The notes under the pieces were generated by a model. It ran no database searches and had not been told where the DNA came from. It saw nothing but the letters and a program-made list of their open reading frames with translations. From assembly GCF_946476835.1 (NCBI RefSeq), contig NZ_CAMKWA010000003.1, positions 62,001 through 126,000 on the forward strand: a DNA stretch of 64,000 nucleotides, read 5' to 3'. This DNA is from an uncultured Neokomagataea sp. (GTDB taxonomy: Bacteria > Pseudomonadota > Alphaproteobacteria > Acetobacterales > Acetobacteraceae). Position 1 is the first letter of the stretch. Every line of letters begins with the position of its first letter. Of this stretch, positions 1 to 64,000 are shown in pieces. Made by a program: the position numbers and the translations under genes.

Positions 1-1
1 T

Positions 2-2080
2 GCGGACACCGTATCAACGAATGAAACGTCAAAGAGCGAACATATTACGGTTGTAAAGCAGAGGCAGCCTTATTTGGGGCGGGTGGCGATAAAAGACGTG
101 CCCCAAAATATTATCGCACTGAGCGCCAAGACTTTACAAGAAACCGGCACGACCACATTGGCCAATGCACTGGATATGGTGAGTGGCATAGCGCATCAAA
201 ATAGTTTTGGTGGGCTATGGGATAGCTTTGCTGTGCGTGGTTTTGCTGGTGACATCAATGTGCCGAGTGGCTTTTTGGTGAATGGCTTCAACTATGGTCG
301 TGGTTTTGGTGGACCGCGGGATATGTCTGGAGTTGAGCGTATTGATGTGCTCAAGGGGCCGAGTTCTGCTTTGTTCGGGCGTGGTGAGCCAGGCGGTACA
401 GTTGATATTATTACGAAGAAGCCGCAGTTCGAGCAGCACGGTAGCTTTGGCCTACAGGGGGGCAGCTATCATGATGTGCGGGTTGAAGGTGATTATACTA
501 CACCAATCACGCAGAATATTGCCGTTCGTTTGAATGGTGCATTTGAAGATAGTGATAGTTTTCGTAATACGGTGCATACGCGCAAAGCGACGATTGCGCC
601 CTCTGTTCTTTGGAAAATAACGGATAAGACCAGCCTATCTTATCAAATGTCGTATACGCGGCAGAATATTCCGTTTGACCGTGGGGTTATTGCCCGTAAT
701 GGCCAGTTAGGAGTGGTACCTGTTAGCCGCTTCTTGGGGGAGCCTGCGGATGGCCCTAACAAGGTTAGCGATCAAGGGCATCAGGTTCAGTTGCAGCATG
801 ATTTTTCGCAAGATTGGGGGCTGCAAGCTGGGTTTGGTGATCGTTTGACAGGGCTGAAAGGGTATGGCGAAACACCGGAACTAGCGGCGGCTCGTCAGCC
901 TTTCTTCCGCGATGGGCGGACGCTTGCACGGCAACGGCGTTATCTCGATTTTCAGACGGAGGATCGTGTTGGGCGCTTAGAGGTGACCGGTCTGTTTAAG
1001 GCGTGGGGCATGAAGCATCATATTCTGGTGGGTACAGATTATGATGTGTTTGACTACGATAATACGCAGAAGCGTTATCGCCCGCCAGCACTTGTCAGTA
1101 AGCCTTCTTTTACCGCGCAAAATGCCATTGATATTTTTGCACCAGTTTATAACGCGAGTGGGACTTTACCTGAGGCGAGTACATTCGTTTTTAATCAAAA
1201 AGAAAATAGCCGTACTGCTGGTGGGTATGTGCAAGATCAGATTGATGTCACGAAGAAGGTGAAAATCCGCCTTGGGGGGCGTTATGATGATTATCGTCAG
1301 ACCATCAACTTCCACACGAATGGCACGACATCCGGGCAGTATCAGACGGCATTTAGCCCACAAGTTGGGGCGGTTTATGAGCCGATCCGTACGGTTTCAC
1401 TTTATGTGAGTTATGGTCGTGGTTTCCGTCCTAATTCGGGAACGAATTATGCGGGAACGGCCTTCCGCCCTGAACGTACGCGTGACGTGGAAATCGGTGC
1501 GAAATATAGCTCGCTTGACCGCCGGGTTGAGGTATCTATGGATGCCTTCCGTATGACGAAAGATAATATTCTGACGTCAGACCCGGTACGGACGGGTTAT
1601 TCTTTGGCGATGGGATCTGCCGTAAGCCAAGGGGTGGAAACGGATATTCATGCGGCGTTACCTTACGGTTTCCGCACAATAGCGAGTGCCTCTTATATTG
1701 ACGCGCATTCCACCTCGACGACGTTAGACCCAGATTTTGGGCGTATTGTTGCGAAAGGTGATCGGTTGTTGAACATTCCGGCATGGAGCGCGAATGTATT
1801 GCTGTTCCGAGACTTTGAGGTGGCTGGGCATGCGGCAATGTTGGGAGCAGGTGTTAATTATGTGGGGCAACGTCTGGGTGAAACTGGGACGCAATTCCAC
1901 CTGCCTGCGTATACGTTAGTACGTGTGATGGGGTCATTTAATGTGACCAAGCGTTTGGTTGTGAGTGGGCAGATTGATAATCTGACGAACCGTACCTGGT
2001 ATGCTAATAGTTATGCGGCATTATGGGTTTACCCCGGCGCGCCGAGAACATTTTCCTTGCGAGCGCGGTATGGGTTTTAA
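2..2080 (+). CDS. TonB-dependent siderophore receptor (5' end outside window)
   Basis: Outer-membrane beta-barrel that would import a ferric siderophore using TonB-ExbBD energy. The reading frame is open back to base 2, so the signal peptide and start lie before the window; an in-frame TTG at 74 is not needed as a start. The plug domain is recognisable: an ALSAKTLQETG-type opening, VRGF, then VERIDVLKGPSSALFGRGEPGG and the DIITKKP end of the plug. The rest is strand-rich barrel, and the last residue is Phe, as usual for outer-membrane proteins. It resembles the FhuE/FpvA/ferrichrome receptor group. Substrate is not predictable from this sequence. A bidirectional-looking terminator follows, facing a second receptor gene. 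Confidence 0.9.
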   Translation, partial: ADTVSTNETSKSEHITVVKQRQPYLGRVAIKDVPQNIIALSAKTLQETGTTTLANALDMVSGIAHQNSFGGLWDSFAVRGFAGDINVPSGFLVNGFNYGRGFGGPRDMSGVERIDVLKGPSSALFGRGEPGGTVDIITKKPQFEQHGSFGLQGGSYHDVRVEGDYTTPITQNIAVRLNGAFEDSDSFRNTVHTRKATIAPSVLWKITDKTSLSYQMSYTRQNIPFDRGVIARNGQLGVVPVSRFLGEPADGPNKVSDQGHQVQLQHDFSQDWGLQAGFGDRLTGLKGYGETPELAAARQPFFRDGRTLARQRRYLDFQTEDRVGRLEVTGLFKAWGMKHHILVGTDYDVFDYDNTQKRYRPPALVSKPSFTAQNAIDIFAPVYNASGTLPEASTFVFNQKENSRTAGGYVQDQIDVTKKVKIRLGGRYDDYRQTINFHTNGTTSGQYQTAFSPQVGAVYEPIRTVSLYVSYGRGFRPNSGTNYAGTAFRPERTRDVEIGAKYSSLDRRVEVSMDAFRMTKDNILTSDPVRTGYSLAMGSAVSQGVETDIHAALPYGFRTIASASYIDAHSTSTTLDPDFGRIVAKGDRLLNIPAWSANVLLFRDFEVAGHAAMLGAGVNYVGQRLGETGTQFHLPAYTLVRVMGSFNVTKRLVVSGQIDNLTNRTWYANSYAALWVYPGAPRTFSLRARYGF

Positions 2081-2082
2081 AC

Positions 2083-2113
2083 AAAAAGGGAAGCCGTTGA
2101 ACCTCCCTTTTTT
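2083..2113. terminator. Terminator between convergent receptor genes
   Basis: AAAAAGGGA at 2083-2091 pairs with TCCCTTTTT at 2104-2112, with an A-run on the left and a T-run on the right. It can therefore end transcription from both sides. It lies in the 54-bp gap between the stop codons of the two receptor genes. Confidence 0.75.
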
Positions 2114-2134
2114 ATGTGTATGACCCAAGAACGC

Positions 2135-5100
2135 TTACAGGCTGACGTTCACGCCAAACTGGAAGCTACGACCAATGATACCGGCTTGTGACCATGAAGA
2201 GTTGTACAAGTAGGCGCCATATGTCCCGAAGTCATATGGAGATTTGAAGCCGAAGATGTTGTACACATTTGTGTAAAGGCCGACGCGCTTGTTTAACTGG
2301 TAGTTCAGTGTCAAGTCGACGTCCCAGAAGCTTTTCACGCTGCACTGGTTTTGCGGCACGAAGGAGCTGTTGCTTGGTACGACAGATGTTGAGCAATCAT
2401 TGGCCGTATTCGGGCCATTGGCATCTTCAGCCGTCGTTTTATAGCCGCTCGTATAGTAAACTGTGGCCGTTGCGGTGAGCTTTTTATAGATAACAGTATT
2501 AGCCCAGTTGGCGCGCCATTGAGGGGTGCCGGACCCAGAAGTGGTGTTGTATGGGCCTAATGTCCCGGCAAAACGCTCAATACCGAGGCCCGGCATGGAC
2601 ATGTTGTAGCGGTGCGTCCATGTGGCTTCGCCTTTGCTGTACCAAGTCACGTCACGCAGGAAGCCGCGTAGCGGAATATTGGCAGAGAACTCAGCTTCCA
2701 CACCATCGGTCATGACGTAGCTAGTATTGACGTAGCCGAGGTTGATTTGCGCTGGGCGTACTGGTGCCGTTGGGTTTTGTACGTCTGGAATATCCGGCTG
2801 CACGGAGACGCCAGCGGGGAGCGCTTGTCCTGTGATATAAGCATTCGCGACCGACTTGTAGGATACAGGGTTTGGCGCGATGTAGTTGGATTTTTTGATG
2901 TAGTAATAGTCAACAGACAGGGTGACGTTGCTGGCAGGAGTGAGTACCATGCCGCCGGTGAAGTTCGACGAAATTTCGGGCTTGAGGTTTGGGTTCCCTG
3001 CTGTGTTCAGGCCGATGCTGTAAGATTGTGCGTAGTTGTTTGGGGTGCCATTTGGGTTTTGGTGCTGTGCCAACCATGCTGTGTTCGTGATAGCGTATGG
3101 AACATACCCCACCTGTGAACCGCCAGTTTCAGCAAAGCTTGGGACACGGAAGCCATTTGTGTAGGTGCCGCGCAGGGTCAGCTCATGCAGAGGGCGGAAG
3201 TTTACGCCGACTTTTGGTGAGAAGTGGCTGAACCCTTCAGAGTAATGGTCAAAGCGGCCTGACGTATCGATGCTCAACATTTTTACGACAGGAATACCCA
3301 CTTCGTAAAAGCCCGATTCAACCCAGCGGCTGCCGACAGCATTGAAGGGGTTAATTTTACCTGTGTATTGAGCGCCAAGGTCGGAGAAGTTTACAGGGTT
3401 TGCGCTTGGGTCATTGAGAGATTCATAGCGAACATTGGCACCGAGAGCGAGGTTCACCATACCGCCGGGGAGGTGGAACAGGCCTTTGCTCAAAACAGCT
3501 TCGCCAGAATACATCTGAGTGAGTGCATTCATGACATTGGTCGGCGCGATGGATTGGCGCACAGCATCCGTGTTCAGCCATGGTTCAATGAAGTTATAGG
3601 TGCCGTTTGCAACAGCTTGGCGGATGCCATTGATGGTGGGCACGCCTGTGATGGTTTGTTGGAGTTTTGTGTTCATGCCAACGAAGTTGACGTCATAGTT
3701 CCAGTTGCCACCCCAATGGGAGGGCTGCCAGCCGCTGAGACGGGTTGAGCCACGGAAGTTCTGGCTAAATTCCGTAGTGGTTGGAACCATGTCACCGAAA
3801 GTATAATAGATTTGTGCCGGAGTACCTTGTGCAGCATAGGGATTGTTCGGGTTCAACTGGCCATTGGACAAGTAAACTGGCAGAACAATGCTGCGCGTAT
3901 CTGCTAATCGAGACTGAGTTTGGCTTCGGATAGAGGCCGGAGAGCCGGTAGAATAGGATAAATTCTGCGAGTAGGTGAACATGGATGTCCACTCTGCGCG
4001 TGGCCCTACATCGACTGTCAGGTGGCCTGTGGCTTCGATACGACGGTCTTCGGGCGTGATGAGGCTGTAGTTGTTCACAGTATCTTGCGTACATGCGGAA
4101 CTAACAGAACCGGTGGGGGTGCCGGCGGCATACCCACGCACAATTTGGGTTTTGCAATTTGATGGATTGAGTAAATTCCAACCACCAACGCCGCCACCCT
4201 TGCCGTTGCTCGGGCGTACCATGGCGGCAGGTGTTGCGCTGAAATTCGCGATGCTTCCGTCTGACGCAAGGATATTGGTTTGGCCGTTTGTACCGCCGAT
4301 GCTAGTCAGATCGCTGGTTTTGAAGGGGTAACCAAGTTGACGATTGTAAAGGGCATCGTCGTTTTGATATTCGGCGTTAACGTAAAAATTGTAACCGTCA
4401 CGGGCTAAGGAGCCGTGGCCGTATGTGGCGTAGAGGCGTTGGTGCCCGTTATCTCCGCGTTGTGTTAGGCCACCTTCAGCATTGCCTTCAAAGCCTTGAA
4501 TTTCTTTGCGGGTGATCATGTTAATGACGCCCGCAACAGCGTCGGCGCCGTAAGTTGCGGAGCCACCATCTTTTTTAACGTCGACGGTCTGGATCAAGGA
4601 CATCGGGATCCAGTTTGTATCGACGAAGTTACGTTCACCGTCATCGGAGAGCGGATAGTAGGAAAGGCGTTGGCCATCCATCAAAACCAGTGTGGAATCA
4701 ACCGTGAGGCCATGCATGGATGGTGCAGAGGCACCTTGAGCAAAAGCACCATTCGCCGAGAAAGCGGAGGTAAGGTTGCCAGACCCGTTGGAAGAAATGG
4801 ATTGTAGCATTTGCGTAACGGTTTTGAGGCCGCGTCGCTGCATGTCTTTTGTGTTCAGGCGCGTAATGGGAGAGGCATTGCGCAGGTTGGGATCGTGTAG
4901 AAGCGTGCCCGTAACAATCATGTGTTCCGAGCCGGATGCCTCAATTTGTTCGGGCTGCGATGCAGCTTCGATAGATGCCTTTTGGTGCTGTGCTGTAGCT
5001 GGTGTTGCTGGCGCAGCAACGCTGCTGTGCACGGGAATTGTGTGTGCAGCAGAGCTATGGGGCTTTTGGTGATGCGTTTTTTTAATTTTATCAGCGGCAT

Positions 5101-5200
5101 AGGCATTGCAGCTCATGATGCCTGTGAGGGCTGAAAATGAGAGCAATGCTGCGCTTTTGAGATGGCGTTTTGTAAAATATTTTTGTGTTCGTTCGGTCAT
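2135..5200 (-). CDS. Large TonB-dependent receptor
   Basis: Outer-membrane receptor of 1021 residues with an N-terminal signal sequence (residues about 1-35, ending near NAYAADK) and a low-complexity His/Pro/Ala/Gln linker before the plug. The plug begins around residue 95 (MIVTGTLL) and contains SMHGLTVDSTLVLMDGQRL and the GGSATYGADAVAGVINMITRK end typical of the RagA/CirA/BtuB-like class. The barrel shows the TYTNGFRVPSFAE region and a C-terminal strand ending FQFGVNVSL. Some family members carry non-siderophore ligands (sugars, peptides, cobalamin), so the substrate is open. The gene stands alone; its upstream region carries repeated GTTACGTT elements. Confidence 0.88.
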   Translation of the reverse strand: MTERTQKYFTKRHLKSAALLSFSALTGIMSCNAYAADKIKKTHHQKPHSSAAHTIPVHSSVAAPATPATAQHQKASIEAASQPEQIEASGSEHMIVTGTLLHDPNLRNASPITRLNTKDMQRRGLKTVTQMLQSISSNGSGNLTSAFSANGAFAQGASAPSMHGLTVDSTLVLMDGQRLSYYPLSDDGERNFVDTNWIPMSLIQTVDVKKDGGSATYGADAVAGVINMITRKEIQGFEGNAEGGLTQRGDNGHQRLYATYGHGSLARDGYNFYVNAEYQNDDALYNRQLGYPFKTSDLTSIGGTNGQTNILASDGSIANFSATPAAMVRPSNGKGGGVGGWNLLNPSNCKTQIVRGYAAGTPTGSVSSACTQDTVNNYSLITPEDRRIEATGHLTVDVGPRAEWTSMFTYSQNLSYSTGSPASIRSQTQSRLADTRSIVLPVYLSNGQLNPNNPYAAQGTPAQIYYTFGDMVPTTTEFSQNFRGSTRLSGWQPSHWGGNWNYDVNFVGMNTKLQQTITGVPTINGIRQAVANGTYNFIEPWLNTDAVRQSIAPTNVMNALTQMYSGEAVLSKGLFHLPGGMVNLALGANVRYESLNDPSANPVNFSDLGAQYTGKINPFNAVGSRWVESGFYEVGIPVVKMLSIDTSGRFDHYSEGFSHFSPKVGVNFRPLHELTLRGTYTNGFRVPSFAETGGSQVGYVPYAITNTAWLAQHQNPNGTPNNYAQSYSIGLNTAGNPNLKPEISSNFTGGMVLTPASNVTLSVDYYYIKKSNYIAPNPVSYKSVANAYITGQALPAGVSVQPDIPDVQNPTAPVRPAQINLGYVNTSYVMTDGVEAEFSANIPLRGFLRDVTWYSKGEATWTHRYNMSMPGLGIERFAGTLGPYNTTSGSGTPQWRANWANTVIYKKLTATATVYYTSGYKTTAEDANGPNTANDCSTSVVPSNSSFVPQNQCSVKSFWDVDLTLNYQLNKRVGLYTNVYNIFGFKSPYDFGTYGAYLYNSSWSQAGIIGRSFQFGVNVSL

Positions 5201-5251
5201 AATACGGCCTACAGATCAGTATGAATGTTGTGTTTTTGCGGAAGAAACATA

Positions 5252-5319
5252 CGTTACGTTGCGCAAAGTTAATGTTACGTTTTGCAGAAATGTAAAATAT
5301 TTTCTAGATATAACGTTAC
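5252..5319. promoter_or_regulatory. Repeated GTTACGTT elements upstream of receptor gene
   Basis: In the AT-rich leader of the large receptor gene, CGTTACGTT (5252-5260) and TGTTACGTT (5273-5281) are spaced 21 bp start to start, about two helical turns. A palindromic AACGTT/GTAAC-type copy lies near 5312-5319. This looks like a multi-site operator. No known regulator consensus was matched. Confidence 0.35.
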
Positions 5320-5371
5320 AGAAGGCGATCTTTTTGTAAAAAGTGATTTATTAGACACATTTTTACTAATT

Positions 5372-5812
5372 TTATGAGTTAAATGTGCTGTTCGGTGTTT
5401 GGAAAAGTTCAAGCTGTTTACGTGTCGTTGTAACTTGACGTGGCTGTCGTTCCAGCCAAGCACCTATGAGGGCGCTGATAAAATGTTGCTCGCTTTTTGA
5501 AAGAGGGCGGCCTTCGGGGATGTTATGCCATTTGGCTAAGCAACCGCGGCAGCAAGACGCGGTGGCATGTTGGGCGGTGAACACCGGATGCCCACGCATG
5601 GGGGTTTGTTTGCCGTCATGATGTGGAAATGCTGGTGCTAAGCGAGTTTGTATAAAGTGTTGGGCGTGTTGTGTGATGGTCGTCATGGCGCGTGTAGACA
5701 AGTAGCGCTGGTCCCGGGCAGACAAGGTAAAACGCGTCCTGAATGGAGAACGTTGTAAGCGCGTGAGTACGTGCGCAATTGTGTTTGGTGGTTCTGGCAT
5801 GAGGGGGTACAT
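5372..5812 (-). CDS. DUF4186 family protein
   Basis: A 146-residue cytoplasmic protein. From memory it matches the DUF4186 family: the central stretch runs HDGKQTPMRGHPVFTAQHA then TASCCRGCLAKWHNIP, with a conserved Cys pair plus CxxC-like cysteines and several His that suggest metal binding. The start at 5812 has GAGG six bases upstream. Molecular function is unknown for the family. It sits between the large receptor gene and another small gene, all on the minus strand, but gaps of 45 bp and more give no firm operon evidence. Confidence 0.75.
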   Translation of the reverse strand: MYPLMPEPPNTIAHVLTRLQRSPFRTRFTLSARDQRYLSTRAMTTITQHAQHFIQTRLAPAFPHHDGKQTPMRGHPVFTAQHATASCCRGCLAKWHNIPEGRPLSKSEQHFISALIGAWLERQPRQVTTTRKQLELFQTPNSTFNS

Positions 5813-5856
5813 GGTGAGCCTCGGCAGCGATGGTCACAACCGAGGCATTCTTTGTT

Positions 5857-6279
5857 TTAGAAAATATCTTTGATCAGGTCGTCGCCAATGGCGAAGCCAG
5901 CACCCGCCTCAACGGAGCGCGCAAAGCCTGAGTTGAGGATATTTGAGAAAAAGCCGCCATTGGCTGCTTGTGGTGCAGGAGCAATCGGTGGCTGCACGGG
6001 GGCACTTTGCTGGACAAAGCCTTGTGGTGCGTAATTTTGATTTTGTGATGCGTTGGACAAGGCGGCGTGGAGTTGTTGCAGCAGGGTGGCAACTTGCTGC
6101 TGTTCAGCTTGGAAGGCCAGTGCGAGTTCACGTAGGTCCAAGGCCCATTCGCGGGCTTGTTGGTCACCGCTTTGTGCGGCGAGCTGCATCTTAGAGCCGA
6201 GTGTTTGAAGAGCCTGTGCGGATTGTTGTGATTGTTGTTGAAGTTGGTTGTAGGCCTGTTCGATAGTTTGGACGTCCAT
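5857..6279 (-). CDS. Small Gln/Ala-rich coiled-coil protein
   Basis: A hypothetical protein of about 140 residues. The N-terminal half (QTIEQAYNQLQQQSQQ onward) is Gln-rich and should form a long helix or coiled coil. The middle is Pro/Gln/Ala-rich linker, and the C-terminus is Gly/Phe-rich (GGFFSNILNSGFARSVEAG). It loosely recalls DUF2076-type architecture, but I do not assign it. An AAAAGGA stretch lies eight bases before the ATG at 6279; another in-frame ATG two codons upstream (6285) is too close to that site. Confidence 0.6.
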   Translation of the reverse strand: MDVQTIEQAYNQLQQQSQQSAQALQTLGSKMQLAAQSGDQQAREWALDLRELALAFQAEQQQVATLLQQLHAALSNASQNQNYAPQGFVQQSAPVQPPIAPAPQAANGGFFSNILNSGFARSVEAGAGFAIGDDLIKDIF

Positions 6280-6426
6280 GGCCATAATCCTTTTATGATG
6301 TTCAGTGTCTGGCGCTATCGTGCCCGTCATGGGCAATATGGTTGATAACGCTTGGGAAAACGTATGGTAGGCTAATATGTTTCCTTTAGGGCGTGATTGC
6401 CTGTGTATGTGGTGGTGTAAGGTAAA

Positions 6427-8649
6427 ATGGCTAAGAAAACCTCAGCGCGTCAGCGCCCAGCATCTATGCCGATGACATCTTTCCGGCCGGAGAAACAGGC
6501 TGCAAAACCGAAAACACGGCGGCTTGTGGTGCATTCGGAGTATGAGCCTGCGGGAGATCAACCAACGGCGATTGCGGAGTTGGTCGCGGGTGTTGAACGT
6601 GATGAGCGTGATCAGGTGTTATTGGGTGTTACAGGGTCCGGCAAAACCTTCACCATGGCCAAGGTGATTGAAGCGACGCAGAAACCAACGCTGATTTTGG
6701 CCCCGAATAAGACGCTGGCAGCACAGCTTTATGGAGAAATGAAGCAGTTTTTTCCAGAAAATGCAGTCGAGTATTTTGTATCATACTACGATTATTATCA
6801 GCCCGAAGCGTATGTGCCGCGTTCTGATACGTATATTGAAAAAGACAGCCAAATTAACGAACAAATTGACCGTATGCGCCATGCCGCGACACAGGCTCTT
6901 TTGGAGCGTAATGATGTTGTGATTGTGGCGTCTGTCTCTTGTATTTATGGTATTGGTTCTGTTGAAACCTACTCCAAAATGGTGGTGCGTTTGGAGGTTG
7001 GGGGTGAGATTGACCGCGAAAAGCTGATTAAGGCGCTCGTTGAGTTGCAATATCGGCGTAATGATGCCGCCTTTGAGCGCGGGACGTTCCGTGTGCGCGG
7101 CGAACAAGTTGATATTTTCCCGGTACAGAATGAGGATCGTGCTTGGCGTGTGTCTTTGTTTGGGGATGAGATTGATCAGATCATTGAGTTTGATCCGCTT
7201 ACGGGCAATAAAACAGCCGATCTGGCTGAGATCAGCGTATACGCAAACTCCCATTATGTAACGCCACGCCCAACGCTTAATCAGGCGATGATTGGCATTA
7301 AGAAAGAGTTGAAGACCCGTTTGGAGCAGTTCCAAGCGGAGGGCAAGGTGCTTGAGGCAGAGCGTTTGTCCCAGCGTACGGCGTTTGATCTGGAAATGAT
7401 CGAAACAACGGGTGTGTGTAAGGGGATTGAAAACTACTCCCGTTATTTGTCTGGTCGCGGGCCGGGCGATCCACCGCCGACATTGTTTGAATATTTGCCA
7501 GAAGATGCACTGCTGGTCGTGGATGAAAGCCATGTCACCGTGCCGCAAATCGGCGGGATGGAACGCGGTGATAGGGCGCGGAAAACGGTCTTGTCGGATT
7601 TTGGCTTCCGGCTGCCGTCCTGCATGGATAACCGCCCGCTCTCCTTTGATGAATGGAATTTGTTTCGGCCACAGACTGTGTGTGTGTCTGCGACACCCGG
7701 CCCGTGGGAAATGGAGCAAACCGGAGGTGTATTTGCTGAACAAATTATTCGCCCAACGGGGTTGATTGACCCAGTTACGGATGTGCGCCCGGTTGAAGGG
7801 CAGGTTGATGATGTTTTGCACGAAATTCGCGCTACTATCACTAAAGGTGGCCGCGTGCTGGTGACGACACTGACCAAGCGGATGTCTGAAGATCTCACGG
7901 AATATTTGGGTGAGGCTGGCGTTAAGGTCCGGTATTTACATTCGGACGTGGATACATTGGAGCGGATTGAGATTATCCGTGATTTGCGCCTAGGCGCGTT
8001 TGATGTGCTTGTCGGAATTAACTTGCTGCGCGAAGGCTTGGATATTCCGGAATGTTCGTTGGTGGCTATCTTGGATGCGGATAAAGAAGGGTTTCTCCGG
8101 TCTCGGACGTCTCTGATCCAGACGATTGGTCGTGCCGCACGTAATGTGGATGGTCGTGTCCTGCTGTATGCGGATAAAATGACGGATAGTCTGACCTATG
8201 CCATTGAAGAAACAGCACGGCGGCGTGCGCGGCAGATGGCCTTTAATGAAGAGTATGGCATTACGCCGCAGACGGTACGGTCACGCATTGGCGATGCGAT
8301 GTCGTCTGTCTTTGAGCAAGATTATGTGACGGTAGCGCCGGATCAGGCGAAAGATACGCAGCAATTTGTTGGTAAGTCTCTGCCGGAGACGATGAAAGAA
8401 CTGGAGAAGCAGATGCGAGATGCCGCTGCGAATCTGGACTTTGAGCAGGCTGCGCGCTTGCGTGATGAAATCCGGCGCTTGGAGGCCATTGATATGGGCT
8501 TGGAGCCGCCACCACTTCCGACATCAACAGCGGGCCGCCCGGGTATTCAGAAAACCGCTAAAGTCTCAGCTCCAGTGCCTTTGGGGCCGGGTGGCGGTGG
8601 TTACGATCCTGCGAAAAAGCGGGGTGGACAAGGCCGTAAGAAGCGTTAA
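6427..8649 (+). CDS. uvrB: UvrABC excision nuclease subunit B
   Basis: Helicase-like damage-verification subunit of nucleotide excision repair; it is loaded by UvrA and then recruits UvrC. Walker A is GVTGSGKTF near residue 67. The beta-hairpin region carries [12 protein letters not shown], the DEAD-type box is VVDESHV, and helicase motif VI is [13 protein letters not shown] domain ([15 protein letters not shown]) lies near residue 675 and binds UvrC. At 740 residues it is longer than the usual 660-700 because of a basic N-terminal extension of about 30 residues and a Gly/Lys/Arg-rich tail. No LexA box was recognised upstream. Confidence 0.98.
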
Positions 8650-8698
8650 TCCCTGCGGGAAAGAGTACAACCTACAGCGCAAAAGGCAGGCATACCCC

Positions 8699-9595
8699 AT
8701 GATCGAACTGACCAAAGGGCACAACACCGTCACGGTTTTTCCAGAGTTGGGTGGCGCGCTGGGCGCATGGTGTTTTGATGGGCAAGAGGTATTTCTGCCC
8801 GTCGCGAATGCGGATTTGAAGGCGCAGAAGGGCGAGGCCGTTGGGGCGTATCCGCTGGTGCCGTATTCAAACCGGATTGCGGATGGTCGTTTTGAAGTGG
8901 ATGGGAACGCGTATCAGCTAGACCGTAATATGGGGGACCACCCGCATACGATTCACGGTAATGGTTGGGAATTGCCGTGGACGGTCGCGCATAAGACAGA
9001 GAGCCATGTTGTGCTCACGCTGGAACACCGCCCGAATGTTGAGGCGCGGCAAGATGAGCGGCAATGGCCTTTCGCTTATCGTGCGGTGCTCGTGTATCAA
9101 CTGCATAATGATGGCCTAGAAGTTGAGATGGTCGTCGAGAATTTGGATGATGTGGAGCAGCCTGTCGGGTTTGGTTTCCATCCCTTTTTAGCAGCCCAAG
9201 GACCAGCGACGCTGCGCTTTGAAGCAGATGCTGTCTGGATTACGGATGCGCAGGGATTGCCTATTCGTCATGAAAAGACGGAGGGTGAGTGGTCTTTTGC
9301 GCAGCCCGTTGATGCGCATGCGCGGTTTATTGATAATTGCTTTGCCGGTTTCAAAGGGGGGGCAGAGTTAGTGCGGCCAGAGGCTGGATTAACGGTTCGT
9401 GTTGAAGCTGATCCGATCTTTCAGCATGCGGTCGTTTTCACGGCACCGGATGGGCCATTTGTCGCGCTAGAGCCGGTGACGAATATGACGGATGCGATTA
9501 ACCGCTCAGAAATTGCCGGGCGTGGTCTGCATGTGTTGAAGCCGGGCGCTCGCATTGGTGGGGCTATGCGCTTTCGTATTGCCCGTTCTGCTTAA
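8699..9595 (+). CDS. Aldose 1-epimerase family protein
   Basis: A GalM-like mutarotase of 298 residues, interconverting alpha and beta anomers of hexoses in the cytoplasm. Recognisable features are GAYPLVPYSNRI (substrate-site Asn-Arg), the His of HTIHGNGWELPW, VGFGFHPF (second catalytic His), and near the end ALEPVTNMTDAIN, which includes the catalytic Glu. An in-frame reading extends back into uvrB, but ATG 8699, preceded by AAAGGCAGG, matches the family N-terminus. It is 49 bp after uvrB. The exact sugar is unknown; short alphaproteobacterial members are often annotated only as aldose epimerase. Confidence 0.9.
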   Translation: MIELTKGHNTVTVFPELGGALGAWCFDGQEVFLPVANADLKAQKGEAVGAYPLVPYSNRIADGRFEVDGNAYQLDRNMGDHPHTIHGNGWELPWTVAHKTESHVVLTLEHRPNVEARQDERQWPFAYRAVLVYQLHNDGLEVEMVVENLDDVEQPVGFGFHPFLAAQGPATLRFEADAVWITDAQGLPIRHEKTEGEWSFAQPVDAHARFIDNCFAGFKGGAELVRPEAGLTVRVEADPIFQHAVVFTAPDGPFVALEPVTNMTDAINRSEIAGRGLHVLKPGARIGGAMRFRIARSA

Positions 9596-9621
9596 GGGGT
9601 ATGCTTCTGGGCCAGCATTGC

Positions 9622-9635
9622 TTGATGCAGGTCAA
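9622..9635. promoter_or_regulatory. FNR/CRP-type box upstream of alcohol dehydrogenase
   Basis: TTGATGCAGGTCAA matches the FNR/ANR consensus TTGAT-N4-ATCAA with one mismatch (G for A at the start of the right half). It lies 164 bp before the Fe-type alcohol dehydrogenase start, in a region without genes. Oxygen-responsive control is inferred, not shown. Confidence 0.45.
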
Positions 9636-9798
9636 GTTATGCTGAAAGGGAAGGCATAGGGTGATGTTGTCCGGCGGGGAGAGCTTATGAAAACCGCCCG
9701 GCAGCATGTTGCCCCCCTGATAAGTGTGGGGCCCGTGCCCCGGGGGTGAGGCTTTCCTTCGCTGATCGGACTGTTTTTGTCAGCGCAGGAGCCAGACC

Positions 9799-10950
9799 AT
9801 GGCCGCGACAACATTCTATATTCCTTCCGTCAACATTTCAGGCGCAGGCTGCTTAGCTGACGCTGTTAAAACCATCAAAAGCTATGGCTTTAAGCGTGCT
9901 CTGATTGTGAGTGATGCTTTCCTTGTGAAGAGCGGTGTCGTCGCACGGATTGCGACGCTGCTTCAGGGGGAGCAGATTGATAGTGCTGTGTATGACGGCG
10001 TCATGCCGAACCCGACGGTTTCAAGCGTTAATGAAGGTTTGGCACTGGTTCAAAAAGCGCAGTGTGATTTCGTCATTTCTGCGGGGGGCGGGTCGCCTCA
10101 TGACTGTGCCAAGGGCATTGCGCTATTGGCAACGAATGGTGGAAAAATTGCGGATTATGAGGGCGTAGATCGCTCAACAAAGCCGCAATTACCCTTGGTC
10201 GCGATTAACACGACGGCGGGGACCGCCAGTGAAATGACGCGCTTCTGTATTATTACGGATGAAGTGCGCCATATTAAAATGGCGATTGTGGACCGTAACG
10301 TGACGCCGATGCTGTCGGTTAATGATCCTGAATTGATGGCCGGTATGCCGCCAAAATTAACGGCGGCAACGGGTATGGATGCATTGACCCACGCGATTGA
10401 AGCTTATGTTTCCACAGCGGCAACGCCCATTACGGATGCGTGTGCGCTGCAAGCCGTAAAGTTGATTTCAGCGAATTTACGGACAGCTTTCCGTGAAGGC
10501 AGTCATATGCCCGCTCGTGAAGCTATGGCTTATGCACAGTTTTTGGCTGGTATGGCCTTTAATAATGCCTCTTTAGGTTATGTGCACGCTATGGCTCACC
10601 AGTTGGGTGGGTTTTATAACCTGCCGCATGGCGTGTGTAATGCGGTGCTTCTGCCCTTCGTTCAAAGCTATAATGCGCCAAGCTGTGCGGCTCGTTTGGG
10701 CGAGATTGCTGCAGCAATGGGCGAGAATGTGGATGGACAAACGGCTGAGCAAGCTGCTCAGACATGTTTGAGCGCAATTCGTAAGCTGGCTGCTGATCTG
10801 GAGATCCCATCTGGTCTGACGGCTTTGGGAGTAAAGCGTGACGATATTCCGACATTAGCCGCGAATGCTTTGAAAGATGCTTGTGCGTTAACGAACCCAC
10901 GGCAGGGGACGCAGGCGGAAGTCGAGGCTATTTTCGAAGGAGCGTTATAG
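9799..10950 (+). CDS. Iron-containing alcohol dehydrogenase
   Basis: Group III NAD(P)-dependent alcohol dehydrogenase, 383 residues, the usual family size. The dinucleotide-binding [11 protein letters not shown] lies near residue 96. The metal ligands are supplied by [12 protein letters not shown] (Asp and His) and by the two His of [24 protein letters not shown]. Closest in look to YiaY / 1,3-propanediol / L-threonine dehydrogenase-like enzymes, so it could reduce short aldehydes when oxygen is limiting. It is a single gene with its own 200-bp leader holding an FNR-like site, which fits a fermentative role. The exact substrate cannot be read from sequence. Confidence 0.93.
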
Positions 10951-11046
10951 CCTCTAGTCAGTATCATGGTTCTAAGCGGGCGAGGATGAGCGTATCGGAG
11001 AAGAGCGGGCTTTACGTCTTCTCGCGATAGGCTCATGATGAAAAGA

Positions 11047-11091
11047 ACAGACGGCGGCGTCTTCCAGCACATGCGGGGAGGCGCCGTTTGT
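11047..11091 (+). terminator. Possible terminator after alcohol dehydrogenase gene
   Basis: ACAGACGGCG (11047-11056) pairs with CGCCGTTTGT (11082-11091) through one G-U wobble; the loop is about 25 nt. A short T-run (GTTTTG) follows. The long loop makes this only a tentative terminator. Confidence 0.35.
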
Positions 11092-11125
11092 GTTTTGCGT
11101 ATGTGATTGTTGAATGGGGAGCACA

Positions 11126-11626
11126 ATGGCTGAGAAGACGGCACTGTCCGATTATCTTTCGCCGCAAGGGGCGGCCACGATGCGGGCTGAACTCAAAATG
11201 CTGACGCAGGAAGAGCGGCCCCGTGTGGTTGAGATTGTGTCATGGGCGGCCAGTAATGGTGACCGTTCAGAGAATGCGGATTACCAATATGGCAAGCGCC
11301 GCTTGAGAGAGATTGATCGGCGTTTGCGTTTTCTGGGTAAGCGTTTGGAGCGTGCTGTTATTGTGGACCCGGCTGCACAAACGGTGCGTGATCGTGTGTT
11401 TTTTGGCGCGATGGTGACGTATGTAGATGAGGATGATACCGAGCATACCGTCACGATTTTAGGGGTGGATGAAGCCGAGCTTACGCGGGGTGAGGTGAGT
11501 TTGGTGTCGCCTATTGCACGGGCTTTGATGCGCACGCGCGTGGGCGATGTGGTGATGCTGCAAACGCCGCGTGGGCCAGTGGAGATTGAGGTCCTGCGTA
11601 TTCAATATCCAGAAAAGTGCGTTTGA
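11126..11626 (+). CDS. greB: Transcription elongation factor GreB
   Basis: A 166-residue Gre factor that rescues backtracked RNA polymerase by stimulating transcript cleavage. The N-terminal coiled coil contains the acidic tip: NGDRSENADYQYGK holds the conserved Asp/Glu pair and the GreB-type YQYGKRRLREID. The C-terminal FKBP-like domain runs from about residue 85 (FFGAMVTYVDE) to EVLRIQYPE. ATG 11126 is preferred over an in-frame ATG four codons upstream because GGGGAG sits just before it. A decayed transposase starts within about 20 bp of its stop. Confidence 0.95.
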   Translation: MAEKTALSDYLSPQGAATMRAELKMLTQEERPRVVEIVSWAASNGDRSENADYQYGKRRLREIDRRLRFLGKRLERAVIVDPAAQTVRDRVFFGAMVTYVDEDDTEHTVTILGVDEAELTRGEVSLVSPIARALMRTRVGDVVMLQTPRGPVEIEVLRIQYPEKCV

Positions 11627-11629
11627 GGG

Positions 11630-12099
11630 AAGGATGTTCGGGGTAAGCGCCTGATGATCGATGCGATACATTCCAAAGCGCACCGGCTATCAGCGCCCCT
11701 GTTCAAAAAAGGGCTTTTCCTCGCCATATCGGACGGACAAAAGGCAACTTGAACTCAGTGTTTCATGCCGTGTGTGACGCGTTGGGGCGTGCGTCTTCAT
11801 CTGCCAGTAGGTCAGTGGATTCAAGGGTGCAGGTGTATTCATTCCCAATGAAACAGAAGAAGTCATCGGGGATACGGTAGCACCTGCATCAGACGCTTTC
11901 TCCCAGAGCGGCATCGAGAAGAACCGGAAATTAAAGCCGCCTTACGAGGCTTCTCTATAAACAGCGCCATGCGATCGAAAACATGTTCGTAAAGCTAAAA
12001 AATTGGCGGTGTATTGCTATTAGATACGACCGCTGCGCTCACGCCTTCATGTCTGCAATCCACATCGAAGAAAGCTTCATCTTTTACGTCAAGAAATGA
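11630..12099 (+). pseudogene. Degraded IS5-family transposase remnant
   Basis: Conceptual translation in shifting frames gives pieces of an IS5/IS1031-like DDE transposase in the right order. 11652 onward reads MIDAIHSKAHRLSAPL (first catalytic Asp region). About 11730 reads GRTKGNLNSVFHAVCDALGR. About 11820-11958 reads VSGFKGAGVF then GIEKNRKLKPPYEA. After another frameshift, about 11957-12099 reads YKQRHAIENMF, LKNWRCIAIRYDRCAHAF and MSAIHIEESFIFYVKK, then stop. Several frameshifts, an in-frame stop and missing segments make it non-functional. The N-terminal third and the terminal inverted repeats were not found. It fills the gap between greB and gshB. Confidence 0.85.
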
Positions 12100-12292
12100 G
12101 GCCTGAGCCTTAGTGCCGTGATAAAAATAAGTGCGCGCGTATAACGCATGATACGAGCGTCGTTTATTTTGGCTTAAGCCTGAAAAAATACTTTGCGCAT
12201 TTTAGGCAATTACGGTTCCGGCGGTTCTGTTTTAGAGTGCTTGGAAATGGTGCGGTTTAGCCGTGCTGATGATGGTTTTTAAGGATAAGATA

Positions 12293-13279
12293 ATGGCTGC
12301 CTCCCTTCGCGTCGCCGTGCAGATGGACCCGCTTGAGCAGGTCGATATCAATGGAGATTCCACGTTTGCTTTGATGCTGGAAGCACAGGCGCGGGGGCAT
12401 AAACTTTGGGTTTATCCGGTGACGGAACTGAGCTTGTCTGAGGGCGGAGCCGGCGATGTGGCCGGGCGTTTACGTGCGCGTGCACGCTCCGTTGAGGTGC
12501 GCCGTCAGCAAGGGGCACATGCGACATTTGGCGCGGAAGAGATGGTGTCACTTGCCAGTACAGATGTTGTGCTGATGCGTCAGGATCCGCCATTTGATAT
12601 GGGTTATATTACAGCAACGCATTTGCTTGAGCATGTGCATGGTGTGGGTGAAGGGCGGTCTTTAGTGGTGAATGACCCTGCTGCCGTACGCAATGCGCCA
12701 GAGAAATTATTGGTAACGCATTTTCCACATTTAATGCCGCCGACTTTGATTGCTTGGAGCCCGAAGGAGATTGAAGCCTTCCGCGATGTGCACAAAGACA
12801 TCATCGTGAAGCCACTTTTTGGTAATGGTGGTGCGGGTATCTTCCGTATTAAGCCGGATGACGAAAATTTGAAGTCATTGCTGGAAATGCACTTTGCGCG
12901 TTCACGTGAGCCGTTGATGATCCAACGTTATGAACCCGCTGTGCGGCAAGGGGATAAGCGGATCATTTTGGTTGATGGCCAACCAATTGGTGCGATTAAC
13001 CGTGTGCCTGCGGAGGGTGAAGCACGGTCGAACATGCATGTTGGTGGCCGCGCAGTGCGGGTGGACCTGACTGAGCGTGACCGTGAGATTTGTGAGGCGA
13101 TTGGCCCTTATCTGCGCGATAACGGGCTTATCTTCACGGGCATTGATGTTATCGGTAATTGGCTGACGGAAATCAACGTGACATCACCGACAGGCCTGCA
13201 AGAATTGGATCGTTTTGACGGGATTAATAGTGCAGGTTTAATTTGGGATGCGATTGAACGCCGTTTGAGTGCGTCTTAA
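12293..13279 (+). CDS. gshB: Glutathione synthase
   Basis: ATP-grasp ligase joining gamma-glutamylcysteine and glycine to make glutathione. It has 328 residues. The N-terminal domain opens LRVAVQMDPLEQVDINGDSTF. The ATP-grasp part includes VKPLFGNGGAGIFRI, MIQRYEP, GDKRIILVDGQPIGAINR, RSNMHVGGRA and the metal-binding end GIDVIGNWLTEINVTSPTG. ATG 12293 has AAGGA seven bases upstream; an in-frame reading that extends 10 codons further back lacks a site. The gene follows the transposase remnant, so its original promoter may have been altered by the insertion. Confidence 0.97.
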   Translation: MAASLRVAVQMDPLEQVDINGDSTFALMLEAQARGHKLWVYPVTELSLSEGGAGDVAGRLRARARSVEVRRQQGAHATFGAEEMVSLASTDVVLMRQDPPFDMGYITATHLLEHVHGVGEGRSLVVNDPAAVRNAPEKLLVTHFPHLMPPTLIAWSPKEIEAFRDVHKDIIVKPLFGNGGAGIFRIKPDDENLKSLLEMHFARSREPLMIQRYEPAVRQGDKRIILVDGQPIGAINRVPAEGEARSNMHVGGRAVRVDLTERDREICEAIGPYLRDNGLIFTGIDVIGNWLTEINVTSPTGLQELDRFDGINSAGLIWDAIERRLSAS

Positions 13280-13482
13280 GCGCCCTGCTTATCCTTGGTG
13301 GCCGGTGCCGGGGGCTTTTCCTTAAAGGGATAAGCCGCGGCGAACTCCTCGGGCGTCGTCTCGGGGAGGTGGTCTTTTGTCAGCTTATTACTAAGCCAAG
13401 GGCGTAAGCTGTCCTTAAAATAGAGCAGGTAGACTGTTGGCCATACAAGCGCCACGAAGCAGATCAAGATGATGTTGAGCAT
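13276..13482 (-). CDS. Small single-span membrane protein
   Basis: A 68-residue hypothetical. Residues about 2-20 (LNIILICFVALVWPTVYLL) form one transmembrane helix, followed by a polar tail with PETTPEEFAAAYPF and Pro/Ala/Lys-rich end. The ATG at 13482 has TGGAGG nine bases upstream, a good site, so translation is likely. Its stop overlaps the gshB stop on the other strand by 4 bp. No family recognised. Confidence 0.6.
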   Translation of the reverse strand: MLNIILICFVALVWPTVYLLYFKDSLRPWLSNKLTKDHLPETTPEEFAAAYPFKEKPPAPATKDKQGA

Positions 13483-13644
13483 CGTGGAGAGCCTCCATAC
13501 TTGGTTTTTTTGCACGAACACAAGAAACTACAACATACCATGTCTTGCCAGAAGGCCCCTGACAAGGGCAAGAAGAGGCCAACTATCCGCCCATAGTCTC
13601 TTTGTCAGTGTGACAGAGAGCGGAGACAGAAGGTTTCATCACGT

Positions 13645-14301
13645 ATGTCCTCACCTTCATCGCCCCAATCAGCGCTTGATGCTGAAGCCGTAAAAGCAGC
13701 ATATCGCCGTTGGGCACGTGTTTATGACACCGTGTTTGGCCGTGTATCAGGAATGGGCCGTAAGCGCGCGGTAGCTGAAGTCAACGCTTTGCCCGGTGAG
13801 CGTGTGCTCGAAGTGGGGGTTGGCACGGGATTAGCCCTGCCGTTTTATAACCAAAATAAGCGCATTACAGGGATCGACCTCTCTGAAGACATGTTGGAGC
13901 GTGCGCGTATGCGTGTGCTGCAAAAAGGTCTGACGAATATTGATGACCTTGTTGAGATGGATGCTGAAGCCACGCGCTTTGAAGATAATAGTTTTGATAT
14001 TGCAGTGGCGATGTTCGTGGCGTCTGTGGTGCCACATCCGGATCGTTTGCTTGCAGAGTTGAAGCGGATTGTCCGTCCGGGCGGCCATATTTTGTTTGTG
14101 AATCATTTTTTAGCACAGGGCGGTTTGCGCTTGGCAATTGAGCGCGGCACGGCCAAGGCATCACGGTCTTTGGGGTGGAATACTGATTTCGCGATTGAGA
14201 CTTTGTTGCCGCCAGAGGACTTGGCGCGGGCAAGTATTCGCCCTGTCCCGCCGATGGGCTTCTTTACACTCGTGACATTACCGCACGACGGTTCTAAATA
14301 A
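13645..14301 (+). CDS. pmtA: Phosphatidylethanolamine N-methyltransferase
   Basis: A 218-residue class I SAM-dependent methyltransferase of the soluble Rhodobacter-type PmtA group, which methylates phosphatidylethanolamine stepwise to phosphatidylcholine at the membrane surface. AYRRWARVYDTVFG at the N-terminus is characteristic. The SAM motif I is VLEVGVGTGLALPFY near residue 52, motif II ends ITGIDLS, and the post-motif region has LKRIVRPGGHILFVNHF. Acetic acid bacteria make phosphatidylcholine and it is linked to acid tolerance in the group. Substrate assignment rests on family resemblance. Confidence 0.85.
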   Translation: MSSPSSPQSALDAEAVKAAYRRWARVYDTVFGRVSGMGRKRAVAEVNALPGERVLEVGVGTGLALPFYNQNKRITGIDLSEDMLERARMRVLQKGLTNIDDLVEMDAEATRFEDNSFDIAVAMFVASVVPHPDRLLAELKRIVRPGGHILFVNHFLAQGGLRLAIERGTAKASRSLGWNTDFAIETLLPPEDLARASIRPVPPMGFFTLVTLPHDGSK

Positions 14302-14434
14302 CATTTTGCAGCCCTGGTCGCCTGATCGGCGTTTGGCACTGATCTCCTAAAGAGTCGGCGCCGAGACTTCCGACGCTCGCTGTCATAAAGCCTCATTGTT
14401 CGAGGCGCCTTGAAGAAGGACAGACTGCGCGATC

Positions 14435-15640
14435 ATGTTGTTCCCGGCCATTACGTCACGCCCGGCTTTTTCAGTACAAAAGTTGGGCATTTCTTATGTG
14501 TTATTGGCACTTTTTGCAGGCTTATTGGGTGGTATTCTTGCTGTCCCTGAGGGCGGCTTTGCGGTAACGCCCGGTTTGGTTTTGTGCCACGGCATTTTAA
14601 TGGCTTTTTTTGTGGTTGTGCCAGCGTGTTTGGGCGGCTTTGGTCAGCTCTTATTGCCGAAAGAACTGGGTGTAGAACGCACATTATTGCCCGGTATGTC
14701 ATTTGCGGGCTTTGGTCTCTTATCGTCTGGCGTTGTGCTGTTGCCGCTTTTGCCTTTGTTGTCCTTATTGTTATGGGCACTAGGTGCTGTGGCCGTTGCG
14801 ATGGATGTTCTCGTGACAGTGCTTGAGGGACGTTCGCAGGCGTTTCGGGCATTGACGCCGATGGTCTGGTCATTACTGGTGACAGCCTGTGGTGTTGTGG
14901 TCGTCGCACCTGCGCTGGCTGCAATGATAACGCGCACAACCTTCTCAGTTTTGGGGGCAACGCCGCATGATGCGCATGTGATGTCGGCAGCGTCTTTCGC
15001 GCATGTGTTACAAATGCCAGAGGCAGCGTTGATGCTGGTGCCCGCATTGGGGCTGACATGCTCTTTATTGCCTGTGGGGGGGGGAGCGCTCAGTGTGCGT
15101 ATTGCACCGTATGCTTTTGCGTGTGCGGGCGTACTCGGCCCAATCTTGTGGCTGGACAGTATTTTTCAACCCTATTCGCAGGTCGTTGTGCGGGCTATGA
15201 CATGGGCAACGCAAATGCTTCCCGCTGTCGTGATGCTCGGCGCGTTGTTGCGTGATGTCTGGGTTGAGCGTCGCTCTTTGGATGGTGTGGCGTATTGGGG
15301 GCTGGGTGCCCTTTTATTGTTGACGGCGGGCTGGGGGCCTTCACTGCTCATGGTTGAGGGTAGTCACTCGGCGGCGGCTTTCGGTAGCCTGATGGCCGTA
15401 TGTGGTGGGCTTTATGCATGGCTGAGTAGTCTTGCTGGTGGGCGTGTGCCGGGGTGGTTGTGCCGAGGGCACGCAGCGGTCACTCTTCTGGGGGCGTTGT
15501 GTTCTTTAACCCCGTCTCTCGAGGTTATTGGGGGCGCTGTGATGGGCGTTAGTCTGCTGGGTTTTGTGGCTGTCGGCATTGTTCTCGGTTGGTGTTTCGT
15601 TCAAGATCAGGCTGAGCGGCGTATGAGTGTCTCATCATGA
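14435..15640 (+). CDS. Degenerate cytochrome c oxidase subunit I (CtaD) homologue
   Basis: A 401-residue polytopic membrane protein alignable by eye with CtaD, though canonical subunit I has about 530 residues. Shared landmarks are LCHGILMAFFVVVPACLGGFG (CtaD helix II), PMVWSLLVTACG and MPEAALMLVPALGL (helix VI, HPEVY region), ILWLDSIF (helix VII, HH region), and SHSAAAFG...GGLYAW (helix X, HFH region). His52 and His311 match the low-spin heme ligands. The high-spin heme and CuB ligands are gone: HPEVY is MPEAA (His to Met194, cross-linked Tyr to Ala198), the His pair is Asp241-Ser242, and the heme a3 His is Gly309. It cannot reduce oxygen in the usual way. Its stop overlaps the ctaB start (ATGA), so the two are translationally coupled. 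Confidence 0.8.
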   Translation: MLFPAITSRPAFSVQKLGISYVLLALFAGLLGGILAVPEGGFAVTPGLVLCHGILMAFFVVVPACLGGFGQLLLPKELGVERTLLPGMSFAGFGLLSSGVVLLPLLPLLSLLLWALGAVAVAMDVLVTVLEGRSQAFRALTPMVWSLLVTACGVVVVAPALAAMITRTTFSVLGATPHDAHVMSAASFAHVLQMPEAALMLVPALGLTCSLLPVGGGALSVRIAPYAFACAGVLGPILWLDSIFQPYSQVVVRAMTWATQMLPAVVMLGALLRDVWVERRSLDGVAYWGLGALLLLTAGWGPSLLMVEGSHSAAAFGSLMAVCGGLYAWLSSLAGGRVPGWLCRGHAAVTLLGALCSLTPSLEVIGGAVMGVSLLGFVAVGIVLGWCFVQDQAERRMSVSS

Positions 15641-16602
15641 GTGGTGTGAGTGCATTTGCCGCATTGCGTGCGCACCCCTTTGTCGCTCTCTTGAGTGAAC
15701 CGGGAGCAGGTGGGGAATCCTCGCTACGTGAATGGTTGGCGCTTTTGAAGCCACGGGTTATTTCGCTGGTTGTTTTTACAGGCGCTGCGGGCATGGCAGT
15801 GGCCCCGAAATGGCCCTCTATTCCACTTGGTCTGATTACCATCTTGTGTATTTGCATTGGTGCAGGTGCCGCAGGTGCCATTAATATGTGGTACGATCGT
15901 GACATCGATGCCGTTATGCGGCGTACAGCGACACGGCCTATTCCCGATGGGCGGATGGGGGCAGAGGGCGCGTTATTATACGGTATTGTGCTCTCTGTAT
16001 TATCCGTTGTGGTGTTGGGGTTGGCGACAAATGCGCTGGCTGCGGGCATTTTGGCATTTTCAATTTTTTTCTACAGCGTCATTTACACCATGTGGCTTAA
16101 GCGCCGTACGCCGCAAAATATTGTCATTGGCGGTGCAGCAGGTGCATTCCCCCCGATGATTGGCTGGGCAGCATCTATGGATAGTTTATCCGTCTTGCCT
16201 GTGGCCATGTTTGCGATTGTTTTTTTATGGACGCCGCCACATTTCTGGTCGCTCTCGCTTTATGCGTGCAAGGATTATGACGCGGCGGGGATACCGATGT
16301 TGCCCGTCGTCCGTGGTGCGCGTCATACGCGTTGGCAAATTCTGCTTTACACTTTTATTCTTACTGCGTGTTCTTTGGCGCCGTCTGTGACGCATGAATG
16401 TGGGTGGTTTTATACCGTGACGACATCTTTGCTGGATGCGGGATTTATCGCCTGTGCGGTGCGGGTTTTGCGGGATGAACAGGATGAACGTGGGGTAAGT
16501 TTGACGAAGGATGCACCAGCACGTTTCGCGTTCCGGTATTCGTTGGCATATTTGTTTTTGCTGTTTTGTGGCTTATTGGTTGACCGGGTTTTGTTAGCAT
16601 GA
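15637..16602 (+). CDS. ctaB: Protoheme IX farnesyltransferase (heme O synthase)
   Basis: UbiA-family prenyltransferase that farnesylates heme b to heme O, the cofactor of cytochrome bo3 ubiquinol oxidase and precursor of heme A. It has 321 residues and about nine membrane helices. The catalytic Asp-rich motif NMWYDRDIDAVM is at residues 83-94, followed by RRTATRPIPDG; the second motif YACKDYDAAGIPMLPVV lies in the C-terminal half. Start overlaps the upstream CtaD-like gene by 4 bp, and the stop overlaps the next small gene by 4 bp. In this group heme O for cytochrome bo3 is the likely main product. Confidence 0.96.
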   Translation: MSGVSAFAALRAHPFVALLSEPGAGGESSLREWLALLKPRVISLVVFTGAAGMAVAPKWPSIPLGLITILCICIGAGAAGAINMWYDRDIDAVMRRTATRPIPDGRMGAEGALLYGIVLSVLSVVVLGLATNALAAGILAFSIFFYSVIYTMWLKRRTPQNIVIGGAAGAFPPMIGWAASMDSLSVLPVAMFAIVFLWTPPHFWSLSLYACKDYDAAGIPMLPVVRGARHTRWQILLYTFILTACSLAPSVTHECGWFYTVTTSLLDAGFIACAVRVLRDEQDERGVSLTKDAPARFAFRYSLAYLFLLFCGLLVDRVLLA

Positions 16603-16727
16603 CGAGTAATGAGGCTTCTCAAGCGATATCCGCACGCGCACGACAGAAAAGCCGGATTATCGGTCTGGTCGGTGGTATCGGGCTATTTGTTATTATTATT
16701 TACGTGATTACGTTGATACGCTTTTAA
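16599..16727 (+). CDS. CoxF/COA3-like small membrane protein
   Basis: A 42-residue protein beginning MTSNEASQAISARARQKSR, then a single transmembrane helix (IIGLVGGIGLFVIIIYVITL) and a short basic end. The layout of basic cytosolic stretch plus one helix ending in a V-x-x-I-R-type tail, directly after ctaB with a 4-bp ATGA overlap, matches the CoxF proteins of alphaproteobacterial oxidase operons, related to mitochondrial COA3. Short length limits certainty, but coupling to ctaB and the terminator 36 bp downstream support a real gene. Confidence 0.72.
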   Translation: MTSNEASQAISARARQKSRIIGLVGGIGLFVIIIYVITLIRF

Positions 16728-16762
16728 TCACTATAGTCTGTAAAATAGTCGTATGTTTTTCT

Positions 16763-16799
16763 ATGAGCTTCCCTGCATCTGCTGGGAAGCTCATTTTTT
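16763..16799 (+). terminator. Rho-independent terminator of the ctaD-like/ctaB operon
   Basis: ATGAGCTTCCC (16763-16773) pairs perfectly with GGGAAGCTCAT (16784-16794), loop 10 nt, followed by a run of T. It ends the three-gene operon. Confidence 0.9.
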
Positions 16800-16808
16800 A
16801 AGAGCAGG

Positions 16809-17732
16809 TTAGCCTGCTTGCTGGATGGCGGATAAGATCCAGTTCCCACGGCCATCAGCGCGAACAAAGGTCCAGAGCTCAGTAACGGTTTGAAGCTCTG
16901 TGGAGCTACCATCAATTACATTGCCAAAGCTGTCTGTGGTGACGTCCGTCAGGCTATAGCGCATAGCAACGGTGGCGTAGGTCAGGCCATTTTCACGCCA
17001 TGCTTCAGAGAGGTCTCCGCGTTGGAACTGAACGTTGGAGACAATATTGCGTGCGCCACGGCTCGCGAGTTCAGAAAGTTGCTCGTTGAAATAGCCCGCC
17101 ATTTCAGGTGTTGTCCGGTTGGACAAAGCACGCATATTTTGAGCGCTCCATGCGGATTGTACATCCAAAAGGAGCTGCTGGAAGGCGTTATAGTCATCAT
17201 TGGTTGGCGTGTAAGCGCCGTTATTGGATGATGATGTAAAAGCGGTATTCGCCGTTGCCGTTCGTGATTTTTTGGTAAAGCGACGGATGAGGAATGTGAT
17301 CAGCCAGCCGAATAAGAGGGCTTGCAGCAAAAAGCCAAAAAATGATGTGCCGCCGCCGAAGCCACCAAAAAAGCCGTGTCCGCTCAGCATGCCGAAGAGG
17401 CCCGCACCTAAGAAACCACCAGCAAAGCCTGTCATAAAGGGGTGGCGTGCAGCGAAAGAAGGACGTGCGCCGTAGTTGTTAAAGGGCGGCGTGACGGGAC
17501 GTGGCGTATTGAAGCCTGTATTCGGGGGGGCAAATGTATTGGGGCTTGGCGCGGGCGTCATGGAGCGGTCCATAGGGCGGGTCCAGCTCGGAGTGATGCT
17601 GGTGCGTGGTGGTGCGCTCCATGTATGAGAGCCGCGGCTCCCCAGCGAGGCCCCGCCGCCCGGGCGAGCATCAGCCGTGCCAAAGGCACAAAGAAGGGCA
17701 GCGGTAAGCGCAATAAAGCGAAAACGGGACAT
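16809..17732 (-). CDS. Secreted/membrane Tim44-like domain protein
   Basis: A 307-residue protein. Residues 1-22 are a signal sequence ending TADA. Next comes a Pro/Thr/Asn-rich low-complexity stretch, then a Gly/Phe-rich membrane region (FAGGFLGAGLFGML, GFFGGFGGG, FLLQALLFGWLITFLIRRF) and a C-terminal Tim44-like domain of about 130 residues starting near DDYNAFQQLLLDVQSAWS. The family is widespread in proteobacteria; function is not established, but the fold binds membranes or transport substrates. AGGAAAA precedes the ATG. This is a paralogous domain to the TimA protein at 42571-43320, but with a different architecture. Confidence 0.85.
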   Translation of the reverse strand: MSRFRFIALTAALLCAFGTADARPGGGASLGSRGSHTWSAPPRTSITPSWTRPMDRSMTPAPSPNTFAPPNTGFNTPRPVTPPFNNYGARPSFAARHPFMTGFAGGFLGAGLFGMLSGHGFFGGFGGGTSFFGFLLQALLFGWLITFLIRRFTKKSRTATANTAFTSSSNNGAYTPTNDDYNAFQQLLLDVQSAWSAQNMRALSNRTTPEMAGYFNEQLSELASRGARNIVSNVQFQRGDLSEAWRENGLTYATVAMRYSLTDVTTDSFGNVIDGSSTELQTVTELWTFVRADGRGNWILSAIQQAG

Positions 17733-17919
17733 ATTTTCCTACCAAGGGGTCTCACTACGTTTCTAGCATGTAGGGAAATTGTGGCAGAAGGGAAGGTGGA
17801 ATAAGAAAAATATGACGCTGGCCTGGAGCGGCTGATGGTTTTTGCTCTGAGGTGTTTTCTTGGGGCAGGCTATAAATATGCAGGGTTAAGAGTGCATATT
17901 ATCGTGTAAGAAATGCCGT

Positions 17920-17947
17920 AAAAGCGCCCGTTTTGATGGGCGCTTTT
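17920..17947 (-). terminator. Terminator downstream of pmbA
   Basis: AAAAGCGCCC (17920-17929) pairs with GGGCGCTTTT (17938-17947), loop 8 nt. On the minus strand it follows the pmbA stop by 6 bp and ends in TTTT; on the plus strand it has a stronger T-run, so it may be bidirectional. Confidence 0.7.
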
Positions 17948-17952
17948 TGTTT

Positions 17953-19287
17953 TTAGGCGCCTGCTAGGCTCATCCCATTGACACGTAGGCTTGGGGTGGT
18001 GAGGGCAGAGCGGAACTCTAGGTCGTTAGCGGCAACAAGGTTGGCCAGCATACTCCGCAAGTTCCCGGCGATGGTCACTTCCGCGACGGGTTCAGCAATC
18101 TCACCGTTACGTATCATAAAACCGGAAGCGCCACGGCTATAGTCACCGGTCAGCATATTAATGGAAGAGCCCATTAATTCAGTGACCATGAAGCCTTCTT
18201 TAATGTCCGCACGTAGGTCTTCTGGTGAGAGTGTGCCGGGAGATAGAAAGCAGTTTGTTGTGCTGGGAGATGGTGGGCCGGATGTACCGCGGCTAGCGCG
18301 GGCATTACTCTTGAGGCCAAGCTGGCGTGCACTGCGGCTATCAAGGAGCCAATGTTGCAATATGCCATCTTCGACAAGGTTGAGGGCTGCGGGCAGGCAG
18401 GCTTCAGCATCGAAGGGGCGTGAAGCGCGGCCACGTAGCAAAAACGGATCATCACGCAGCGTCATGCCGTGGGGCAAAACGGGCTGATGCAGCGCATCCT
18501 TTAAGAAGGACGTGCCACGTGCGATGGACGCACCATTAATTCCTGAAATGAGATGCCCGATAAGAGAGGCCGCGACGCGTGGGTGATAGATGACGTCATA
18601 CGTCCCAGTGCGTGGGCGTGTGGGGTTGAGGCGCGCTAAGGCTTGTTCTGCTGCGCGGTTACCGATGGTCGCGGGGTTTTCTAGGTCACTCAGATGGGTG
18701 GCGCTGTGGAAGGCGTAGTCGCGCTGCATGGTGGCACCACTTCCGGCGAGGACACTGGTGCTGAGTGAGTGGTTGGTGCGTGTGTAAGCACCGATAAAGC
18801 CAGCACTTGTGCCTAGTACAATACTGCTGCGGCCTTGTCCGGCGGAAGCCCCGCTGGAATTGGTGATACCGGTGTGAGAGAGGGCGATGCTCTCTGTTTC
18901 ACGGGCACGGTCCAGCAATGTGTCCATATCCAGCGTTGTGGAGTCATCTAAATCTAACGCTGAAGCATCAAAGCGCCCAGTCAGGGCATTATCTGCTAAG
19001 CCACCGAAGCGGTCTTCTGGCACGAATTGCGCCATAGCACAGGCTTGTTCAGCGAGTTGCTCAAAGGCGGACTGGTCCAGCAGCGTTGTGGAGACGCTGG
19101 CTGAACGTTGACCACGGAAGACGCGCAAACCAAGGCGCACGCTTTCAGAGCGCTCAATGCCTTCGGGGGCGCCACAACGGATGAGGGCAGAGGTCGACTC
19201 ATCACGGATGAGAAGGGCATCTGCAGCATCTGCTCCGTGGCGTTTTGCGGCTTGAAGGAGCGCTTCAACGGGGTTGGTATCGATCAT
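17953..19287 (-). CDS. pmbA: TldE/PmbA metalloprotease-family protein
   Basis: A 444-residue TldD/PmbA family member. PmbA (TldE) forms a heterodimer with TldD; the complex degrades or matures peptides such as microcin B17 and CcdA, with TldD supplying the zinc site. Landmarks include GITNSSGASAGQG and YDVIYHPRVAASLIGHLISGING, then the C-terminal GFMVTELMGSSINMLTGDYSRGASGFMIRNGEI block characteristic of the family. Its ATG overlaps the stop of the upstream M16 peptidase gene (ATGA), so the two peptidase-related genes are coupled. No tldD is present in the window. Confidence 0.93.
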   Translation of the reverse strand: MIDTNPVEALLQAAKRHGADAADALLIRDESTSALIRCGAPEGIERSESVRLGLRVFRGQRSASVSTTLLDQSAFEQLAEQACAMAQFVPEDRFGGLADNALTGRFDASALDLDDSTTLDMDTLLDRARETESIALSHTGITNSSGASAGQGRSSIVLGTSAGFIGAYTRTNHSLSTSVLAGSGATMQRDYAFHSATHLSDLENPATIGNRAAEQALARLNPTRPRTGTYDVIYHPRVAASLIGHLISGINGASIARGTSFLKDALHQPVLPHGMTLRDDPFLLRGRASRPFDAEACLPAALNLVEDGILQHWLLDSRSARQLGLKSNARASRGTSGPPSPSTTNCFLSPGTLSPEDLRADIKEGFMVTELMGSSINMLTGDYSRGASGFMIRNGEIAEPVAEVTIAGNLRSMLANLVAANDLEFRSALTTPSLRVNGMSLAGA

Positions 19288-20561
19288 GCGGCTAACTTTG
19301 CGGCGATGTCTTCGATGGATGGGACCTTACTGATGGGCCCCATAGCGGTGAAGGTTGGTTTGCCCGCAAAGAGGGTTTTTGCAACGCGTAAGATGTCTTG
19401 TTCCGTGACGGCATCAATGCGTTCAATGGTTTCATTGGTAGCAATGGCGCGGCCATGGATTTGGAGTTGGCGAGCCAGTTGTTCACAGCGGCTGCTGGTG
19501 CTTTCCAAAGACATCAGCAAAGACGATTTTAGCTGTGCGCGGGCGCGGCCGAGCTCTTCAGCCGAAAGTCCGTCTTGCAAGCGGCGGAGTTCATGGATCA
19601 TGACGGGTACGAGTTCGGCTGCTTCGCTTTCCCCCGTGCCTGCGTAAATGCCGAAGATTCCGCTGTCGTTAAACGGGGAGGCAAAGGAGTAAACGCTATA
19701 CACAAGGCCGCGTTTTTCACGGATTTCTTGGAATAGACGCGAAGACATTCCACCACCCAAGAGGGTGGAGAGGATCATAACCGGGTAATGATCAGGGTCT
19801 TTATAGCTTACGGACGGGAAGCCGAGGAGCAGATGTGCCTGATCCAGTGTTTTGACCGTACGGTGATCGCCGCCTGTGTAATCCGCATGGCGGGGTTGAG
19901 GTGCGTTATGGGTTGGAAGGTCCGCGAAATGGGTCTTCACCAGTGCGACAACGTCTTCATGGTGCAGATTGCCTGCGGCAGCAATCGTGATGTTGTGCGT
20001 GGTGTAGTGTTCACGCATGTAGCCCATTAGGGTTTCGCGTGTCATATTGGCGACGAGGTCTTCCGTGCCCAGTGTTGGGCGGCCCATGGGCTGATCGGCA
20101 AAGGCACGCTCTTGGAAGTGGTCAAAAATGATATCATCCGGCGTGTCATTCGCCTGACCGATTTCTTGCAGAATCACGCCGCGTTCGCGTTCAATTTCAG
20201 CATCGAGGAAGGTACTGTGGGTGAGGATATCACCGATAATATCGACGCCGAGTGCCAGATCTTCTTTCAACAGCTTGACATAATAAGCCGTTGTTTCACG
20301 GGCGGTATAGGCGTTGATGTATCCACCGACATTCTCAATTTCTTCGGCAATACGGGCAGCGGAACGGCGTTCTGTTCCTTTAAAGGCCATATGTTCAAGG
20401 AAATGCGAAACACCATTGTTAGCGGCTGTTTCGTCACGTGTGCCGATGGCGACATACGCACCGAAGGAGACGGTTTCAACGCGTTCCATTCGTTCGGTGA
20501 CGATGGTCAGACCGTTTTCGAGTGTCGTGACGTTGATGGTGTCGGGGAGGGTATGAGGCAT
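19284..20561 (-). CDS. M16 family zinc peptidase (processing-peptidase-like)
   Basis: A 425-residue pitrilysin/M16B-type peptidase. The inverted zinc motif HFLEHMAFKG (HxxEH) is at about residues 48-57, with the third ligand Glu in the downstream helix (about residue 128, ERGVILQEIGQ). The C-terminal half carries the GGGMSSRLFQEIREKRGLVYSVYSF signature (residues 282-306) of bacterial homologues of the mitochondrial processing peptidase beta subunit. It probably cleaves peptides in the cytoplasm or periplasm; no signal sequence is seen. Coupled to pmbA downstream and 70 bp after thrC, from which it may be co-transcribed. Confidence 0.93.
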   Translation of the reverse strand: MPHTLPDTINVTTLENGLTIVTERMERVETVSFGAYVAIGTRDETAANNGVSHFLEHMAFKGTERRSAARIAEEIENVGGYINAYTARETTAYYVKLLKEDLALGVDIIGDILTHSTFLDAEIERERGVILQEIGQANDTPDDIIFDHFQERAFADQPMGRPTLGTEDLVANMTRETLMGYMREHYTTHNITIAAAGNLHHEDVVALVKTHFADLPTHNAPQPRHADYTGGDHRTVKTLDQAHLLLGFPSVSYKDPDHYPVMILSTLLGGGMSSRLFQEIREKRGLVYSVYSFASPFNDSGIFGIYAGTGESEAAELVPVMIHELRRLQDGLSAEELGRARAQLKSSLLMSLESTSSRCEQLARQLQIHGRAIATNETIERIDAVTEQDILRVAKTLFAGKPTFTAMGPISKVPSIEDIAAKLAA

Positions 20562-20593
20562 TTAGTGTACTTGTAACCGAGGGTAGGAGAACC

Positions 20594-20623
20594 CTGCACG
20601 GGTTAGAGGTTAAGCCCGTGCAG
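20594..20623. repeat. Inverted repeat between thrC and M16 peptidase
   Basis: CTGCACGGG (20594-20602) and CCCGTGCAG (20615-20623) form a 9-bp perfect stem with a 12-nt loop, 9 bp after the thrC stop. There is no T-run on either strand, so it is more likely an RNA-processing or mRNA-stability hairpin than a simple terminator. Confidence 0.6.
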
Positions 20624-20631
20624 AGAATGGA

Positions 20632-22029
20632 TTAGCGGTTGATATGAGCGCGAACAGCGTTTTGAATCGTGACGAGTTCGCTGCTGAGGCTGTCATACCG
20701 CTCAGGGCGGCTGTGCAGGTCAGCTAGATGTGGGGGGAGTGCGGCATCAAGGCCGGTTGCGGCATGGACAGCCGCAGGGAACTTGGCAGGATGTGCCGTG
20801 GCTGCGGCAATCATCGGGATGCCTGGTTCTTGGAACGCGCGCCCTGCAGCAAGGCCAATGGCGGTATGCGGGTCTGCCAGATATTGGCTTTCGGCATAGA
20901 ACCCACGCATTGCGGCGCTTGTTTCGTCATCATTCAAGGTTTTACCGTTGAAGAGGGTACGAATACGCTGCCACGCATCTTGTGGGACGTTCATGCGGCC
21001 TGTGCTGCGGAACTCTTTCATGATCGTGCCACAACGTTCTGGGTCACGGTCAAGCATTTCGAACAAGAGGCGTTCGAAGTTGGAAGAGACTTGAATATCC
21101 ATTGACGGTGAGAGGCTTGGCTCAACGCCACGCACGCTCATATCGTTGGACAGCAGGAAGCGCGTGAGAATATCGTTACGGTTTGACCCGACGCAAAGCT
21201 GACGGATGGGCAGGCCCATTTGCTTGGATGCCCAAGCTGCGAGCACATTGCCGAAATTGCCCGTTGGGACAGCGAAGGAGACTTCACGGTCCGGCGCGCC
21301 GAGGGCAAGTGCGGAGCGTACATAATATGGAATTTGTGCTGCGATACGCGCCCAGTTGATGGAGTTTACGGCTGAAAGCGAAACTTCATCACGGAAGGCT
21401 GTGTCTGCGAACATCGCTTTGACGATGTCTTGGCAGGTGTCGAAATCCCCTTCGACCGCGATGTTGAGGATGTTGTCATCCTGCACGGTGGTCATTTGGC
21501 GGCGCTGTACGTCAGACGTGCGCCCCTTGGGGTGTAGGATGACGACTTGTAGGCGCTCACGGCCACGGCAGGCTTCGATCGCGGCGGAGCCTGTATCGCC
21601 AGACGTTGCGCCGACAATGGTGACGCGCTGGTCACGCTCGGTCAGGACATGGTCAAAGAGGCGGCCGAGCATTTGCATCGCCATATCTTTGAAGGCGAGG
21701 GTCGGGCCATGGAAAAGTTCAAGCGCGTAAAGGTCTTGTTCCACTTCGGTGAGTGGTACGACGGCTTTATGGGCAAAGCGGCCGTAAGCGTCCCGAGCCA
21801 TGCTGCGGAGCGTGTCACGTTCAATCGCACCAGCGGTGAAGGGGGCCATGACTTCGGCCGCGAGGTCTGCATATGGCAGGGCGCGCCATTCACGCAGGGT
21901 ATCGGCGTCAATCTGGGGCCAGCTCTCAGGCATGAACAACCCGCCGTCAGGGGCGAGGCCAGCGAGGAGGATATCGGCGAAGTTCGGGGCGTTGGCGGCG
22001 AGGCCTCCCCGTGTCGATCGGTAACGCAT
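20632..22029 (-). CDS. thrC: Threonine synthase
   Basis: PLP-dependent enzyme converting O-phospho-L-homoserine to L-threonine. Its 465 residues fit the longer class (E. coli/yeast type). The N-terminus opens MRYRSTRGG. The PLP lysine is in GPTLAFKDMAMQ near residue 110, and the phosphate loop is GATSGDTGSAA. Also visible are LHPKGRTSDVQRRQMT and PTGNFGNVLAAWASK. First gene of a minus-strand group thrC - M16 peptidase - pmbA, an arrangement seen in several alphaproteobacteria. Confidence 0.97.
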   Translation of the reverse strand: MRYRSTRGGLAANAPNFADILLAGLAPDGGLFMPESWPQIDADTLREWRALPYADLAAEVMAPFTAGAIERDTLRSMARDAYGRFAHKAVVPLTEVEQDLYALELFHGPTLAFKDMAMQMLGRLFDHVLTERDQRVTIVGATSGDTGSAAIEACRGRERLQVVILHPKGRTSDVQRRQMTTVQDDNILNIAVEGDFDTCQDIVKAMFADTAFRDEVSLSAVNSINWARIAAQIPYYVRSALALGAPDREVSFAVPTGNFGNVLAAWASKQMGLPIRQLCVGSNRNDILTRFLLSNDMSVRGVEPSLSPSMDIQVSSNFERLLFEMLDRDPERCGTIMKEFRSTGRMNVPQDAWQRIRTLFNGKTLNDDETSAAMRGFYAESQYLADPHTAIGLAAGRAFQEPGIPMIAAATAHPAKFPAAVHAATGLDAALPPHLADLHSRPERYDSLSSELVTIQNAVRAHINR

Positions 22030-22051
22030 ATCAGGACTGTATCACGCAGAG

Positions 22052-23053
22052 TTAGGGCAAGGCGATGCGCAGAATATGCGGCACGCCGTTTTCTATGGTT
22101 TGAACGGCAATTTTTAAGGCTGTGCTGTGTTGTGGTGCGGGGTTAAGCACGGTCATCGCGGTTGCATATGTCAGGCGTGGGTCAGTTAAGAGCGTGCTGG
22201 GAAGGCGACTCGGCCCGAAGGCAATAAGGGCACCGTGATCAATATCAGCCATGAGGAAGGTTTCATCTGGTAGAAGCGCAATGCCGCCAAGGCTAGGGGG
22301 TTTCCACCATTCCGTAATGCCTTCCACCTGCTCGACCGGTGTAAAATTAGGATCGGTGAAGAGGTTGGGATCAATGCGGTAGAGTGGGCCGCAGGCCGGA
22401 CCATAAAAGAGCCACTGCTGTGTATGGTTTTGGAGCAGAAAGCGGACATTACCGCCGGTACTGGGGACGCCTTGGGTATTGCGCTGTATTTGTCCGTTTT
22501 TCTTGAGGGCTTTGCGGCCAATTAAGGATGCATCTGCCGTTAAGAAACGCTGTGTATGGCCGGTTTGAAGAGAGGCCACGATAAGGGCTGGTCTCCCTTC
22601 ATCGACGAGGAATGCTGTGGTGCCGTGTATTTGAAAGGCCGTGAGGTGGCTGTTGGGCTGGGTCGCCCCTGTGAGGGGAATATGTGCGCTGACGGTGCCG
22701 TTTAGAGCAAAGGCGTAGAGTGCCAGTTGCGGGGCTGAGGTGAGGCCCCAGATCGTGTTGCCGCTCGTAGCCAATGCGGTGAAGGTGGGGGCAATAGGGG
22801 TGTTGTTTTCAGTCAGCGTAATAGGGGTGATGCTGTTATCATCCGCGCGCGCAACTTGCCCCAGTGTGGTGAGGCCGAGGAGCGTAGAGCCATTTAAGGA
22901 GAGCAAAGTGCCAGCAGATAACGTGGGGAAAGCGGTATCTGCCGTGATGGATGGCGGCGTCGCACCATGCGCGGAGGTGACAGGGGCTAAAGCGAGCGTT
23001 GCGGCTGCAAAAGACAGCGCCAGTGCGTGGCGCAGATGGGAGGCATATCTCAT
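22052..23053 (-). CDS. Secreted Yellow/MRJP-like protein
   Basis: About 333 residues. It starts with a signal peptide (MRYASHLRHALALSFAAAT, cleavage likely after SAHGA). The remainder looks like a six-bladed beta-propeller of the major royal jelly protein/Yellow (SMP-30-like) superfamily: AFLVDEGRPALIVASLQTGH, CGPLYRIDPNLF, GGIALLPDETFLMADIDHG and TLLTDPRLTYA match the family's repeated blades. Bacterial members are exported proteins of uncertain function; lactonase-like activity is only a family-level guess. An alternative TTG start 12 codons upstream exists; ATG 23053 gives the cleaner signal peptide. Confidence 0.65.
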   Translation of the reverse strand: MRYASHLRHALALSFAAATLALAPVTSAHGATPPSITADTAFPTLSAGTLLSLNGSTLLGLTTLGQVARADDNSITPITLTENNTPIAPTFTALATSGNTIWGLTSAPQLALYAFALNGTVSAHIPLTGATQPNSHLTAFQIHGTTAFLVDEGRPALIVASLQTGHTQRFLTADASLIGRKALKKNGQIQRNTQGVPSTGGNVRFLLQNHTQQWLFYGPACGPLYRIDPNLFTDPNFTPVEQVEGITEWWKPPSLGGIALLPDETFLMADIDHGALIAFGPSRLPSTLLTDPRLTYATAMTVLNPAPQHSTALKIAVQTIENGVPHILRIALP

Positions 23054-23123
23054 GGTGCAAGAGATTGTCTCCTCTGTGCGCTTTGGCAAGTAAAAAGACG
23101 GCGCTGGCTTATATGTGGTGCTT

Positions 23124-23447
23124 TTATGCGGGGGTTAGTTCTTTGATGCGCTGTGTTGTTGAAGAGTTTTCTTCTTTGATGCGCGTTAGAATGCGGGGAG
23201 CAGCATAAGGGTTGGAGAGCCATGGTGAGTGTGTATGTTCTGTGGGGAAGAGTATGGCGGCATGCATCATGAGGGCAGCATCTTCCGTATGGCACTCAAT
23301 GGACCAGCGTTTATCCGGCATCAGGGCGATGAAATGGCCCGTGTCTGTTTTGCGGACTTCGATAGCGAAGGTTCGTGTCGTCGCTCCACGGCGGATTGTT
23401 GCATAAACAAGGCCGGGCGCTGAGCCGGTTTTCTGTTCAAGAAACAC
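23124..23447 (-). CDS. Conserved-looking hypothetical protein
   Basis: A 107-residue protein of no family I recognise. It starts with GTG at 23447, preceded by GAGGAG eight bases upstream, one of the better ribosome sites in the window, which supports translation. It has no signal peptide or membrane helix. The middle alternates basic and hydrophobic residues (YATIRRGATTRTFAIEVRK) as in a small beta-rich fold, with a Cys-His-containing IECHTEDAALMMHA. It lies 70 bp upstream of the MRJP-like gene on the same strand. Confidence 0.6.
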   Translation of the reverse strand: MFLEQKTGSAPGLVYATIRRGATTRTFAIEVRKTDTGHFIALMPDKRWSIECHTEDAALMMHAAILFPTEHTHSPWLSNPYAAPRILTRIKEENSSTTQRIKELTPA

Positions 23448-23577
23448 TGGGTTCTCTCCTCGGGCTGGATCCTTTGTAGGAAGAGAGTGCGCAGTATTTG
23501 GTAAATAAAGTACTAACCCTCAAGGTGGAGGGAAGTATGGGCTAGATTTAAACGAAAAAACCCGACAGTTTTTAAAG

Positions 23578-25290
23578 ATGATAAAAGATTCCGCACGGGC
23601 TGAGGCTGATGATGGGTTGGCATTATTGGCAGAGGGAAAAGTTGAGGAGGCTCAACATATTTTCCGCACGATATTAGAGCGGGACTCTGAGCAAGCAGAA
23701 GCATGGCATGGGCTCGCCTGTTATGCGCGGCATCATGGGAATGCAGCATCAGCGGTCGCGTTGGTTGGGCGTGCTTTGCGTTGTGCACGGGTCACAGATG
23801 AACAGAGGGCACGGTATCATATTACTTTGGGGGCGGCTCTTTTAGCACGTGGTCAGGCTGAGGCATCGCGGGCAGCATTTTCTGTCGCGCGCACCCTCAA
23901 TGCCTGTGATCCACGTGCATTGAGTGGGTTAGCCGAAGCTCTCGTCGCATTGGGGCGCCCGCAGGAAGCGCGCTCTGTTTTGGAACACGCTGTGACGTTG
24001 GCGGCAGATGACGCGCCTATTTTAACGCGCTTGGCGGAACTGCACTTGGAGGCGGGGGCGTTGGAAACGGCGATTATATGTTTTCGCCGTGCGGCAGAGC
24101 GGACGCCATCGGATGGCCGGGTCTGGGCTAATCTGGGGGTAGCATTTTATCAGGGAAGTTTAGCGACGCCCTCTTACTTGGATGAGGCGCATAGTGCTCT
24201 TGAACGTGCCGTTGCATTGGGGGCGGATACGGCGGAGACCCTCAATACGCGCGGCTTGGTGCGTATGGCATGTGGCGCGTTAGAGGCAGCGCGTGCAGAT
24301 ATGGAAGCGGCCTTGGTGAAAGCGCCGCAGAGCAGCGTGATTGTGAATAATTTGGCCACGCTCTTGGAAGAACTGGGGGAAGCAGAGCGTGCAGAAGCGG
24401 TGTATGAGGCCGTAATGCAGCGTGAGACGGGGGCCTTGCAGGCGCGAAGTCGTTTCAATCGTGGAGCATTGCGTTTGGGGCAGGGGCGCTATGCGGAGGG
24501 CTGGGCTGATTTTGAAGCGCGCCGGGCGTTGGTGCCACCGTCAGTATCGGGTGTGCCGTTATGGGATGGGCAAGCCGGAATGGGCCCTATTGAGATTACG
24601 GCGGAACAAGGGCTAGGCGATCAGGTCCAGTTCTTGCGTTATCTTCAGGAGGTCGTTCGGCGTCGTCCTGTGCGTTTGCGTGGGCCTATCGCTGTTTTGG
24701 CACGGTATATGCAGCATGTGCCTGAAGAGCGCATTTTGGGAGGGGATGGTCCCGTTGATGCGTGTATCAGCCTTTTAAGTCTGCCGGCTGTTTTGCAAGT
24801 GGCGGCTCCATCCTCTGCGCCTTATCTGCACAGTTCATCGGCAATAGAGCCTCTGCGTGTTGGTGTGTGTTGGGCCGGTAGCGCGACATATCGTTTTGAT
24901 CGTCGGCGTTCTGTCGCATGGGATTGTTTGGCGCCGTTGCAGCGTATTGCTGGTATTCATTTGGTCTCTTTGCAGCGCGGCGCACAGGTTGAGGGGTTGG
25001 AGCAACCGATGCTGGAGAGTTTGGATGATTTGGTTCGTGAAGTGGGCCGTTGTGCGCTGGTGATTTCAGTGGATACGCTGGTGGCGCATATTGCTGGGGC
25101 TATTGGCCGCCCTTTATGGTTGCTGAATCGTTACGGTGGGGATTGGCGTTGGCGGCAACCAAAGGCTTGGTACGGGTCATGTGAACAGGTGTTTCAACCG
25201 CACTCTGCGGCCCCGCCACCAGAATGCTGGGCACCGGTTATGGATAAACTCGTGGCAGCGTTGGAGCAGTGGGGCCGTGAAAAGGGCTAG
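23578..25290 (+). CDS. TPR-repeat protein with glycosyltransferase-like C-terminus
   Basis: A 570-residue protein. Residues about 5-290 are consecutive tetratricopeptide repeats (for example EEAQHIFRTILERDSEQAEAW and GHY/ALERAVALGADT-type units). From about residue 330 comes the domain often fused to such TPRs: EQGLGDQVQFLRYL, then LRVGVCWAGSATYRFDRRRS, HLVSLQRG and CALVISVDTLVAHIAGAIGRPLWLL, resembling family 9/heptosyltransferase folds and the SPINDLY-type group. No signal peptide; likely cytoplasmic. Substrate unknown; the acceptor could be a cell-surface glycan or protein. Its 3' end overlaps glnD by 4 bp on the opposite strand. Confidence 0.82.
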   Translation: MIKDSARAEADDGLALLAEGKVEEAQHIFRTILERDSEQAEAWHGLACYARHHGNAASAVALVGRALRCARVTDEQRARYHITLGAALLARGQAEASRAAFSVARTLNACDPRALSGLAEALVALGRPQEARSVLEHAVTLAADDAPILTRLAELHLEAGALETAIICFRRAAERTPSDGRVWANLGVAFYQGSLATPSYLDEAHSALERAVALGADTAETLNTRGLVRMACGALEAARADMEAALVKAPQSSVIVNNLATLLEELGEAERAEAVYEAVMQRETGALQARSRFNRGALRLGQGRYAEGWADFEARRALVPPSVSGVPLWDGQAGMGPIEITAEQGLGDQVQFLRYLQEVVRRRPVRLRGPIAVLARYMQHVPEERILGGDGPVDACISLLSLPAVLQVAAPSSAPYLHSSSAIEPLRVGVCWAGSATYRFDRRRSVAWDCLAPLQRIAGIHLVSLQRGAQVEGLEQPMLESLDDLVREVGRCALVISVDTLVAHIAGAIGRPLWLLNRYGGDWRWRQPKAWYGSCEQVFQPHSAAPPPECWAPVMDKLVAALEQWGREKG

Positions 25291-28202
25291 AAAGGTGCAG
25301 GTATAGCGCTTTCAGTCGTTGGAGCTGTTTTTAGGGATGTCAGCAATACGTCCCGAATATGGCGGATGCGCTCTGGTTCACGTAATTTTTGGCCCAATAA
25401 GTCTTTGACGTAAAAGACGTCCACCGCGCGCATGCCGTATGTGGTGATGTGTGCAGACGCAATTTGCAGGGCTTCTGTGCTAAGAGCGGTGGTGATGTCA
25501 TACAGGAGGCCAGGGCGGTCACGTCCATTGACTTCGATGATGGTGTGACGGTCAGAGGCGGCATTATCGATGACAACACGTGGTGGCACATGGATGGCGC
25601 GCATGCGGCGGGACATGCCGAGGCGCTGTGTTTCAGCTAAGCCTTTAGCGATGTTCAAACGCCCAGAGAGAGCTTGTTCAATAAGGGTATTGAGGCGGCC
25701 CAATTGGTGCGGGTCTTCAAACGCGCAGCCCTGATTGTCTTGTACCCAGAACGTATCTAGGGCCATGCCATCGCTTAACGTATGGATGCGGGCATCAACG
25801 ATGGATGCACCTGCGACAGCAATAGCGCCTGCAATGTGAGCAAAAAGACCGGGGTGATCCGCGCAGAGAATAGTCATTTCTGTGACGCCACGATCAGGGA
25901 TCGGGGTGGCTTCTACGGTAATGGGTGCATGGTAGCGGTCTGAATCATGGACCATGCGGGCGTGGCGGATATGGGTGTCTGTGTCAAAGCCGAGCCAATA
26001 GCTGGGGTAGCCCAGTTCGAGGAACTGCTGGATGCTTTCTTCCGGGAGTAATTCGGCGAGGTTTTCACGGGCTAATTGGCGGGAATGGGCTACGCGCCCA
26101 TCTTGTTCGGATGCAGCCATGCCGCCTTCGAGGACTTCGGCCACGCGGGAATAAAGCTCGCGTAGGAGAGTCGCTTTCCATGCATTCCAGACTTTTGGGC
26201 TGACGGCCCGCATATCGGCAATGGTGAGCAGCAGTAGCAGTCTGAGGCGCTCAGGGGACTGGATGGTATCGGCCAAGTCCAGAATGGTACGCGGGTCATC
26301 AATGTCGCGTGTGAAAGCGGTGTGTGACAGCAAGAGATGATGCAGAACGAGCCAAGAGACGGTGTCTGTTTCTTCAAGGTCGAGGCCAAGGCGTGGACAA
26401 ATATCGAGTGCTAGCTCTGCGCCAATTTCAGAGTGATCACCGCCGCGCCCTTTGGCAATGTCATGCAGTAAAACGGAAACATAGAGGGCTTTGCGGGACC
26501 ATAAATCACGCGTGAGTTCGTACGCTAGCGGGATCTCGTCCGCCATACGTCCGGCTTCAATTTCACCGAGGATACGAACGGCCTCAATAATGTGCTCGTC
26601 GACGGTATAGATATGGTAGCTGTCGAACTGCATTTGCCCGACAACGCGTGACCAATCGGGCAAAAGATGCCCGAGGAGCCCCGTATCGTTGAGAATGGGG
26701 AGCCAAAAGGGGGCTGGGCTGTCTGGCTGGTGGCTCGGTGCGCGGAGTAGTTCTAGGAATAAATGGGCGGTTTCTGGGTCGTCCCGCAGGGAGACGGCAT
26801 AGCGTTCGTGCCGAATGAGCTGTTGCAGCGCCAAGGGATGAATTTCGCATTCATGGCGGCGTGCGCAGTCTAGCATTTGGAACATGAGGCGCGGATTATC
26901 GGCAAAGTCCATATGGTGGCCGGGGAAGAGTTTCCCGGCGATCATTTGGAATCCCTCAGGGCCGGGGGCTGTGAGGGCGGTGGTGCCAGATTGGCGCGTT
27001 TCGAGATGCGTGAGCACAATGGGCTCAAGCAGATAGGTCAGGCGTAGGACATCACGCGCGGTGAGGAAGTAATGGCGCATGAAGCGTTCGACGCCACGTT
27101 GGCGGCCATGGGTGGCGTACCCCATGCGCCCACCAATGATGGGTTGGACATCAAATGTTAAGCGTTCCTCGGCGCGGCCTGTGATGTAGTGTAGGTGCAG
27201 GCGCACGGTCCAAAAGAAGTTCCATGCGCGGCGGGCGCGGTGGGCTTCTCGGTCTGTCAGGAAGCCTAGAGAAACGAAAGACGGGCCATGTGCGGCTTGT
27301 GATGTTGTATCGTCTTCCGTGCCAGTGAGGGGGACGGGGCAGCCGAGGGCGGCGCGTCCTAGCCAGTTCAGCGTTTGGAGGTCACGTAAGCCGCCGCGGC
27401 CTTCTTTGAGGTTAGGTTCGACCATGGAGAGCGTATCGCCCAAGCGCTTATGGCGGCGACCGCGCTCTTGGATTTTACCATCAATAAAATTGGCGAGTGT
27501 TCGCTCTTGTAAGTCTTCGCTCAGGCGGCCGCGCAGATGTGCGGCGAGAGCGAGGTCTCCGCAAATGGGGCGTAAGTCGAGTAAAGCTGTGCGAATGGTG
27601 ATGTCAGTGGCGACGTCATGAATGCAGTCGGAGAGAGAGCGTGTGGCATGGCCAACGCGCAAGCCTAAATCCCACAAAGCGTAGAGAATAAACTCAATAC
27701 GGGCGGTTGCTGCTGGGGAAGGGTTTTCATCCGTAAGGAACAGGACATCAATGTCGCTAAAGGGTGCCAGAAGGCCAGAGCCATAACCACCGGTTGCGCA
27801 AAGGCAAAGGCGGCTTTGCCCTGAGCTATCGGCTGTGTTCGAGCGGGCTTTGGAAAAAAGCACAAGGGCGCGGATGGCTTCATCCGTCAGGGCTGCGAGG
27901 GCATGGGCTGCCGCAACGCCACTGAGGCGGCGCTTTTCGAAATGTTCACGGATTTCAGCCTGTCCAGCACCGAGGTGCCGGCGCAATGCCATCAAAATCT
28001 CGTCACGCGGGATCTCACCACCGGAATTGGGGGTGGTGGCAGTCTGCTGCGGTGCGTCAAGCTGTTCCAGCAAGGCATGGAGCGGAGAGAGGGGCTGAGT
28101 GTCGCCAGAGAGGCGATGAGAGCGCGAGTCGGACAGGGTTTTTTCCGTAAGCTTAGCAGCGGGAAGAATCTGATCTTCGCCCGATTGTGTCACGTTTTTC
28201 AA
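25287..28202 (-). CDS. glnD: [Protein-PII] uridylyltransferase / uridylyl-removing enzyme
   Basis: Bifunctional nitrogen sensor, 971 residues. It uridylylates PII (GlnB/GlnK) when glutamine is low and removes UMP when it is high. Domain order is a nucleotidyltransferase domain with GGYGSGLLAPFSDIDVLFL (residues about 131-149), a long helical linker, an HD domain with LLHDIAKGRGGDHSEIG, and two C-terminal ACT domains (TILCADHPGLFAHIAGA and EVNGRDRPGLLYDIT). ATG overlaps the mutS stop (ATGA), so mutS and glnD are coupled. The first 90 residues include a variable leader. Confidence 0.97.
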   Translation of the reverse strand: MKNVTQSGEDQILPAAKLTEKTLSDSRSHRLSGDTQPLSPLHALLEQLDAPQQTATTPNSGGEIPRDEILMALRRHLGAGQAEIREHFEKRRLSGVAAAHALAALTDEAIRALVLFSKARSNTADSSGQSRLCLCATGGYGSGLLAPFSDIDVLFLTDENPSPAATARIEFILYALWDLGLRVGHATRSLSDCIHDVATDITIRTALLDLRPICGDLALAAHLRGRLSEDLQERTLANFIDGKIQERGRRHKRLGDTLSMVEPNLKEGRGGLRDLQTLNWLGRAALGCPVPLTGTEDDTTSQAAHGPSFVSLGFLTDREAHRARRAWNFFWTVRLHLHYITGRAEERLTFDVQPIIGGRMGYATHGRQRGVERFMRHYFLTARDVLRLTYLLEPIVLTHLETRQSGTTALTAPGPEGFQMIAGKLFPGHHMDFADNPRLMFQMLDCARRHECEIHPLALQQLIRHERYAVSLRDDPETAHLFLELLRAPSHQPDSPAPFWLPILNDTGLLGHLLPDWSRVVGQMQFDSYHIYTVDEHIIEAVRILGEIEAGRMADEIPLAYELTRDLWSRKALYVSVLLHDIAKGRGGDHSEIGAELALDICPRLGLDLEETDTVSWLVLHHLLLSHTAFTRDIDDPRTILDLADTIQSPERLRLLLLLTIADMRAVSPKVWNAWKATLLRELYSRVAEVLEGGMAASEQDGRVAHSRQLARENLAELLPEESIQQFLELGYPSYWLGFDTDTHIRHARMVHDSDRYHAPITVEATPIPDRGVTEMTILCADHPGLFAHIAGAIAVAGASIVDARIHTLSDGMALDTFWVQDNQGCAFEDPHQLGRLNTLIEQALSGRLNIAKGLAETQRLGMSRRMRAIHVPPRVVIDNAASDRHTIIEVNGRDRPGLLYDITTALSTEALQIASAHITTYGMRAVDVFYVKDLLGQKLREPERIRHIRDVLLTSLKTAPTTESAIPAPF

Positions 28203-30805
28203 GTGTTCTCTCCGGTCGTGACGAGTTCTTTAAGCGCATAGAGGGCTGATAAGGCCTCTCTTGGAGACATGGAATCTGGGTCGAAGGTCTTCAAGGTTTC
28301 ACGCAGCGTATCAGGCTCGGACGGGGGCGTGGGTAGGTTTTCTGGTTCAGGGACGTCTAAGGCAGCGTCAAATAATGGCAAAGAGGGTCGGCTTTGGGCG
28401 TGTTGTTGCTCTAACGTGGCCAGAAGGCGTGAGGCACGATCAATAACGGCGGCAGGAACGCCCGCAAGGCGTGCGACGTGTAGGCCCCAGCTTTTGCGGG
28501 CGGCACCGGGGCGTACTTCATGCTGGAAGACGACTTTATCACGCCATTCCCGCACGGCCATGGTGCAGGCTTGGAGGCGCGGCAGGGCATCGGTTAGGGC
28601 ATTGAGTTCATGGAAATGCGTGGCGAAGATGGTGCGGGCGCCGAGATGGCCGTGCAGGGCTTCAAGTGTTGCCCATGCAATGGCGAGGCCATCTAGCGTT
28701 GAGGTGCCGCGCCCGATTTCATCAACGACCACTAGAGAGCGTGGTCCTGCTTGGTTCAAAATAGCGGCGGCCTCGGTCATTTCCACCATAAAGGTGGAAC
28801 GACCACGTGCGAGGTCATCGGCACCGCCCACGCGGGAGAAGAGGCGGTCTACCACGCCGATGGTCGCGCTTTTTGCCGGTATGGGCAGGCCTGCTTGCGC
28901 CAGAATAACCGCAAGGGCAGTTTGCCGTAGGAAGGTGGACTTACCAGCCATGTTCGGCCCGGTGAGGAGCATGACGCGCCGGTCCGGTTCTAGCGAGCAA
29001 TTATTGGGGATGAATCGTGCATCGGCGGAGCCAGATTCAGCAATGGCGGCTTCAACGACGGGGTGCCGACAGGCTGTGAGTGTGAAGTCTGTACCGTTGG
29101 TGATCTGTGGGCAGCACCAATTACCGCCTTGTGCCAAGAGGGCACAGGCACGCAGCACGTCAAGCGTGGCAAGGGCTTGAGCGACGTCTTCGAGTGCGGG
29201 GGTCTCGAGGGCTTGTCTGCAAAGACCGTCAAAAAGTGCGCGCTCCCGGCGGGAGGCTTTATCGGCGGCTTCAAGGATCGCTTGGTCTAAGGTGGCGAGC
29301 TCTTCTGTGGTGAAACGTGCGAGGCTGGCTGTGCCTTGGCGGAAGGAGAGTTCGGGGTTGTCACGCAGTTTGGTGCCATGTGCGGCGGGCACTTCAATGA
29401 CGTAACCGAGTTGTGCGTGATGTTTGATTTTTAGGCTGTTGATGCCGAAACGTGCGCTGAGATCGCCCTGCATGCCAGCGATGACGCGGCGGCTATTATC
29501 GCGCAGACTGCGGTGGTGGTCGAGTTCTTCGTCATAGCCTTTGGCGATGACGCCGCCGTCATCAAGTCGTGCGGGGAGTTCTTCAGCTAGAGCAGCTTGT
29601 AAGCGCGCGAGTAGCCCTTCTGCACGGCCATAGAGCGCGGCGAACAAAGTGCGGATATGGTGTGGTGTTGCGTCCGTGCACAGAGGTTGAAGGAGTGCTG
29701 TGGTGTCATCTGCTGCAATCAGGGCATCGCGCAGGGCGGCGAGGTCTCGTGGTTGGCCACGTTGGGCAGACAGGCGGCCTAGAGCCCGGGCGACATCGGG
29801 GGTGCGGCGCAGAATGGTGGCGAGGCCATCATTGAGGCCGGATTGCTCGTTGAGCCAGCGCCATGCTTGTTGGCGGGCTGTGATAGCGGCGGCATCTGTG
29901 AGAGGTGAAGAGAGCCATTCAGCGAGAAGGCGTGAGCCTGCGGCGGTGGTGGTGCGGGAGACGGTACCGAACAGGCTGTATTTGGTTTCGCCGTCGCGGG
30001 TGCGCAAAATGTCGAGGCTGTGCCGGGTTGCAGGGTCAATGCCGAGTACGCCGTCGAGCCCTTGTGTCGTTGGGCGTGAGATGCGTGGCAGTGCACCGGC
30101 TTGGCTGCGCTGGACGTAACCGAGCACCATGGCGCACGCGATGATGTGTTCTGGTGAGAAATCCCCGAGTGCTTCAATTTGGGCAACGTTGAAGGCGCGA
30201 GCGATTTGTGTGCGCGCACTGTCGAGTGAGGGAATACTGGGGACTGGGGCGAGGCGCTGTGCGTGTTCAGGCGGTAAGAGGTCTGGGGCGGAGAGGATCT
30301 CGGTCGGGTCAAGTCGTGCGAGGAGCTCCGGCAGCGCTTCTTGTGAGGTGGTCGCCGTTTCAAATGCACCTGTGGAAATATCGATCCATGCTGCGCCTAG
30401 CGTATAGCTTTGGCCGCGTGTGGGCGAGGGGGCAACCGCGAAGAGGAGGTTGGCGCGGCCCGCTTCGAGCAATTCGTCTTCGGTGAGGGTGCCGGGAGAG
30501 ACGACGCGCACAATGGCACGTGGCAGGGGGCCTTTTTGTCCCTTTTGCGGTGTTTGTGTTTGCTCAGCAACCGCGACGCGAAAGCCGCGGCGGATTAAGC
30601 GTGCGAGATAAGCTGGTGCCGCTGAGACGGGGACACCGCACATGGGGATAGGGTCGCCCGCGTGGGAGCCGCGTGTGGTGAGCGCGATGTCGAGCGCATG
30701 GGCAGCAGCCTGTGCGTCAGCAAAGAATAGCTCATAGAAATCACCCATACGGAAAAACAGGAGCGCTTCTGGCTCCTGTTCTTTAAGGGCGAACCACTGT
30801 GCCAT
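28199..30805 (-). CDS. mutS: DNA mismatch repair protein MutS
   Basis: Mismatch-recognition ATPase, 868 residues. The mismatch-binding Phe-x-Glu lies in LFFRMGDFYELFF at the N-terminus. The ATPase domain has Walker A LTGPNMAGKSTFLRQTAL, Walker B VVVDEIGRGTSTLDG and the ATFATHFHEL-type switch. The start is uncertain: the open frame continues 43 codons upstream without ATG, GTG or TTG but with ATT codons, and homologues often have about 20 residues before the equivalent of AMAQWFALK. ATG 30805 has AAGG 11 bases upstream. Stop overlaps glnD. Confidence 0.96.
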   Translation of the reverse strand: MAQWFALKEQEPEALLFFRMGDFYELFFADAQAAAHALDIALTTRGSHAGDPIPMCGVPVSAAPAYLARLIRRGFRVAVAEQTQTPQKGQKGPLPRAIVRVVSPGTLTEDELLEAGRANLLFAVAPSPTRGQSYTLGAAWIDISTGAFETATTSQEALPELLARLDPTEILSAPDLLPPEHAQRLAPVPSIPSLDSARTQIARAFNVAQIEALGDFSPEHIIACAMVLGYVQRSQAGALPRISRPTTQGLDGVLGIDPATRHSLDILRTRDGETKYSLFGTVSRTTTAAGSRLLAEWLSSPLTDAAAITARQQAWRWLNEQSGLNDGLATILRRTPDVARALGRLSAQRGQPRDLAALRDALIAADDTTALLQPLCTDATPHHIRTLFAALYGRAEGLLARLQAALAEELPARLDDGGVIAKGYDEELDHHRSLRDNSRRVIAGMQGDLSARFGINSLKIKHHAQLGYVIEVPAAHGTKLRDNPELSFRQGTASLARFTTEELATLDQAILEAADKASRRERALFDGLCRQALETPALEDVAQALATLDVLRACALLAQGGNWCCPQITNGTDFTLTACRHPVVEAAIAESGSADARFIPNNCSLEPDRRVMLLTGPNMAGKSTFLRQTALAVILAQAGLPIPAKSATIGVVDRLFSRVGGADDLARGRSTFMVEMTEAAAILNQAGPRSLVVVDEIGRGTSTLDGLAIAWATLEALHGHLGARTIFATHFHELNALTDALPRLQACTMAVREWRDKVVFQHEVRPGAARKSWGLHVARLAGVPAAVIDRASRLLATLEQQHAQSRPSLPLFDAALDVPEPENLPTPPSEPDTLRETLKTFDPDSMSPREALSALYALKELVTTGENT

Positions 30806-30934
30806 GGCCGGGGTGGCCTTGGCGGCGGATGACGGGGGCTTGAGGGAACCGATGGGTCCTATCTCCGGTTGAGCATAAAAAAGGGCCTCAATACCGTTTC
30901 CCGTGAGAGGTGTGAACCGGTTGTCATTGATGTT

Positions 30935-32494
30935 TTAGCGACTACGCCGGCGGGCGATGCGTTTTTGCAACGCTGCGACGGCATCTTTGATTTTGACAAT
31001 ACCGAGTGCATCTAGCGCACTGCCATAAATGACGGCACCGAGTATGACGAGGAACGCCATGACGATCACGCGTAAGATGTCGTGTTGATAGATGACATAT
31101 GGGGCAAGTAGTTTTTGCCCTGCGGCAACCCAGAGAGCCATAAGAAGTGCTGCGCCAAAGGTCCGGGTGGCGTGTTTGATGAGGGGTGCATCTGGCTGGA
31201 AGACCTCACGCCGGTAGAGGATAAAGGCCAAGCACAGCACATTAACAATGGCAGCCAGTGTGCTGGCGAGTGGTGGCCCGAGATATCCGAGCGGATGGAA
31301 GAGAGCGAGGTTCAGTCCAAGATTTAAGGCGAGGGTGAAGAAGCCAATGCGGACGGGAGTTTTCGTATCGCCATGGGCGAAAAAACCGGGGGATAGGACC
31401 TTAATGAGGATGAAAGCCGGCAGGCCCGCAGCATAAGCGCGCAAACATTCGGCGGCGAGGAGGGCATCTTGCGTGGAGAAATGCCCATAAGCGAAGAGCC
31501 CGGTCATGAGGATCGGGGCGAGGGCGATGAGCCCGGCTGTAGCGGGAAGGGTAAGCAAAAGTGCGTAGTTGAGGGCACGGTTTAAGCTGGCCCGACCGCC
31601 TGCCGCGTCGTTCGTGGCTGCATGTTTGGAGAGAACCGGCATGAGCGTTGTGGCTGCGGCAGCCCCTAAAACGCCGAGTGGCAGTTGGTTCAGCCGATCA
31701 GCCGCGTATAGAATGGATACGCCACCGACGGGGAGCTTTGTGGCGATGATGGTATCGACCGTGAGGTTGATTTGGGTCACGCCAGAGCCGAGCAGTCCCG
31801 GCCCCATGCGGCGGAGCATTTGGCGGATGTCGGGGGAGAGTGTCGGGCGCAAAAGAAACGGTAGAATACCGGCGCGTTTGGTCGCCCAGAGTAAGGCGCC
31901 AAGTTGCACGGCCCCGGAAATGGTTACGCCCCATGCTGAGGCGAAGACGACATCATGCCAGCCCCAATAGCCAATATAGGTGGAAGCAATGCCGATGACG
32001 TTAAAGGCCAGATAGGCCGCTGAAGCCGCACTGTAATAGCCGCGCCCGTTCAAAATTCCGGCGACGAGGGCTGCGGCGCAGATGAGCACCATGTATGGGA
32101 AGGTAATGCGCGTCAGAGCGACCGCGAGAGAGAAGCGGTCGCCGCCTGGAAGGAAGTCTGACGTGAGGGAGATGACGATGGGGGTGAAGATTTCACATAT
32201 CACCGTCAGAATAACGAGCCATGCGAGAAGCGCTGAAAGGGCCTGACTGGCAAAGCGTAGGGCTTTGTCATGGCCTTCTGTTTCGTATTTTCCCGTAAAC
32301 ATGGGGACGAAAGCGGCATTGAGCGCGCCTTCACCGAACAGGCGGCGGAACATATTTGGTAGGCGCAGAGCCACCAAATAGGCATCAAGCGCCGGGCCTG
32401 CGCCCAAGAAATTATACAGCAGCTGGTCACGGATGAGGCCGAGAACCCGCGAAAGCATGGTCCAGCCGCCGACAGTCAGAAAATTACGAATCAT
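30935..32494 (-). CDS. murJ: Lipid II flippase MurJ
   Basis: MOP-superfamily flippase moving undecaprenyl-PP-linked peptidoglycan precursor across the inner membrane; 519 residues, about 14 helices. The N-terminus RNFLTVGGWTMLSRVLGLIRDQ and the following GAGPALDAYLVALRLPNMFRRLFGEGALNAAFVP are hallmark MurJ/MviN sequences, including the conserved Arg and Asp-Ala-Phe positions. Ends in a basic tail (IARRRSR). Upstream member of the minus-strand group murJ - mutS - glnD, separated from mutS by 129 bp. Confidence 0.97.
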   Translation of the reverse strand: MIRNFLTVGGWTMLSRVLGLIRDQLLYNFLGAGPALDAYLVALRLPNMFRRLFGEGALNAAFVPMFTGKYETEGHDKALRFASQALSALLAWLVILTVICEIFTPIVISLTSDFLPGGDRFSLAVALTRITFPYMVLICAAALVAGILNGRGYYSAASAAYLAFNVIGIASTYIGYWGWHDVVFASAWGVTISGAVQLGALLWATKRAGILPFLLRPTLSPDIRQMLRRMGPGLLGSGVTQINLTVDTIIATKLPVGGVSILYAADRLNQLPLGVLGAAAATTLMPVLSKHAATNDAAGGRASLNRALNYALLLTLPATAGLIALAPILMTGLFAYGHFSTQDALLAAECLRAYAAGLPAFILIKVLSPGFFAHGDTKTPVRIGFFTLALNLGLNLALFHPLGYLGPPLASTLAAIVNVLCLAFILYRREVFQPDAPLIKHATRTFGAALLMALWVAAGQKLLAPYVIYQHDILRVIVMAFLVILGAVIYGSALDALGIVKIKDAVAALQKRIARRRSR

Positions 32495-32555
32495 GGAATC
32501 GTCTTTAGCTTAACACGCGGTCAGACGATACCGAGGGAATCGGGCGAAGTTTGGA

Positions 32556-32801
32556 TTAGTGGCGTGTGTATTGGGAGCGGTGCACGCGCTGCGGGGTAAG
32601 GCGCAGGGATGAGAGCGTGCCGAGGCTAACAACCAAGAGGGCGGCTTGCGCTACGCTCATGACACTGGCCCAGAATGTGCCGGATGCCGAGAGGAAGTGG
32701 TCCACATTTTGGGCGACGACCGGGCAGAGCGCTCCGAGTGCTGCGACGAGCAGCAGGGGCAGGAGGGGTTTGAGCGTAGCGCTCTGCGGAGGGGTGGTCA
32801 T
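32556..32801 (-). CDS. Small two-helix membrane protein
   Basis: An 81-residue hypothetical with two predicted membrane helices (LKPLLPLLLVAALGALCPVVA and SVMSVAQAALLVVSLGTL) and a basic C-terminus. ATG 32801 has GGAG six bases upstream and is preferred over in-frame ATG and TTG codons further up. It lies 61 bp before murJ on the same strand and may share its promoter. No family recognised. Confidence 0.55.
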   Translation of the reverse strand: MTTPPQSATLKPLLPLLLVAALGALCPVVAQNVDHFLSASGTFWASVMSVAQAALLVVSLGTLSSLRLTPQRVHRSQYTRH

Positions 32802-32881
32802 GGGGTGCTCCATGTCATTCAATTGTCATGAAGCTGGCGTGTTTCGATACGATCCGTCAAGGAAAAAGCATTTTGGAGGCT

Positions 32882-33388
32882 TTATGCACCGCTGGTACAT
32901 GAGAGCAAAAGGCGCTGTACCGCGTTTTCAACGCGCTGCCCTTCGGGTTTGGTGAGGGGGGTGTACCATTTGTAGAGGTGCCCTTGGGGGGTGATCAGAT
33001 ATTTGTAAAAATTCCAGCGCGGAATAGACAACACGCCGCCTTCACTGCGGAGCCATTGGAAAAGGGGAATCGCCTCTGGGCCACGCACATCAGCTTTCGC
33101 AGCCATTGGGAAGCTCACGCCATAATTGCGGTGGCAGAACGCACCAATCTCTTCGGACGAGCCGGGTTCTTGGTTGCCAAATTGGTTGGAGGGGATGCCG
33201 ATAATGGCCAGCCCGTTATCGCGGTCTCGCCCGTAAAGGGACCACAGATGCTGTAAGCCTTCGTATTGTGGGGTGAAGCCACATTTTGAAGCGGTATTGA
33301 CGATGAGAAGAGGGCGGCCGCGATAGGCAGATAAATCAATCATGCCGCCTTCGAGAGCGGGAATGCTGAAGTCATAAATACTGGGCAT
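32882..33388 (-). CDS. Glutathione peroxidase family protein
   Basis: A 168-residue thiol peroxidase of the GPx family, reducing hydroperoxides. The catalytic tetrad residues are visible: Cys in NTASKCGFTPQYEGL, Gln in IPSNQFGNQEPG, Trp/Asn in RWNFYKYLI. The redox residue is Cys, not selenocysteine. Bacterial Cys-GPx enzymes (BtuE-like) often use thioredoxin rather than glutathione. ATG 33388 with GAGGAGGA five bases upstream fixes the start; the frame extends further but without a site. Single gene, divergent from the nucleoside transporter. Confidence 0.95.
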   Translation of the reverse strand: MPSIYDFSIPALEGGMIDLSAYRGRPLLIVNTASKCGFTPQYEGLQHLWSLYGRDRDNGLAIIGIPSNQFGNQEPGSSEEIGAFCHRNYGVSFPMAAKADVRGPEAIPLFQWLRSEGGVLSIPRWNFYKYLITPQGHLYKWYTPLTKPEGQRVENAVQRLLLSCTSGA

Positions 33389-33511
33389 GGTTCCTCCTCG
33401 GATGATGGGTTGAGTGTAGTCTTCTCGAGCGGAGATGACGAGAGGGCTGGACATCTGGCGCATCTGCGAACAGTTTCGCCATGTTTTGAATGTGAAAGGG
33501 AAGTCCCCGCT

Positions 33512-34735
33512 GTGTCAGAAGCCCTTGTGTCTTGCCTTCGCGCTGTGGTGGCCATTGTCGCTTTAATGGTGGTGGGTGTTTTATGCTCTACTAACCGGCG
33601 GGCGATTGATTGGCGTTTTGTGACCAAGGCCTTGGTCATGCAGGCGGGCTTGGGGGTTTTGATCCTTTGGAGTCCTCCGGGGGCAGCGTTATTGCGGCAT
33701 CTTTCGGATGCCGTGGGTTGGGTGCTGTCCTTTGGCGGTGCGGGGAGCTCCTTTCTCTTCGGTGGTTTGGTCGGTCCCAAGATGGGGGATATTTTTGGCG
33801 GCGGAGCATTCGTCTTTGCCCTGCATGTGCTGCCACAAATTGTTTATGTCGCGGCTTTATTAGCGCTACTGGAACATTTTGGGGTTCTGCGTCTATTGGC
33901 GCGTGGGATTGGTGGTGTGGTGTCTAAAGTTTTGGGCACGACTGCTATGGAGGGCTTCTCCGCAGTGTTGACCATTTTCTTGGGCCAGACGGAAATGCCT
34001 GTGGCGTTGCAGCACACGTTGGATCGTTTGCCACGTCGTGTTCTAGCAACGGTGCTATGTAGCGGTACGGCGTCTGTCGCGGGGTCTGTTCTGGCGGGGT
34101 ATGCCTCATTAGGGGTGCCGATGACGGACCTTTTGGCGGCATCTGTTATGGCTATTCCGGGTGGATTGCTGTTCTCGCGGATTTTATTCCCCGGGGAACG
34201 GGAAGATGAGGCCGCTTTAGAGAATATGGTGCGGCGTCATAGTACGGTTTTTGAGGCGCTGGCAGATGGCGCGATGAATGGTGCCCGAATTGCTGTGGCA
34301 GTGGGGGCGGTGCTAGTGGCCTTTGTTGGGTTGATTGCGCTGGTCGATGGCGTTCTCGGCAGTTTCGGCCTGACGTTGACACGTATCTTGGGTGTTGTAC
34401 TGGCACCAGTCGTGTGGCTGATGGGCGTGCCATGGCATGAAGCTGTGACGGCTGGTGGGCTGTTTGGTCAGAAGATCGTATTCAACGAGTTTGTGGCGTA
34501 TGCGAGTCTTTCTCCGATGATTCATGAGCATGCGCTTTCGACGCATACGGTGACGATTTTGTCGTTCGCGCTGTGTGGTTTTGCGAATTTATCGACGATC
34601 GGTATTTTGATTGGCGCGTTTGGGAGTGCTGCACCAGAGCGACGGAGTGATGTTGCAGCGTTGGCCGGGCGTGCGGTGATTGCGGGTACGCTGTCGAATG
34701 CTATGAGTGCTGTGGTTGCTGGTTTATTGGTGTGA
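33512..34735 (+). CDS. Concentrative nucleoside transporter (NupC family)
   Basis: Inner-membrane nucleoside/cation symporter, about 407 residues with about ten membrane segments. Signature sequences are the N-terminal gate region, GPKMGDIFGGGAFVFALHVLPQIVYV, GQTEMPVAL (substrate and sodium site), SVAGSVLAGYASLG, VMAIPGGLLFSRI and GLFGQKIVFNEFVAY...FALCGFANLSTIGILIG. GTG 33512 preceded by AAAGGGA is a better start than the upstream in-frame codons, because residues before it look unlike transporter sequence. Likely imports pyrimidine or purine nucleosides. Confidence 0.92.
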   Translation: MSEALVSCLRAVVAIVALMVVGVLCSTNRRAIDWRFVTKALVMQAGLGVLILWSPPGAALLRHLSDAVGWVLSFGGAGSSFLFGGLVGPKMGDIFGGGAFVFALHVLPQIVYVAALLALLEHFGVLRLLARGIGGVVSKVLGTTAMEGFSAVLTIFLGQTEMPVALQHTLDRLPRRVLATVLCSGTASVAGSVLAGYASLGVPMTDLLAASVMAIPGGLLFSRILFPGEREDEAALENMVRRHSTVFEALADGAMNGARIAVAVGAVLVAFVGLIALVDGVLGSFGLTLTRILGVVLAPVVWLMGVPWHEAVTAGGLFGQKIVFNEFVAYASLSPMIHEHALSTHTVTILSFALCGFANLSTIGILIGAFGSAAPERRSDVAALAGRAVIAGTLSNAMSAVVAGLLV

Positions 34736-34879
34736 GGCGTATTTTTTTTACGCCTGCACTGAGAGGTGAGGCAGCTCTATTGGTATGAAAATGACTGCCT
34801 AAACGTCATTATTTGACGATAGAGTAGATGGAGATCCCTCTTTTTGTTGAGAGAATTACTGGGTGTATAGATCCTCGTA

Positions 34880-34911
34880 AGGGGTGTGTATTTGACCCCT
34901 CACCTTTTTTA
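34880..34911 (+). terminator. Possible terminator after nucleoside transporter
   Basis: AGGGGT (34880-34885) pairs with ACCCCT (34895-34900), followed after CACC by six T. The stem is short. The transporter stop is 145 bp upstream, so the 3' untranslated region would be long. Confidence 0.4.
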
Positions 34912-34961
34912 TTCAGATTTTTGGAAGGGTGTGCAGAATAATTATCACCTTCTACCTATCC

Positions 34962-35870
34962 TCACAGGTCGGTGCAGTGAAAAGTCGACACGGTTTGGAG
35001 TGCGTCTGTTAAATACTGTCGATCTTCCTGGGGTAACGGCAGAATGGGTAAGGGGGGCTGGGCATTTGTGAAGCCCATAATATTGGCCGCAGCATACGCG
35101 ACCTTTAAGCCACCATGCTTTTGAAATAATACCCAGATGGGAGCGAGATACTGTTGGTATTTTTGTACGTCGTCGGTGTTTCCAGCTTGTGCGGAGGTTG
35201 TAAGTGCTAATGCGATTTCAGGTAGAAAACCACCCAAAACGCTGAACCAGCTATCACACCCGGCCAGTAAAGCGTCAGGGGCAAGCCAATCACGGCTGTA
35301 CCCGATGGAAAGGCGGCCTGTAGCGCTCTGTTTTAGGGACGCGATCTCCGGAGCGATGTTCTCTTTTGTCGGGGTTGGCATTTTGAGTGCTGCTATAGTG
35401 GGGATAGTGGCGAGGCGCTCAAGAAGTGGGAGGCGGAACGTGAAATGTGTTGTGCCAGGATTATTGTAGATGCAGAGCGGCAGAGATGTCGTTTGGGCGA
35501 CGGCGGCATAGTGTTGGTACACCTCTTCTTCGGTGAGAGGGGCGTAGGACATTGGGGCTAATAATAGGCCGTCGGCGCCTTCTGCGGCGGCATCACGCGC
35601 AAGGTTTTGCGCGTCATCGGTGCGTAAAGCGCCAATTCCGACGATAAGGGGCGTTTTTCCGTTGAGTGTTGTGACAGCCGCTTGTACGGCGCGGCGACGT
35701 TCTGTCCGGTTTAAATAAGCGTAACCTCCGGTGCTGCCGAGTAAACCAATGGAGTGGACACCGTGGGATGAAAGATGTGCGGTGAGACGTGCAACGCCGT
35801 CGGTATCCACAATGCCGTGCTCGTCGGTCGGTGTGATGGGGAACGCTGATAGGCCGTTAAAAAAGGACAT
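34962..35870 (-). CDS. DapA-family class I aldolase/lyase
   Basis: A 302-residue member of the dihydrodipicolinate synthase / N-acetylneuraminate lyase family. The Schiff-base Lys is in IAALKMP (about residue 165) and the catalytic Tyr in CIYNNPG (about residue 136). The pyruvate-binding loop reads GLLGSTGGYAYL; most members have GTTGE/GSTGE, so the Glu is replaced by Gly. That and the absence of dap neighbours argue against lysine synthesis. It may act on a 2-keto sugar acid or similar. A 14-bp palindrome lies just upstream of the start. Confidence 0.85.
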   Translation of the reverse strand: MSFFNGLSAFPITPTDEHGIVDTDGVARLTAHLSSHGVHSIGLLGSTGGYAYLNRTERRRAVQAAVTTLNGKTPLIVGIGALRTDDAQNLARDAAAEGADGLLLAPMSYAPLTEEEVYQHYAAVAQTTSLPLCIYNNPGTTHFTFRLPLLERLATIPTIAALKMPTPTKENIAPEIASLKQSATGRLSIGYSRDWLAPDALLAGCDSWFSVLGGFLPEIALALTTSAQAGNTDDVQKYQQYLAPIWVLFQKHGGLKVAYAAANIMGFTNAQPPLPILPLPQEDRQYLTDALQTVSTFHCTDL

Positions 35871-35882
35871 GGCAAAACCTAT

Positions 35883-35896
35883 ATTTTGATCAAAAT
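35883..35896. promoter_or_regulatory. 14-bp palindrome upstream of the DapA-like gene
   Basis: ATTTTGATCAAAAT is a perfect palindrome whose nearest base is 13 bp before the start codon of the DapA-like gene. It is placed to act as a repressor operator or leader structure. GntR-family control is common for such genes, but the motif itself was not matched to a known regulator. Confidence 0.4.
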
Positions 35897-35932
35897 GGTG
35901 TACTCGTAAAAGCGTATTCTGTATTATTACGA

Positions 35933-36352
35933 TTACGTACCGAATCTTTTCCGAGCAATAGGCAGGACGTGGTCGCGCGTGAGTGGTGCGAGAGGAAAAG
36001 CTTCGGCTTCATCGGGTGTAAGCCAGACGGCTTTATCAATTTCAGCGGCGATAGTAACGGCAGGGGCGATGCGTAGAAAGAAGAGTTCAGCTTTGAGGAC
36101 GGTCTGCTCTTCATTTGCTGCGATTGCGTGAAATGTACCAAGAGGTTCAGGTAGGCTTTCAGAGATGTTGAGGCCGAGCTCTTCGTTTAATTCCCGGCAG
36201 AGTGCTTGCACGGCCCTTTCTGAGGGTTCAATTTTCCCACCGGCTTGCATGAACCATGGTGTTCCAGTTTTGCGGACGAGAAGTAGGCGCCCGTTGTCAT
36301 CCTCTAAGATGGCGGAGGCGATGTGGAGTATTCGTTTTTCGTGAAGGCTCAT
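35933..36352 (-). CDS. Nudix hydrolase
   Basis: A 139-residue Nudix-domain pyrophosphohydrolase. The Nudix box is complete: GGKIEPSERAVQALCRELNEELGL has the G-x5-E-x7-REUxEExGU pattern, with the metal-binding Glu cluster. The N-terminal LLLVRKTGTPWFMQAG matches members that hydrolyse nucleoside di- or triphosphate derivatives. The substrate cannot be predicted. It is followed by the DapA-like gene 62 bp downstream on the same strand. Confidence 0.92.
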   Translation of the reverse strand: MSLHEKRILHIASAILEDDNGRLLLVRKTGTPWFMQAGGKIEPSERAVQALCRELNEELGLNISESLPEPLGTFHAIAANEEQTVLKAELFFLRIAPAVTIAAEIDKAVWLTPDEAEAFPLAPLTRDHVLPIARKRFGT

Positions 36353-36376
36353 TTTGTGTGCTTTGGGTACCGGGTG

Positions 36377-37084
36377 TTAGCGCGGATGTATGACGACCAT
36401 CGCCTGTGTGGTGGTGAGTTCGATGATGTGTTCCGGGCGTTCTGCGAAGAAGTCTTGAAAGGCCTTCGCGACGCCGGGGATGATGGAATAGTCATGCGTG
36501 AGGATGATGCCGCCTGAGACCATGCGTGGGTAGAAAAAGGCGAGGGCATCGCGGGTTGCGTCATGCAAGTCAACGTCGAGATGCACAAAAGCGAAGCGAT
36601 GATCTTCTAACCCCGCTGTTGTGCCGGGGAAAAATCCTTTGTGGAAAGAGAGGCCGTCATAATGGCGTAGGGTATGTTGTACAGCGGGGAGTGAGCCTGT
36701 GAACTGGCCTTCTTGGAAGACCTTACGCTCTGCTGCATGTGTGCCTTCGGGGAGGCCTTCAAAAGTATCAAAAAGATGGAGATGTTTGCTCTTTTTGACG
36801 CTGGCGATCAGGGCGGCGGAGGCACCACGATAAACGCCGAACTCTGCGAAATCACCGGGGAGCGCGGTTTGTGCCTGAGCGATTTCATGCAGGGTGAAGG
36901 CTTCGTCTGTGCTGAGCAGCGAATGTGCTGTGCGGGCGCACTGTGCGAGGCGCTTGAGCGTTTTTGGAGATTTGTGGCCTTTGAGCAAGGCCATCTGGAG
37001 GCGGTTTTGTACGCCGAAGGTCAGGGCACGGGCGATGCGGTTTCCACCCAAGAAGCGACGCATTGTTTCATTTCTCATCCACAT
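36377..37084 (-). CDS. TylF/MycF-like class I methyltransferase
   Basis: A 235-residue protein resembling the macrocin O-methyltransferase (TylF/MycF) family, which uses SAM and a metal to methylate sugars and other hydroxyls. Visible are the SAM-site FAEFGVYRGASAALIAS (about residue 78), HLFDTFEGLPEG, and FVHLDVDLHDATRDALAFFYPRMVSGGIILTHDY containing the metal-binding Asp residues. In bacteria outside antibiotic producers such proteins often modify surface sugars. The start could be ATG 37084 or one of two in-frame ATGs shortly downstream. Confidence 0.82.
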   Translation of the reverse strand: MWMRNETMRRFLGGNRIARALTFGVQNRLQMALLKGHKSPKTLKRLAQCARTAHSLLSTDEAFTLHEIAQAQTALPGDFAEFGVYRGASAALIASVKKSKHLHLFDTFEGLPEGTHAAERKVFQEGQFTGSLPAVQHTLRHYDGLSFHKGFFPGTTAGLEDHRFAFVHLDVDLHDATRDALAFFYPRMVSGGIILTHDYSIIPGVAKAFQDFFAERPEHIIELTTTQAMVVIHPR

Positions 37085-37117
37085 GCGTAAAAGACCTTCG
37101 GCTATTTCAATGTTAGG

Positions 37118-38116
37118 TTATTCGACTGTGGGCGGGCGGTCTAGTAGGAGGGTGCGTGCTTGATCAGGTGTGATCTCACCGGAAAGTAATTGGGCTACGG
37201 TATCAATAATAGGCGTTGCGACGCCCAGCTTTGCGGCTTGTTCGCGCAGGGTGGGGGCGGTGAGCACGCCTTCTGCAACGGTGGTGCGGGCAGCAAGGAT
37301 GCGTGAGAGCTTAAAGCCCGTGCCTAGTTCTAGCCCGAGGGAGTAGTTGCGGGAGCCGCGTCCTGTGCAGGTGAGGATAAGGTCACCCATGCCAGATAGC
37401 CCGGTGAGCGTTGAGGCGCGCCCGCCCATAGCTTCAGCTAGGCGCCCGATTTCGACGACGGCGCGTGTGATGAGGGCTGCGCGCGCATTTTCGCCTAGCC
37501 CTGCGCCGATGGTAATGCCGGCACCAATGGCGATGACGTTTTTGGTGGCGCCTGCGAGTTGCACGCCGGTGACGTCATCGCTGGCATAAAGGCGGAAAGT
37601 TGGGGTGCTGAGCAGCGCGACGAGGTTCTGGGCGAGGGCGAAGTCTGTGCAGGCCAAGGTGGCGGCAGCGGGGTGGTCTTGCGCCACTTCGATAGCGAAA
37701 TTGGGCCCTGAGAGGACGCCGCTTGGGCGGCCCGGCATGGTTTGCGCCAGAACATCAAGGGGCAGGAGGCCAGTGGTGGCTTCCATGCCCTTACAGCATG
37801 TGATGATGGGAATGCCGGGGGAGAGTACTTTTTCCAGCTTTTCCGAGATATGACGGCTGGCTTGAACGGGTGTGACGAGCAGCACGACATCTGCCGTGTG
37901 CGGGAAGTCATTCGTGAGCGTAATGTTGTCTGGAACGGAAATATCCGGCAAGCGGGGGAGGTTACGTGTGCCATGTGGAACGGGGCCGCGCATCCAGAGG
38001 GTGACGTCGGCACCATTGCGAGCGGCTGCGCAGGCAAGCGCGATGCCCCATGCCCCAGCACCGATGACGGCGATATGTGGGCGGGTGTACGTTGCGTTTG
38101 GCGCGGTCATGGTCAT
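37118..38116 (-). CDS. gpsA: Glycerol-3-phosphate dehydrogenase [NAD(P)+]
   Basis: Reduces dihydroxyacetone phosphate to sn-glycerol-3-phosphate, the backbone of phospholipids. It has 332 residues, the family norm. The dinucleotide motif VIGAGAWGIALACAAARNG is near the N-terminus, the catalytic Lys is in GATKNVIAIGAGI (about residue 190), and LTGLSGMGDLILTCTG is the family signature. The first ATG overlaps the rlmJ stop (ATGA); a second ATG two codons on (38110) is better spaced from the GGAGGA site, which lies within the rlmJ end. Last gene of tsaD-rlmJ-gpsA. Confidence 0.97.
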   Translation of the reverse strand: MTMTAPNATYTRPHIAVIGAGAWGIALACAAARNGADVTLWMRGPVPHGTRNLPRLPDISVPDNITLTNDFPHTADVVLLVTPVQASRHISEKLEKVLSPGIPIITCCKGMEATTGLLPLDVLAQTMPGRPSGVLSGPNFAIEVAQDHPAAATLACTDFALAQNLVALLSTPTFRLYASDDVTGVQLAGATKNVIAIGAGITIGAGLGENARAALITRAVVEIGRLAEAMGGRASTLTGLSGMGDLILTCTGRGSRNYSLGLELGTGFKLSRILAARTTVAEGVLTAPTLREQAAKLGVATPIIDTVAQLLSGEITPDQARTLLLDRPPTVE

Positions 38117-38937
38117 TCCTCCGTCAGCCGTTCGATCCGGACATCAATAGCGGGGTTATCCGCTGTGGTGAGGTGTTGGGCAAGTGCATCAAGGATGGTG
38201 CGTGCTTCAGCCTCAAACCCGTATGGCGCATTCGCCACGAGGATACCACAGCCATTCAGTTGTGATGGGTCCAGAGGTGGGCGCAGGAGGAACTCACAGG
38301 TGATGAGGTCGGGGATCTTGGCGTCTTTTAAGCTGTTGTAAAAAGCGTGGATGGGGGTGCGGTGTTTGATGGGAAACCACACCGCGACGATGCCTGCGCG
38401 GAAATGGTTGCGGACATAAGAAATCGCATCGGCGCAGCGTGTGAAATCATCCGGCTTTTCAAAGGGAGGGTCAATCAAGACCAAGCCACGGCGCACATCT
38501 TTGGGCGGTAAGAGTGCGCGGAGGGCTTCGTAGCCATCGCGGTGATGGACGGAGACATTTGGCAGACCGCGAAAGCGACGGCGCAGGGGTTTGACATCTT
38601 CTGGGTGGAGTTCGCACGCCATGAGGTGGTCTTGTGGGCGTAAAACATGCTGTGTGAAGGCGGGTGAGCCGGGGTAGAGGCCGAGGGCTTCGACTGCGCT
38701 CTGATATTCCGCCAAAGCGGGAATGTCTTGCCCAAGGAGGCGGGCTATACCGTCATGCCATTCCCCGGTTTTTTCAGCTTCAATACCTTGGAGGTCGTAA
38801 TGACCCAGGCCAGCATGGGTATCGAGTACGCAGAACCCGGTTTTCTTTTTGCTTAAGGCGCGTAGCAAAGACAGGAGCAGGGCGTGCTTCATGCAGTCTG
38901 CGAAGTTTCCGGCATGGTAGGCGTGGCGGTAGTTCAC
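38113..38937 (-). CDS. rlmJ: 23S rRNA (adenine2030-N6)-methyltransferase
   Basis: Methylates A2030 of 23S rRNA using SAM; about 274 residues. GTG 38937 is chosen because the protein then begins VNYRHAYHAGNFADCMKHALL, matching RlmJ's N-terminus (NYRHxFHAGNFADxxKH), and because AAGGA over the tsaD stop supplies the ribosome site. An in-frame ATG upstream inside tsaD adds 37 unrelated residues. The N6-adenine catalytic motif appears as LVLIDPPFEKPDDF (DPPF). Coupled to gpsA downstream. Confidence 0.93.
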   Translation of the reverse strand: MNYRHAYHAGNFADCMKHALLLSLLRALSKKKTGFCVLDTHAGLGHYDLQGIEAEKTGEWHDGIARLLGQDIPALAEYQSAVEALGLYPGSPAFTQHVLRPQDHLMACELHPEDVKPLRRRFRGLPNVSVHHRDGYEALRALLPPKDVRRGLVLIDPPFEKPDDFTRCADAISYVRNHFRAGIVAVWFPIKHRTPIHAFYNSLKDAKIPDLITCEFLLRPPLDPSQLNGCGILVANAPYGFEAEARTILDALAQHLTTADNPAIDVRIERLTEE

Positions 38938-38953
38938 GGGAAGGGTCTGGTCC

Positions 38954-40015
38954 TTAAAGGGCGGCTGGGCTGCGTTCGGATAATGGCCAACGTGGGCGGG
39001 CGGCGAGAGTGATTTCGTTGGGGCGTTCACCGGCGTTGAGGCGTTCAAGTGCGGCCCATCCGACCATAGTGGCGTTATCGGTGCAGAGGCGCAGAGGCGG
39101 TGCTAAGAATGGTAAGCTATGGTCTGCGGCGATATTTTCGAGAGTGCTGCGCAGGAGAGTGTTTGCAGCAACACCGCCAGCCACCACGATGGCAGTAGCG
39201 TTTGGTATGGCTTGAATGGCATGGCGGGTACGGTCTGCCATGACATCAGCCACCGCGCGCTGAAAGCTTGCCGCAATATCGGCGGCGACTTGCCGTGGTA
39301 GAGCGCCTTGTCCATGGGGGGCAATCAAGCGACTGACGGCTGTTTTGAGGCCAGAAAAAGAGAAGTCACAGCCATCACGGCCCATGAGAGGGCGCGGCAG
39401 GGCATAGGCTTTGTCGTTCCCTTCTTGAGCGAGGCGCTCAAGCGCGGGGCCGCCTGGCCAGCCAAGTCCTAGCATTTTGGCGACCTTATCGAAGGCTTCT
39501 CCGGCTGCATCATCAATCGTGCCGCCGAGTTTCTCGTAATGCCCGACACCATGAACGGCTACGCATTGGCAGTGCCCGCCGGAGACGAGAAGGGTTAAAT
39601 AAGGGAAGGCGGGTGGTGTAGGGAGGGATGGAAGACGTGCGGTGAGAATGTGTGCTTCGATATGGTTCACTGCGATGAAGGGACGGTTTAAGGCCATGGC
39701 GAGGCCTTTGGCGTAAGAACTGCCGACGATCAATCCGCCAATAAGGCCGGGGCCTGTTGAGGCGGCAAAGGCGCCAATGTCCTGCAAGGTGAGGCCCGCT
39801 TTTTGCAAGGTTGTCTGCACGATACCGGGCAGGGCATCTAAATGTGCACGGGCCGCGATTTCCGGCACGACGCCACCCAGTGCCGCGTGGTCCATTTGCG
39901 ATAGTACACTCTCAGCGAGGATGTCCCCATTGGGGGCGAGGATCGCGCAAGCGGTGTCATCACAAGAGGATTCAATAGCAAGGAGTGGTGCTACGAGGTG
40001 GGGTTGATCGGTCAT
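38954..40015 (-). CDS. tsaD: tRNA threonylcarbamoyladenosine transferase TsaD
   Basis: Transfers threonylcarbamoyl to A37 of ANN-decoding tRNAs in a complex with TsaB and TsaE. About 353 residues. The N-terminus LLAIESSCDDTACAIL is typical. The metal-binding His pair is in AVNHIEAHILTARL (HxExH), and GPGLIGGLIVGSSYAKGLA plus VAGGVAANTLLR are ASKHA nucleotide-site landmarks. ATG 40015 fits the family start; an ATG ten codons upstream (40045) is possible and neither has a strong ribosome site. Divergent from hemC. Its partner tsaE lies at 63271-63720. Confidence 0.95.
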   Translation of the reverse strand: MTDQPHLVAPLLAIESSCDDTACAILAPNGDILAESVLSQMDHAALGGVVPEIAARAHLDALPGIVQTTLQKAGLTLQDIGAFAASTGPGLIGGLIVGSSYAKGLAMALNRPFIAVNHIEAHILTARLPSLPTPPAFPYLTLLVSGGHCQCVAVHGVGHYEKLGGTIDDAAGEAFDKVAKMLGLGWPGGPALERLAQEGNDKAYALPRPLMGRDGCDFSFSGLKTAVSRLIAPHGQGALPRQVAADIAASFQRAVADVMADRTRHAIQAIPNATAIVVAGGVAANTLLRSTLENIAADHSLPFLAPPLRLCTDNATMVGWAALERLNAGERPNEITLAARPRWPLSERSPAAL

Positions 40016-40080
40016 ACCTTTTACTATGCTAAATACAGTCATCATGACAGTGTCGTCAGGATCGTTTATGGCTGCTTGTC

Positions 40081-41130
40081 ATGAATGTCACGCTCCTTCC
40101 TTCCGATGCACTGCTCCGGGTTGCGGCTGAAGCTGCTCGTCGCTCCCATGGCCTTAGTGGGTCCTCTCGTCGTACGCTCCCTCTTCGTGTGGGAACGCGT
40201 GCTTCTCCATTGGCTTTGGTGCAAACGCGGCACTTTTTGAATCGGTTGAGTCATTTTTGTCCGGTCCTGCGTGATTTGGAAGCTTTTCAAGAGCACCAGA
40301 TTAGCACCGAGGGGGATCGGAATTTAACGCAACGTTTGGCAGAAATCGGCGGAAAAGGGCTGTTTGCTAAGGAAATTCATGAGGCGCTTCAGGCGGGGCA
40401 TATTGATTTTGCCGTGCATAGTTTGAAGGACTTGGAGACGCATCTTCCGGATGATTTGGTGCTGGCATGTACCATGACGCGTGAAGATGCGCGGGACGTA
40501 ATTATTCGGCGTGATCGTTCGGTAGAGGTTGACCCACAAGACCCATTCGCGGCTCTGCCTGAAGGGGCTGTGGTGGGGTGTGCGTCTGTGCGGCGTCAAG
40601 CGCAGATGCTGGCACGGCGGCCTGATCTCCGATTCTGTTTGCTCCGTGGGAATGTTCAGACTCGTTTGGCCAAGCTGGCGGACGGTGCGTGTGATGCGAC
40701 CTTGTTGGCTTTGGCGGGGCTACGTCGCCTTGGTTTGGAAGATCGGGCCGATATTATTCTTGAGCCAGAACACATGCTGCCGGCATCGGGCCAAGGGATT
40801 GTTGGCGTGACGGTGCGGCGCAGTGATGAAGAACTGCGTGAGTTGCTCGGTGCGATTGAGGACCTTGAAGCGCGCTGGGTGTCTACGGCGGAACGTGCGC
40901 TTTTGGATGTGTTGGATGGTTCGTGCCGTACGCCGATTGGGGGATATGCGCGGATCGAGAACAATGAATTGTATTTGCGCGGTTTGGTTGCCAGCGAAGA
41001 CGGCTCTTTCATTCTGCATCGTGAGTTGCGTGGCGCACCACATGATGCCGCCGCGATTGGCCGTGAAGTGGGCGCGATGTTGAAGAGAGATACGCCTGCG
41101 GATATTTTTGCTGAAATGACGCGCGATTGA
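40081..41130 (+). CDS. hemC: Porphobilinogen deaminase (hydroxymethylbilane synthase)
   Basis: Polymerises four porphobilinogen units to hydroxymethylbilane in heme synthesis. 349 residues, with an N-terminal extension of about 30 residues before LPLRVGTRASPLALVQT. Conserved GDRNLTQRLAEIGGKGLFAKEIHEALQAG and HSLKDLETHLP are present. The Cys holding the dipyrromethane cofactor lies in LLDVLDGSCRTPIGGYA (about residue 280). hemD follows with its start overlapping the hemC stop, so the two consecutive pathway enzymes are coupled. Confidence 0.97.
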   Translation: MNVTLLPSDALLRVAAEAARRSHGLSGSSRRTLPLRVGTRASPLALVQTRHFLNRLSHFCPVLRDLEAFQEHQISTEGDRNLTQRLAEIGGKGLFAKEIHEALQAGHIDFAVHSLKDLETHLPDDLVLACTMTREDARDVIIRRDRSVEVDPQDPFAALPEGAVVGCASVRRQAQMLARRPDLRFCLLRGNVQTRLAKLADGACDATLLALAGLRRLGLEDRADIILEPEHMLPASGQGIVGVTVRRSDEELRELLGAIEDLEARWVSTAERALLDVLDGSCRTPIGGYARIENNELYLRGLVASEDGSFILHRELRGAPHDAAAIGREVGAMLKRDTPADIFAEMTRD

Positions 41131-41822
41131 GCGTGATACGGCAGCAGCGCTCTGCTGTTATCGTGACGCGGCCTGAACCGGGTTTAAGTGAAACGGTTCA
41201 GGCAGTTGAGCAGTACAACTGGCGGGCTGTGCTTTCTCCCATGCTGAGTATTCAGAAGCTGGGATTATTGCCGGTTGAAAAAGCGCGGGCATTATTGGTG
41301 ACGAGCGGACAGGCTTTACCGGCCTTGTCCGAATGGCCGCGCACGCAACCCATCATTGCTGTAGGTGAAAAAACGGCTTTGCGTGCCCGCAATATGGGCT
41401 TTGAGGTTGTGACCGAGGCCGGAGGAGATGCTGAGACGTTAGAGCATTATTGCCGAGGCCGGGGGCTTCTAGGGGCCGATATCGTATTGGTCACGGGGCG
41501 TGGTTATGGTGTGGCGTTGGCGCAGTCTCTTGGCGCGGTACGGCGTGAGGTTTACGAAGTACAGCTTGCTGAAGCGATCACGCGAGATGCTGTGCGGGTT
41601 CTTCACGCTGAGTGTACTGAAGCGATATTATTTTATTCGGGGCGCACTGTTGAAGCGTTTTACCGTGCCGTGCCGGATGCATTGTATGAACGCTTAAAAG
41701 GCGTAAGAGCCTTATGTTTTTCGCAGGCTATCGCGGAACGTGTGCCGACAAAAGATTGGAAAACGGTCGAATATGGAGACCCGCTGGCCCTATTGGGCAA
41801 GCGGGTGATCTCGGGAGAGTAG
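41127..41822 (+). CDS. hemD: Uroporphyrinogen-III synthase
   Basis: Cyclises hydroxymethylbilane with inversion of ring D; 231 residues, typical for this poorly conserved family. VIVTRPEPGLSETV at the N-terminus and AIAVGEKTALRAR-like PIIAVGEKTALRARNMGF, LVTGRGYG and ALCFSQAIAERV near the C-terminus support the call, as does the position directly after hemC. The start is TTG 41127 overlapping the hemC stop, or GTG 41133. The stop codon lies inside a strong hairpin shared with the gap to secB. Confidence 0.88.
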   Translation: MSVIRQQRSAVIVTRPEPGLSETVQAVEQYNWRAVLSPMLSIQKLGLLPVEKARALLVTSGQALPALSEWPRTQPIIAVGEKTALRARNMGFEVVTEAGGDAETLEHYCRGRGLLGADIVLVTGRGYGVALAQSLGAVRREVYEVQLAEAITRDAVRVLHAECTEAILFYSGRTVEAFYRAVPDALYERLKGVRALCFSQAIAERVPTKDWKTVEYGDPLALLGKRVISGE

Positions 41823-41833
41823 GCTCTCCCGAG
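41810..41833. repeat. Hairpin over the hemD stop codon
   Basis: CTCGGGAGAG (41810-41819) and CTCTCCCGAG (41824-41833) form a perfect 10-bp stem with a 4-nt loop. The hemD stop TAG (41820-41822) sits in the loop and the secB stop is 7 bp downstream on the other strand. There is no T-run, so termination would have to be factor-assisted. Confidence 0.7.
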
Positions 41834-41840
41834 GGGAAGC

Positions 41841-42368
41841 TTAGGCTTCGCCAGCTGGTTCTGGGAACTGCTGAGCGCGCTTTGCTTGCCACAGAGCAAC
41901 AAAGTCGATTGGTTGCAGAACAACCGGTGGGAAGCCGCCGTCACGGGTGACATCGCTGATGATGCTGCGTGCGTATGGGAAGATCAGGCGTGGCACTTCG
42001 ACCAGCAGCAGTGGCTCAACAACGTCTTGCTGAACATTGCCGAGGGTGACGATAGCTGCATAAGTCAGTTCTGCGATGAAAACAGTACGGCCTGGCTTGT
42101 CGCCTTCTTTTTCCGGAGCTTCTGTTGCTTCAGCACGGACAGCAAGAGCTACTTCGAAAACAGGTTGTTCTTCTTCCAGGCGGTTCACCTGAACGTCAAT
42201 GTTCACACCGATTTGCGGTGCGCTGCGCAGAGATGCAAAAATTGCAGCACCTGCTGGAACTTCGAAAGACAGGTCTTTCGTGTATTGCAGATTAACGGCC
42301 AATGGCAGTGGTGCTGGTGAGCCTTCTGCGTTTTGGGTGTTGGTATTAGCAGTCGAATTTTCGGACAT
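41841..42368 (-). CDS. secB: Protein-export chaperone SecB
   Basis: Tetrameric cytoplasmic chaperone that keeps preproteins unfolded and hands them to SecA. 175 residues; NLQYTKDLSFEVP at the N-terminus, the strand NIDVQVNRLEEEQPVFEVALAV, and the C-terminal LFPYARSIISDVTRDGGFPPVVLQPIDFVALW-type block (here LIFPYARSIISD...GGFPPV) are diagnostic. ATG 42368 has GGAG seven bases upstream; the frame extends 32 codons further but without a site. The gene is divergent from timA, an arrangement common in alphaproteobacteria. Confidence 0.96.
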   Translation of the reverse strand: MSENSTANTNTQNAEGSPAPLPLAVNLQYTKDLSFEVPAGAAIFASLRSAPQIGVNIDVQVNRLEEEQPVFEVALAVRAEATEAPEKEGDKPGRTVFIAELTYAAIVTLGNVQQDVVEPLLLVEVPRLIFPYARSIISDVTRDGGFPPVVLQPIDFVALWQAKRAQQFPEPAGEA

Positions 42369-42570
42369 AAATGATCTCCGGTGCTGCCCGTGGGCAACAA
42401 GCGATGAAATAATTGCGACCTCATGGCGGTAGCATGATGTGCTCTTATCGCCAAGCCGTTCCACGGAAACGTCACGGGTTCTATGACAAATGGTTGAGTT
42501 GTGGGCCGTCTCAACCTATCTAGTGAGGAGATTTTTTGTGATCCCGTTCATTTGTGAAGCTTAAGCCTGC

Positions 42571-43320
42571 ATGTCTTCTGACACTTTTCATTTTTCGAGT
42601 TTTTTGACGAGCCAAGGTGGTCATTCTTTTCCTTGGGATGTCATTGTTCTTGCTGTGATTGCCGCGGCGCTGGCTTTTCGCCTGTATCGTATTTTAGGGC
42701 GTCGTGTGGGGCTGCAAGGTGTAAAGCAAGCGATGCCTAGGCCTGTGGCTGCGTCGGCAGGAGCGGAACGCGTGGTGCCACCGCCTTTGCCTGAAGGCGC
42801 GAGCGCCGGAAGTGGCGCGCAGTCTGTGCGTGCGCGTCAAGACATTCCTGCACCTGCCACGCGGGTGGGTGGAGTTCTCGTCGATATTGTGAAAGCGCGT
42901 TCGGGCTTTAACCCGCAAGAGTTTTTGCAAGGGGTTGAGGTAAGCTTCCGTAAGGTTGTGTCAGCCTATGCACAAGGTGATCGTGCTGCTTTGTCATCCG
43001 TGATGACGGATGAGGTAGCGCAGGTTTTTGGGGAGGCCATTGCAGCGCGTGAAGCCGCACAGCAAACGCAGCGTAGTGAAGTGCGTGGCGTGGATGTGCT
43101 GTCCATTCAGGATGCGGTTATTGTGAGCGTTGAAAATGTGCCGGTAGCTCGGATTGAAGTAGGTATAGTCTCACGGCAGATTAATGCTTTGCTGGGAACG
43201 GATGGTCAGCCGGTTATTGGCACAGAAGCGGTGACGGAATTTCATGATCTGTGGTTGTTTGAGACGCAACTGGGCAGTGATGATACGCGCTGGCGCCTTG
43301 CGGCCTCTCGTCCCGCATAA
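42571..43320 (+). CDS. Tim44-domain inner-membrane protein (TimA-like)
   Basis: A 249-residue protein with one N-terminal membrane helix (VIVLAVIAAALAFRLYRIL), a Pro/Ala-rich linker and a C-terminal Tim44-like domain starting near FNPQEFLQGVEVSFRKVVSAYAQGDRAAL. It matches the alphaproteobacterial TimA proteins, relatives of mitochondrial Tim44, thought to act with TimB at the inner membrane. The context secB - timA - mltA is conserved in the class and supports an envelope role. mltA starts one base after its stop. Confidence 0.85.
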   Translation: MSSDTFHFSSFLTSQGGHSFPWDVIVLAVIAAALAFRLYRILGRRVGLQGVKQAMPRPVAASAGAERVVPPPLPEGASAGSGAQSVRARQDIPAPATRVGGVLVDIVKARSGFNPQEFLQGVEVSFRKVVSAYAQGDRAALSSVMTDEVAQVFGEAIAAREAAQQTQRSEVRGVDVLSIQDAVIVSVENVPVARIEVGIVSRQINALLGTDGQPVIGTEAVTEFHDLWLFETQLGSDDTRWRLAASRPA

Positions 43321-43321
43321 T

Positions 43322-44500
43322 ATGCGCCGCATGATGCGGGAGGCTATGACACGTGCGGTAGCACTGGGGCTTATGGCGTCTGTGTGCGTTGGGCTTGCAC
43401 AGGGCGTCGTTTGGGCGAAACCGCTACATGCGACACATTATGCGGCTCTTCCCGGCTGGCGCACAGAGACGGTTTCGGTGGTTTTGCCTGTTTTGCGGGC
43501 GGAGTGTCGGCGCATTGGGCAATTGCCGCCTGAAACTCTCTTGGGTGGAGCGGTAAAGCTCCCAGCAGGGCGGTATGCTGGAGACTGGGGGGCTGCGTGC
43601 GCGGCTTTGCAAAATATTGCGGTGACGAGCCCTGCTGTGGCGCGGCATTTTGTGGAAGCGTGGTTCAGGCCTTATACGCTGACAGAGCAAGGTGAGATTA
43701 CGGGGTATTTCCAGCCGGTTTTTGAGGCATCCTTACAGCCCGGGGGCGCATACCGGACGCCGATTTATGCGCACCCTTCTGACTTGGTCAGTGTGCCCGG
43801 TACAGATGGCGCACCGATCTCTGGTCGTTGGCAAGATGGGCGTGTGGTGCCGTATTATGATCGGGCACAGATTGATCATGGTGCCTTGAACGGGCGTGGT
43901 TTGGAAGTGGCGTGGCTGAAAAGCCCGGTTGATCGTTTTTTCTTGCAGGTTCAAGGCTCGGGTGTATTGGTACTGCCGGATGGACGGCGTGTGGCTGTGG
44001 GGTATGATGGGCGTAATGGGCGGCCCTATGTTCCGCTTGGGCGGGAAATGGTGCGTGATGGCCTTTTAGCGAGTGGCACGGTCAGCATGGAGAGTATTCG
44101 TGCGTGGCTGGAGGAACACCCTGTGCAGGCATCTGCGTTGATGGAACGCAATCCAAATTATGTCTTTTTTCATTTGGATGGTGAGGCCAGCGCGGTGGGG
44201 CCTAAAGGGGCATTTGGGGTGCCTTTGATGCCCTGGCGCTCTGTCGCGGTGGATCGTTCTGTGGTGCCGTTTGGGGTGCCGCTTTGGGTCCAGACGACCT
44301 TGCCATTGGCGAATGGCACGTCAGAAAAATGGCAGCATTTGGTTTTTGCTCAAGATGTGGGCACGGATATTCGCGGGGTAGGGCGGTTGGATCTCTTTGC
44401 GGGTTCGGGTGAGCAAGCGGCTTATGTAGCGGGGCATTTGCATGAGGTTGGTCGGGTGACGGTTTTGTTGCCGCGTTCTGCTCCGGGGGGGGCTCAATGA
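43322..44500 (+). CDS. mltA: Membrane-bound lytic murein transglycosylase A
   Basis: Cleaves glycan strands of peptidoglycan giving 1,6-anhydro ends. About 392 residues with an N-terminal signal segment (MTRAVALGLMASVCVGLAQG). The MltA domain contains GEITGYFQPVFEASLQPGGAYRTPIY; the C-terminal 3D domain contains the catalytic Asp region HLVFAQDVGTDIRGVGRLDLF. ATG 43322 lies one base past the timA stop; no lipobox Cys is seen, so it may be periplasmic or signal-anchored. Coupled to the DNA methyltransferase downstream by an ATGA overlap. Confidence 0.93.
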   Translation: MRRMMREAMTRAVALGLMASVCVGLAQGVVWAKPLHATHYAALPGWRTETVSVVLPVLRAECRRIGQLPPETLLGGAVKLPAGRYAGDWGAACAALQNIAVTSPAVARHFVEAWFRPYTLTEQGEITGYFQPVFEASLQPGGAYRTPIYAHPSDLVSVPGTDGAPISGRWQDGRVVPYYDRAQIDHGALNGRGLEVAWLKSPVDRFFLQVQGSGVLVLPDGRRVAVGYDGRNGRPYVPLGREMVRDGLLASGTVSMESIRAWLEEHPVQASALMERNPNYVFFHLDGEASAVGPKGAFGVPLMPWRSVAVDRSVVPFGVPLWVQTTLPLANGTSEKWQHLVFAQDVGTDIRGVGRLDLFAGSGEQAAYVAGHLHEVGRVTVLLPRSAPGGAQ

Positions 44501-45318
44501 TACGCAGTCGTAGGGAGCGTTTGGGGGCGCATACGTTAATCCGTGGCGATTGCACGACCGTGTTGCGACGTATGCCTGCGCAAAGTGTTGATGTTATTGT
44601 AACATCGCCGCCGTATAACTTGGGTATTGATTACCGCAGTTATCAGGACCGTCTTCCGGAAGAGTGTTATCTGGAGTGGATGGTTGAAATTTGCGCGAGT
44701 TTGAAGCGCGTTTTGAAGGATGGTGGGTCGTTCTTTTTGAACATGTCGGGCTCATCATCGCAGCCGTGGTTACCGTTTGAGCTGTTGGTGCGGCTGCGTG
44801 AATTATTTGTGCTGCAAAATCATATTACGTGGATCAAATCGGTTTCTGTGGGAGAAAAAACGCACGGGCATTTTAAGCCTTTGAATTCCCATCGCTTTGT
44901 AAACCGTAATCATGAGCATGTTTTTCATTTAACAAAAACGGGGGATGTGCCGGTCTCGCGTTTGGCGGCGGGGGTGCCGTTTACAGATAAAAGTAATATT
45001 CATCGCCGTCGGCATGCGGTTGATCGGCGTTGCCGAGGGGATACGTGGTTTATCCCGTATGAGACGGTCCGTAGTCATAAAGAAAAATTCAGCCACCCGG
45101 GTACATTCCCTGTCGCATTGCCTGAGGCATGTTTGCGTTTACATGGTGCAGGAGAGGGGGATGTGTTGTTGGACCCCTTTGTGGGGGTGGGGACGAGCCT
45201 GATTGCGGCGGAGCGGCAAGGGCTACGTGGTATCGGGATTGATATGGATACGCGCTATGTCAATCTGGCGCGTAAGCGTTTGCGGAGTTTTTTGGATGAT
45301 GGGGCGGCTGGGGCGTAA
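44497..45318 (+). CDS. Orphan DNA methyltransferase (beta class, N4-C or N6-A)
   Basis: A 273-residue SAM-dependent DNA methyltransferase. The catalytic motif IV is TSPPYN at residues 36-41, followed late by motif I DPFVGVGTS near residue 225, i.e. the permuted beta order. TSPPY occurs in N4-cytosine and some N6-adenine enzymes; CcrM-type enzymes usually have DPPY. No restriction endonuclease or specificity gene is nearby, and its start is coupled to mltA by an ATGA overlap. That makes it an orphan methyltransferase that may affect gene expression or the cell cycle. Recognition site unknown. Confidence 0.88.
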   Translation: MIRSRRERLGAHTLIRGDCTTVLRRMPAQSVDVIVTSPPYNLGIDYRSYQDRLPEECYLEWMVEICASLKRVLKDGGSFFLNMSGSSSQPWLPFELLVRLRELFVLQNHITWIKSVSVGEKTHGHFKPLNSHRFVNRNHEHVFHLTKTGDVPVSRLAAGVPFTDKSNIHRRRHAVDRRCRGDTWFIPYETVRSHKEKFSHPGTFPVALPEACLRLHGAGEGDVLLDPFVGVGTSLIAAERQGLRGIGIDMDTRYVNLARKRLRSFLDDGAAGA

Positions 45319-45448
45319 GTGCTGCTTATGGTGGCGTGATGTTTAGAGTAATAATGCCAAGTCGAAATTAAATTTCGTGTAAAAATAATATTTGTTTCGC
45401 GTGTGTTTTCTATAATTTTTTATAGTTGATACGTGGAATTGAAATTAA

Positions 45449-47764
45449 ATGATCAGTTTTAGAAAAGCAGCAGCGTTGCTCTGCGCTGTGATGCTGATGG
45501 CTGCGCATGTCGCGCAATCGGCACCGGTGAAAAAACAAAATGATGAAACGATTGTCGTCGCGGGAAAGCGTTCACGCTCTCAGTTGAGCGTTGGGAATGC
45601 GGCGATACAAAAACAATTGCCGGGCAGTTCGCCATTGCAGGCGTTGCAGATTTTGCCGGGGGTTATGTACACAACAGCGGATCCTTGGGGCGCTACGGAA
45701 CAGAATGCGGCGCTCTATATTCATGGTTTTGCGCAAAGTCAGCTTGGCTTTACGATGGATGGTATTCCGCTGGGGGATCAAACATATAATAATTACAATG
45801 GTCTTTCGCCCCAGCGTGCGGTGGCGAGTGAGAATGTGGCCAATGTTTCTCTGTCATCCGGGGCAGGGGATTTAAGCACGGCGTCCACCAGTAATTTGGG
45901 TGGTACGATCCAAACGCTTTCGAGTGACCCGAAGCGGAAGCGTGGTGGCCAAGTGTCACAAAGCTTTGGCAGTTACGCGACGTTTCGGACGTTTGTGCGC
46001 CTTGATACGGGTGATTTTGGTCATAATAACCGTGCGTATATCAGCTATCTTCGCCAAGATGCGCGGGCTTGGGATTATCATGAGCATCAGCGTGGTCAGC
46101 AGGTAAACCTGAAGTTCTTGCATGATGGGATGAGTGACCGCCTGACGGTTTATCTGGACTGGTTGGATAAAGCCGAAGGTAATGAAGATGCGGTTGTGCT
46201 GCCTTCTAATGTCTATACGCGGCCTTCGTTCTATCCGGATGTTCAGCAGGCGATGGCGTATTTGGGGCCGAATGGCGTGCCGCCTAAGGCTGATGGTTTG
46301 AACTTCCGTGATTATGCCAGTACGGCCCTGCGGCAAGATTTTTTAGGGTATGTCCGCGACGAGCATCATTTTTCGGATAAGCTGACGCTGACGACCACGG
46401 TATATGGTCATCATGATGCCTCCGCCGGTGTGGTGACGACGCCGATTGGGGCGGCGGGGATTTCTAAGATACTGACGGCTTATTATCCGAATAGGGATAT
46501 CCGGTCTTTATTTGGGAATTCTGGGTATACGAACCGTACGACGGAATATTCGATCACACGGGAAGGTGTGACGTCTAACCTCGATTATCAGTTTGCGCAT
46601 CATATGATTGAGGTGGGTGGATGGTATGAGCGGAATGACAACACGTTTGAACGCCGTTGGTATCCGTTCTCTGCGAGCAATCCGCTATCGCCCTATACAC
46701 GGCCGCAGGACCCGTTGATCCAGCAATTTGCCAATGATTTCCAGACCAACACGTTTCAAACGCATGTGCAGGACCGTTGGGAGGTTACGCCTTCTTTGAG
46801 TGTTCAGGCTGGGTTTAAATCGAGTCTGCAATACACGAATGGACGTTTGACGATCCCCGGTTTGGCGGCGTCTTTGTCTCCTGCGGGGTCTGCGACGGCC
46901 GCGGGTGGGCAGATTGATGCTACGGATGCGTTTTTGCCCAGTGTTGGTGCGGTGTGGCGTTTTGGCGCGCATGATCAGTTGTTTGCGAATATTCAGAAGA
47001 ATATGCGTGGGTATCAGGCTTTGGGGTATGGTTATGCGACGCCATGGGGGATTCCGAGCCAAGCGGGATTTGAAAATTTTCGTAAAAATGGACATCCAGA
47101 GACATCATGGACGTATGAAGCGGGGTGGCGTTTTAATCACCGCTTGAGTGAGGCTCCGTTGGTGAGCATTGATGGGCAGGTTTCTTATTATCACGTTGAT
47201 TTTTCAAACCGTTTGCTGACGGTGAGTTCGTCTCCACAAATTACGAGCTTGACTGGTGCGGCAGCGTTGTTGGCGAATGTGGGCGGTGTGACGACGAATG
47301 GTGCGGATGCAGAGTTTACGTTGCACTTGCCGTGGCATCTCTCACTGTACGATGCGGCCTCTTATAATCGGTCTACTTATGACAACAATTATCAATCAGG
47401 CAGTGCGTTGGTGCAAACGGCGGGTAAAAATGTTGTCGCGGTGCCAGATTGGATGAACAAATTCATCTTTGCCTATAATCATGATGGCGCATTCGCCCAG
47501 ATCACGGGGAATTACATTGGCCGTCGGTATGCGACATATCTGAATGATTTGTCTGTGACGCCTATGACGTTGTTTGGGTTTAGTGGTGGTTATACTTTCC
47601 AGAAGTTGCCTGTCCTGAAAGATGCCAGCGTGCAGTTTAACGTGACGAACCTGACCAATACGCGCAATTGGTCCACCATTTTAGCGACGAACGCCTCAAA
47701 GCAATTTACGGCGTATCCGACGGCTCCACGTGAGTTTTTTGTCACGCTGAGTGGTCATTTCTAA
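45449..47764 (+). CDS. TonB-dependent receptor
   Basis: Outer-membrane receptor of 771 residues. Signal peptide residues about 1-24 (ending AAHVAQSA). TonB-box-like ETIVVAGKRSR follows, then a plug with LQALQILPGVMY, AALYIHGF, LGFTMDGIPLGDQTY and LGGTIQTLSSDP. The barrel runs to FFVTLSGHF with terminal Phe. The plug is of the type found in copper, iron and small-metabolite receptors, so the ligand is not assignable. The 130-bp upstream region is AT-rich. A tri-heme peroxidase follows on the same strand after a 333-bp gap. Confidence 0.9.
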   Translation: MISFRKAAALLCAVMLMAAHVAQSAPVKKQNDETIVVAGKRSRSQLSVGNAAIQKQLPGSSPLQALQILPGVMYTTADPWGATEQNAALYIHGFAQSQLGFTMDGIPLGDQTYNNYNGLSPQRAVASENVANVSLSSGAGDLSTASTSNLGGTIQTLSSDPKRKRGGQVSQSFGSYATFRTFVRLDTGDFGHNNRAYISYLRQDARAWDYHEHQRGQQVNLKFLHDGMSDRLTVYLDWLDKAEGNEDAVVLPSNVYTRPSFYPDVQQAMAYLGPNGVPPKADGLNFRDYASTALRQDFLGYVRDEHHFSDKLTLTTTVYGHHDASAGVVTTPIGAAGISKILTAYYPNRDIRSLFGNSGYTNRTTEYSITREGVTSNLDYQFAHHMIEVGGWYERNDNTFERRWYPFSASNPLSPYTRPQDPLIQQFANDFQTNTFQTHVQDRWEVTPSLSVQAGFKSSLQYTNGRLTIPGLAASLSPAGSATAAGGQIDATDAFLPSVGAVWRFGAHDQLFANIQKNMRGYQALGYGYATPWGIPSQAGFENFRKNGHPETSWTYEAGWRFNHRLSEAPLVSIDGQVSYYHVDFSNRLLTVSSSPQITSLTGAAALLANVGGVTTNGADAEFTLHLPWHLSLYDAASYNRSTYDNNYQSGSALVQTAGKNVVAVPDWMNKFIFAYNHDGAFAQITGNYIGRRYATYLNDLSVTPMTLFGFSGGYTFQKLPVLKDASVQFNVTNLTNTRNWSTILATNASKQFTAYPTAPREFFVTLSGHF

Positions 47765-47835
47765 ATTAGGGTGATCATGGGTAAGGCTGTGTCTTGAAAC
47801 GGTGTTTTCACGGCACAGCCTTACGATGTTTATGG

Positions 47836-47860
47836 GGCAGATCGTGTGCGTGCTGAACCG
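47836..47860 (+). repeat. 25-bp exact direct repeat, intergenic copy
   Basis: Starts GGCAGATCGTGTGCG and ends TGAACCG. It is identical to 48946-48970 inside the peroxidase gene, where it encodes residues ADRVRAEP. Flanks do not match. Confidence 0.9.
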
Positions 47861-47985
47861 TGGTGAGACCGGCTATTTTTGTGAACGGAAAGCGGAATAA
47901 AAATTCTCACAAATGTTAGTTTTTCAGACATTTTTGTGGGTGATTTCTTTGGGGTGTAGCGGTTTCTTTTGCGGAACTGAGTGAG

Positions 47986-48005
47986 GCCGATCACGTTTGA
48001 TCGGC
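47986..48005. promoter_or_regulatory. Perfect inverted repeat upstream of peroxidase
   Basis: GCCGATCA-CGTT-TGATCGGC, 8-bp arms, ends 92 bp before the peroxidase start. It could be an operator for a redox or iron regulator, or a stem-loop ending the receptor transcript. It is not an FNR box, because the half-sites point the other way. Confidence 0.45.
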
Positions 48006-48097
48006 AGGGCTTGTTTTTCTGACAGGTTCAATCGCTTGGACATTTGAGACTGAGTTGCTCATTTTGAGCCTATCTACCGCTACATGGAGTGAGTGCA

Positions 48098-49564
48098 GTG
48101 CGGCAAAGCACAATTATACGAGGCATTGCAGCCCTCGCAGCCCTTGGTGTTGCCACTTGGGGTGGAACTGTCACGTATCTTGAGCATTTTGATCATGCTG
48201 GTGCACCTAAGCTGCCAGCAGGAAGCCCAACGCTGCATGACCCTGTCTCCATGGCAGCGTTCTCTGCGTTTCAAGAAGTGCGTTGTGACTACTGTCACAC
48301 GAAGGGTGCGGACCTTCCGTTCTATTTTAAGCTTCCCCTTGCTAATCAGATCATGAGCCATGATTTGACGGAAGGGCAGCTGCATTTCAGTTTCGCGCCC
48401 ATTATTGCTGATTTCCAGCAAGGTAAGCCGCCAACAATTGAGCAGTTGTCTCGTATTGAGGAAGTGATTTCTCAAAACCGGATGCCGCCGAAGGTTTACC
48501 TGACGATGCATCCGCATGCGTATTTGGATGAGAAGCAGCGCAACGATATTCTGACATGGGTGCGTGAGCAGCGTGCACGGTATTATGCGAGTGCCGATGT
48601 TGCGCCAGCTTTCCGCGGTGAGGTTGTGCAGCCAATTCCAGAAGTGGCCTCGGTAGATTGGAAGAAGGCGGCTCTTGGTCGTACGCTGTATTTCGATAAG
48701 CATTTGTCAGGTGATGGCACGCTGAATTGTGCAAGCTGCCATGGCTTGAACAAGGGCGGTGTTGATAATCTTGTCACCTCTACCGGGATTAATGGACAGA
48801 AGGGGCCAATTAACGCGCCGTCTGTTTATAATGCGACGTTCAATATGGCGCAGTTCTGGGATGGTCGTGCGAAGGACTTGGCTGCGCAAGCTGCTGGTCC
48901 TGTGACGAACCCGAAGGAAATGGGCTCGCATAACTGGGATGAAGCGGCAGATCGTGTGCGTGCTGAACCGGGTATGGCTGAGTTGTTTGAGCCGATTTAT
49001 GGTCCAAACAGCATCAGTAAAGATACGGTGACGGATGCGATTGCGGAATATGAAAAGACGTTGATCACGCCGGATAGCCGTTTTGACCAATATCTGAAGG
49101 GTGCTTCTGGCGCGATTACGGCGCAAGAAAAGCGTGGGTATGAGCGCTTTAAGGAAATTGGCTGCTCTGGTTGCCATAGTGGTGTGGCTATGGGTGGTGA
49201 TGCGTATGAAGTGATGGGGCTGGAAGGTCCTTACTTCGCGGATCGTCATACGGCTCTGACGGCTGCGGATGATGGGCGTATTGGGGTGACGAAGAACCCT
49301 AATGACGAACATCGTTTCAAGGTTCCGAACCTGCGTAACGTTGCGTTGACCGGTCCGTGGTTCCATGATGGTTCTGCGAAGACATTGGAAGATGCTGTTC
49401 GTATGATGGCGAAGTATCAGACGCCAGATCATGACATCTCGGATCAGGATGTGAATGATATTACAGCCTTCTTGAAAACATTGACGGGTAAGTATCAGGG
49501 CGTTTCGTTGGATCAGGTGACGGAGCAGCCGGAACTGAAACCGGCAGGGCAAGCTGCAAATTAA
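48098..49564 (+). CDS. Tri-heme cytochrome c / quinol peroxidase (YhjA-like)
   Basis: A 488-residue periplasm-facing peroxidase anchored by an N-terminal helix (IIRGIAALAALGVATWGG). Three c-type heme motifs are present: CDYCH (63-67) in an N-terminal heme-binding domain with ADLPFYFKLPLANQIMSHDLTEG, CASCH (211-215) and CSGCH (356-360) in a MauG/CcpA-type diheme part. That layout matches E. coli YhjA, which takes electrons from quinol to reduce hydrogen peroxide. GTG 48098 has GGAG eight bases upstream; GTG 48089 in frame is less well spaced. Contains one copy of a 25-bp repeat found upstream. Confidence 0.93.
   Translation: MRQSTIIRGIAALAALGVATWGGTVTYLEHFDHAGAPKLPAGSPTLHDPVSMAAFSAFQEVRCDYCHTKGADLPFYFKLPLANQIMSHDLTEGQLHFSFAPIIADFQQGKPPTIEQLSRIEEVISQNRMPPKVYLTMHPHAYLDEKQRNDILTWVREQRARYYASADVAPAFRGEVVQPIPEVASVDWKKAALGRTLYFDKHLSGDGTLNCASCHGLNKGGVDNLVTSTGINGQKGPINAPSVYNATFNMAQFWDGRAKDLAAQAAGPVTNPKEMGSHNWDEAADRVRAEPGMAELFEPIYGPNSISKDTVTDAIAEYEKTLITPDSRFDQYLKGASGAITAQEKRGYERFKEIGCSGCHSGVAMGGDAYEVMGLEGPYFADRHTALTAADDGRIGVTKNPNDEHRFKVPNLRNVALTGPWFHDGSAKTLEDAVRMMAKYQTPDHDISDQDVNDITAFLKTLTGKYQGVSLDQVTEQPELKPAGQAAN
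48946..48970 (+). repeat. 25-bp exact direct repeat, coding copy
   Basis: Identical to the intergenic copy at 47836-47860. Here it lies in the peroxidase gene in the reading frame giving ADRVRAEP (residues 284-291). Confidence 0.9.
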
Positions 49565-49589
49565 AAGTATCTTGCGCGTTTAGAGACGG

Positions 49590-49626
49590 AAAATGGCCTT
49601 GGGAGGGTTCTCTCAAGGCCATTTTT
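49590..49626 (+). terminator. Rho-independent terminator of peroxidase gene
   Basis: AAAATGGCCTTG (49590-49601) pairs with CAAGGCCATTTT (49614-49625), then T. A strong GC core with a T-run 25 bp after the stop. Confidence 0.92.
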
Positions 49627-49726
49627 GTATTTCGGGCGTTGTTTGATCTGTACTCTGCTTTTAACAGTGAGGCATCTTTACGGTGCGGCACCGTGAGTGT
49701 GTTCGATGTAGAGGATTGTGGAGCGT

Positions 49727-50404
49727 ATGGCGAAGCGACGGAATGTGCGGGAAGAGGAGGCAACGTTGTGGCGTTTGGTCATGCGCGATGTTGTGCCCTT
49801 GCATTCTGACGCATCGAGTACGGAGCAATGTGAAGAGAAGGACGGTGCCGCGTTACCACAAGAGCCGGAAAAGGCTGCGCCGCCGGTTCAGAAAAAACGT
49901 GTAAAAACGAAGGCAATGCGCCGGGTTGTTATGGCCCCAGCCCCAACGTCTGTGCCGGTGCAGGCTGTTACGCCAGAGCAAGCGGCTTATCGTGTGGATG
50001 TGCCAGAGCCGAGTTTTGCGGATATGATGGCGCGTTCGATCCGGCGTTTGCCTAAAGTCGGGGCTTTGAAGGTAGGGGTTCGGGCGCCGGGTTTGGATAA
50101 TACAAGCTGGAAGCGTCTGACCCGAGGGACGTTGCGTGTCGAGGCAAAGTTAGATCTGCATGGTTATATTGTGCAGGATGCTTTTGAGCGTTTGCTCGAT
50201 TTTTTGCAGCGCGCTCGGACACAAAACTTAAAGTGTATTGAAGTGGTGACGGGACTGGGCAGCGGAGAGCAGAGTGGTGCTATCCGCAGGGAGTTACCGT
50301 TGTGGTTACAGCGGGCGGATATACGCGGCATGATTTTGGCGGTTGTGCACACCCATAAGGCCAACCACGGTGCTGTTCGTATTCTTTTGAAAACACGCCG
50401 TTAA
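49727..50404 (+). CDS. Smr-domain protein
   Basis: About 225 residues with a basic, low-complexity N-terminal half and a C-terminal Smr domain (residues about 140-225): LDLHGYIVQDAFERLLDFL, then VVTGLGSGEQSGAIRRELP and VVHTHKANHGAVRILLK. The LDLHG and TG-x-G motifs are those of Smr/MutS2-C endonuclease-like domains that nick branched DNA or cleave stalled mRNA. In many alphaproteobacteria it sits right after mltA; here a methyltransferase, a TonB receptor and a peroxidase lie between. ATG 49727 is preferred, GTG 49718 possible. Confidence 0.88.
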   Translation: MAKRRNVREEEATLWRLVMRDVVPLHSDASSTEQCEEKDGAALPQEPEKAAPPVQKKRVKTKAMRRVVMAPAPTSVPVQAVTPEQAAYRVDVPEPSFADMMARSIRRLPKVGALKVGVRAPGLDNTSWKRLTRGTLRVEAKLDLHGYIVQDAFERLLDFLQRARTQNLKCIEVVTGLGSGEQSGAIRRELPLWLQRADIRGMILAVVHTHKANHGAVRILLKTRR

Positions 50405-50510
50405 GAACGCTTCGGGCTGTTGTGCAGTATGTGCGTATTGCCATGAAGGGGTGTACTACTGCAGGGGATAAAATCATTGAATTGCCCTGTATTGGCGGGG
50501 GGAGAGCAGC

Positions 50511-51644
50511 TTAAAGGCGTGTCTCTTGTCCAAGGCGCCAGCGTGGCGTGTTCATAGCGATCCAGCGGCGGAGGGCTAGTTGAGCCTCTGGGGTTGGGCG
50601 AATACGTGAGAAGAAGGGCGCAGCGTTGTCTTCTGTCTCAAGGCTGAAGTGATAGGTTTCTGCCCAGTGGCGGATGCTGTCATCATCCGTGGCTGCCGTG
50701 CAGGCCTTTTTCCAGCGCTCTACCAGTGGTCGTGGGGTGAGCATGGGGAGGGCAACGGCAAAAGGTGTGCAAACCCCAGCAGAGACTGCTTGCCAAGCGG
50801 CAAATAGCGGCCCCTCAGGAGGGCGATGGCGCATTTGTTCACTGATTTCGAGGAAATTGGGAATATCGTTGAGCGGTGTGCCGGAGAGGTCACCGGTATG
50901 ATAGAGGGGGGCGACGCCTTCGGGGAGATTTTTGAGTGTTTCCAGCAGTGGTGCATCGCCGCGTGTTGGCAGGATTTGCACGGCATCAACTAGGCCAGTA
51001 TGCAGCGCTTGGAGAGCATCTTGTGCTGTGGCGAAGCCAGATATGGGGGTGGGGTGTAAATCCAGTAATGTGAGGCCGAGCAACGCGCTTAATTCATTGC
51101 CTGTGGGGCGTGAGACTGCGAGTTTGAGGGAGCGACCGTGGAAAAAGCTCCGTAGGCGATGTGCAAAATTTTGGTGGGTATCCGTCCGCGTTACGACGAC
51201 GGAGGCTGTGTGGGCGACGAGGAGCGGAATCCAGCGTGTAAAATCATAATGTGTGCGTGGGTCACCGGTTTGTGCGGCGATAAAAGCACTCCCGGGGACA
51301 ACGAGAGCAGTTTGAGCATCCGCCGCGACGTTACTGTCAAACTCGTTCGCGACTTTGACGCCATCCAAGCCGATATCGGGTGAGAGTTGGATTGGGAGGC
51401 TGAGGCCCAATCCGTGGCTCAGGGCGTTGGTGGCAAGTTCTCCAAATTGTCCGGGGATGGAGTGTAATGTGCCGCCAATCAGCAATTGTGCGTTTGGAAG
51501 GGCGGAAGAAGCTGCCGCGCGGAGTAACTGTGGGGCACAACTCAAGCCCGCTAGGGCCGAAGCGATAAAACGACGGCGTGAGAGCGGACTGGGCCCGTGA
51601 GGGGCCTGTGTCTTTGGGAACAGGGGCGCGGCGCTTTGTGTCAC
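50511..51644 (-). CDS. Tat-exported periplasmic binding protein (Bug/TctC-like)
   Basis: A 377-residue secreted protein with a twin-arginine signal ([14 protein letters not shown] at about residues 22-35). The mature part has the shape of TctC/Bug tricarboxylate-type solute-binding proteins: a first segment with [24 protein letters not shown] and [11 protein letters not shown], then a [17 protein letters not shown] lobe. The match is distant and no transporter membrane genes are adjacent, so it may serve an unlinked system or be a stand-alone sensor. GTG start overlaps the hemF stop (GTGA), so it is translationally coupled to hemF. Confidence 0.5.
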
Positions 51645-52558
51645 GGCCAGCGTACTTCCGGTGGCATGCTCATGAGAATGGCCTCGGTGTTTCCACCTGT
51701 TTTGATACCGAATAATGTCCCGCGATCGTGCAGGAGGTTGAACTCTACATAGCGGCCGCGGCGGATCAATTGTGCTTCACGGTCTGCATCATTCCAGCGT
51801 GTGTACATGCGGCGGCGTACAATGGCGGGGTAAGCATCATGAAAAGCCATGCCGACATCTTGAGTGAAGCGGAAGTCTGCGTCGAGGTTCCCTGTAGAAT
51901 GTTGGTCGTAGAAAATACCACCTAAGCCGCGTGGTTCGTTGCGGTGGGGAAGGTGGAAGTAGCGGTCACACCATTCTTTGAACTTTGGATAATATTCAGG
52001 GTCGTGTTTGTCACACGCGGTTTGGAACATTTTGTGGAAATAATCCGCGTCGCTGCGTGCTGTTTGGCTTTGTGGGAACATGGGGGTGATGTCCCCGCCG
52101 CCGCCGAACCAGCCTTTCGTCGTGACGATCATGCGGGTGTTAAAATGTGCGGCGCTCACATGGGGGTTGCATGGGTGGGCAACGAGAGAAACGCCTGTGG
52201 CAAAAAAGCGTGGGTCTTCTGAGGCGCCGGGGATGTTTTTGCGGAACTCTGGAGAAAATTCGCCCCATACGGTTGAGACATTTACGCCGACTTTTTCAAA
52301 AACACGTCCCCGCATGACGGACATCACACCGCCGCCACCTTCTTCGCGTGTCCAAGCAGTGCGGGTGAAACGACCGGGGGCACTAGCCTTTTTGAGGACT
52401 TGTGTGTCTCCCGCAGCGGCTTCGTCTTCGAGCGCTTCGTAGGAGGCGCAAATCCGGTCACGTAAGGTTTCGAACCATGCACGTGCTTGGTCTTTAAGTG
52501 CGTCATGTGGCACATCGGCGCGCTGTGATGAGCTGAAAGCGGCGGTAGTCTGATCCAT
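51641..52558 (-). CDS. hemF: Oxygen-dependent coproporphyrinogen-III oxidase
   Basis: Oxidatively decarboxylates coproporphyrinogen III to protoporphyrinogen IX using O2; 305 residues. Hallmarks are [65 protein letters not shown] and [28 protein letters not shown]. The gene is divergent from mtnP, and a perfect FNR-type box lies 177 bp before its start. Coupled to a Tat-exported binding protein downstream. Confidence 0.97.
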
Positions 52559-52734
52559 GTTCCGTTTCCCTATCCCCGTGGGATGAGATGACCTTGACCC
52601 GAGACGTCCTAGCAGAATGAACGGGCGACGAATAGCGTGCGCTGCACCGATGGAGCGGAGGTATAGTCTCTACTCTCTACGGCAAAAGCATGGCGCTGCG
52701 TGTGCTAACATGGTGTTAAGCATCTTTTCGAGAG

Positions 52735-52748
52735 TTGATGAATATCAA
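52735..52748. promoter_or_regulatory. Perfect FNR/ANR-type box between hemF and mtnP
   Basis: TTGATGAATATCAA matches TTGAT-N4-ATCAA exactly. It is centred about 78 bp before the mtnP start and about 183 bp before the hemF start. Oxygen-dependent control of hemF is the more sensible link. Confidence 0.65.
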
Positions 52749-52819
52749 TCAAGGCTTGCGGAAGTGTTGAGGCTGTGGTCCTCAATGCGGATAATCTTTG
52801 TAGGATAAAGGATAACGGG

Positions 52820-53698
52820 ATGTCTGACGTTCAGCCGGTGATCGGCGTTATTGGTGGTTCGGGCCTGTACGACATTGATGGTTTGGAGAACAAAGAGTGG
52901 CGTCGGGTTGAAAGCCCTTGGGGTGAGACGTCTGATGAGCTTTTGTTCGGGACGTTAGATGGCGTTCAGTGCGTTTTCTTGCCGCGCCATGGTCGTGGTC
53001 ATCCAATTCCGCCATCACGTTTGAACTTCCGCGCGAACATTGATGCGCTGAAGCGCGCGGGGGTGACGGATATTTTGTCACTTTCTGCTGTGGGTTCTTT
53101 GAAAGAGGAACTGGAGCCGGGGCGTTTTGTGCTGGTTGATCAGTTTATTGACCGTAGCTTTGCGCGTGAAAAGAGCTTCTTTGAAACGGGCTGTGTTGCG
53201 CATGTGGGCATGGCAGATCCAGTGTCGCATCGTTTGCTAGATGCTCTGGAAAAGGCCGCAACGGGCTTGTCCATTCCGGTGACGCGTGGCGGCACATATA
53301 TCGTGATGGAAGGGCCGCAATTCTCGACGCGTGCTGAGAGTGAACTATACCGTTCATGGGGATGTTCGGTGGTTGGTATGACCAATATGCCGGAAGCGAA
53401 GCTCGCCCGTGAGGCCGAGATGAACTATGCGACGGTTGCGATGGTAACTGATTTTGACTGCTGGCACACGGATCATGATAGCGTCACGGTGGAAGCAGTT
53501 GTGAAGGTGATGCAGGGTAATGCTGCGAATGCACGCCGTTTGGTGAAGGCTGTTATTCCTGAATTGGGTAAAAAGCGCCCGGTTGACCCAACAGCAGAGC
53601 GTGCGTTGGATTTTGCTGTTATTACGGCGCCTGAAAAGCGTGATCCGGCTTTGTTAGCAAAGCTTGATGCTGTGGCTGGTCGTGTTTTGAATAAGTAA
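52820..53698 (+). CDS. mtnP: S-methyl-5'-thioadenosine phosphorylase
   Basis: Phosphorolyses methylthioadenosine to adenine and methylthioribose-1-phosphate in the methionine salvage and polyamine pathways. 292 residues, trimeric purine phosphorylase fold. Phosphate and base motifs visible: IGVIGGSGLYDIDG, LPRHGRGHPIPPSRLNFRANI, YIVMEGPQFSTRAES and MTNMPEAKLAREAEMNYATVAMVTDFDCWH. ATG 52820 has AAAGGA eight bases upstream. No other salvage genes nearby. Confidence 0.96.
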   Translation: MSDVQPVIGVIGGSGLYDIDGLENKEWRRVESPWGETSDELLFGTLDGVQCVFLPRHGRGHPIPPSRLNFRANIDALKRAGVTDILSLSAVGSLKEELEPGRFVLVDQFIDRSFAREKSFFETGCVAHVGMADPVSHRLLDALEKAATGLSIPVTRGGTYIVMEGPQFSTRAESELYRSWGCSVVGMTNMPEAKLAREAEMNYATVAMVTDFDCWHTDHDSVTVEAVVKVMQGNAANARRLVKAVIPELGKKRPVDPTAERALDFAVITAPEKRDPALLAKLDAVAGRVLNK

Positions 53699-53706
53699 GA
53701 GTGCAT

Positions 53707-53733
53707 GTCTGGGCGGTGTTGTGCCGCCCAGAC
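53707..53733. terminator. Hairpin between mtnP and SDR
   Basis: GTCTGGGCGG (53707-53716) and CCGCCCAGAC (53724-53733) form a perfect 10-bp stem with a 7-nt loop between convergent genes. Only a short T-run (GCTTTG) follows, so efficiency is uncertain. Confidence 0.6.
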
Positions 53734-53753
53734 GCTTTGAAGCAAGAGAAAAC

Positions 53754-54494
53754 TTAGAATTCTTGCTTGGTAGGACGCAGGACGATCTCGTTGATGTCCA
53801 CGTCATCAGGTTGTGCGATAGCGTATGCAATGGCGCGCGCTACTGAATCGGACGGGATGGCAATTTGGTAGAACGCTTCGACGTTCTTACGGCTCTCGGC
53901 GTCACCGCTGCCCGATTTGAGCTCTGAGTCTACGGCCCCCGGTTCGATGGATGTGACGCGGAAGGCGCCGCCAGATTCTTGGCGCAAACCATCACTGATG
54001 GCGCGTACGGCGAACTTCGTACCGGAATAGACTGTGCCACCGGGTGCAAAGACTTTGATGCCAGCAACAGATGAGAGGTTAATGATATGACCGCTTTGTT
54101 GTTTGGTGAAGATCGGTAATGCTGCAGCGATGCCGTAGAGAACACCTTTGATATTAATATCAATCATGCGGTCCCACTCATCGACCAATGTGTTGGCCAT
54201 AGGGGCGATGGCCATGAGGCCAGCATTATTGATGATTACGTCTAATTTTCCGAAGTCTGCAACAACGCTATCCACTGTTGTTTGCACGGCTTCACGGCTT
54301 GTGACGTCTAGAGTGTATGCGCGTGCGTCAAAGCCTTTTGCTGTGAGGTCACTGACAATGGCATCCAACTTGTCACGGCGGCGTGCTGCGAGGGCGACGC
54401 GAGCGCCAAGCTGTGCAAGGTGACGGGCGGTCGCTTCGCCAAGGCCGCTGCTGCCGCCAGTGATGAGGACGACTTTTCCAGCAATATTATCCAT
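53754..54494 (-). CDS. Short-chain dehydrogenase/reductase
   Basis: A 246-residue classical SDR oxidoreductase. Cofactor motif TGxxxGxG is ITGGSSGLGEATARHL near residue 12; NNAG is IINNAGLMAIAPM; the catalytic Ser-Tyr-Lys are in LSSVAGIKVFAPGGTVYSGTKFAVRA (YxxxK). Preference for NADP is suggested by AARRRDKL after strand 2. Such enzymes reduce varied carbonyls; in acetic acid bacteria polyol and ketone reductases are frequent. Substrate not assignable. The frame is open much further upstream, but ATG 54494 gives the family N-terminus. Confidence 0.93.
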   Translation of the reverse strand: MDNIAGKVVLITGGSSGLGEATARHLAQLGARVALAARRRDKLDAIVSDLTAKGFDARAYTLDVTSREAVQTTVDSVVADFGKLDVIINNAGLMAIAPMANTLVDEWDRMIDINIKGVLYGIAAALPIFTKQQSGHIINLSSVAGIKVFAPGGTVYSGTKFAVRAISDGLRQESGGAFRVTSIEPGAVDSELKSGSGDAESRKNVEAFYQIAIPSDSVARAIAYAIAQPDDVDINEIVLRPTKQEF

Positions 54495-54600
54495 GGTGAA
54501 TACACTCTTTCTGATAAGGCTTAAGTGGGTTCCAGTAAGGTAGGTGGTGCGGGTGAGCGGAACCTGCAAGTTGGGGCAGTAAGGTAAATGGATTGAGGCT

Positions 54601-54795
54601 ATGACAAATGTGGTGAATCTGCGCCGTGAGCGGAAGCGGCGTTTGCGTGAAGAAGATGTGAAAAAAGCTGACGCCAATCGTTTGTTTTATGGGCGTAGTC
54701 GCAGTGAAAAACAGCTGTCTTCCTTGGAAAAAGAACGTTTTTCTAAGATGATGGATGGCAAAAAGTGTGACGACTCTGACGGTGCATCATCTTGA
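54601..54795 (+). CDS. DUF4169 family protein
   Basis: A 64-residue, highly basic protein. VVNLRRERKRRLREEDVKK and ANRLFYGRSRSEKQLSS match the small alphaproteobacterial DUF4169 family (NLR-RKxx..AxxNRxxFGRTKxEK). Function unknown; charge suggests nucleic acid or ribosome contact. The stop codon overlaps the -35 element proposed for groESL. Confidence 0.8.
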   Translation: MTNVVNLRRERKRRLREEDVKKADANRLFYGRSRSEKQLSSLEKERFSKMMDGKKCDDSDGASS

Positions 54796-54820
54796 CTTTT
54801 TAGGGGGAAAACACTACCTC
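54792..54820 (+). promoter_or_regulatory. Predicted groESL promoter
   Basis: TTGACT (54792-54797), 17-bp spacer, TACCTC (54815-54820). The -10 is weak, but the start point would fall inside the CIRCE element, the usual repressor geometry. Confidence 0.5.
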
Positions 54821-54821
54821 T

Positions 54822-54848
54822 TTAGCACTCCTCAATGGGGAGTGCTAA
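54822..54848. promoter_or_regulatory. CIRCE element (HrcA operator)
   Basis: TTAGCACTC-N9-GAGTGCTAA, a perfect match to the CIRCE consensus, 76 bp before groES. HrcA repressor binds it at normal temperature; heat releases it. HrcA itself is not in the window. Confidence 0.97.
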
Positions 54849-54923
54849 CAGCGCTGCTATTATTGAGCGCGTAACCTGTCGCGTCGCTTCTTTTTTAGGG
54901 CGTGGCTTAAACTGGAGAGATCC

Positions 54924-55214
54924 ATGACGACATTTCGTCCCCTGCACGACCGTGTTGTGGTTCGTCGCCTGACCAGCGCAGAAAAGACCGTTGGTGGCAT
55001 CATTATCCCTGATACAGCACAAGATAAGCCGACCGAAGGTGAAGTCGTTTCAGCTGGTCCGGGTGCTCGTAACGAGCAAGGCCAGATTGTGGCTCTTGAC
55101 GTTAAGGCTGGTGACAAGGTGCTGTTCGGTAAGTGGTCCGGCACTGAGGTGAAGATCGACGGTGAAGACCTGCTGATCATGAAAGAAAGCGACATCATGG
55201 GTGTGATCGGCTGA
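54924..55214 (+). CDS. groES: Co-chaperonin GroES
   Basis: A 96-residue heptameric lid of the GroEL folding chamber. [13 protein letters not shown], the mobile loop [17 protein letters not shown] and the C-terminal [14 protein letters not shown] are standard. GGAGAGA lies before the ATG. First gene of the groES-groEL operon behind the CIRCE element. Confidence 0.99.
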
Positions 55215-55217
55215 TAG

Positions 55218-56906
<1,689 letters not shown>

Positions 56907-56960
56907 TCCATGGAACACCGGCTCCTTTTGGGGCCGGGCCCGTTTGAATGAGTTGACGAG

Positions 56961-56999
56961 ACCGCCCCACAGGCTTCCTGTGGGGCGGTTTTGTTTTTT
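56961..56999 (+). terminator. Strong terminator of groESL
   Basis: ACCGCCCCACAGG (56961-56973) pairs perfectly with CCTGTGGGGCGGT (56977-56989), loop 3 nt, followed by T-rich TTTGTTTTTT. Confidence 0.97.
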
Positions 57000-57008
57000 G
57001 GGGGGAAT

Positions 57009-57362
57009 ATGAGCGTTCAGTTTTTTCTTAAGGCAGCAATTTCAGGTGTGCTGATTGCTTTGGCCTCGACTATGGCGAAGCGTTATCCTGGTATTGGGGC
57101 TTTGGTGGCTTCTTTGCCGTTAGTGTCGGTTATGGGCATGATTTGGCTCTGGGTTGAGAAGCCTGATGTAGACAATATGGCGGCTCATGCTGGGGCGACA
57201 TTTTGGTATGTGTTGCCGTCTTTGCCGATGTTTTTGGTTATCCCGTTTTTACTGCGCAGTGGTGTTGGGTTCTGGCTATCGCTGTTTTTGGGCTGTGCGT
57301 TGACTGTGGTTCTTTATACGGGTGTTACGTGGTTGGGGCCGCGCTTTGGTCTGCGTTTATAA
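57009..57362 (+). CDS. DUF3147 family membrane protein
   Basis: A 117-residue integral membrane protein with about four helices. VQFFLKAAISGVLIALASTMAKRYPGIGALVASLPLVS matches the DUF3147 family, small inner-membrane proteins of unknown function. ATG 57009 follows GGGGG. It starts 10 bp after the groESL terminator, so readthrough of that terminator may be its source of transcription. Confidence 0.82.
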   Translation: MSVQFFLKAAISGVLIALASTMAKRYPGIGALVASLPLVSVMGMIWLWVEKPDVDNMAAHAGATFWYVLPSLPMFLVIPFLLRSGVGFWLSLFLGCALTVVLYTGVTWLGPRFGLRL

Positions 57363-57955
57363 GGATACCATGCACGGTGTTGTGAGCGCTGCGGCGGGGT
57401 ATGCTTTGGGCCTGCGTGTGGATAGTAGCTATCTCTGATAGCTCGGCGTTGTGAGATTAAATACGCGTAGTGGGTATTGGCGTGAGGTCATAATGGGGCG
57501 GTTGGCGTCATATAAGATGCCTACTTATGAGGCGCTGTTAGTGGTGCTTACCGTAAGATGAAGTGTTTTTGCTTTATAAAAAGGCATGGCCTGCTTGTGT
57601 GGGTAATGATGTGAGAGGAGGAGTTTAAAATGGTTTTTGTGGGAAGATAAACAAGCTTGGATTTTTTATGAGAATATAAGAGCGGCTGACGGTTTTGGTT
57701 GTGATATCGCGTGATTTGCACGTTTTTGAAAACCTATAGACATCTCCGTATTGGGTGCTGAAGCGCCTGTGATTGCATTTTGAGCATGTGAGTTCCAGAT
57801 ATGTTTTGGAGTGTACTGGCGTAATTATTTTCCGAATGAATGTGTAGATAATTATAATATAATATGAATTTATTTTTTTTATTTTATTCGCTTTTAATTG
57901 ATCGAAATATACGACTTAATTCCAAGCTTATTGCGCCTAATGGACGGTGTTTGAT
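57363..57955. other. AT-rich gap without recognisable genes
   Basis: A 593-bp stretch with no convincing gene or RNA. It holds a 7-bp perfect hairpin (AGCTATC/GATAGCT, 57427-57443). It also holds a strong ribosome-site-like sequence, GAGAGGAGGAG (57613-57623), before a six-codon mini-ORF (57630-57650), which may be the fossil start of a lost gene. The last 150 bp are very AT-rich and probably promote the secreted protein gene that follows. Confidence 0.6.
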
Positions 57956-58846
57956 ATGAAAAAGTTTCTTGGAAAGATAAGCATTATTTTGGGGCTTTTC
58001 CCGAGCCTATGTTGGGCTGGTGGGCAAGAAAACATTGTTGTGCGGGGCGTGAACTCGACTGTTCTTGAGAAGAATATTACGAAAGAGATTTATGTTCAGC
58101 GGGTTGGGCATATCCCTAAGTGGAGCGGGCGTATTTGTCTGAATATTTTGGGGCTTAATGATACGTTTAAGGCCTCTATTGTACATAAAATGAAAAGTAT
58201 CGGGCAGGGTCTATCACTGGATGTGAGTGATACATGCTCGGTTGGGAATGTCTTCATACTTTTTACAGATCAATCTGATGATGTTGCGCGTCAAATAGAG
58301 CAAAAAAACCCTTCTATGTTTCGGGGTTTGGATGCAGAGCCGCAGTTTAAAGAGACGTTGGGTGATCCAACGGATGAGGAGAAAAAAGCATTTTTACAAA
58401 GTCGTGCGGTGCGGTGGCTGACGTCTTCGGCATTTCGAAGCCATGATAATATGCCGCCTTTAATGATATCGACACCTTTGGGGCCGATACAGGCTGTGCA
58501 GGAAGATGATCCGTCTATGTTGCATGATACGGCACGGCGCGATTTTACATTGTCGATCATTATTGTGGATATTAATCGGATCAAAGATGAGCCGTGGGGC
58601 ATGTTGTCTGATCTGATCACTTTAGTGGCCTATATGGGGCCCAACCTCTCTGCGCACTATGATGATATGACTTTATTGGGGGTTAATAATGGCCCCGTTT
58701 TACAAGGGCCGACAGGATATATGACGCCGTATGATAAGGGTTTATTGGCGGCGTTGTATAATATGGATGGGGCCACGGATGCGCGTGAAGGCGTGAGTTA
58801 TATGGCGGATAAAGTCTGGGAAAATATCCGTGCGCATGCGCCGTAA
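57956..58846 (+). CDS. Secreted hypothetical protein
   Basis: About 296 residues. Signal peptide MKKFLGKISIILGLFPSLCWA with cleavage after CWA. The mature part has WSGRICLNILGLNDTF, a Cys-containing SDTCSVGNVFILFTDQSDD, then SRAVRWLTSSAFRSHD and DLITLVAYMGPN. From memory this arrangement (xRICxxxxGL..., VxxxxTD, V-R-x-W) recalls a family of secreted alphaproteobacterial proteins of unknown function seen in sphingomonads; I give no function. ATG 57956 is preferred; GTG 57947 is in frame. The two Cys may form a disulfide. Confidence 0.7.
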   Translation: MKKFLGKISIILGLFPSLCWAGGQENIVVRGVNSTVLEKNITKEIYVQRVGHIPKWSGRICLNILGLNDTFKASIVHKMKSIGQGLSLDVSDTCSVGNVFILFTDQSDDVARQIEQKNPSMFRGLDAEPQFKETLGDPTDEEKKAFLQSRAVRWLTSSAFRSHDNMPPLMISTPLGPIQAVQEDDPSMLHDTARRDFTLSIIIVDINRIKDEPWGMLSDLITLVAYMGPNLSAHYDDMTLLGVNNGPVLQGPTGYMTPYDKGLLAALYNMDGATDAREGVSYMADKVWENIRAHAP

Positions 58847-58907
58847 GAATATAGTGTGTTTATGAGGGGAGCTCCGAAAGCCGGTATGGCAGTCGGTTGT
58901 ATTGATT

Positions 58908-58932
58908 GTTCATCCCGGCATGCGGGATGAAC
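58908..58932. repeat. Perfect inverted repeat after dadA
   Basis: GTTCATCCCG (58908-58917) and CGGGATGAAC (58923-58932) pair with a 5-nt loop (GCATG), 22 bp past the dadA stop between convergent genes. There is no T-run on either strand. Confidence 0.65.
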
Positions 58933-58953
58933 GTAGTGATTGGGTTTCGGTGA

Positions 58954-60207
58954 TTATTTGTACCGGTCCAAAGAGAGATCAAGCGAGGGAATATCGGTCT
59001 GACGGCCAGAAATTTGATCGGAGACGATTTTGCCGGAACCTGCGGCCATGGTCCAACCGAGTGTGCCATGCCCAGTGTTGAGCCAAAGATTTTTGTAACG
59101 TGGAGCACGGCCGACGATTGGGGTACCATCTGGCGTGCAGGGGCGTAGGCCGGTCCAGTACTGTGCAGAGGAGAGGTCCCCGCCGCCATACATTTCGTTG
59201 AAGGAGAGTTCTAGTGTTTCGCGGCGGTCTGGGCTGAGGCGCAGGCGATAGCCGGTGAGTTCGGCCGTGCCGCCGATGCGGATGCGGTCCCCAAGGCGTG
59301 TGATGGCGACTTTATAGGTTTCGTCATTCACGGTGGAGGTGGGGGCGCGGCTTTCATCCGTGATAGGCATGGTGAGGGAGTAGCCCTTCACCGGGTAGAT
59401 CGGCAGGCGCAGTTCGAGGGGCTTGAGGAAGCGTGCGGAATAGCTGCCTAGTGCGAGGATGTAGCGGTCTGCGGTGAGGCGGCCAGCGCTTGTGCGGATG
59501 CCGAAGATGCTGTCATCTGCGGCCTCAATAGCCTCAACACGTGTGGAGAAACGGAATTTCACGCCTTTCTCTGCTGCCATAGCGGCGAGGCGACGGGTGA
59601 ATAGGTGGGCATCACCAGTTTGGTCGCCGGGGAGGTAGAGGCCGCCTTGGAGGCGCTGGCGGGCATGGGCCAGGCCGGGTTCACGCGCGATGATTTCATC
59701 GACGTTTAAGAGTTTATGGTCAATGCCGCTTTCTGCGAGCAGGCGCATGTCTTCGGCGGCGTGCTCAACCTGTGCTGCGGTACGGAAAAGCTGGATGAGG
59801 CCCTTTTGTTCACCGTCATAGGTGATGCCAGTTTCGGCGCGGAGGGTATCCATCCGATCTCGTGCATATTCGGCGATGCGCAGCATGCGGCCTTTATTGA
59901 TATCGTAGGCTTTTTCCGTGCAGTTGGCGAGGAGCTCGCCCATGAAGCGGAACATAGCCGTGTCGATACGAGGGCGAACGACGAGAGGGCTGTGGCGACT
60001 CATCATCCATTTAGCCGCTTTGAAGGGCAGGCCAGGCATGGCCCATGGTGTGGAGTAGCCCGGAGAAATCTGGCCAGCATTCGCGAAGGATGTTTCCAAG
60101 CCGACGCCTGGTTGACGGTCAATCACTTCGACCTCATGGCCTTCTTGGGCCAAATACCATGCGGTGGTGACGCCGATAACACCTGCGCCCAGAATGATGA
60201 TCTTCAT
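58954..60207 (-). CDS. dadA: D-amino acid dehydrogenase
   Basis: FAD-dependent dehydrogenase, 417 residues, oxidising D-amino acids to 2-oxo acids and passing electrons to the quinone pool at the inner membrane. The FAD motif is IIILGAGVIGVTTAWYLA at the N-terminus; LETSFANAGQISPGYSTPWAMPG and the later QYWTGLRPCTPDGTPIVGRAP and GHGTLGWTMAAGSG are DadA hallmarks. ATG 60207 has GGAGAGG upstream. It stands alone, without the dadX racemase seen in enterics. Confidence 0.95.
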   Translation of the reverse strand: MKIIILGAGVIGVTTAWYLAQEGHEVEVIDRQPGVGLETSFANAGQISPGYSTPWAMPGLPFKAAKWMMSRHSPLVVRPRIDTAMFRFMGELLANCTEKAYDINKGRMLRIAEYARDRMDTLRAETGITYDGEQKGLIQLFRTAAQVEHAAEDMRLLAESGIDHKLLNVDEIIAREPGLAHARQRLQGGLYLPGDQTGDAHLFTRRLAAMAAEKGVKFRFSTRVEAIEAADDSIFGIRTSAGRLTADRYILALGSYSARFLKPLELRLPIYPVKGYSLTMPITDESRAPTSTVNDETYKVAITRLGDRIRIGGTAELTGYRLRLSPDRRETLELSFNEMYGGGDLSSAQYWTGLRPCTPDGTPIVGRAPRYKNLWLNTGHGTLGWTMAAGSGKIVSDQISGRQTDIPSLDLSLDRYK

Positions 60208-60346
60208 GTCTGCCTCTCCAATCGATCCGCAACCGAATTAAAATAATGTCCGGTTATATCGACTCGTTTTGATGGCGTGAAGATCAGCACCATGAGGGTG
60301 GGTTGTCTAGCCCCTGTGTCAAAGCGTGTTTGGGTACGGTGTGTGA

Positions 60347-60381
60347 TAAAAAAGCCCGGCACAACAGGAGTTGGCCGGGCT
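60347..60381 (-). terminator. Terminator of ferredoxin-NADP reductase gene
   Basis: On the minus strand AGCCCGGC pairs with GCCGGGCT (60374-60381 and 60353-60360) and ends in a run of T (AAAAAA at 60347-60352 on the plus strand). It lies 31 bp past the stop. Confidence 0.92.
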
Positions 60382-60411
60382 CGTTTGCTGACTGAATGCC
60401 AGAAAAATTGA

Positions 60412-61446
60412 TCAGCCGGGCGTGCCCTTGCTGGTGGAGTATTCAAAGTGCAGGGCTGTTTCTGGGTGCACGATGGGGTGGATGGCGTGTGCAGCCATAG
60501 CCCCTTCGGAGAAGCCTTGGAGAATAAGTTTCAGCTTGCCAGGGTAGGTGGCAACGTCTCCGATGGCAAAAATGCCGGGTGTGCTGGTTTCTAGAGAGGC
60601 CGGAGCAACGGGAATGGTGTTGCGCTGGGTATCGATCCCCCAAAGGGCGACGGGGCCTAGATCGGTGGACAGACCATAGAATGGCAGGAGGGTATCGGCT
60701 TCTAGCTTGCGTGTTTCTCCGGACATGGTGGAGACTTCAACGGCGCTGAGTTGGCCGTTATCACCATGCAGGGCATGGAGTTGATATGGCACGACTTTTT
60801 CGATCTTGCCTGCGCTGATTTGCGCTTCAATGCGTGAGAGGGTTTCTGGCGCGCCACGGAAGCGGTCACGGCGGTGAAGGAGATAGACGTGTTCTGCGAT
60901 GTCCGAGAGAGACAAGGCCCAATCGAGTGCGGAGTCACCACCACCAGCAACGACGATGCGTTTGCCTGCGAAGTCAGCACGTTTTTTGACGTAATATTGG
61001 ACGGAGCCTGTGCGTTCAAACGTTTCTAGATCGGCCAATGGTGGGCGGTTGGGGCCGAATGCGCCTGCGCCAGCTGCGATGATGACGGCTTTGGCGTGAA
61101 TGGTATCGCCACGACCTGTTTTGAGCGTGAAGTCTCCACGTGTGCCAGTGAGGGCTTCAACGCGTGAGCCAAGGAGGCGTGGGACATTGAAGGGCGCAAT
61201 TTGTTGCTCAAGCGCTTCGATTAACGCGCCGCCTTCGATCGCGGGGTGTGCCGGAATGTCGTAAATCGGCTTTTCCGGGTACAGGGCCGCGCATTGACCG
61301 CCGACGCTATCGAGGGCGTCGATCAGTACGCTTTGCAGTTTCAGCATGCCGCATTCGAAAGCGGCAAACAGGGCTGTTGGGCCTGCGCCGACGATGGCGA
61401 CGTCGGTATGGAGGGTTTGAGATGCTGTCGTCATATCTTCCGTCAT
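60412..61446 (-). CDS. Ferredoxin--NADP(+) reductase, thioredoxin-reductase-like type
   Basis: A two-domain flavoprotein of about 344 residues, of the YumC-type ferredoxin/flavodoxin NADP reductases. FAD motif is VAIVGAGPTALFAAF, followed by LDSVGGQCAALYPEKPIYDIPA. The NADPH domain has RIVVAGGGDSALDWALSL and later LLHRRDRFRG; the C-terminal FAD contact is IFAIGDVATYPGKLKLILQGFSEGA. It lacks the CxxC redox pair of thioredoxin reductases. ATG 61446 is taken; ATG 61434 is also possible. Its start is only 33 bp from the divergent glycosyltransferase start. Confidence 0.9.
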   Translation of the reverse strand: MTEDMTTASQTLHTDVAIVGAGPTALFAAFECGMLKLQSVLIDALDSVGGQCAALYPEKPIYDIPAHPAIEGGALIEALEQQIAPFNVPRLLGSRVEALTGTRGDFTLKTGRGDTIHAKAVIIAAGAGAFGPNRPPLADLETFERTGSVQYYVKKRADFAGKRIVVAGGGDSALDWALSLSDIAEHVYLLHRRDRFRGAPETLSRIEAQISAGKIEKVVPYQLHALHGDNGQLSAVEVSTMSGETRKLEADTLLPFYGLSTDLGPVALWGIDTQRNTIPVAPASLETSTPGIFAIGDVATYPGKLKLILQGFSEGAMAAHAIHPIVHPETALHFEYSTSKGTPG

Positions 61447-61479
61447 AGGCGTTTTACGCGTGATGGGGTAGATGGGGGT

Positions 61480-62565
61480 ATGCGTTGTGCTTTTGTAATT
61501 CAGCATATTAATGCCCTTGGTGGAACAGAACGTTCAGCTTGTGCCGTGATGAATGGTTTGGCCCGGCGGGGAGAGGCTGTTCATTTGATCGAGCTGGTTG
61601 GGCGAGGGGATTCGACGTATCCGCTCGAATCTTCGGTGGTCGTGACTTCTCTGTTTGAGCGTCCTGTGAAAATTTTTAATGCATGGTTCAGCATTGTGCG
61701 GCGGTTGGCGCGGTATTTGCGTAACAATGCGATTGAGACTTTGGTCATTGTGGAGGCGACACACGCTCTTTATGGCGTAGCGGCAGCGCGATTGGCCGGT
61801 GTGCGTTGTGTTGTGTGGGAGCATTTTAACTATACGGTGACTTTGAACCGCCGAAAGCGTGTTTGGGGGCGGAAAATTGCGGCGCGTTGGGCGGATGATG
61901 TGGTGGTCTTGACGGGGGCTGATGCGGCGTTGTGGCAGCGACATACAGCGCCCACCGCTTGTGTAACGGTTATTCCGAATATGGCCCCACCTGTGCAGCC
62001 GGGGCGATATGATGCTCAGTCCCGTATGATTCTGACGGCGGGCCGCCTGACGGAGCAAAAGGGGTATGACCTTCTTTTGCAGGCATGGGCGCAGTTGGTT
62101 GAGCGTGATGAAGCGGCCGAATGGTCTTTGTTGATCCGAGGGGATGGGCCGGACAAAGCAGCACTGATGGAGCAAATGGAGGGCCTGCCGCGTGTGGTGT
62201 TGGCGCCCGCGACGGAAGGGATCGCGCAGGATTATGCGCGGGCTGCCTTGTATGTGTGCTCGTCACGCTATGAAGGGCTGCCGATGGTTTTGTTGGAGGC
62301 TGCTGCAGCTGGGGTGCCGATTGTGTCGTTTGATTGTGTGACCGGGCCGGCGGAAATTGTTGAGCAGGATGTGTCGGGGCTTTTGGTGCCGCCGGAGGAT
62401 GTTCCTGCGCTTGTGGAGAGTTTGGCCGCGTTGATGCGGGATGGGGAACGGCGTTCAGAAATGGCTGTGGCGGTAAAGCAGCGTGCGCTGGCTTTTCAAG
62501 AAGGGCCGATTATGGCCCGATGGGGGGTATTATTGGGTGCCGAATGGGGTAGGGAGCGCAGCTAG
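61480..62565 (+). CDS. Family 4 glycosyltransferase
   Basis: A 361-residue GT-B glycosyltransferase. The N-terminal domain opens FVIQHINALGGTERSACAVMNGLA with the acceptor-site GGTE. The donor-binding domain has ILTAGRLTEQKGYDLLLQAWAQL, LLIRGDGPDKAAL and the Glu-rich SSRYEGLPMVLLEAAAAGVPIVSFDCVTGPAEIV. GGGGG precedes ATG 61480. Likely adds a sugar to a cell-surface polysaccharide or lipid. No other glycan genes are adjacent, so the target is unknown. Confidence 0.9.
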   Translation: MRCAFVIQHINALGGTERSACAVMNGLARRGEAVHLIELVGRGDSTYPLESSVVVTSLFERPVKIFNAWFSIVRRLARYLRNNAIETLVIVEATHALYGVAAARLAGVRCVVWEHFNYTVTLNRRKRVWGRKIAARWADDVVVLTGADAALWQRHTAPTACVTVIPNMAPPVQPGRYDAQSRMILTAGRLTEQKGYDLLLQAWAQLVERDEAAEWSLLIRGDGPDKAALMEQMEGLPRVVLAPATEGIAQDYARAALYVCSSRYEGLPMVLLEAAAAGVPIVSFDCVTGPAEIVEQDVSGLLVPPEDVPALVESLAALMRDGERRSEMAVAVKQRALAFQEGPIMARWGVLLGAEWGRERS

Positions 62566-62596
62566 GCTGACCGTGGTGTGAGGAGGGATAGAGTGA

Positions 62597-62626
62597 GGCT
62601 ATGCCAGTTTGTTGTGTGGCATAGCC
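62597..62626. repeat. Inverted repeat between convergent genes
   Basis: GGCTATGCCA (62597-62606) and TGGCATAGCC (62617-62626) form a perfect 10-bp stem with a 10-nt loop in the gap between glycosyltransferase and DUF2147 stops. T-runs are absent, as in several other gaps of this window. Confidence 0.65.
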
Positions 62627-62646
62627 TTAGAGGTGTGTGTGGGTGT

Positions 62647-63111
62647 TTATGGTGCGGAAACGCGTTTCCAGATTTGGCTACGACCGAACATAGGCATGCC
62701 GACATAACCACGGACTTCGAGCATTTTGTCGTGAAAAAGCTGCATATGGCAATGATAGCTCTGGCCGTTGGCGGGGTCGATGATGGAACCGCCTTCCCAT
62801 GTGTTTTTAACAGCTTTCATATCGGACAAAATAGGAAGGCCGACGAAAGGGGCATTATGCAGGGTGCCTTTGCAGTTGCCACATGTATCACCTCCGGCAG
62901 GGACGAGTTTTTTAACGATTTTCCCTGAGAGGCTGCCGTCAGCATTTTTATAGATTTGGATGATGGCTTTAGGAGTATTGGTATGCTCATCAACAGACTG
63001 CCAAAACCCCACGGGGGAGCCCTCATCGGCAGCATATGCTGGTGCCAGGAAAACAGTGGCGCAGCAGAGAGCGAGCGCAGCGCATGAATGGGTGAAGACG
63101 CGCTTCAGCAT
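62647..63111 (-). CDS. DUF2147 family exported protein
   Basis: A 154-residue secreted protein. The signal peptide is residues 1-28 (ending APAYA). The mature domain matches DUF2147: GFWQSVDEHTNTPKAIIQIYKN, DGSLSGKIVKKLVP, a CGNC pair, LPILSDMKAVKNTWEGGSIIDPANGQSYHCHMQL and VRGYVGMPMFGRSQIWKR. The CxxC-like cysteines could bind metal or form a disulfide. Biochemical role unknown. Confidence 0.92.
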   Translation of the reverse strand: MLKRVFTHSCAALALCCATVFLAPAYAADEGSPVGFWQSVDEHTNTPKAIIQIYKNADGSLSGKIVKKLVPAGGDTCGNCKGTLHNAPFVGLPILSDMKAVKNTWEGGSIIDPANGQSYHCHMQLFHDKMLEVRGYVGMPMFGRSQIWKRVSAP

Positions 63112-63192
63112 GAGATGAGTATCCTCTCAAGGGTTGCCGATAGGCGTATAGCGATAGAGCGGAATAGGGTTCCTGACAAAGATTAAATGGGG

Positions 63193-63230
63193 ACTGTGCT
63201 TCTTTGAAATATGACACAGTTTGAAAGAAG
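63193..63230. promoter_or_regulatory. Interleaved inverted repeats upstream of tsaE
   Basis: CTTCTTTGAAA (63199-63209) and TTTGAAAGAAG (63220-63230) are inverted with one mismatch. ACTGTG (63193-63198) and CACAGT (63215-63220) form a second repeat interleaved with it. They lie between the divergent DUF2147 and tsaE genes and may mark a regulator site. Confidence 0.4.
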
Positions 63231-63270
63231 GTCCTTGCCGTAAAGTATGTGGAGGCGGCACAAGTAGAAT

Positions 63271-63720
63271 ATGCGCTTATTTCTTAAAAATCAGTCAGAG
63301 ACGGAAGCTTTGGGTGTTTCTTTGGCCGCTTTGTGTGTGCCGGGGGATTGCATTGCTTTGAATGGGTCCTACGGCATGGGCAAAAGTACATTTGCTCGGG
63401 CGTTTCTCCGTGCGTTGACGGGAGATCCCTCGTTGGATGTGCCGAGCCCGAGTTTTCCCATTTTGCTGACGTATGACACGCCGCGTGGCCCGGTGTTTCA
63501 CTATGATTTATGGCGTTTGGAAGGGCCTGATGCGTTGGATGAACTCGATTGGGACGCCGCATGTGAAGGTATTATGCTGGTGGAATGGCCGGAGCGGGCT
63601 GAAGATATGTTGCCGGATGGCGTGCTTCATCTGACGTTGGAGCAAGGGGCGGCGGATGATGAGCGTGAGGTGTCTCTTGTTGGGTGGCCTGATGCGCGTT
63701 TGATGGGGGTGGGGGTTTAA
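63271..63720 (+). CDS. tsaE: tRNA threonylcarbamoyladenosine biosynthesis ATPase TsaE
   Basis: A 149-residue P-loop ATPase assisting TsaB-TsaD in tRNA t6A37 formation. Walker A is LNGSYGMGKSTFARAFLRAL near residue 32 (the usual GDLGAGKT is here GSYGMGKS). SPSFPILLTYDTP and VFHYDLWRLEGPDALDELDWD, EGIMLVEWPERAEDMLP are the expected family motifs. The partner tsaD is 23 kb away. Followed after 5 bp by the addB start. Confidence 0.95.
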   Translation: MRLFLKNQSETEALGVSLAALCVPGDCIALNGSYGMGKSTFARAFLRALTGDPSLDVPSPSFPILLTYDTPRGPVFHYDLWRLEGPDALDELDWDAACEGIMLVEWPERAEDMLPDGVLHLTLEQGAADDEREVSLVGWPDARLMGVGV

Positions 63721-63725
63721 GTATC

Positions 63726-64000
63726 GTGACAATTGTGAGTGTGGCGCCGGGATTACCCTTTTTGGATCGTGTTGTGCGGGAGTGGCTCGCGCAGGATGTT
63801 GGCGGTTTAAGGGGGGGGCACCACGCTCAGTCAAGGTGTGGTCAGGTAGGATATGATCAGCTGGGGCATAGCGTGGCAGGAGATGCTGGGCCGGGGTTGA
63901 TTCTCGTGCCAAGCCGCCGTGCGGGGCGTGCACTCATGGAAGCGTTTTTGCGGGTTTTGGATGGTCAGGCCGCGTTATTGCCACGCGTTGTGGCGATGAA
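63726..64000 (+). CDS. addB: Double-strand break repair protein AddB, N-terminal part (runs off window)
   Basis: The frame from GTG 63726 is open to the last base. The start VSVAPGLPFLDRVVREWLA and the later LILVPSRRAGRALMEAFLRVL, AALLPRVVAM match the N-terminus of AddB (xxPTRRACRALxEAFL), the nuclease-helicase partner of AddA in recombination repair. Only about 91 residues are visible, with a less conserved loop between those blocks. In many alphaproteobacteria two cell-wall recycling genes (amgK, murU) lie between tsaE and addB; they are absent here. Confidence 0.8.
   Translation, partial: MTIVSVAPGLPFLDRVVREWLAQDVGGLRGGHHAQSRCGQVGYDQLGHSVAGDAGPGLILVPSRRAGRALMEAFLRVLDGQAALLPRVVAM

Follow-up and report, generated by a model that had tools for sequence, protein, structure and literature searches.

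A heme-copper oxidase subunit I homologue of acetic acid bacteria that has lost the oxygen-reducing site and keeps both low-spin heme ligand positions beside the heme O synthase gene

The gene directly upstream of ctaB in the analysed stretch of DNA (64,000 nucleotides from an uncultured Neokomagataea sp., hereafter the window) encodes a heme-copper oxidase subunit I that is reduced to its low-spin heme half. This protein, pseudo-CtaD, is homologous to CtaD and is encoded in the old place of ctaD. It has lost the active site, retains both axial ligand positions of the low-spin heme, is under strong purifying selection and is constantly linked to ctaB (Table 1). On the best reading, pseudo-CtaD has been re-purposed as a bis-histidine heme protein of the membrane and acts jointly with CtaB in making heme O or handing it to the bo3 oxidase. 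The selection and the ligand retention are observed, and the binding of heme and the role are inferred. The protein represents a clear case in which the enzyme reaction has been lost and one cofactor site is still under the strictest selection, and our data suggest that a dead-looking respiratory gene has been turned into a heme-handling protein in acetic acid bacteria.

Table 1. Features of the pseudo-CtaD locus, in coordinates of the window
Feature	Position	Strand	Description
CtaD* (pseudo-CtaD)	14435..15640	+	401 aa, 12-helix heme-copper oxidase subunit I homologue without active site
His52 codon	14588..14590	+	position of low-spin heme axial ligand (R. sphaeroides H102), helix II; His in 122/122; CAT 70, CAC 52
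Trp145 codon	14867..14869	+	Trp in 122/122; invariant in 26 CtaDs too
Met194..Ala198	15014..15028	+	in place of helix VI CuB His and cross-linked Tyr; His in 0/122, Tyr in 0/122
Trp239 codon	15149..15151	+	Trp in 122/122; invariant in 26 CtaDs too
Asp241-Ser242	15155..15160	+	in place of CuB His pair; both His kept in 0/122
Gly309	15359..15361	+	in place of high-spin heme His; His at this column in 2/122
His311 codon	15365..15367	+	position of low-spin heme axial ligand (R. sphaeroides H421), start of helix X; His in 122/122; CAT 98, CAC 24
PmtA-like methyltransferase	13645..14301	+	conserved neighbour on the upstream side; precedes ctaC-ctaD-ctaB in G148 as well
ctaB, heme O synthase	15637..16602	+	PF01040; NF003349 above cut-off; the genome's only match above the TIGR01473 cut-off
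42-aa ORF	16599..16727	+	one hydrophobic stretch; ATGA overlap with ctaB stop; no Pfam match

The pseudo-CtaD ORF begins with ATG, runs through its 401 codons without interruption and overlaps ctaB in an ATGA at positions 15637–15640, as the earlier note on this DNA had stated. That note had also taken the protein for a CtaD homologue by eye, and profile, sequence and structure searches agree on this point. Pfam COX1 (PF00115) matched the window protein with an E-value of 1.4e-7 and 31.2 bits, just below the cut-off of 34.8, and the best phmmer match among PDB sequences was subunit I of the R. sphaeroides aa3 oxidase (1m56_A, E = 4.4e-12); the Foldseek matches are given below. The homology to CtaD and oxidase subunit I is beyond chance. 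Many of the orthologues score above the PF00115 cut-off, and the divergent ones of genomes G097 and G104 are missed by this model altogether. No NCBIfam family was matched by pseudo-CtaD up to E = 1. Among named organisms, Neokomagataea anthophila carries the nearest relative (95% identity), ahead of N. thailandica (79%) and of Gluconobacter species (46–51%).

The window genome (G000; 2.44 Mb in 33 contigs) contains only two PF00115 matches, CyoB and pseudo-CtaD, with cyoB on a different contig (C2), and a real ctaD elsewhere in this genome was rejected on the basis of these matches. CyoB, of the bo3 ubiquinol oxidase, belongs to the same superfamily, and no other full heme-copper subunit I was found there; unlike pseudo-CtaD, it has the full active-site His set. 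The genome retains the heme O synthase and the CyoB oxidase despite the absence of any match to the models of heme A synthase (ctaA), SURF1 or CtaG/Cox11.

Structure prediction, which had been proposed as a check on the initial assignment, returned a 12-helix oxidase fold. AlphaFold2 with 27 near relatives gave a pLDDT of 81.2, with values under 50 at residues 305–311. With 49 diverse members, a second model reached a pLDDT of 91.2 and a pTM of 0.91 and displayed 12 long helices, with a weaker block (70) at residues 301–310, just before His311. In this second model, His52 lies in helix II (46–72) and His311 starts helix X (311–333). Its best Foldseek match is complex IV subunit I (E = 2.5e-11, TMq 0.79), and the best 50 PDB matches, judged by their titles, are all heme-copper oxidase chains or respiratory complexes holding one. 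As modelled, pseudo-CtaD meets the description of a heme-copper oxidase subunit I fold.

In the phmmer alignment, residues 52 and 311 of pseudo-CtaD fall on residues 102 and 421 of 1m56_A, the two histidines (H102 and H421 of R. sphaeroides subunit I) that hold the low-spin heme a axially. This is the placement that the earlier note had given to the two histidines. Its reading of the oxygen-reducing site, with Met and Ala in place of the helix VI His and the Tyr, Asp-Ser in place of the His pair and Gly in place of the high-spin His, was reproduced by MAFFT alignments, in which M194, A198, D241-S242 and G309 fall on H284, Y288, H333-H334 and H419. Residues 284, 333, 334 and 419 are the ligands of CuB and heme a3. 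The gap beside M194 is placed differently by phmmer and MAFFT, and neither alignment puts a His there. Across the 122 intact sequences, none of the four active-site His columns is kept in 86, one is kept in 35 and two are kept in a single sequence. Judged from these alignments, pseudo-CtaD does not satisfy the requirements of a functional oxygen reductase, namely three CuB His, a high-spin heme His and a cross-linked Tyr.

Pseudo-CtaD shares with CtaD/COX1 (A-type subunit I) the 12-helix fold, the low-spin His residues of helices II and X, the downstream ctaB and, by synteny, a common origin. It differs in lacking the helix VI CuB His, the His pair and the cross-linked Tyr in all 122 members and the high-spin His in 120 of them, and its median length is 422 aa, against about 530–545. 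A further loss, beyond those given in the earlier note, is that of the two Arg residues in the PRRY loop that anchor the heme propionates in oxidases; none of the 50 tree-set members has them (a gap in 49), and the Mg-site His of oxidases is absent from pseudo-CtaD in the alignment.

The intact set (n = 122) is composed of 26 sequences from the group of the window (g1), 46 from g55 and 50 from other genera, one per genome judging by the handles; one of the last 50, L057, is a named MAG that may also be listed under a handle. Two copies were left out: L106 (G034), which is cut by a contig end and has His52, and the interrupted copy of G366. Despite a median pairwise identity of 26% and a minimum of 15%, four positions are invariant, His52, Trp145, Trp239 and His311, and no others. 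The same four are invariant in two further alignments with overlapping members (49 and 62 rows). The loss of the two histidines in relatives, which would have spoken against the earlier note, was found in none of the intact orthologues.

A comparison with real CtaDs sharpens this picture. Among the 157 columns that are invariant in 26 real CtaDs, only H52, W145, W239 and H311 are unchanged in all 50 tree-set members of pseudo-CtaD, and the median of the 157 columns is kept in 22% of the 50. If four of the 157 columns were kept at random, two given columns would both be among them with P = 0.0005, a calculation that gives every column the same chance although the columns in fact differ. The number of substitutions per column is approximately 43 within the pseudo-CtaD clade, compared with 3.4 within the CtaD clade. 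At each of the two His sites, some members use CAT and others CAC, which indicates that the amino acid has been kept and not the DNA. On the other hand, Trp145 and Trp239 are equally fixed, and invariance alone is therefore no proof of heme.

Helices VI–VIII of the oxidases serve CuB and the oxygen chemistry, and the ligands of the low-spin heme come from helices II and X. In terms of mean column entropy, the most conserved helices are X, I and II in pseudo-CtaD and VII, VI and VIII in CtaD, and the least conserved helices of pseudo-CtaD are VIII, XII, VII, VI and XI. By this alignment-based measure, conservation has moved from helices VI–VIII to helices I, II and X.

Within g1, the dN/dS of pseudo-CtaD (Nei-Gojobori; 102 of 325 pairs, those with dS of 0.1–1.2) has a median of 0.085 and a range of 0.023–0.241, which bears out the view that the gene is under selection and not in random decay. 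For the same pairs, the median for ctaB is 0.034. Pseudo-CtaD evolves faster than ctaB, yet it is clearly under purifying selection. Three outcomes could have refuted the earlier note: a misplacement of the ligands in a proper alignment, their loss in close relatives and a dN/dS near 1. All three were examined and the results favoured its interpretation, a one-heme membrane protein under selection, which may be regarded as supported within the limits of sequence evidence.

The origin of the gene is indicated by genome G148 (g124), in which a complete ctaC, a 538-aa ctaD and ctaB lie between the same neighbours as pseudo-CtaD in the window, with the methyltransferase gene on one side and the genes for a Tim44-like protein, PmbA and an M16 peptidase on the other. 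In G148, ctaC sits between the methyltransferase gene and ctaD. No ctaC-like ORF was found between the methyltransferase gene and pseudo-CtaD in the window locus, the only place considered for this purpose. This synteny implies that pseudo-CtaD descends, in altered form, from the ctaD that once stood at this site and that the locus has lost ctaC. In a 79-sequence tree with CyoB as the outgroup, the 50 pseudo-CtaD members all fall into one clade (SH-aLRT 100), which lies beside, not inside, the A-type CtaDs and fits a single origin. The branches are very long, so the exact attachment is unsafe and the orthology rests on the synteny. An early branch is represented by the 520-aa pseudo-CtaD of G119 (g95; L162, 6453–8015, minus strand), which has a near-oxidase length and an oxidase-like C-terminus and lacks the active-site ligands; ctaC is already gone from its locus.

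The linkage to ctaB is constant, as ctaB lies directly downstream of pseudo-CtaD in 122 of 122 cases (75 + 4 + 43) and the two genes mostly overlap or touch. A small ORF similar to the 42-aa ORF of the window, recognised by eye, follows ctaB at 30 of 35 loci, comprising 24 of 29 with pseudo-CtaD and 6 of 6 with real ctaD. From these counts, the usual unit consists of the pseudo-ctaD gene, ctaB and the small ORF. In real cta clusters, we take the small ORF after ctaB to be 'CoxF'.

Pseudo-CtaD is present in all 25 other genomes of g1 and in many further genera of the family, according to a survey of 299 genomes that were not each examined singly. The 49 genomes of g55 include 46 with an intact copy, one with an interrupted copy and two with none (genomes of 1.5 and 1.7 Mb). 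These two (G376 and G256) have no heme O synthase above the cut-off either. We infer that g55 is probably Acetobacter from the large number of its genomes and from a spacing of approximately 20 kb between ctaA and cyoB, seen in two of three genomes and matching the gene numbers of A. pasteurianus. The interrupted copy (L238, G366) is the only one seen; its assembly is 86% complete, the downstream ctaB is intact, and decay and assembly error are indistinguishable in this case. In a class-wide sample of 142 genomes, only two ORFs of 400–450 aa stood at the head among the matches listed, both of this family, and the other strong matches listed were ORFs of at least about 480 aa, plus a few contig fragments.

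Ten of 13 genomes tested have no heme O synthase above the cut-off, and no pseudo-CtaD was found in these ten, an absence backed by a wider profile and known kinship only for G376 and G256. The first profile (A1) missed the divergent pseudo-CtaDs of G079, G097, G104 and G119, and its negatives are therefore not reliable absences. These four genomes were rejected as examples of ctaB without pseudo-CtaD, since the gene lies directly upstream of ctaB in each. In G026 and G102, the methyltransferase gene is followed directly by ctaB, with neither CtaD nor pseudo-CtaD between them. At these loci (L163, 5637–7353, minus strand, in G026; L166, 5204–7106, plus strand, in G102), ctaC and ctaD have been lost outright, an alternative outcome to pseudo-CtaD. 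Because of these two genomes, a rule that ctaB implies pseudo-CtaD was dropped at the level of the whole family. A tree of 41 CtaB proteins (row L120, only 12% filled, is to be disregarded) has a modestly supported branch (SH-aLRT 82) that separates the 28 from pseudo-CtaD genomes from G026 and G102, which lie together with the real-CtaD genomes. Within the pseudo-CtaD clade, every intact locus seen has retained the gene, and ctaB is accompanied by it in every case seen. Contig ends cut this place in G158, G112, G080 and G032, and G125 has a full-length oxidase subunit I near ctaB. A 701-aa ORF of G091 (L092), considered as a natural fusion of pseudo-CtaD and CtaB, was rejected as an upstream extension of the ORF, with ctaB separate.

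The gene itself is already known. A 'deranged COX1-like protein' of Acetobacter (PMC10715153) and the ctaD of A. pasteurianus (APT_01775, with ctaB as APT_01774; PMC5158111) resemble pseudo-CtaD in their position beside ctaB, their occurrence in the same bacteria and the view that they lack oxidase function. They are very probably the same gene. PMC10715153 describes a degenerate COX1-like protein that lacks all conserved metal-cofactor-binding residues. This description is contradicted by our alignments and needs correcting, since both low-spin ligands are present in every intact pseudo-CtaD, including 46 of 46 from g55 (the probable Acetobacter, by inference). PMC6915089 cites ctaB and ctaA as functional remnants. 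In the openly licensed literature, we found no description of a heme-copper subunit I homologue that keeps only the low-spin heme ligands, nor of the retention of both ligands or the selection on pseudo-CtaD.

As the retained pair is the exact ligand set of one heme and the neighbouring gene makes heme O, the binding of heme b or heme O is the simplest reading. We consider it likely that pseudo-CtaD binds heme, an inference made without binding data. The gene ctaA is missing from 24 of 24 genomes tested in 11 genera, including that of the window, and is present in the 16 others of 40 pseudo-CtaD genomes. With no heme A synthase found in the window genome and its group, the heme would be b or O, and a supply of heme A was rejected as the function in the window. 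The propionate Arg pair and the Mg-site His are gone, so that any heme in pseudo-CtaD would be held less firmly than in an oxidase; we infer that the same losses could also mean an opener site, as expected for passing heme on.

We propose that acetic acid bacteria lost cytochrome c oxidase in such a way that ctaC disappeared from the locus and the active site was destroyed, with ctaD being kept. The gene would have been re-purposed for a 12-helix membrane protein with one bis-histidine heme (b- or o-type) between helices II and X. Made with CtaB, this protein would most likely bind heme b, the CtaB substrate, or heme O, the product, and may act as a receiver, stabiliser or relay for heme O en route to the bo3 ubiquinol oxidase. 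Where ctaA exists, the target might perhaps be a ba3 ubiquinol oxidase. A role in the production or hand-over of heme O with CtaB is a tentative inference that falls somewhat short of an even balance, at which we had placed it before G026 and G102, the two relatives with ctaB alone, lowered our estimate. It is possible, and remains a conjecture, that a single event among the ancestors of acetic acid bacteria turned the catalytic subunit of an oxidase into a dedicated heme carrier, a membrane chaperone with one heme that passes heme O from CtaB to a laterally acquired ubiquinol oxidase in bacteria without SURF1. If true, pseudo-CtaD would be, to our knowledge, the first member of the heme-copper oxidase family whose job is to supply the cofactor of another oxidase. 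The route of heme O from its synthase to the oxidase is poorly known, and a conserved CtaB partner with a bis-His heme site would provide a direct handle on it. The industrial use of these bacteria rests on bo3 respiration.

Several observations limit this proposal. The adjacency of ctaD and ctaB is ancestral, being found in real ctaD-ctaB clusters too, and on its own is thus weak evidence of function. G026 has ctaB and CyoB-type oxidases, and no pseudo-CtaD was found in it, so heme O reaches the oxidase there without this protein. For the E. coli bo3 oxidase, PMC9145763 names no known specific assembly protein other than the heme O synthase. These two cases imply that pseudo-CtaD is no general need of bo3 oxidases. 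SURF1 (PF02104) was found in none of 25 pseudo-CtaD genomes tested, against 3 of 3 genomes with real CtaD; there is thus room for a different protein that hands over heme, but no proof of one. The likeness of pseudo-CtaD to this heme chaperone lies in the proposed handing of heme to an oxidase and is circumstantial; the two belong to different families, and there is no evidence that pseudo-CtaD replaced SURF1.

Pseudo-CtaD might instead hold no heme and merely act as a membrane scaffold that stabilises CtaB, as PMC10715153 suggests. Such a scaffold is compatible with the common operon, in which the genes mostly overlap or touch, and with the loss of the propionate Arg pair. It would have no need, however, for both axial ligands in 122 of 122 members while 153 of the 157 CtaD-invariant columns changed somewhere, and the published suggestion came with the claim, contradicted here, that all metal-binding residues were lost. 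We regard this explanation as rather unlikely, although it is not excluded.

A permanent low-spin heme in pseudo-CtaD could also serve electron transfer, linking for instance the quinone pool to some other carrier. In an oxidase, electrons enter through the heme whose site is retained here, and bis-His hemes are typical electron carriers. However, ctaC, the gene for the CuA-carrying subunit of oxidases, no longer lies where it does in G148. The Arg and Asp that have quinone-site roles in CyoB are both replaced by Leu in the window protein, and at the aligned columns none of 50 members has them. Apart from His, no charged residue other than R133 is kept in at least 90% of 58 members, and the lack of ctaA in the window and 23 other genomes leaves no role in heme A synthesis there. 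Electron transfer seems unlikely on these grounds but, like the heme-free scaffold, is not excluded.

It is improbable, if likewise not excluded, that pseudo-CtaD serves as a structural part of a hybrid complex with CyoA/CyoC-type subunits or with the bc1 complex; the retention of the whole 12-helix fold speaks for such a dummy subunit, but the five least conserved helices named above and the location of cyoB on another contig argue against it. Decay, with a non-functional ctaD kept by chance or by its coupling to ctaB, is close to excluded: ctaB and ctaA of A. pasteurianus reportedly work and ctaD is said to have lost its function by accumulated mutations (Matsutani 2014), one copy is interrupted in an incomplete assembly, and G026 and G102 have lost ctaD at this site altogether, but 122 intact ORFs without stops or frameshifts, a dN/dS far below 1 and ligands unchanged over so many substitutions per column reject a pseudogene.

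Two minor observations concern the surroundings of the gene. A 68-aa ORF for a small membrane protein lies at 13276–13482 on the minus strand of the window, between the glutathione synthase and methyltransferase genes, and a small ORF opposite to the operon strand occupies the same place in L088, L104, L105, L110 and L162. The pseudo-CtaD genome G121 (g97; L173) encodes an additional full-length subunit I of 546 aa with active-site His, placed near the base of the tree beside CyoB, which indicates that some of these bacteria carry another oxidase too.
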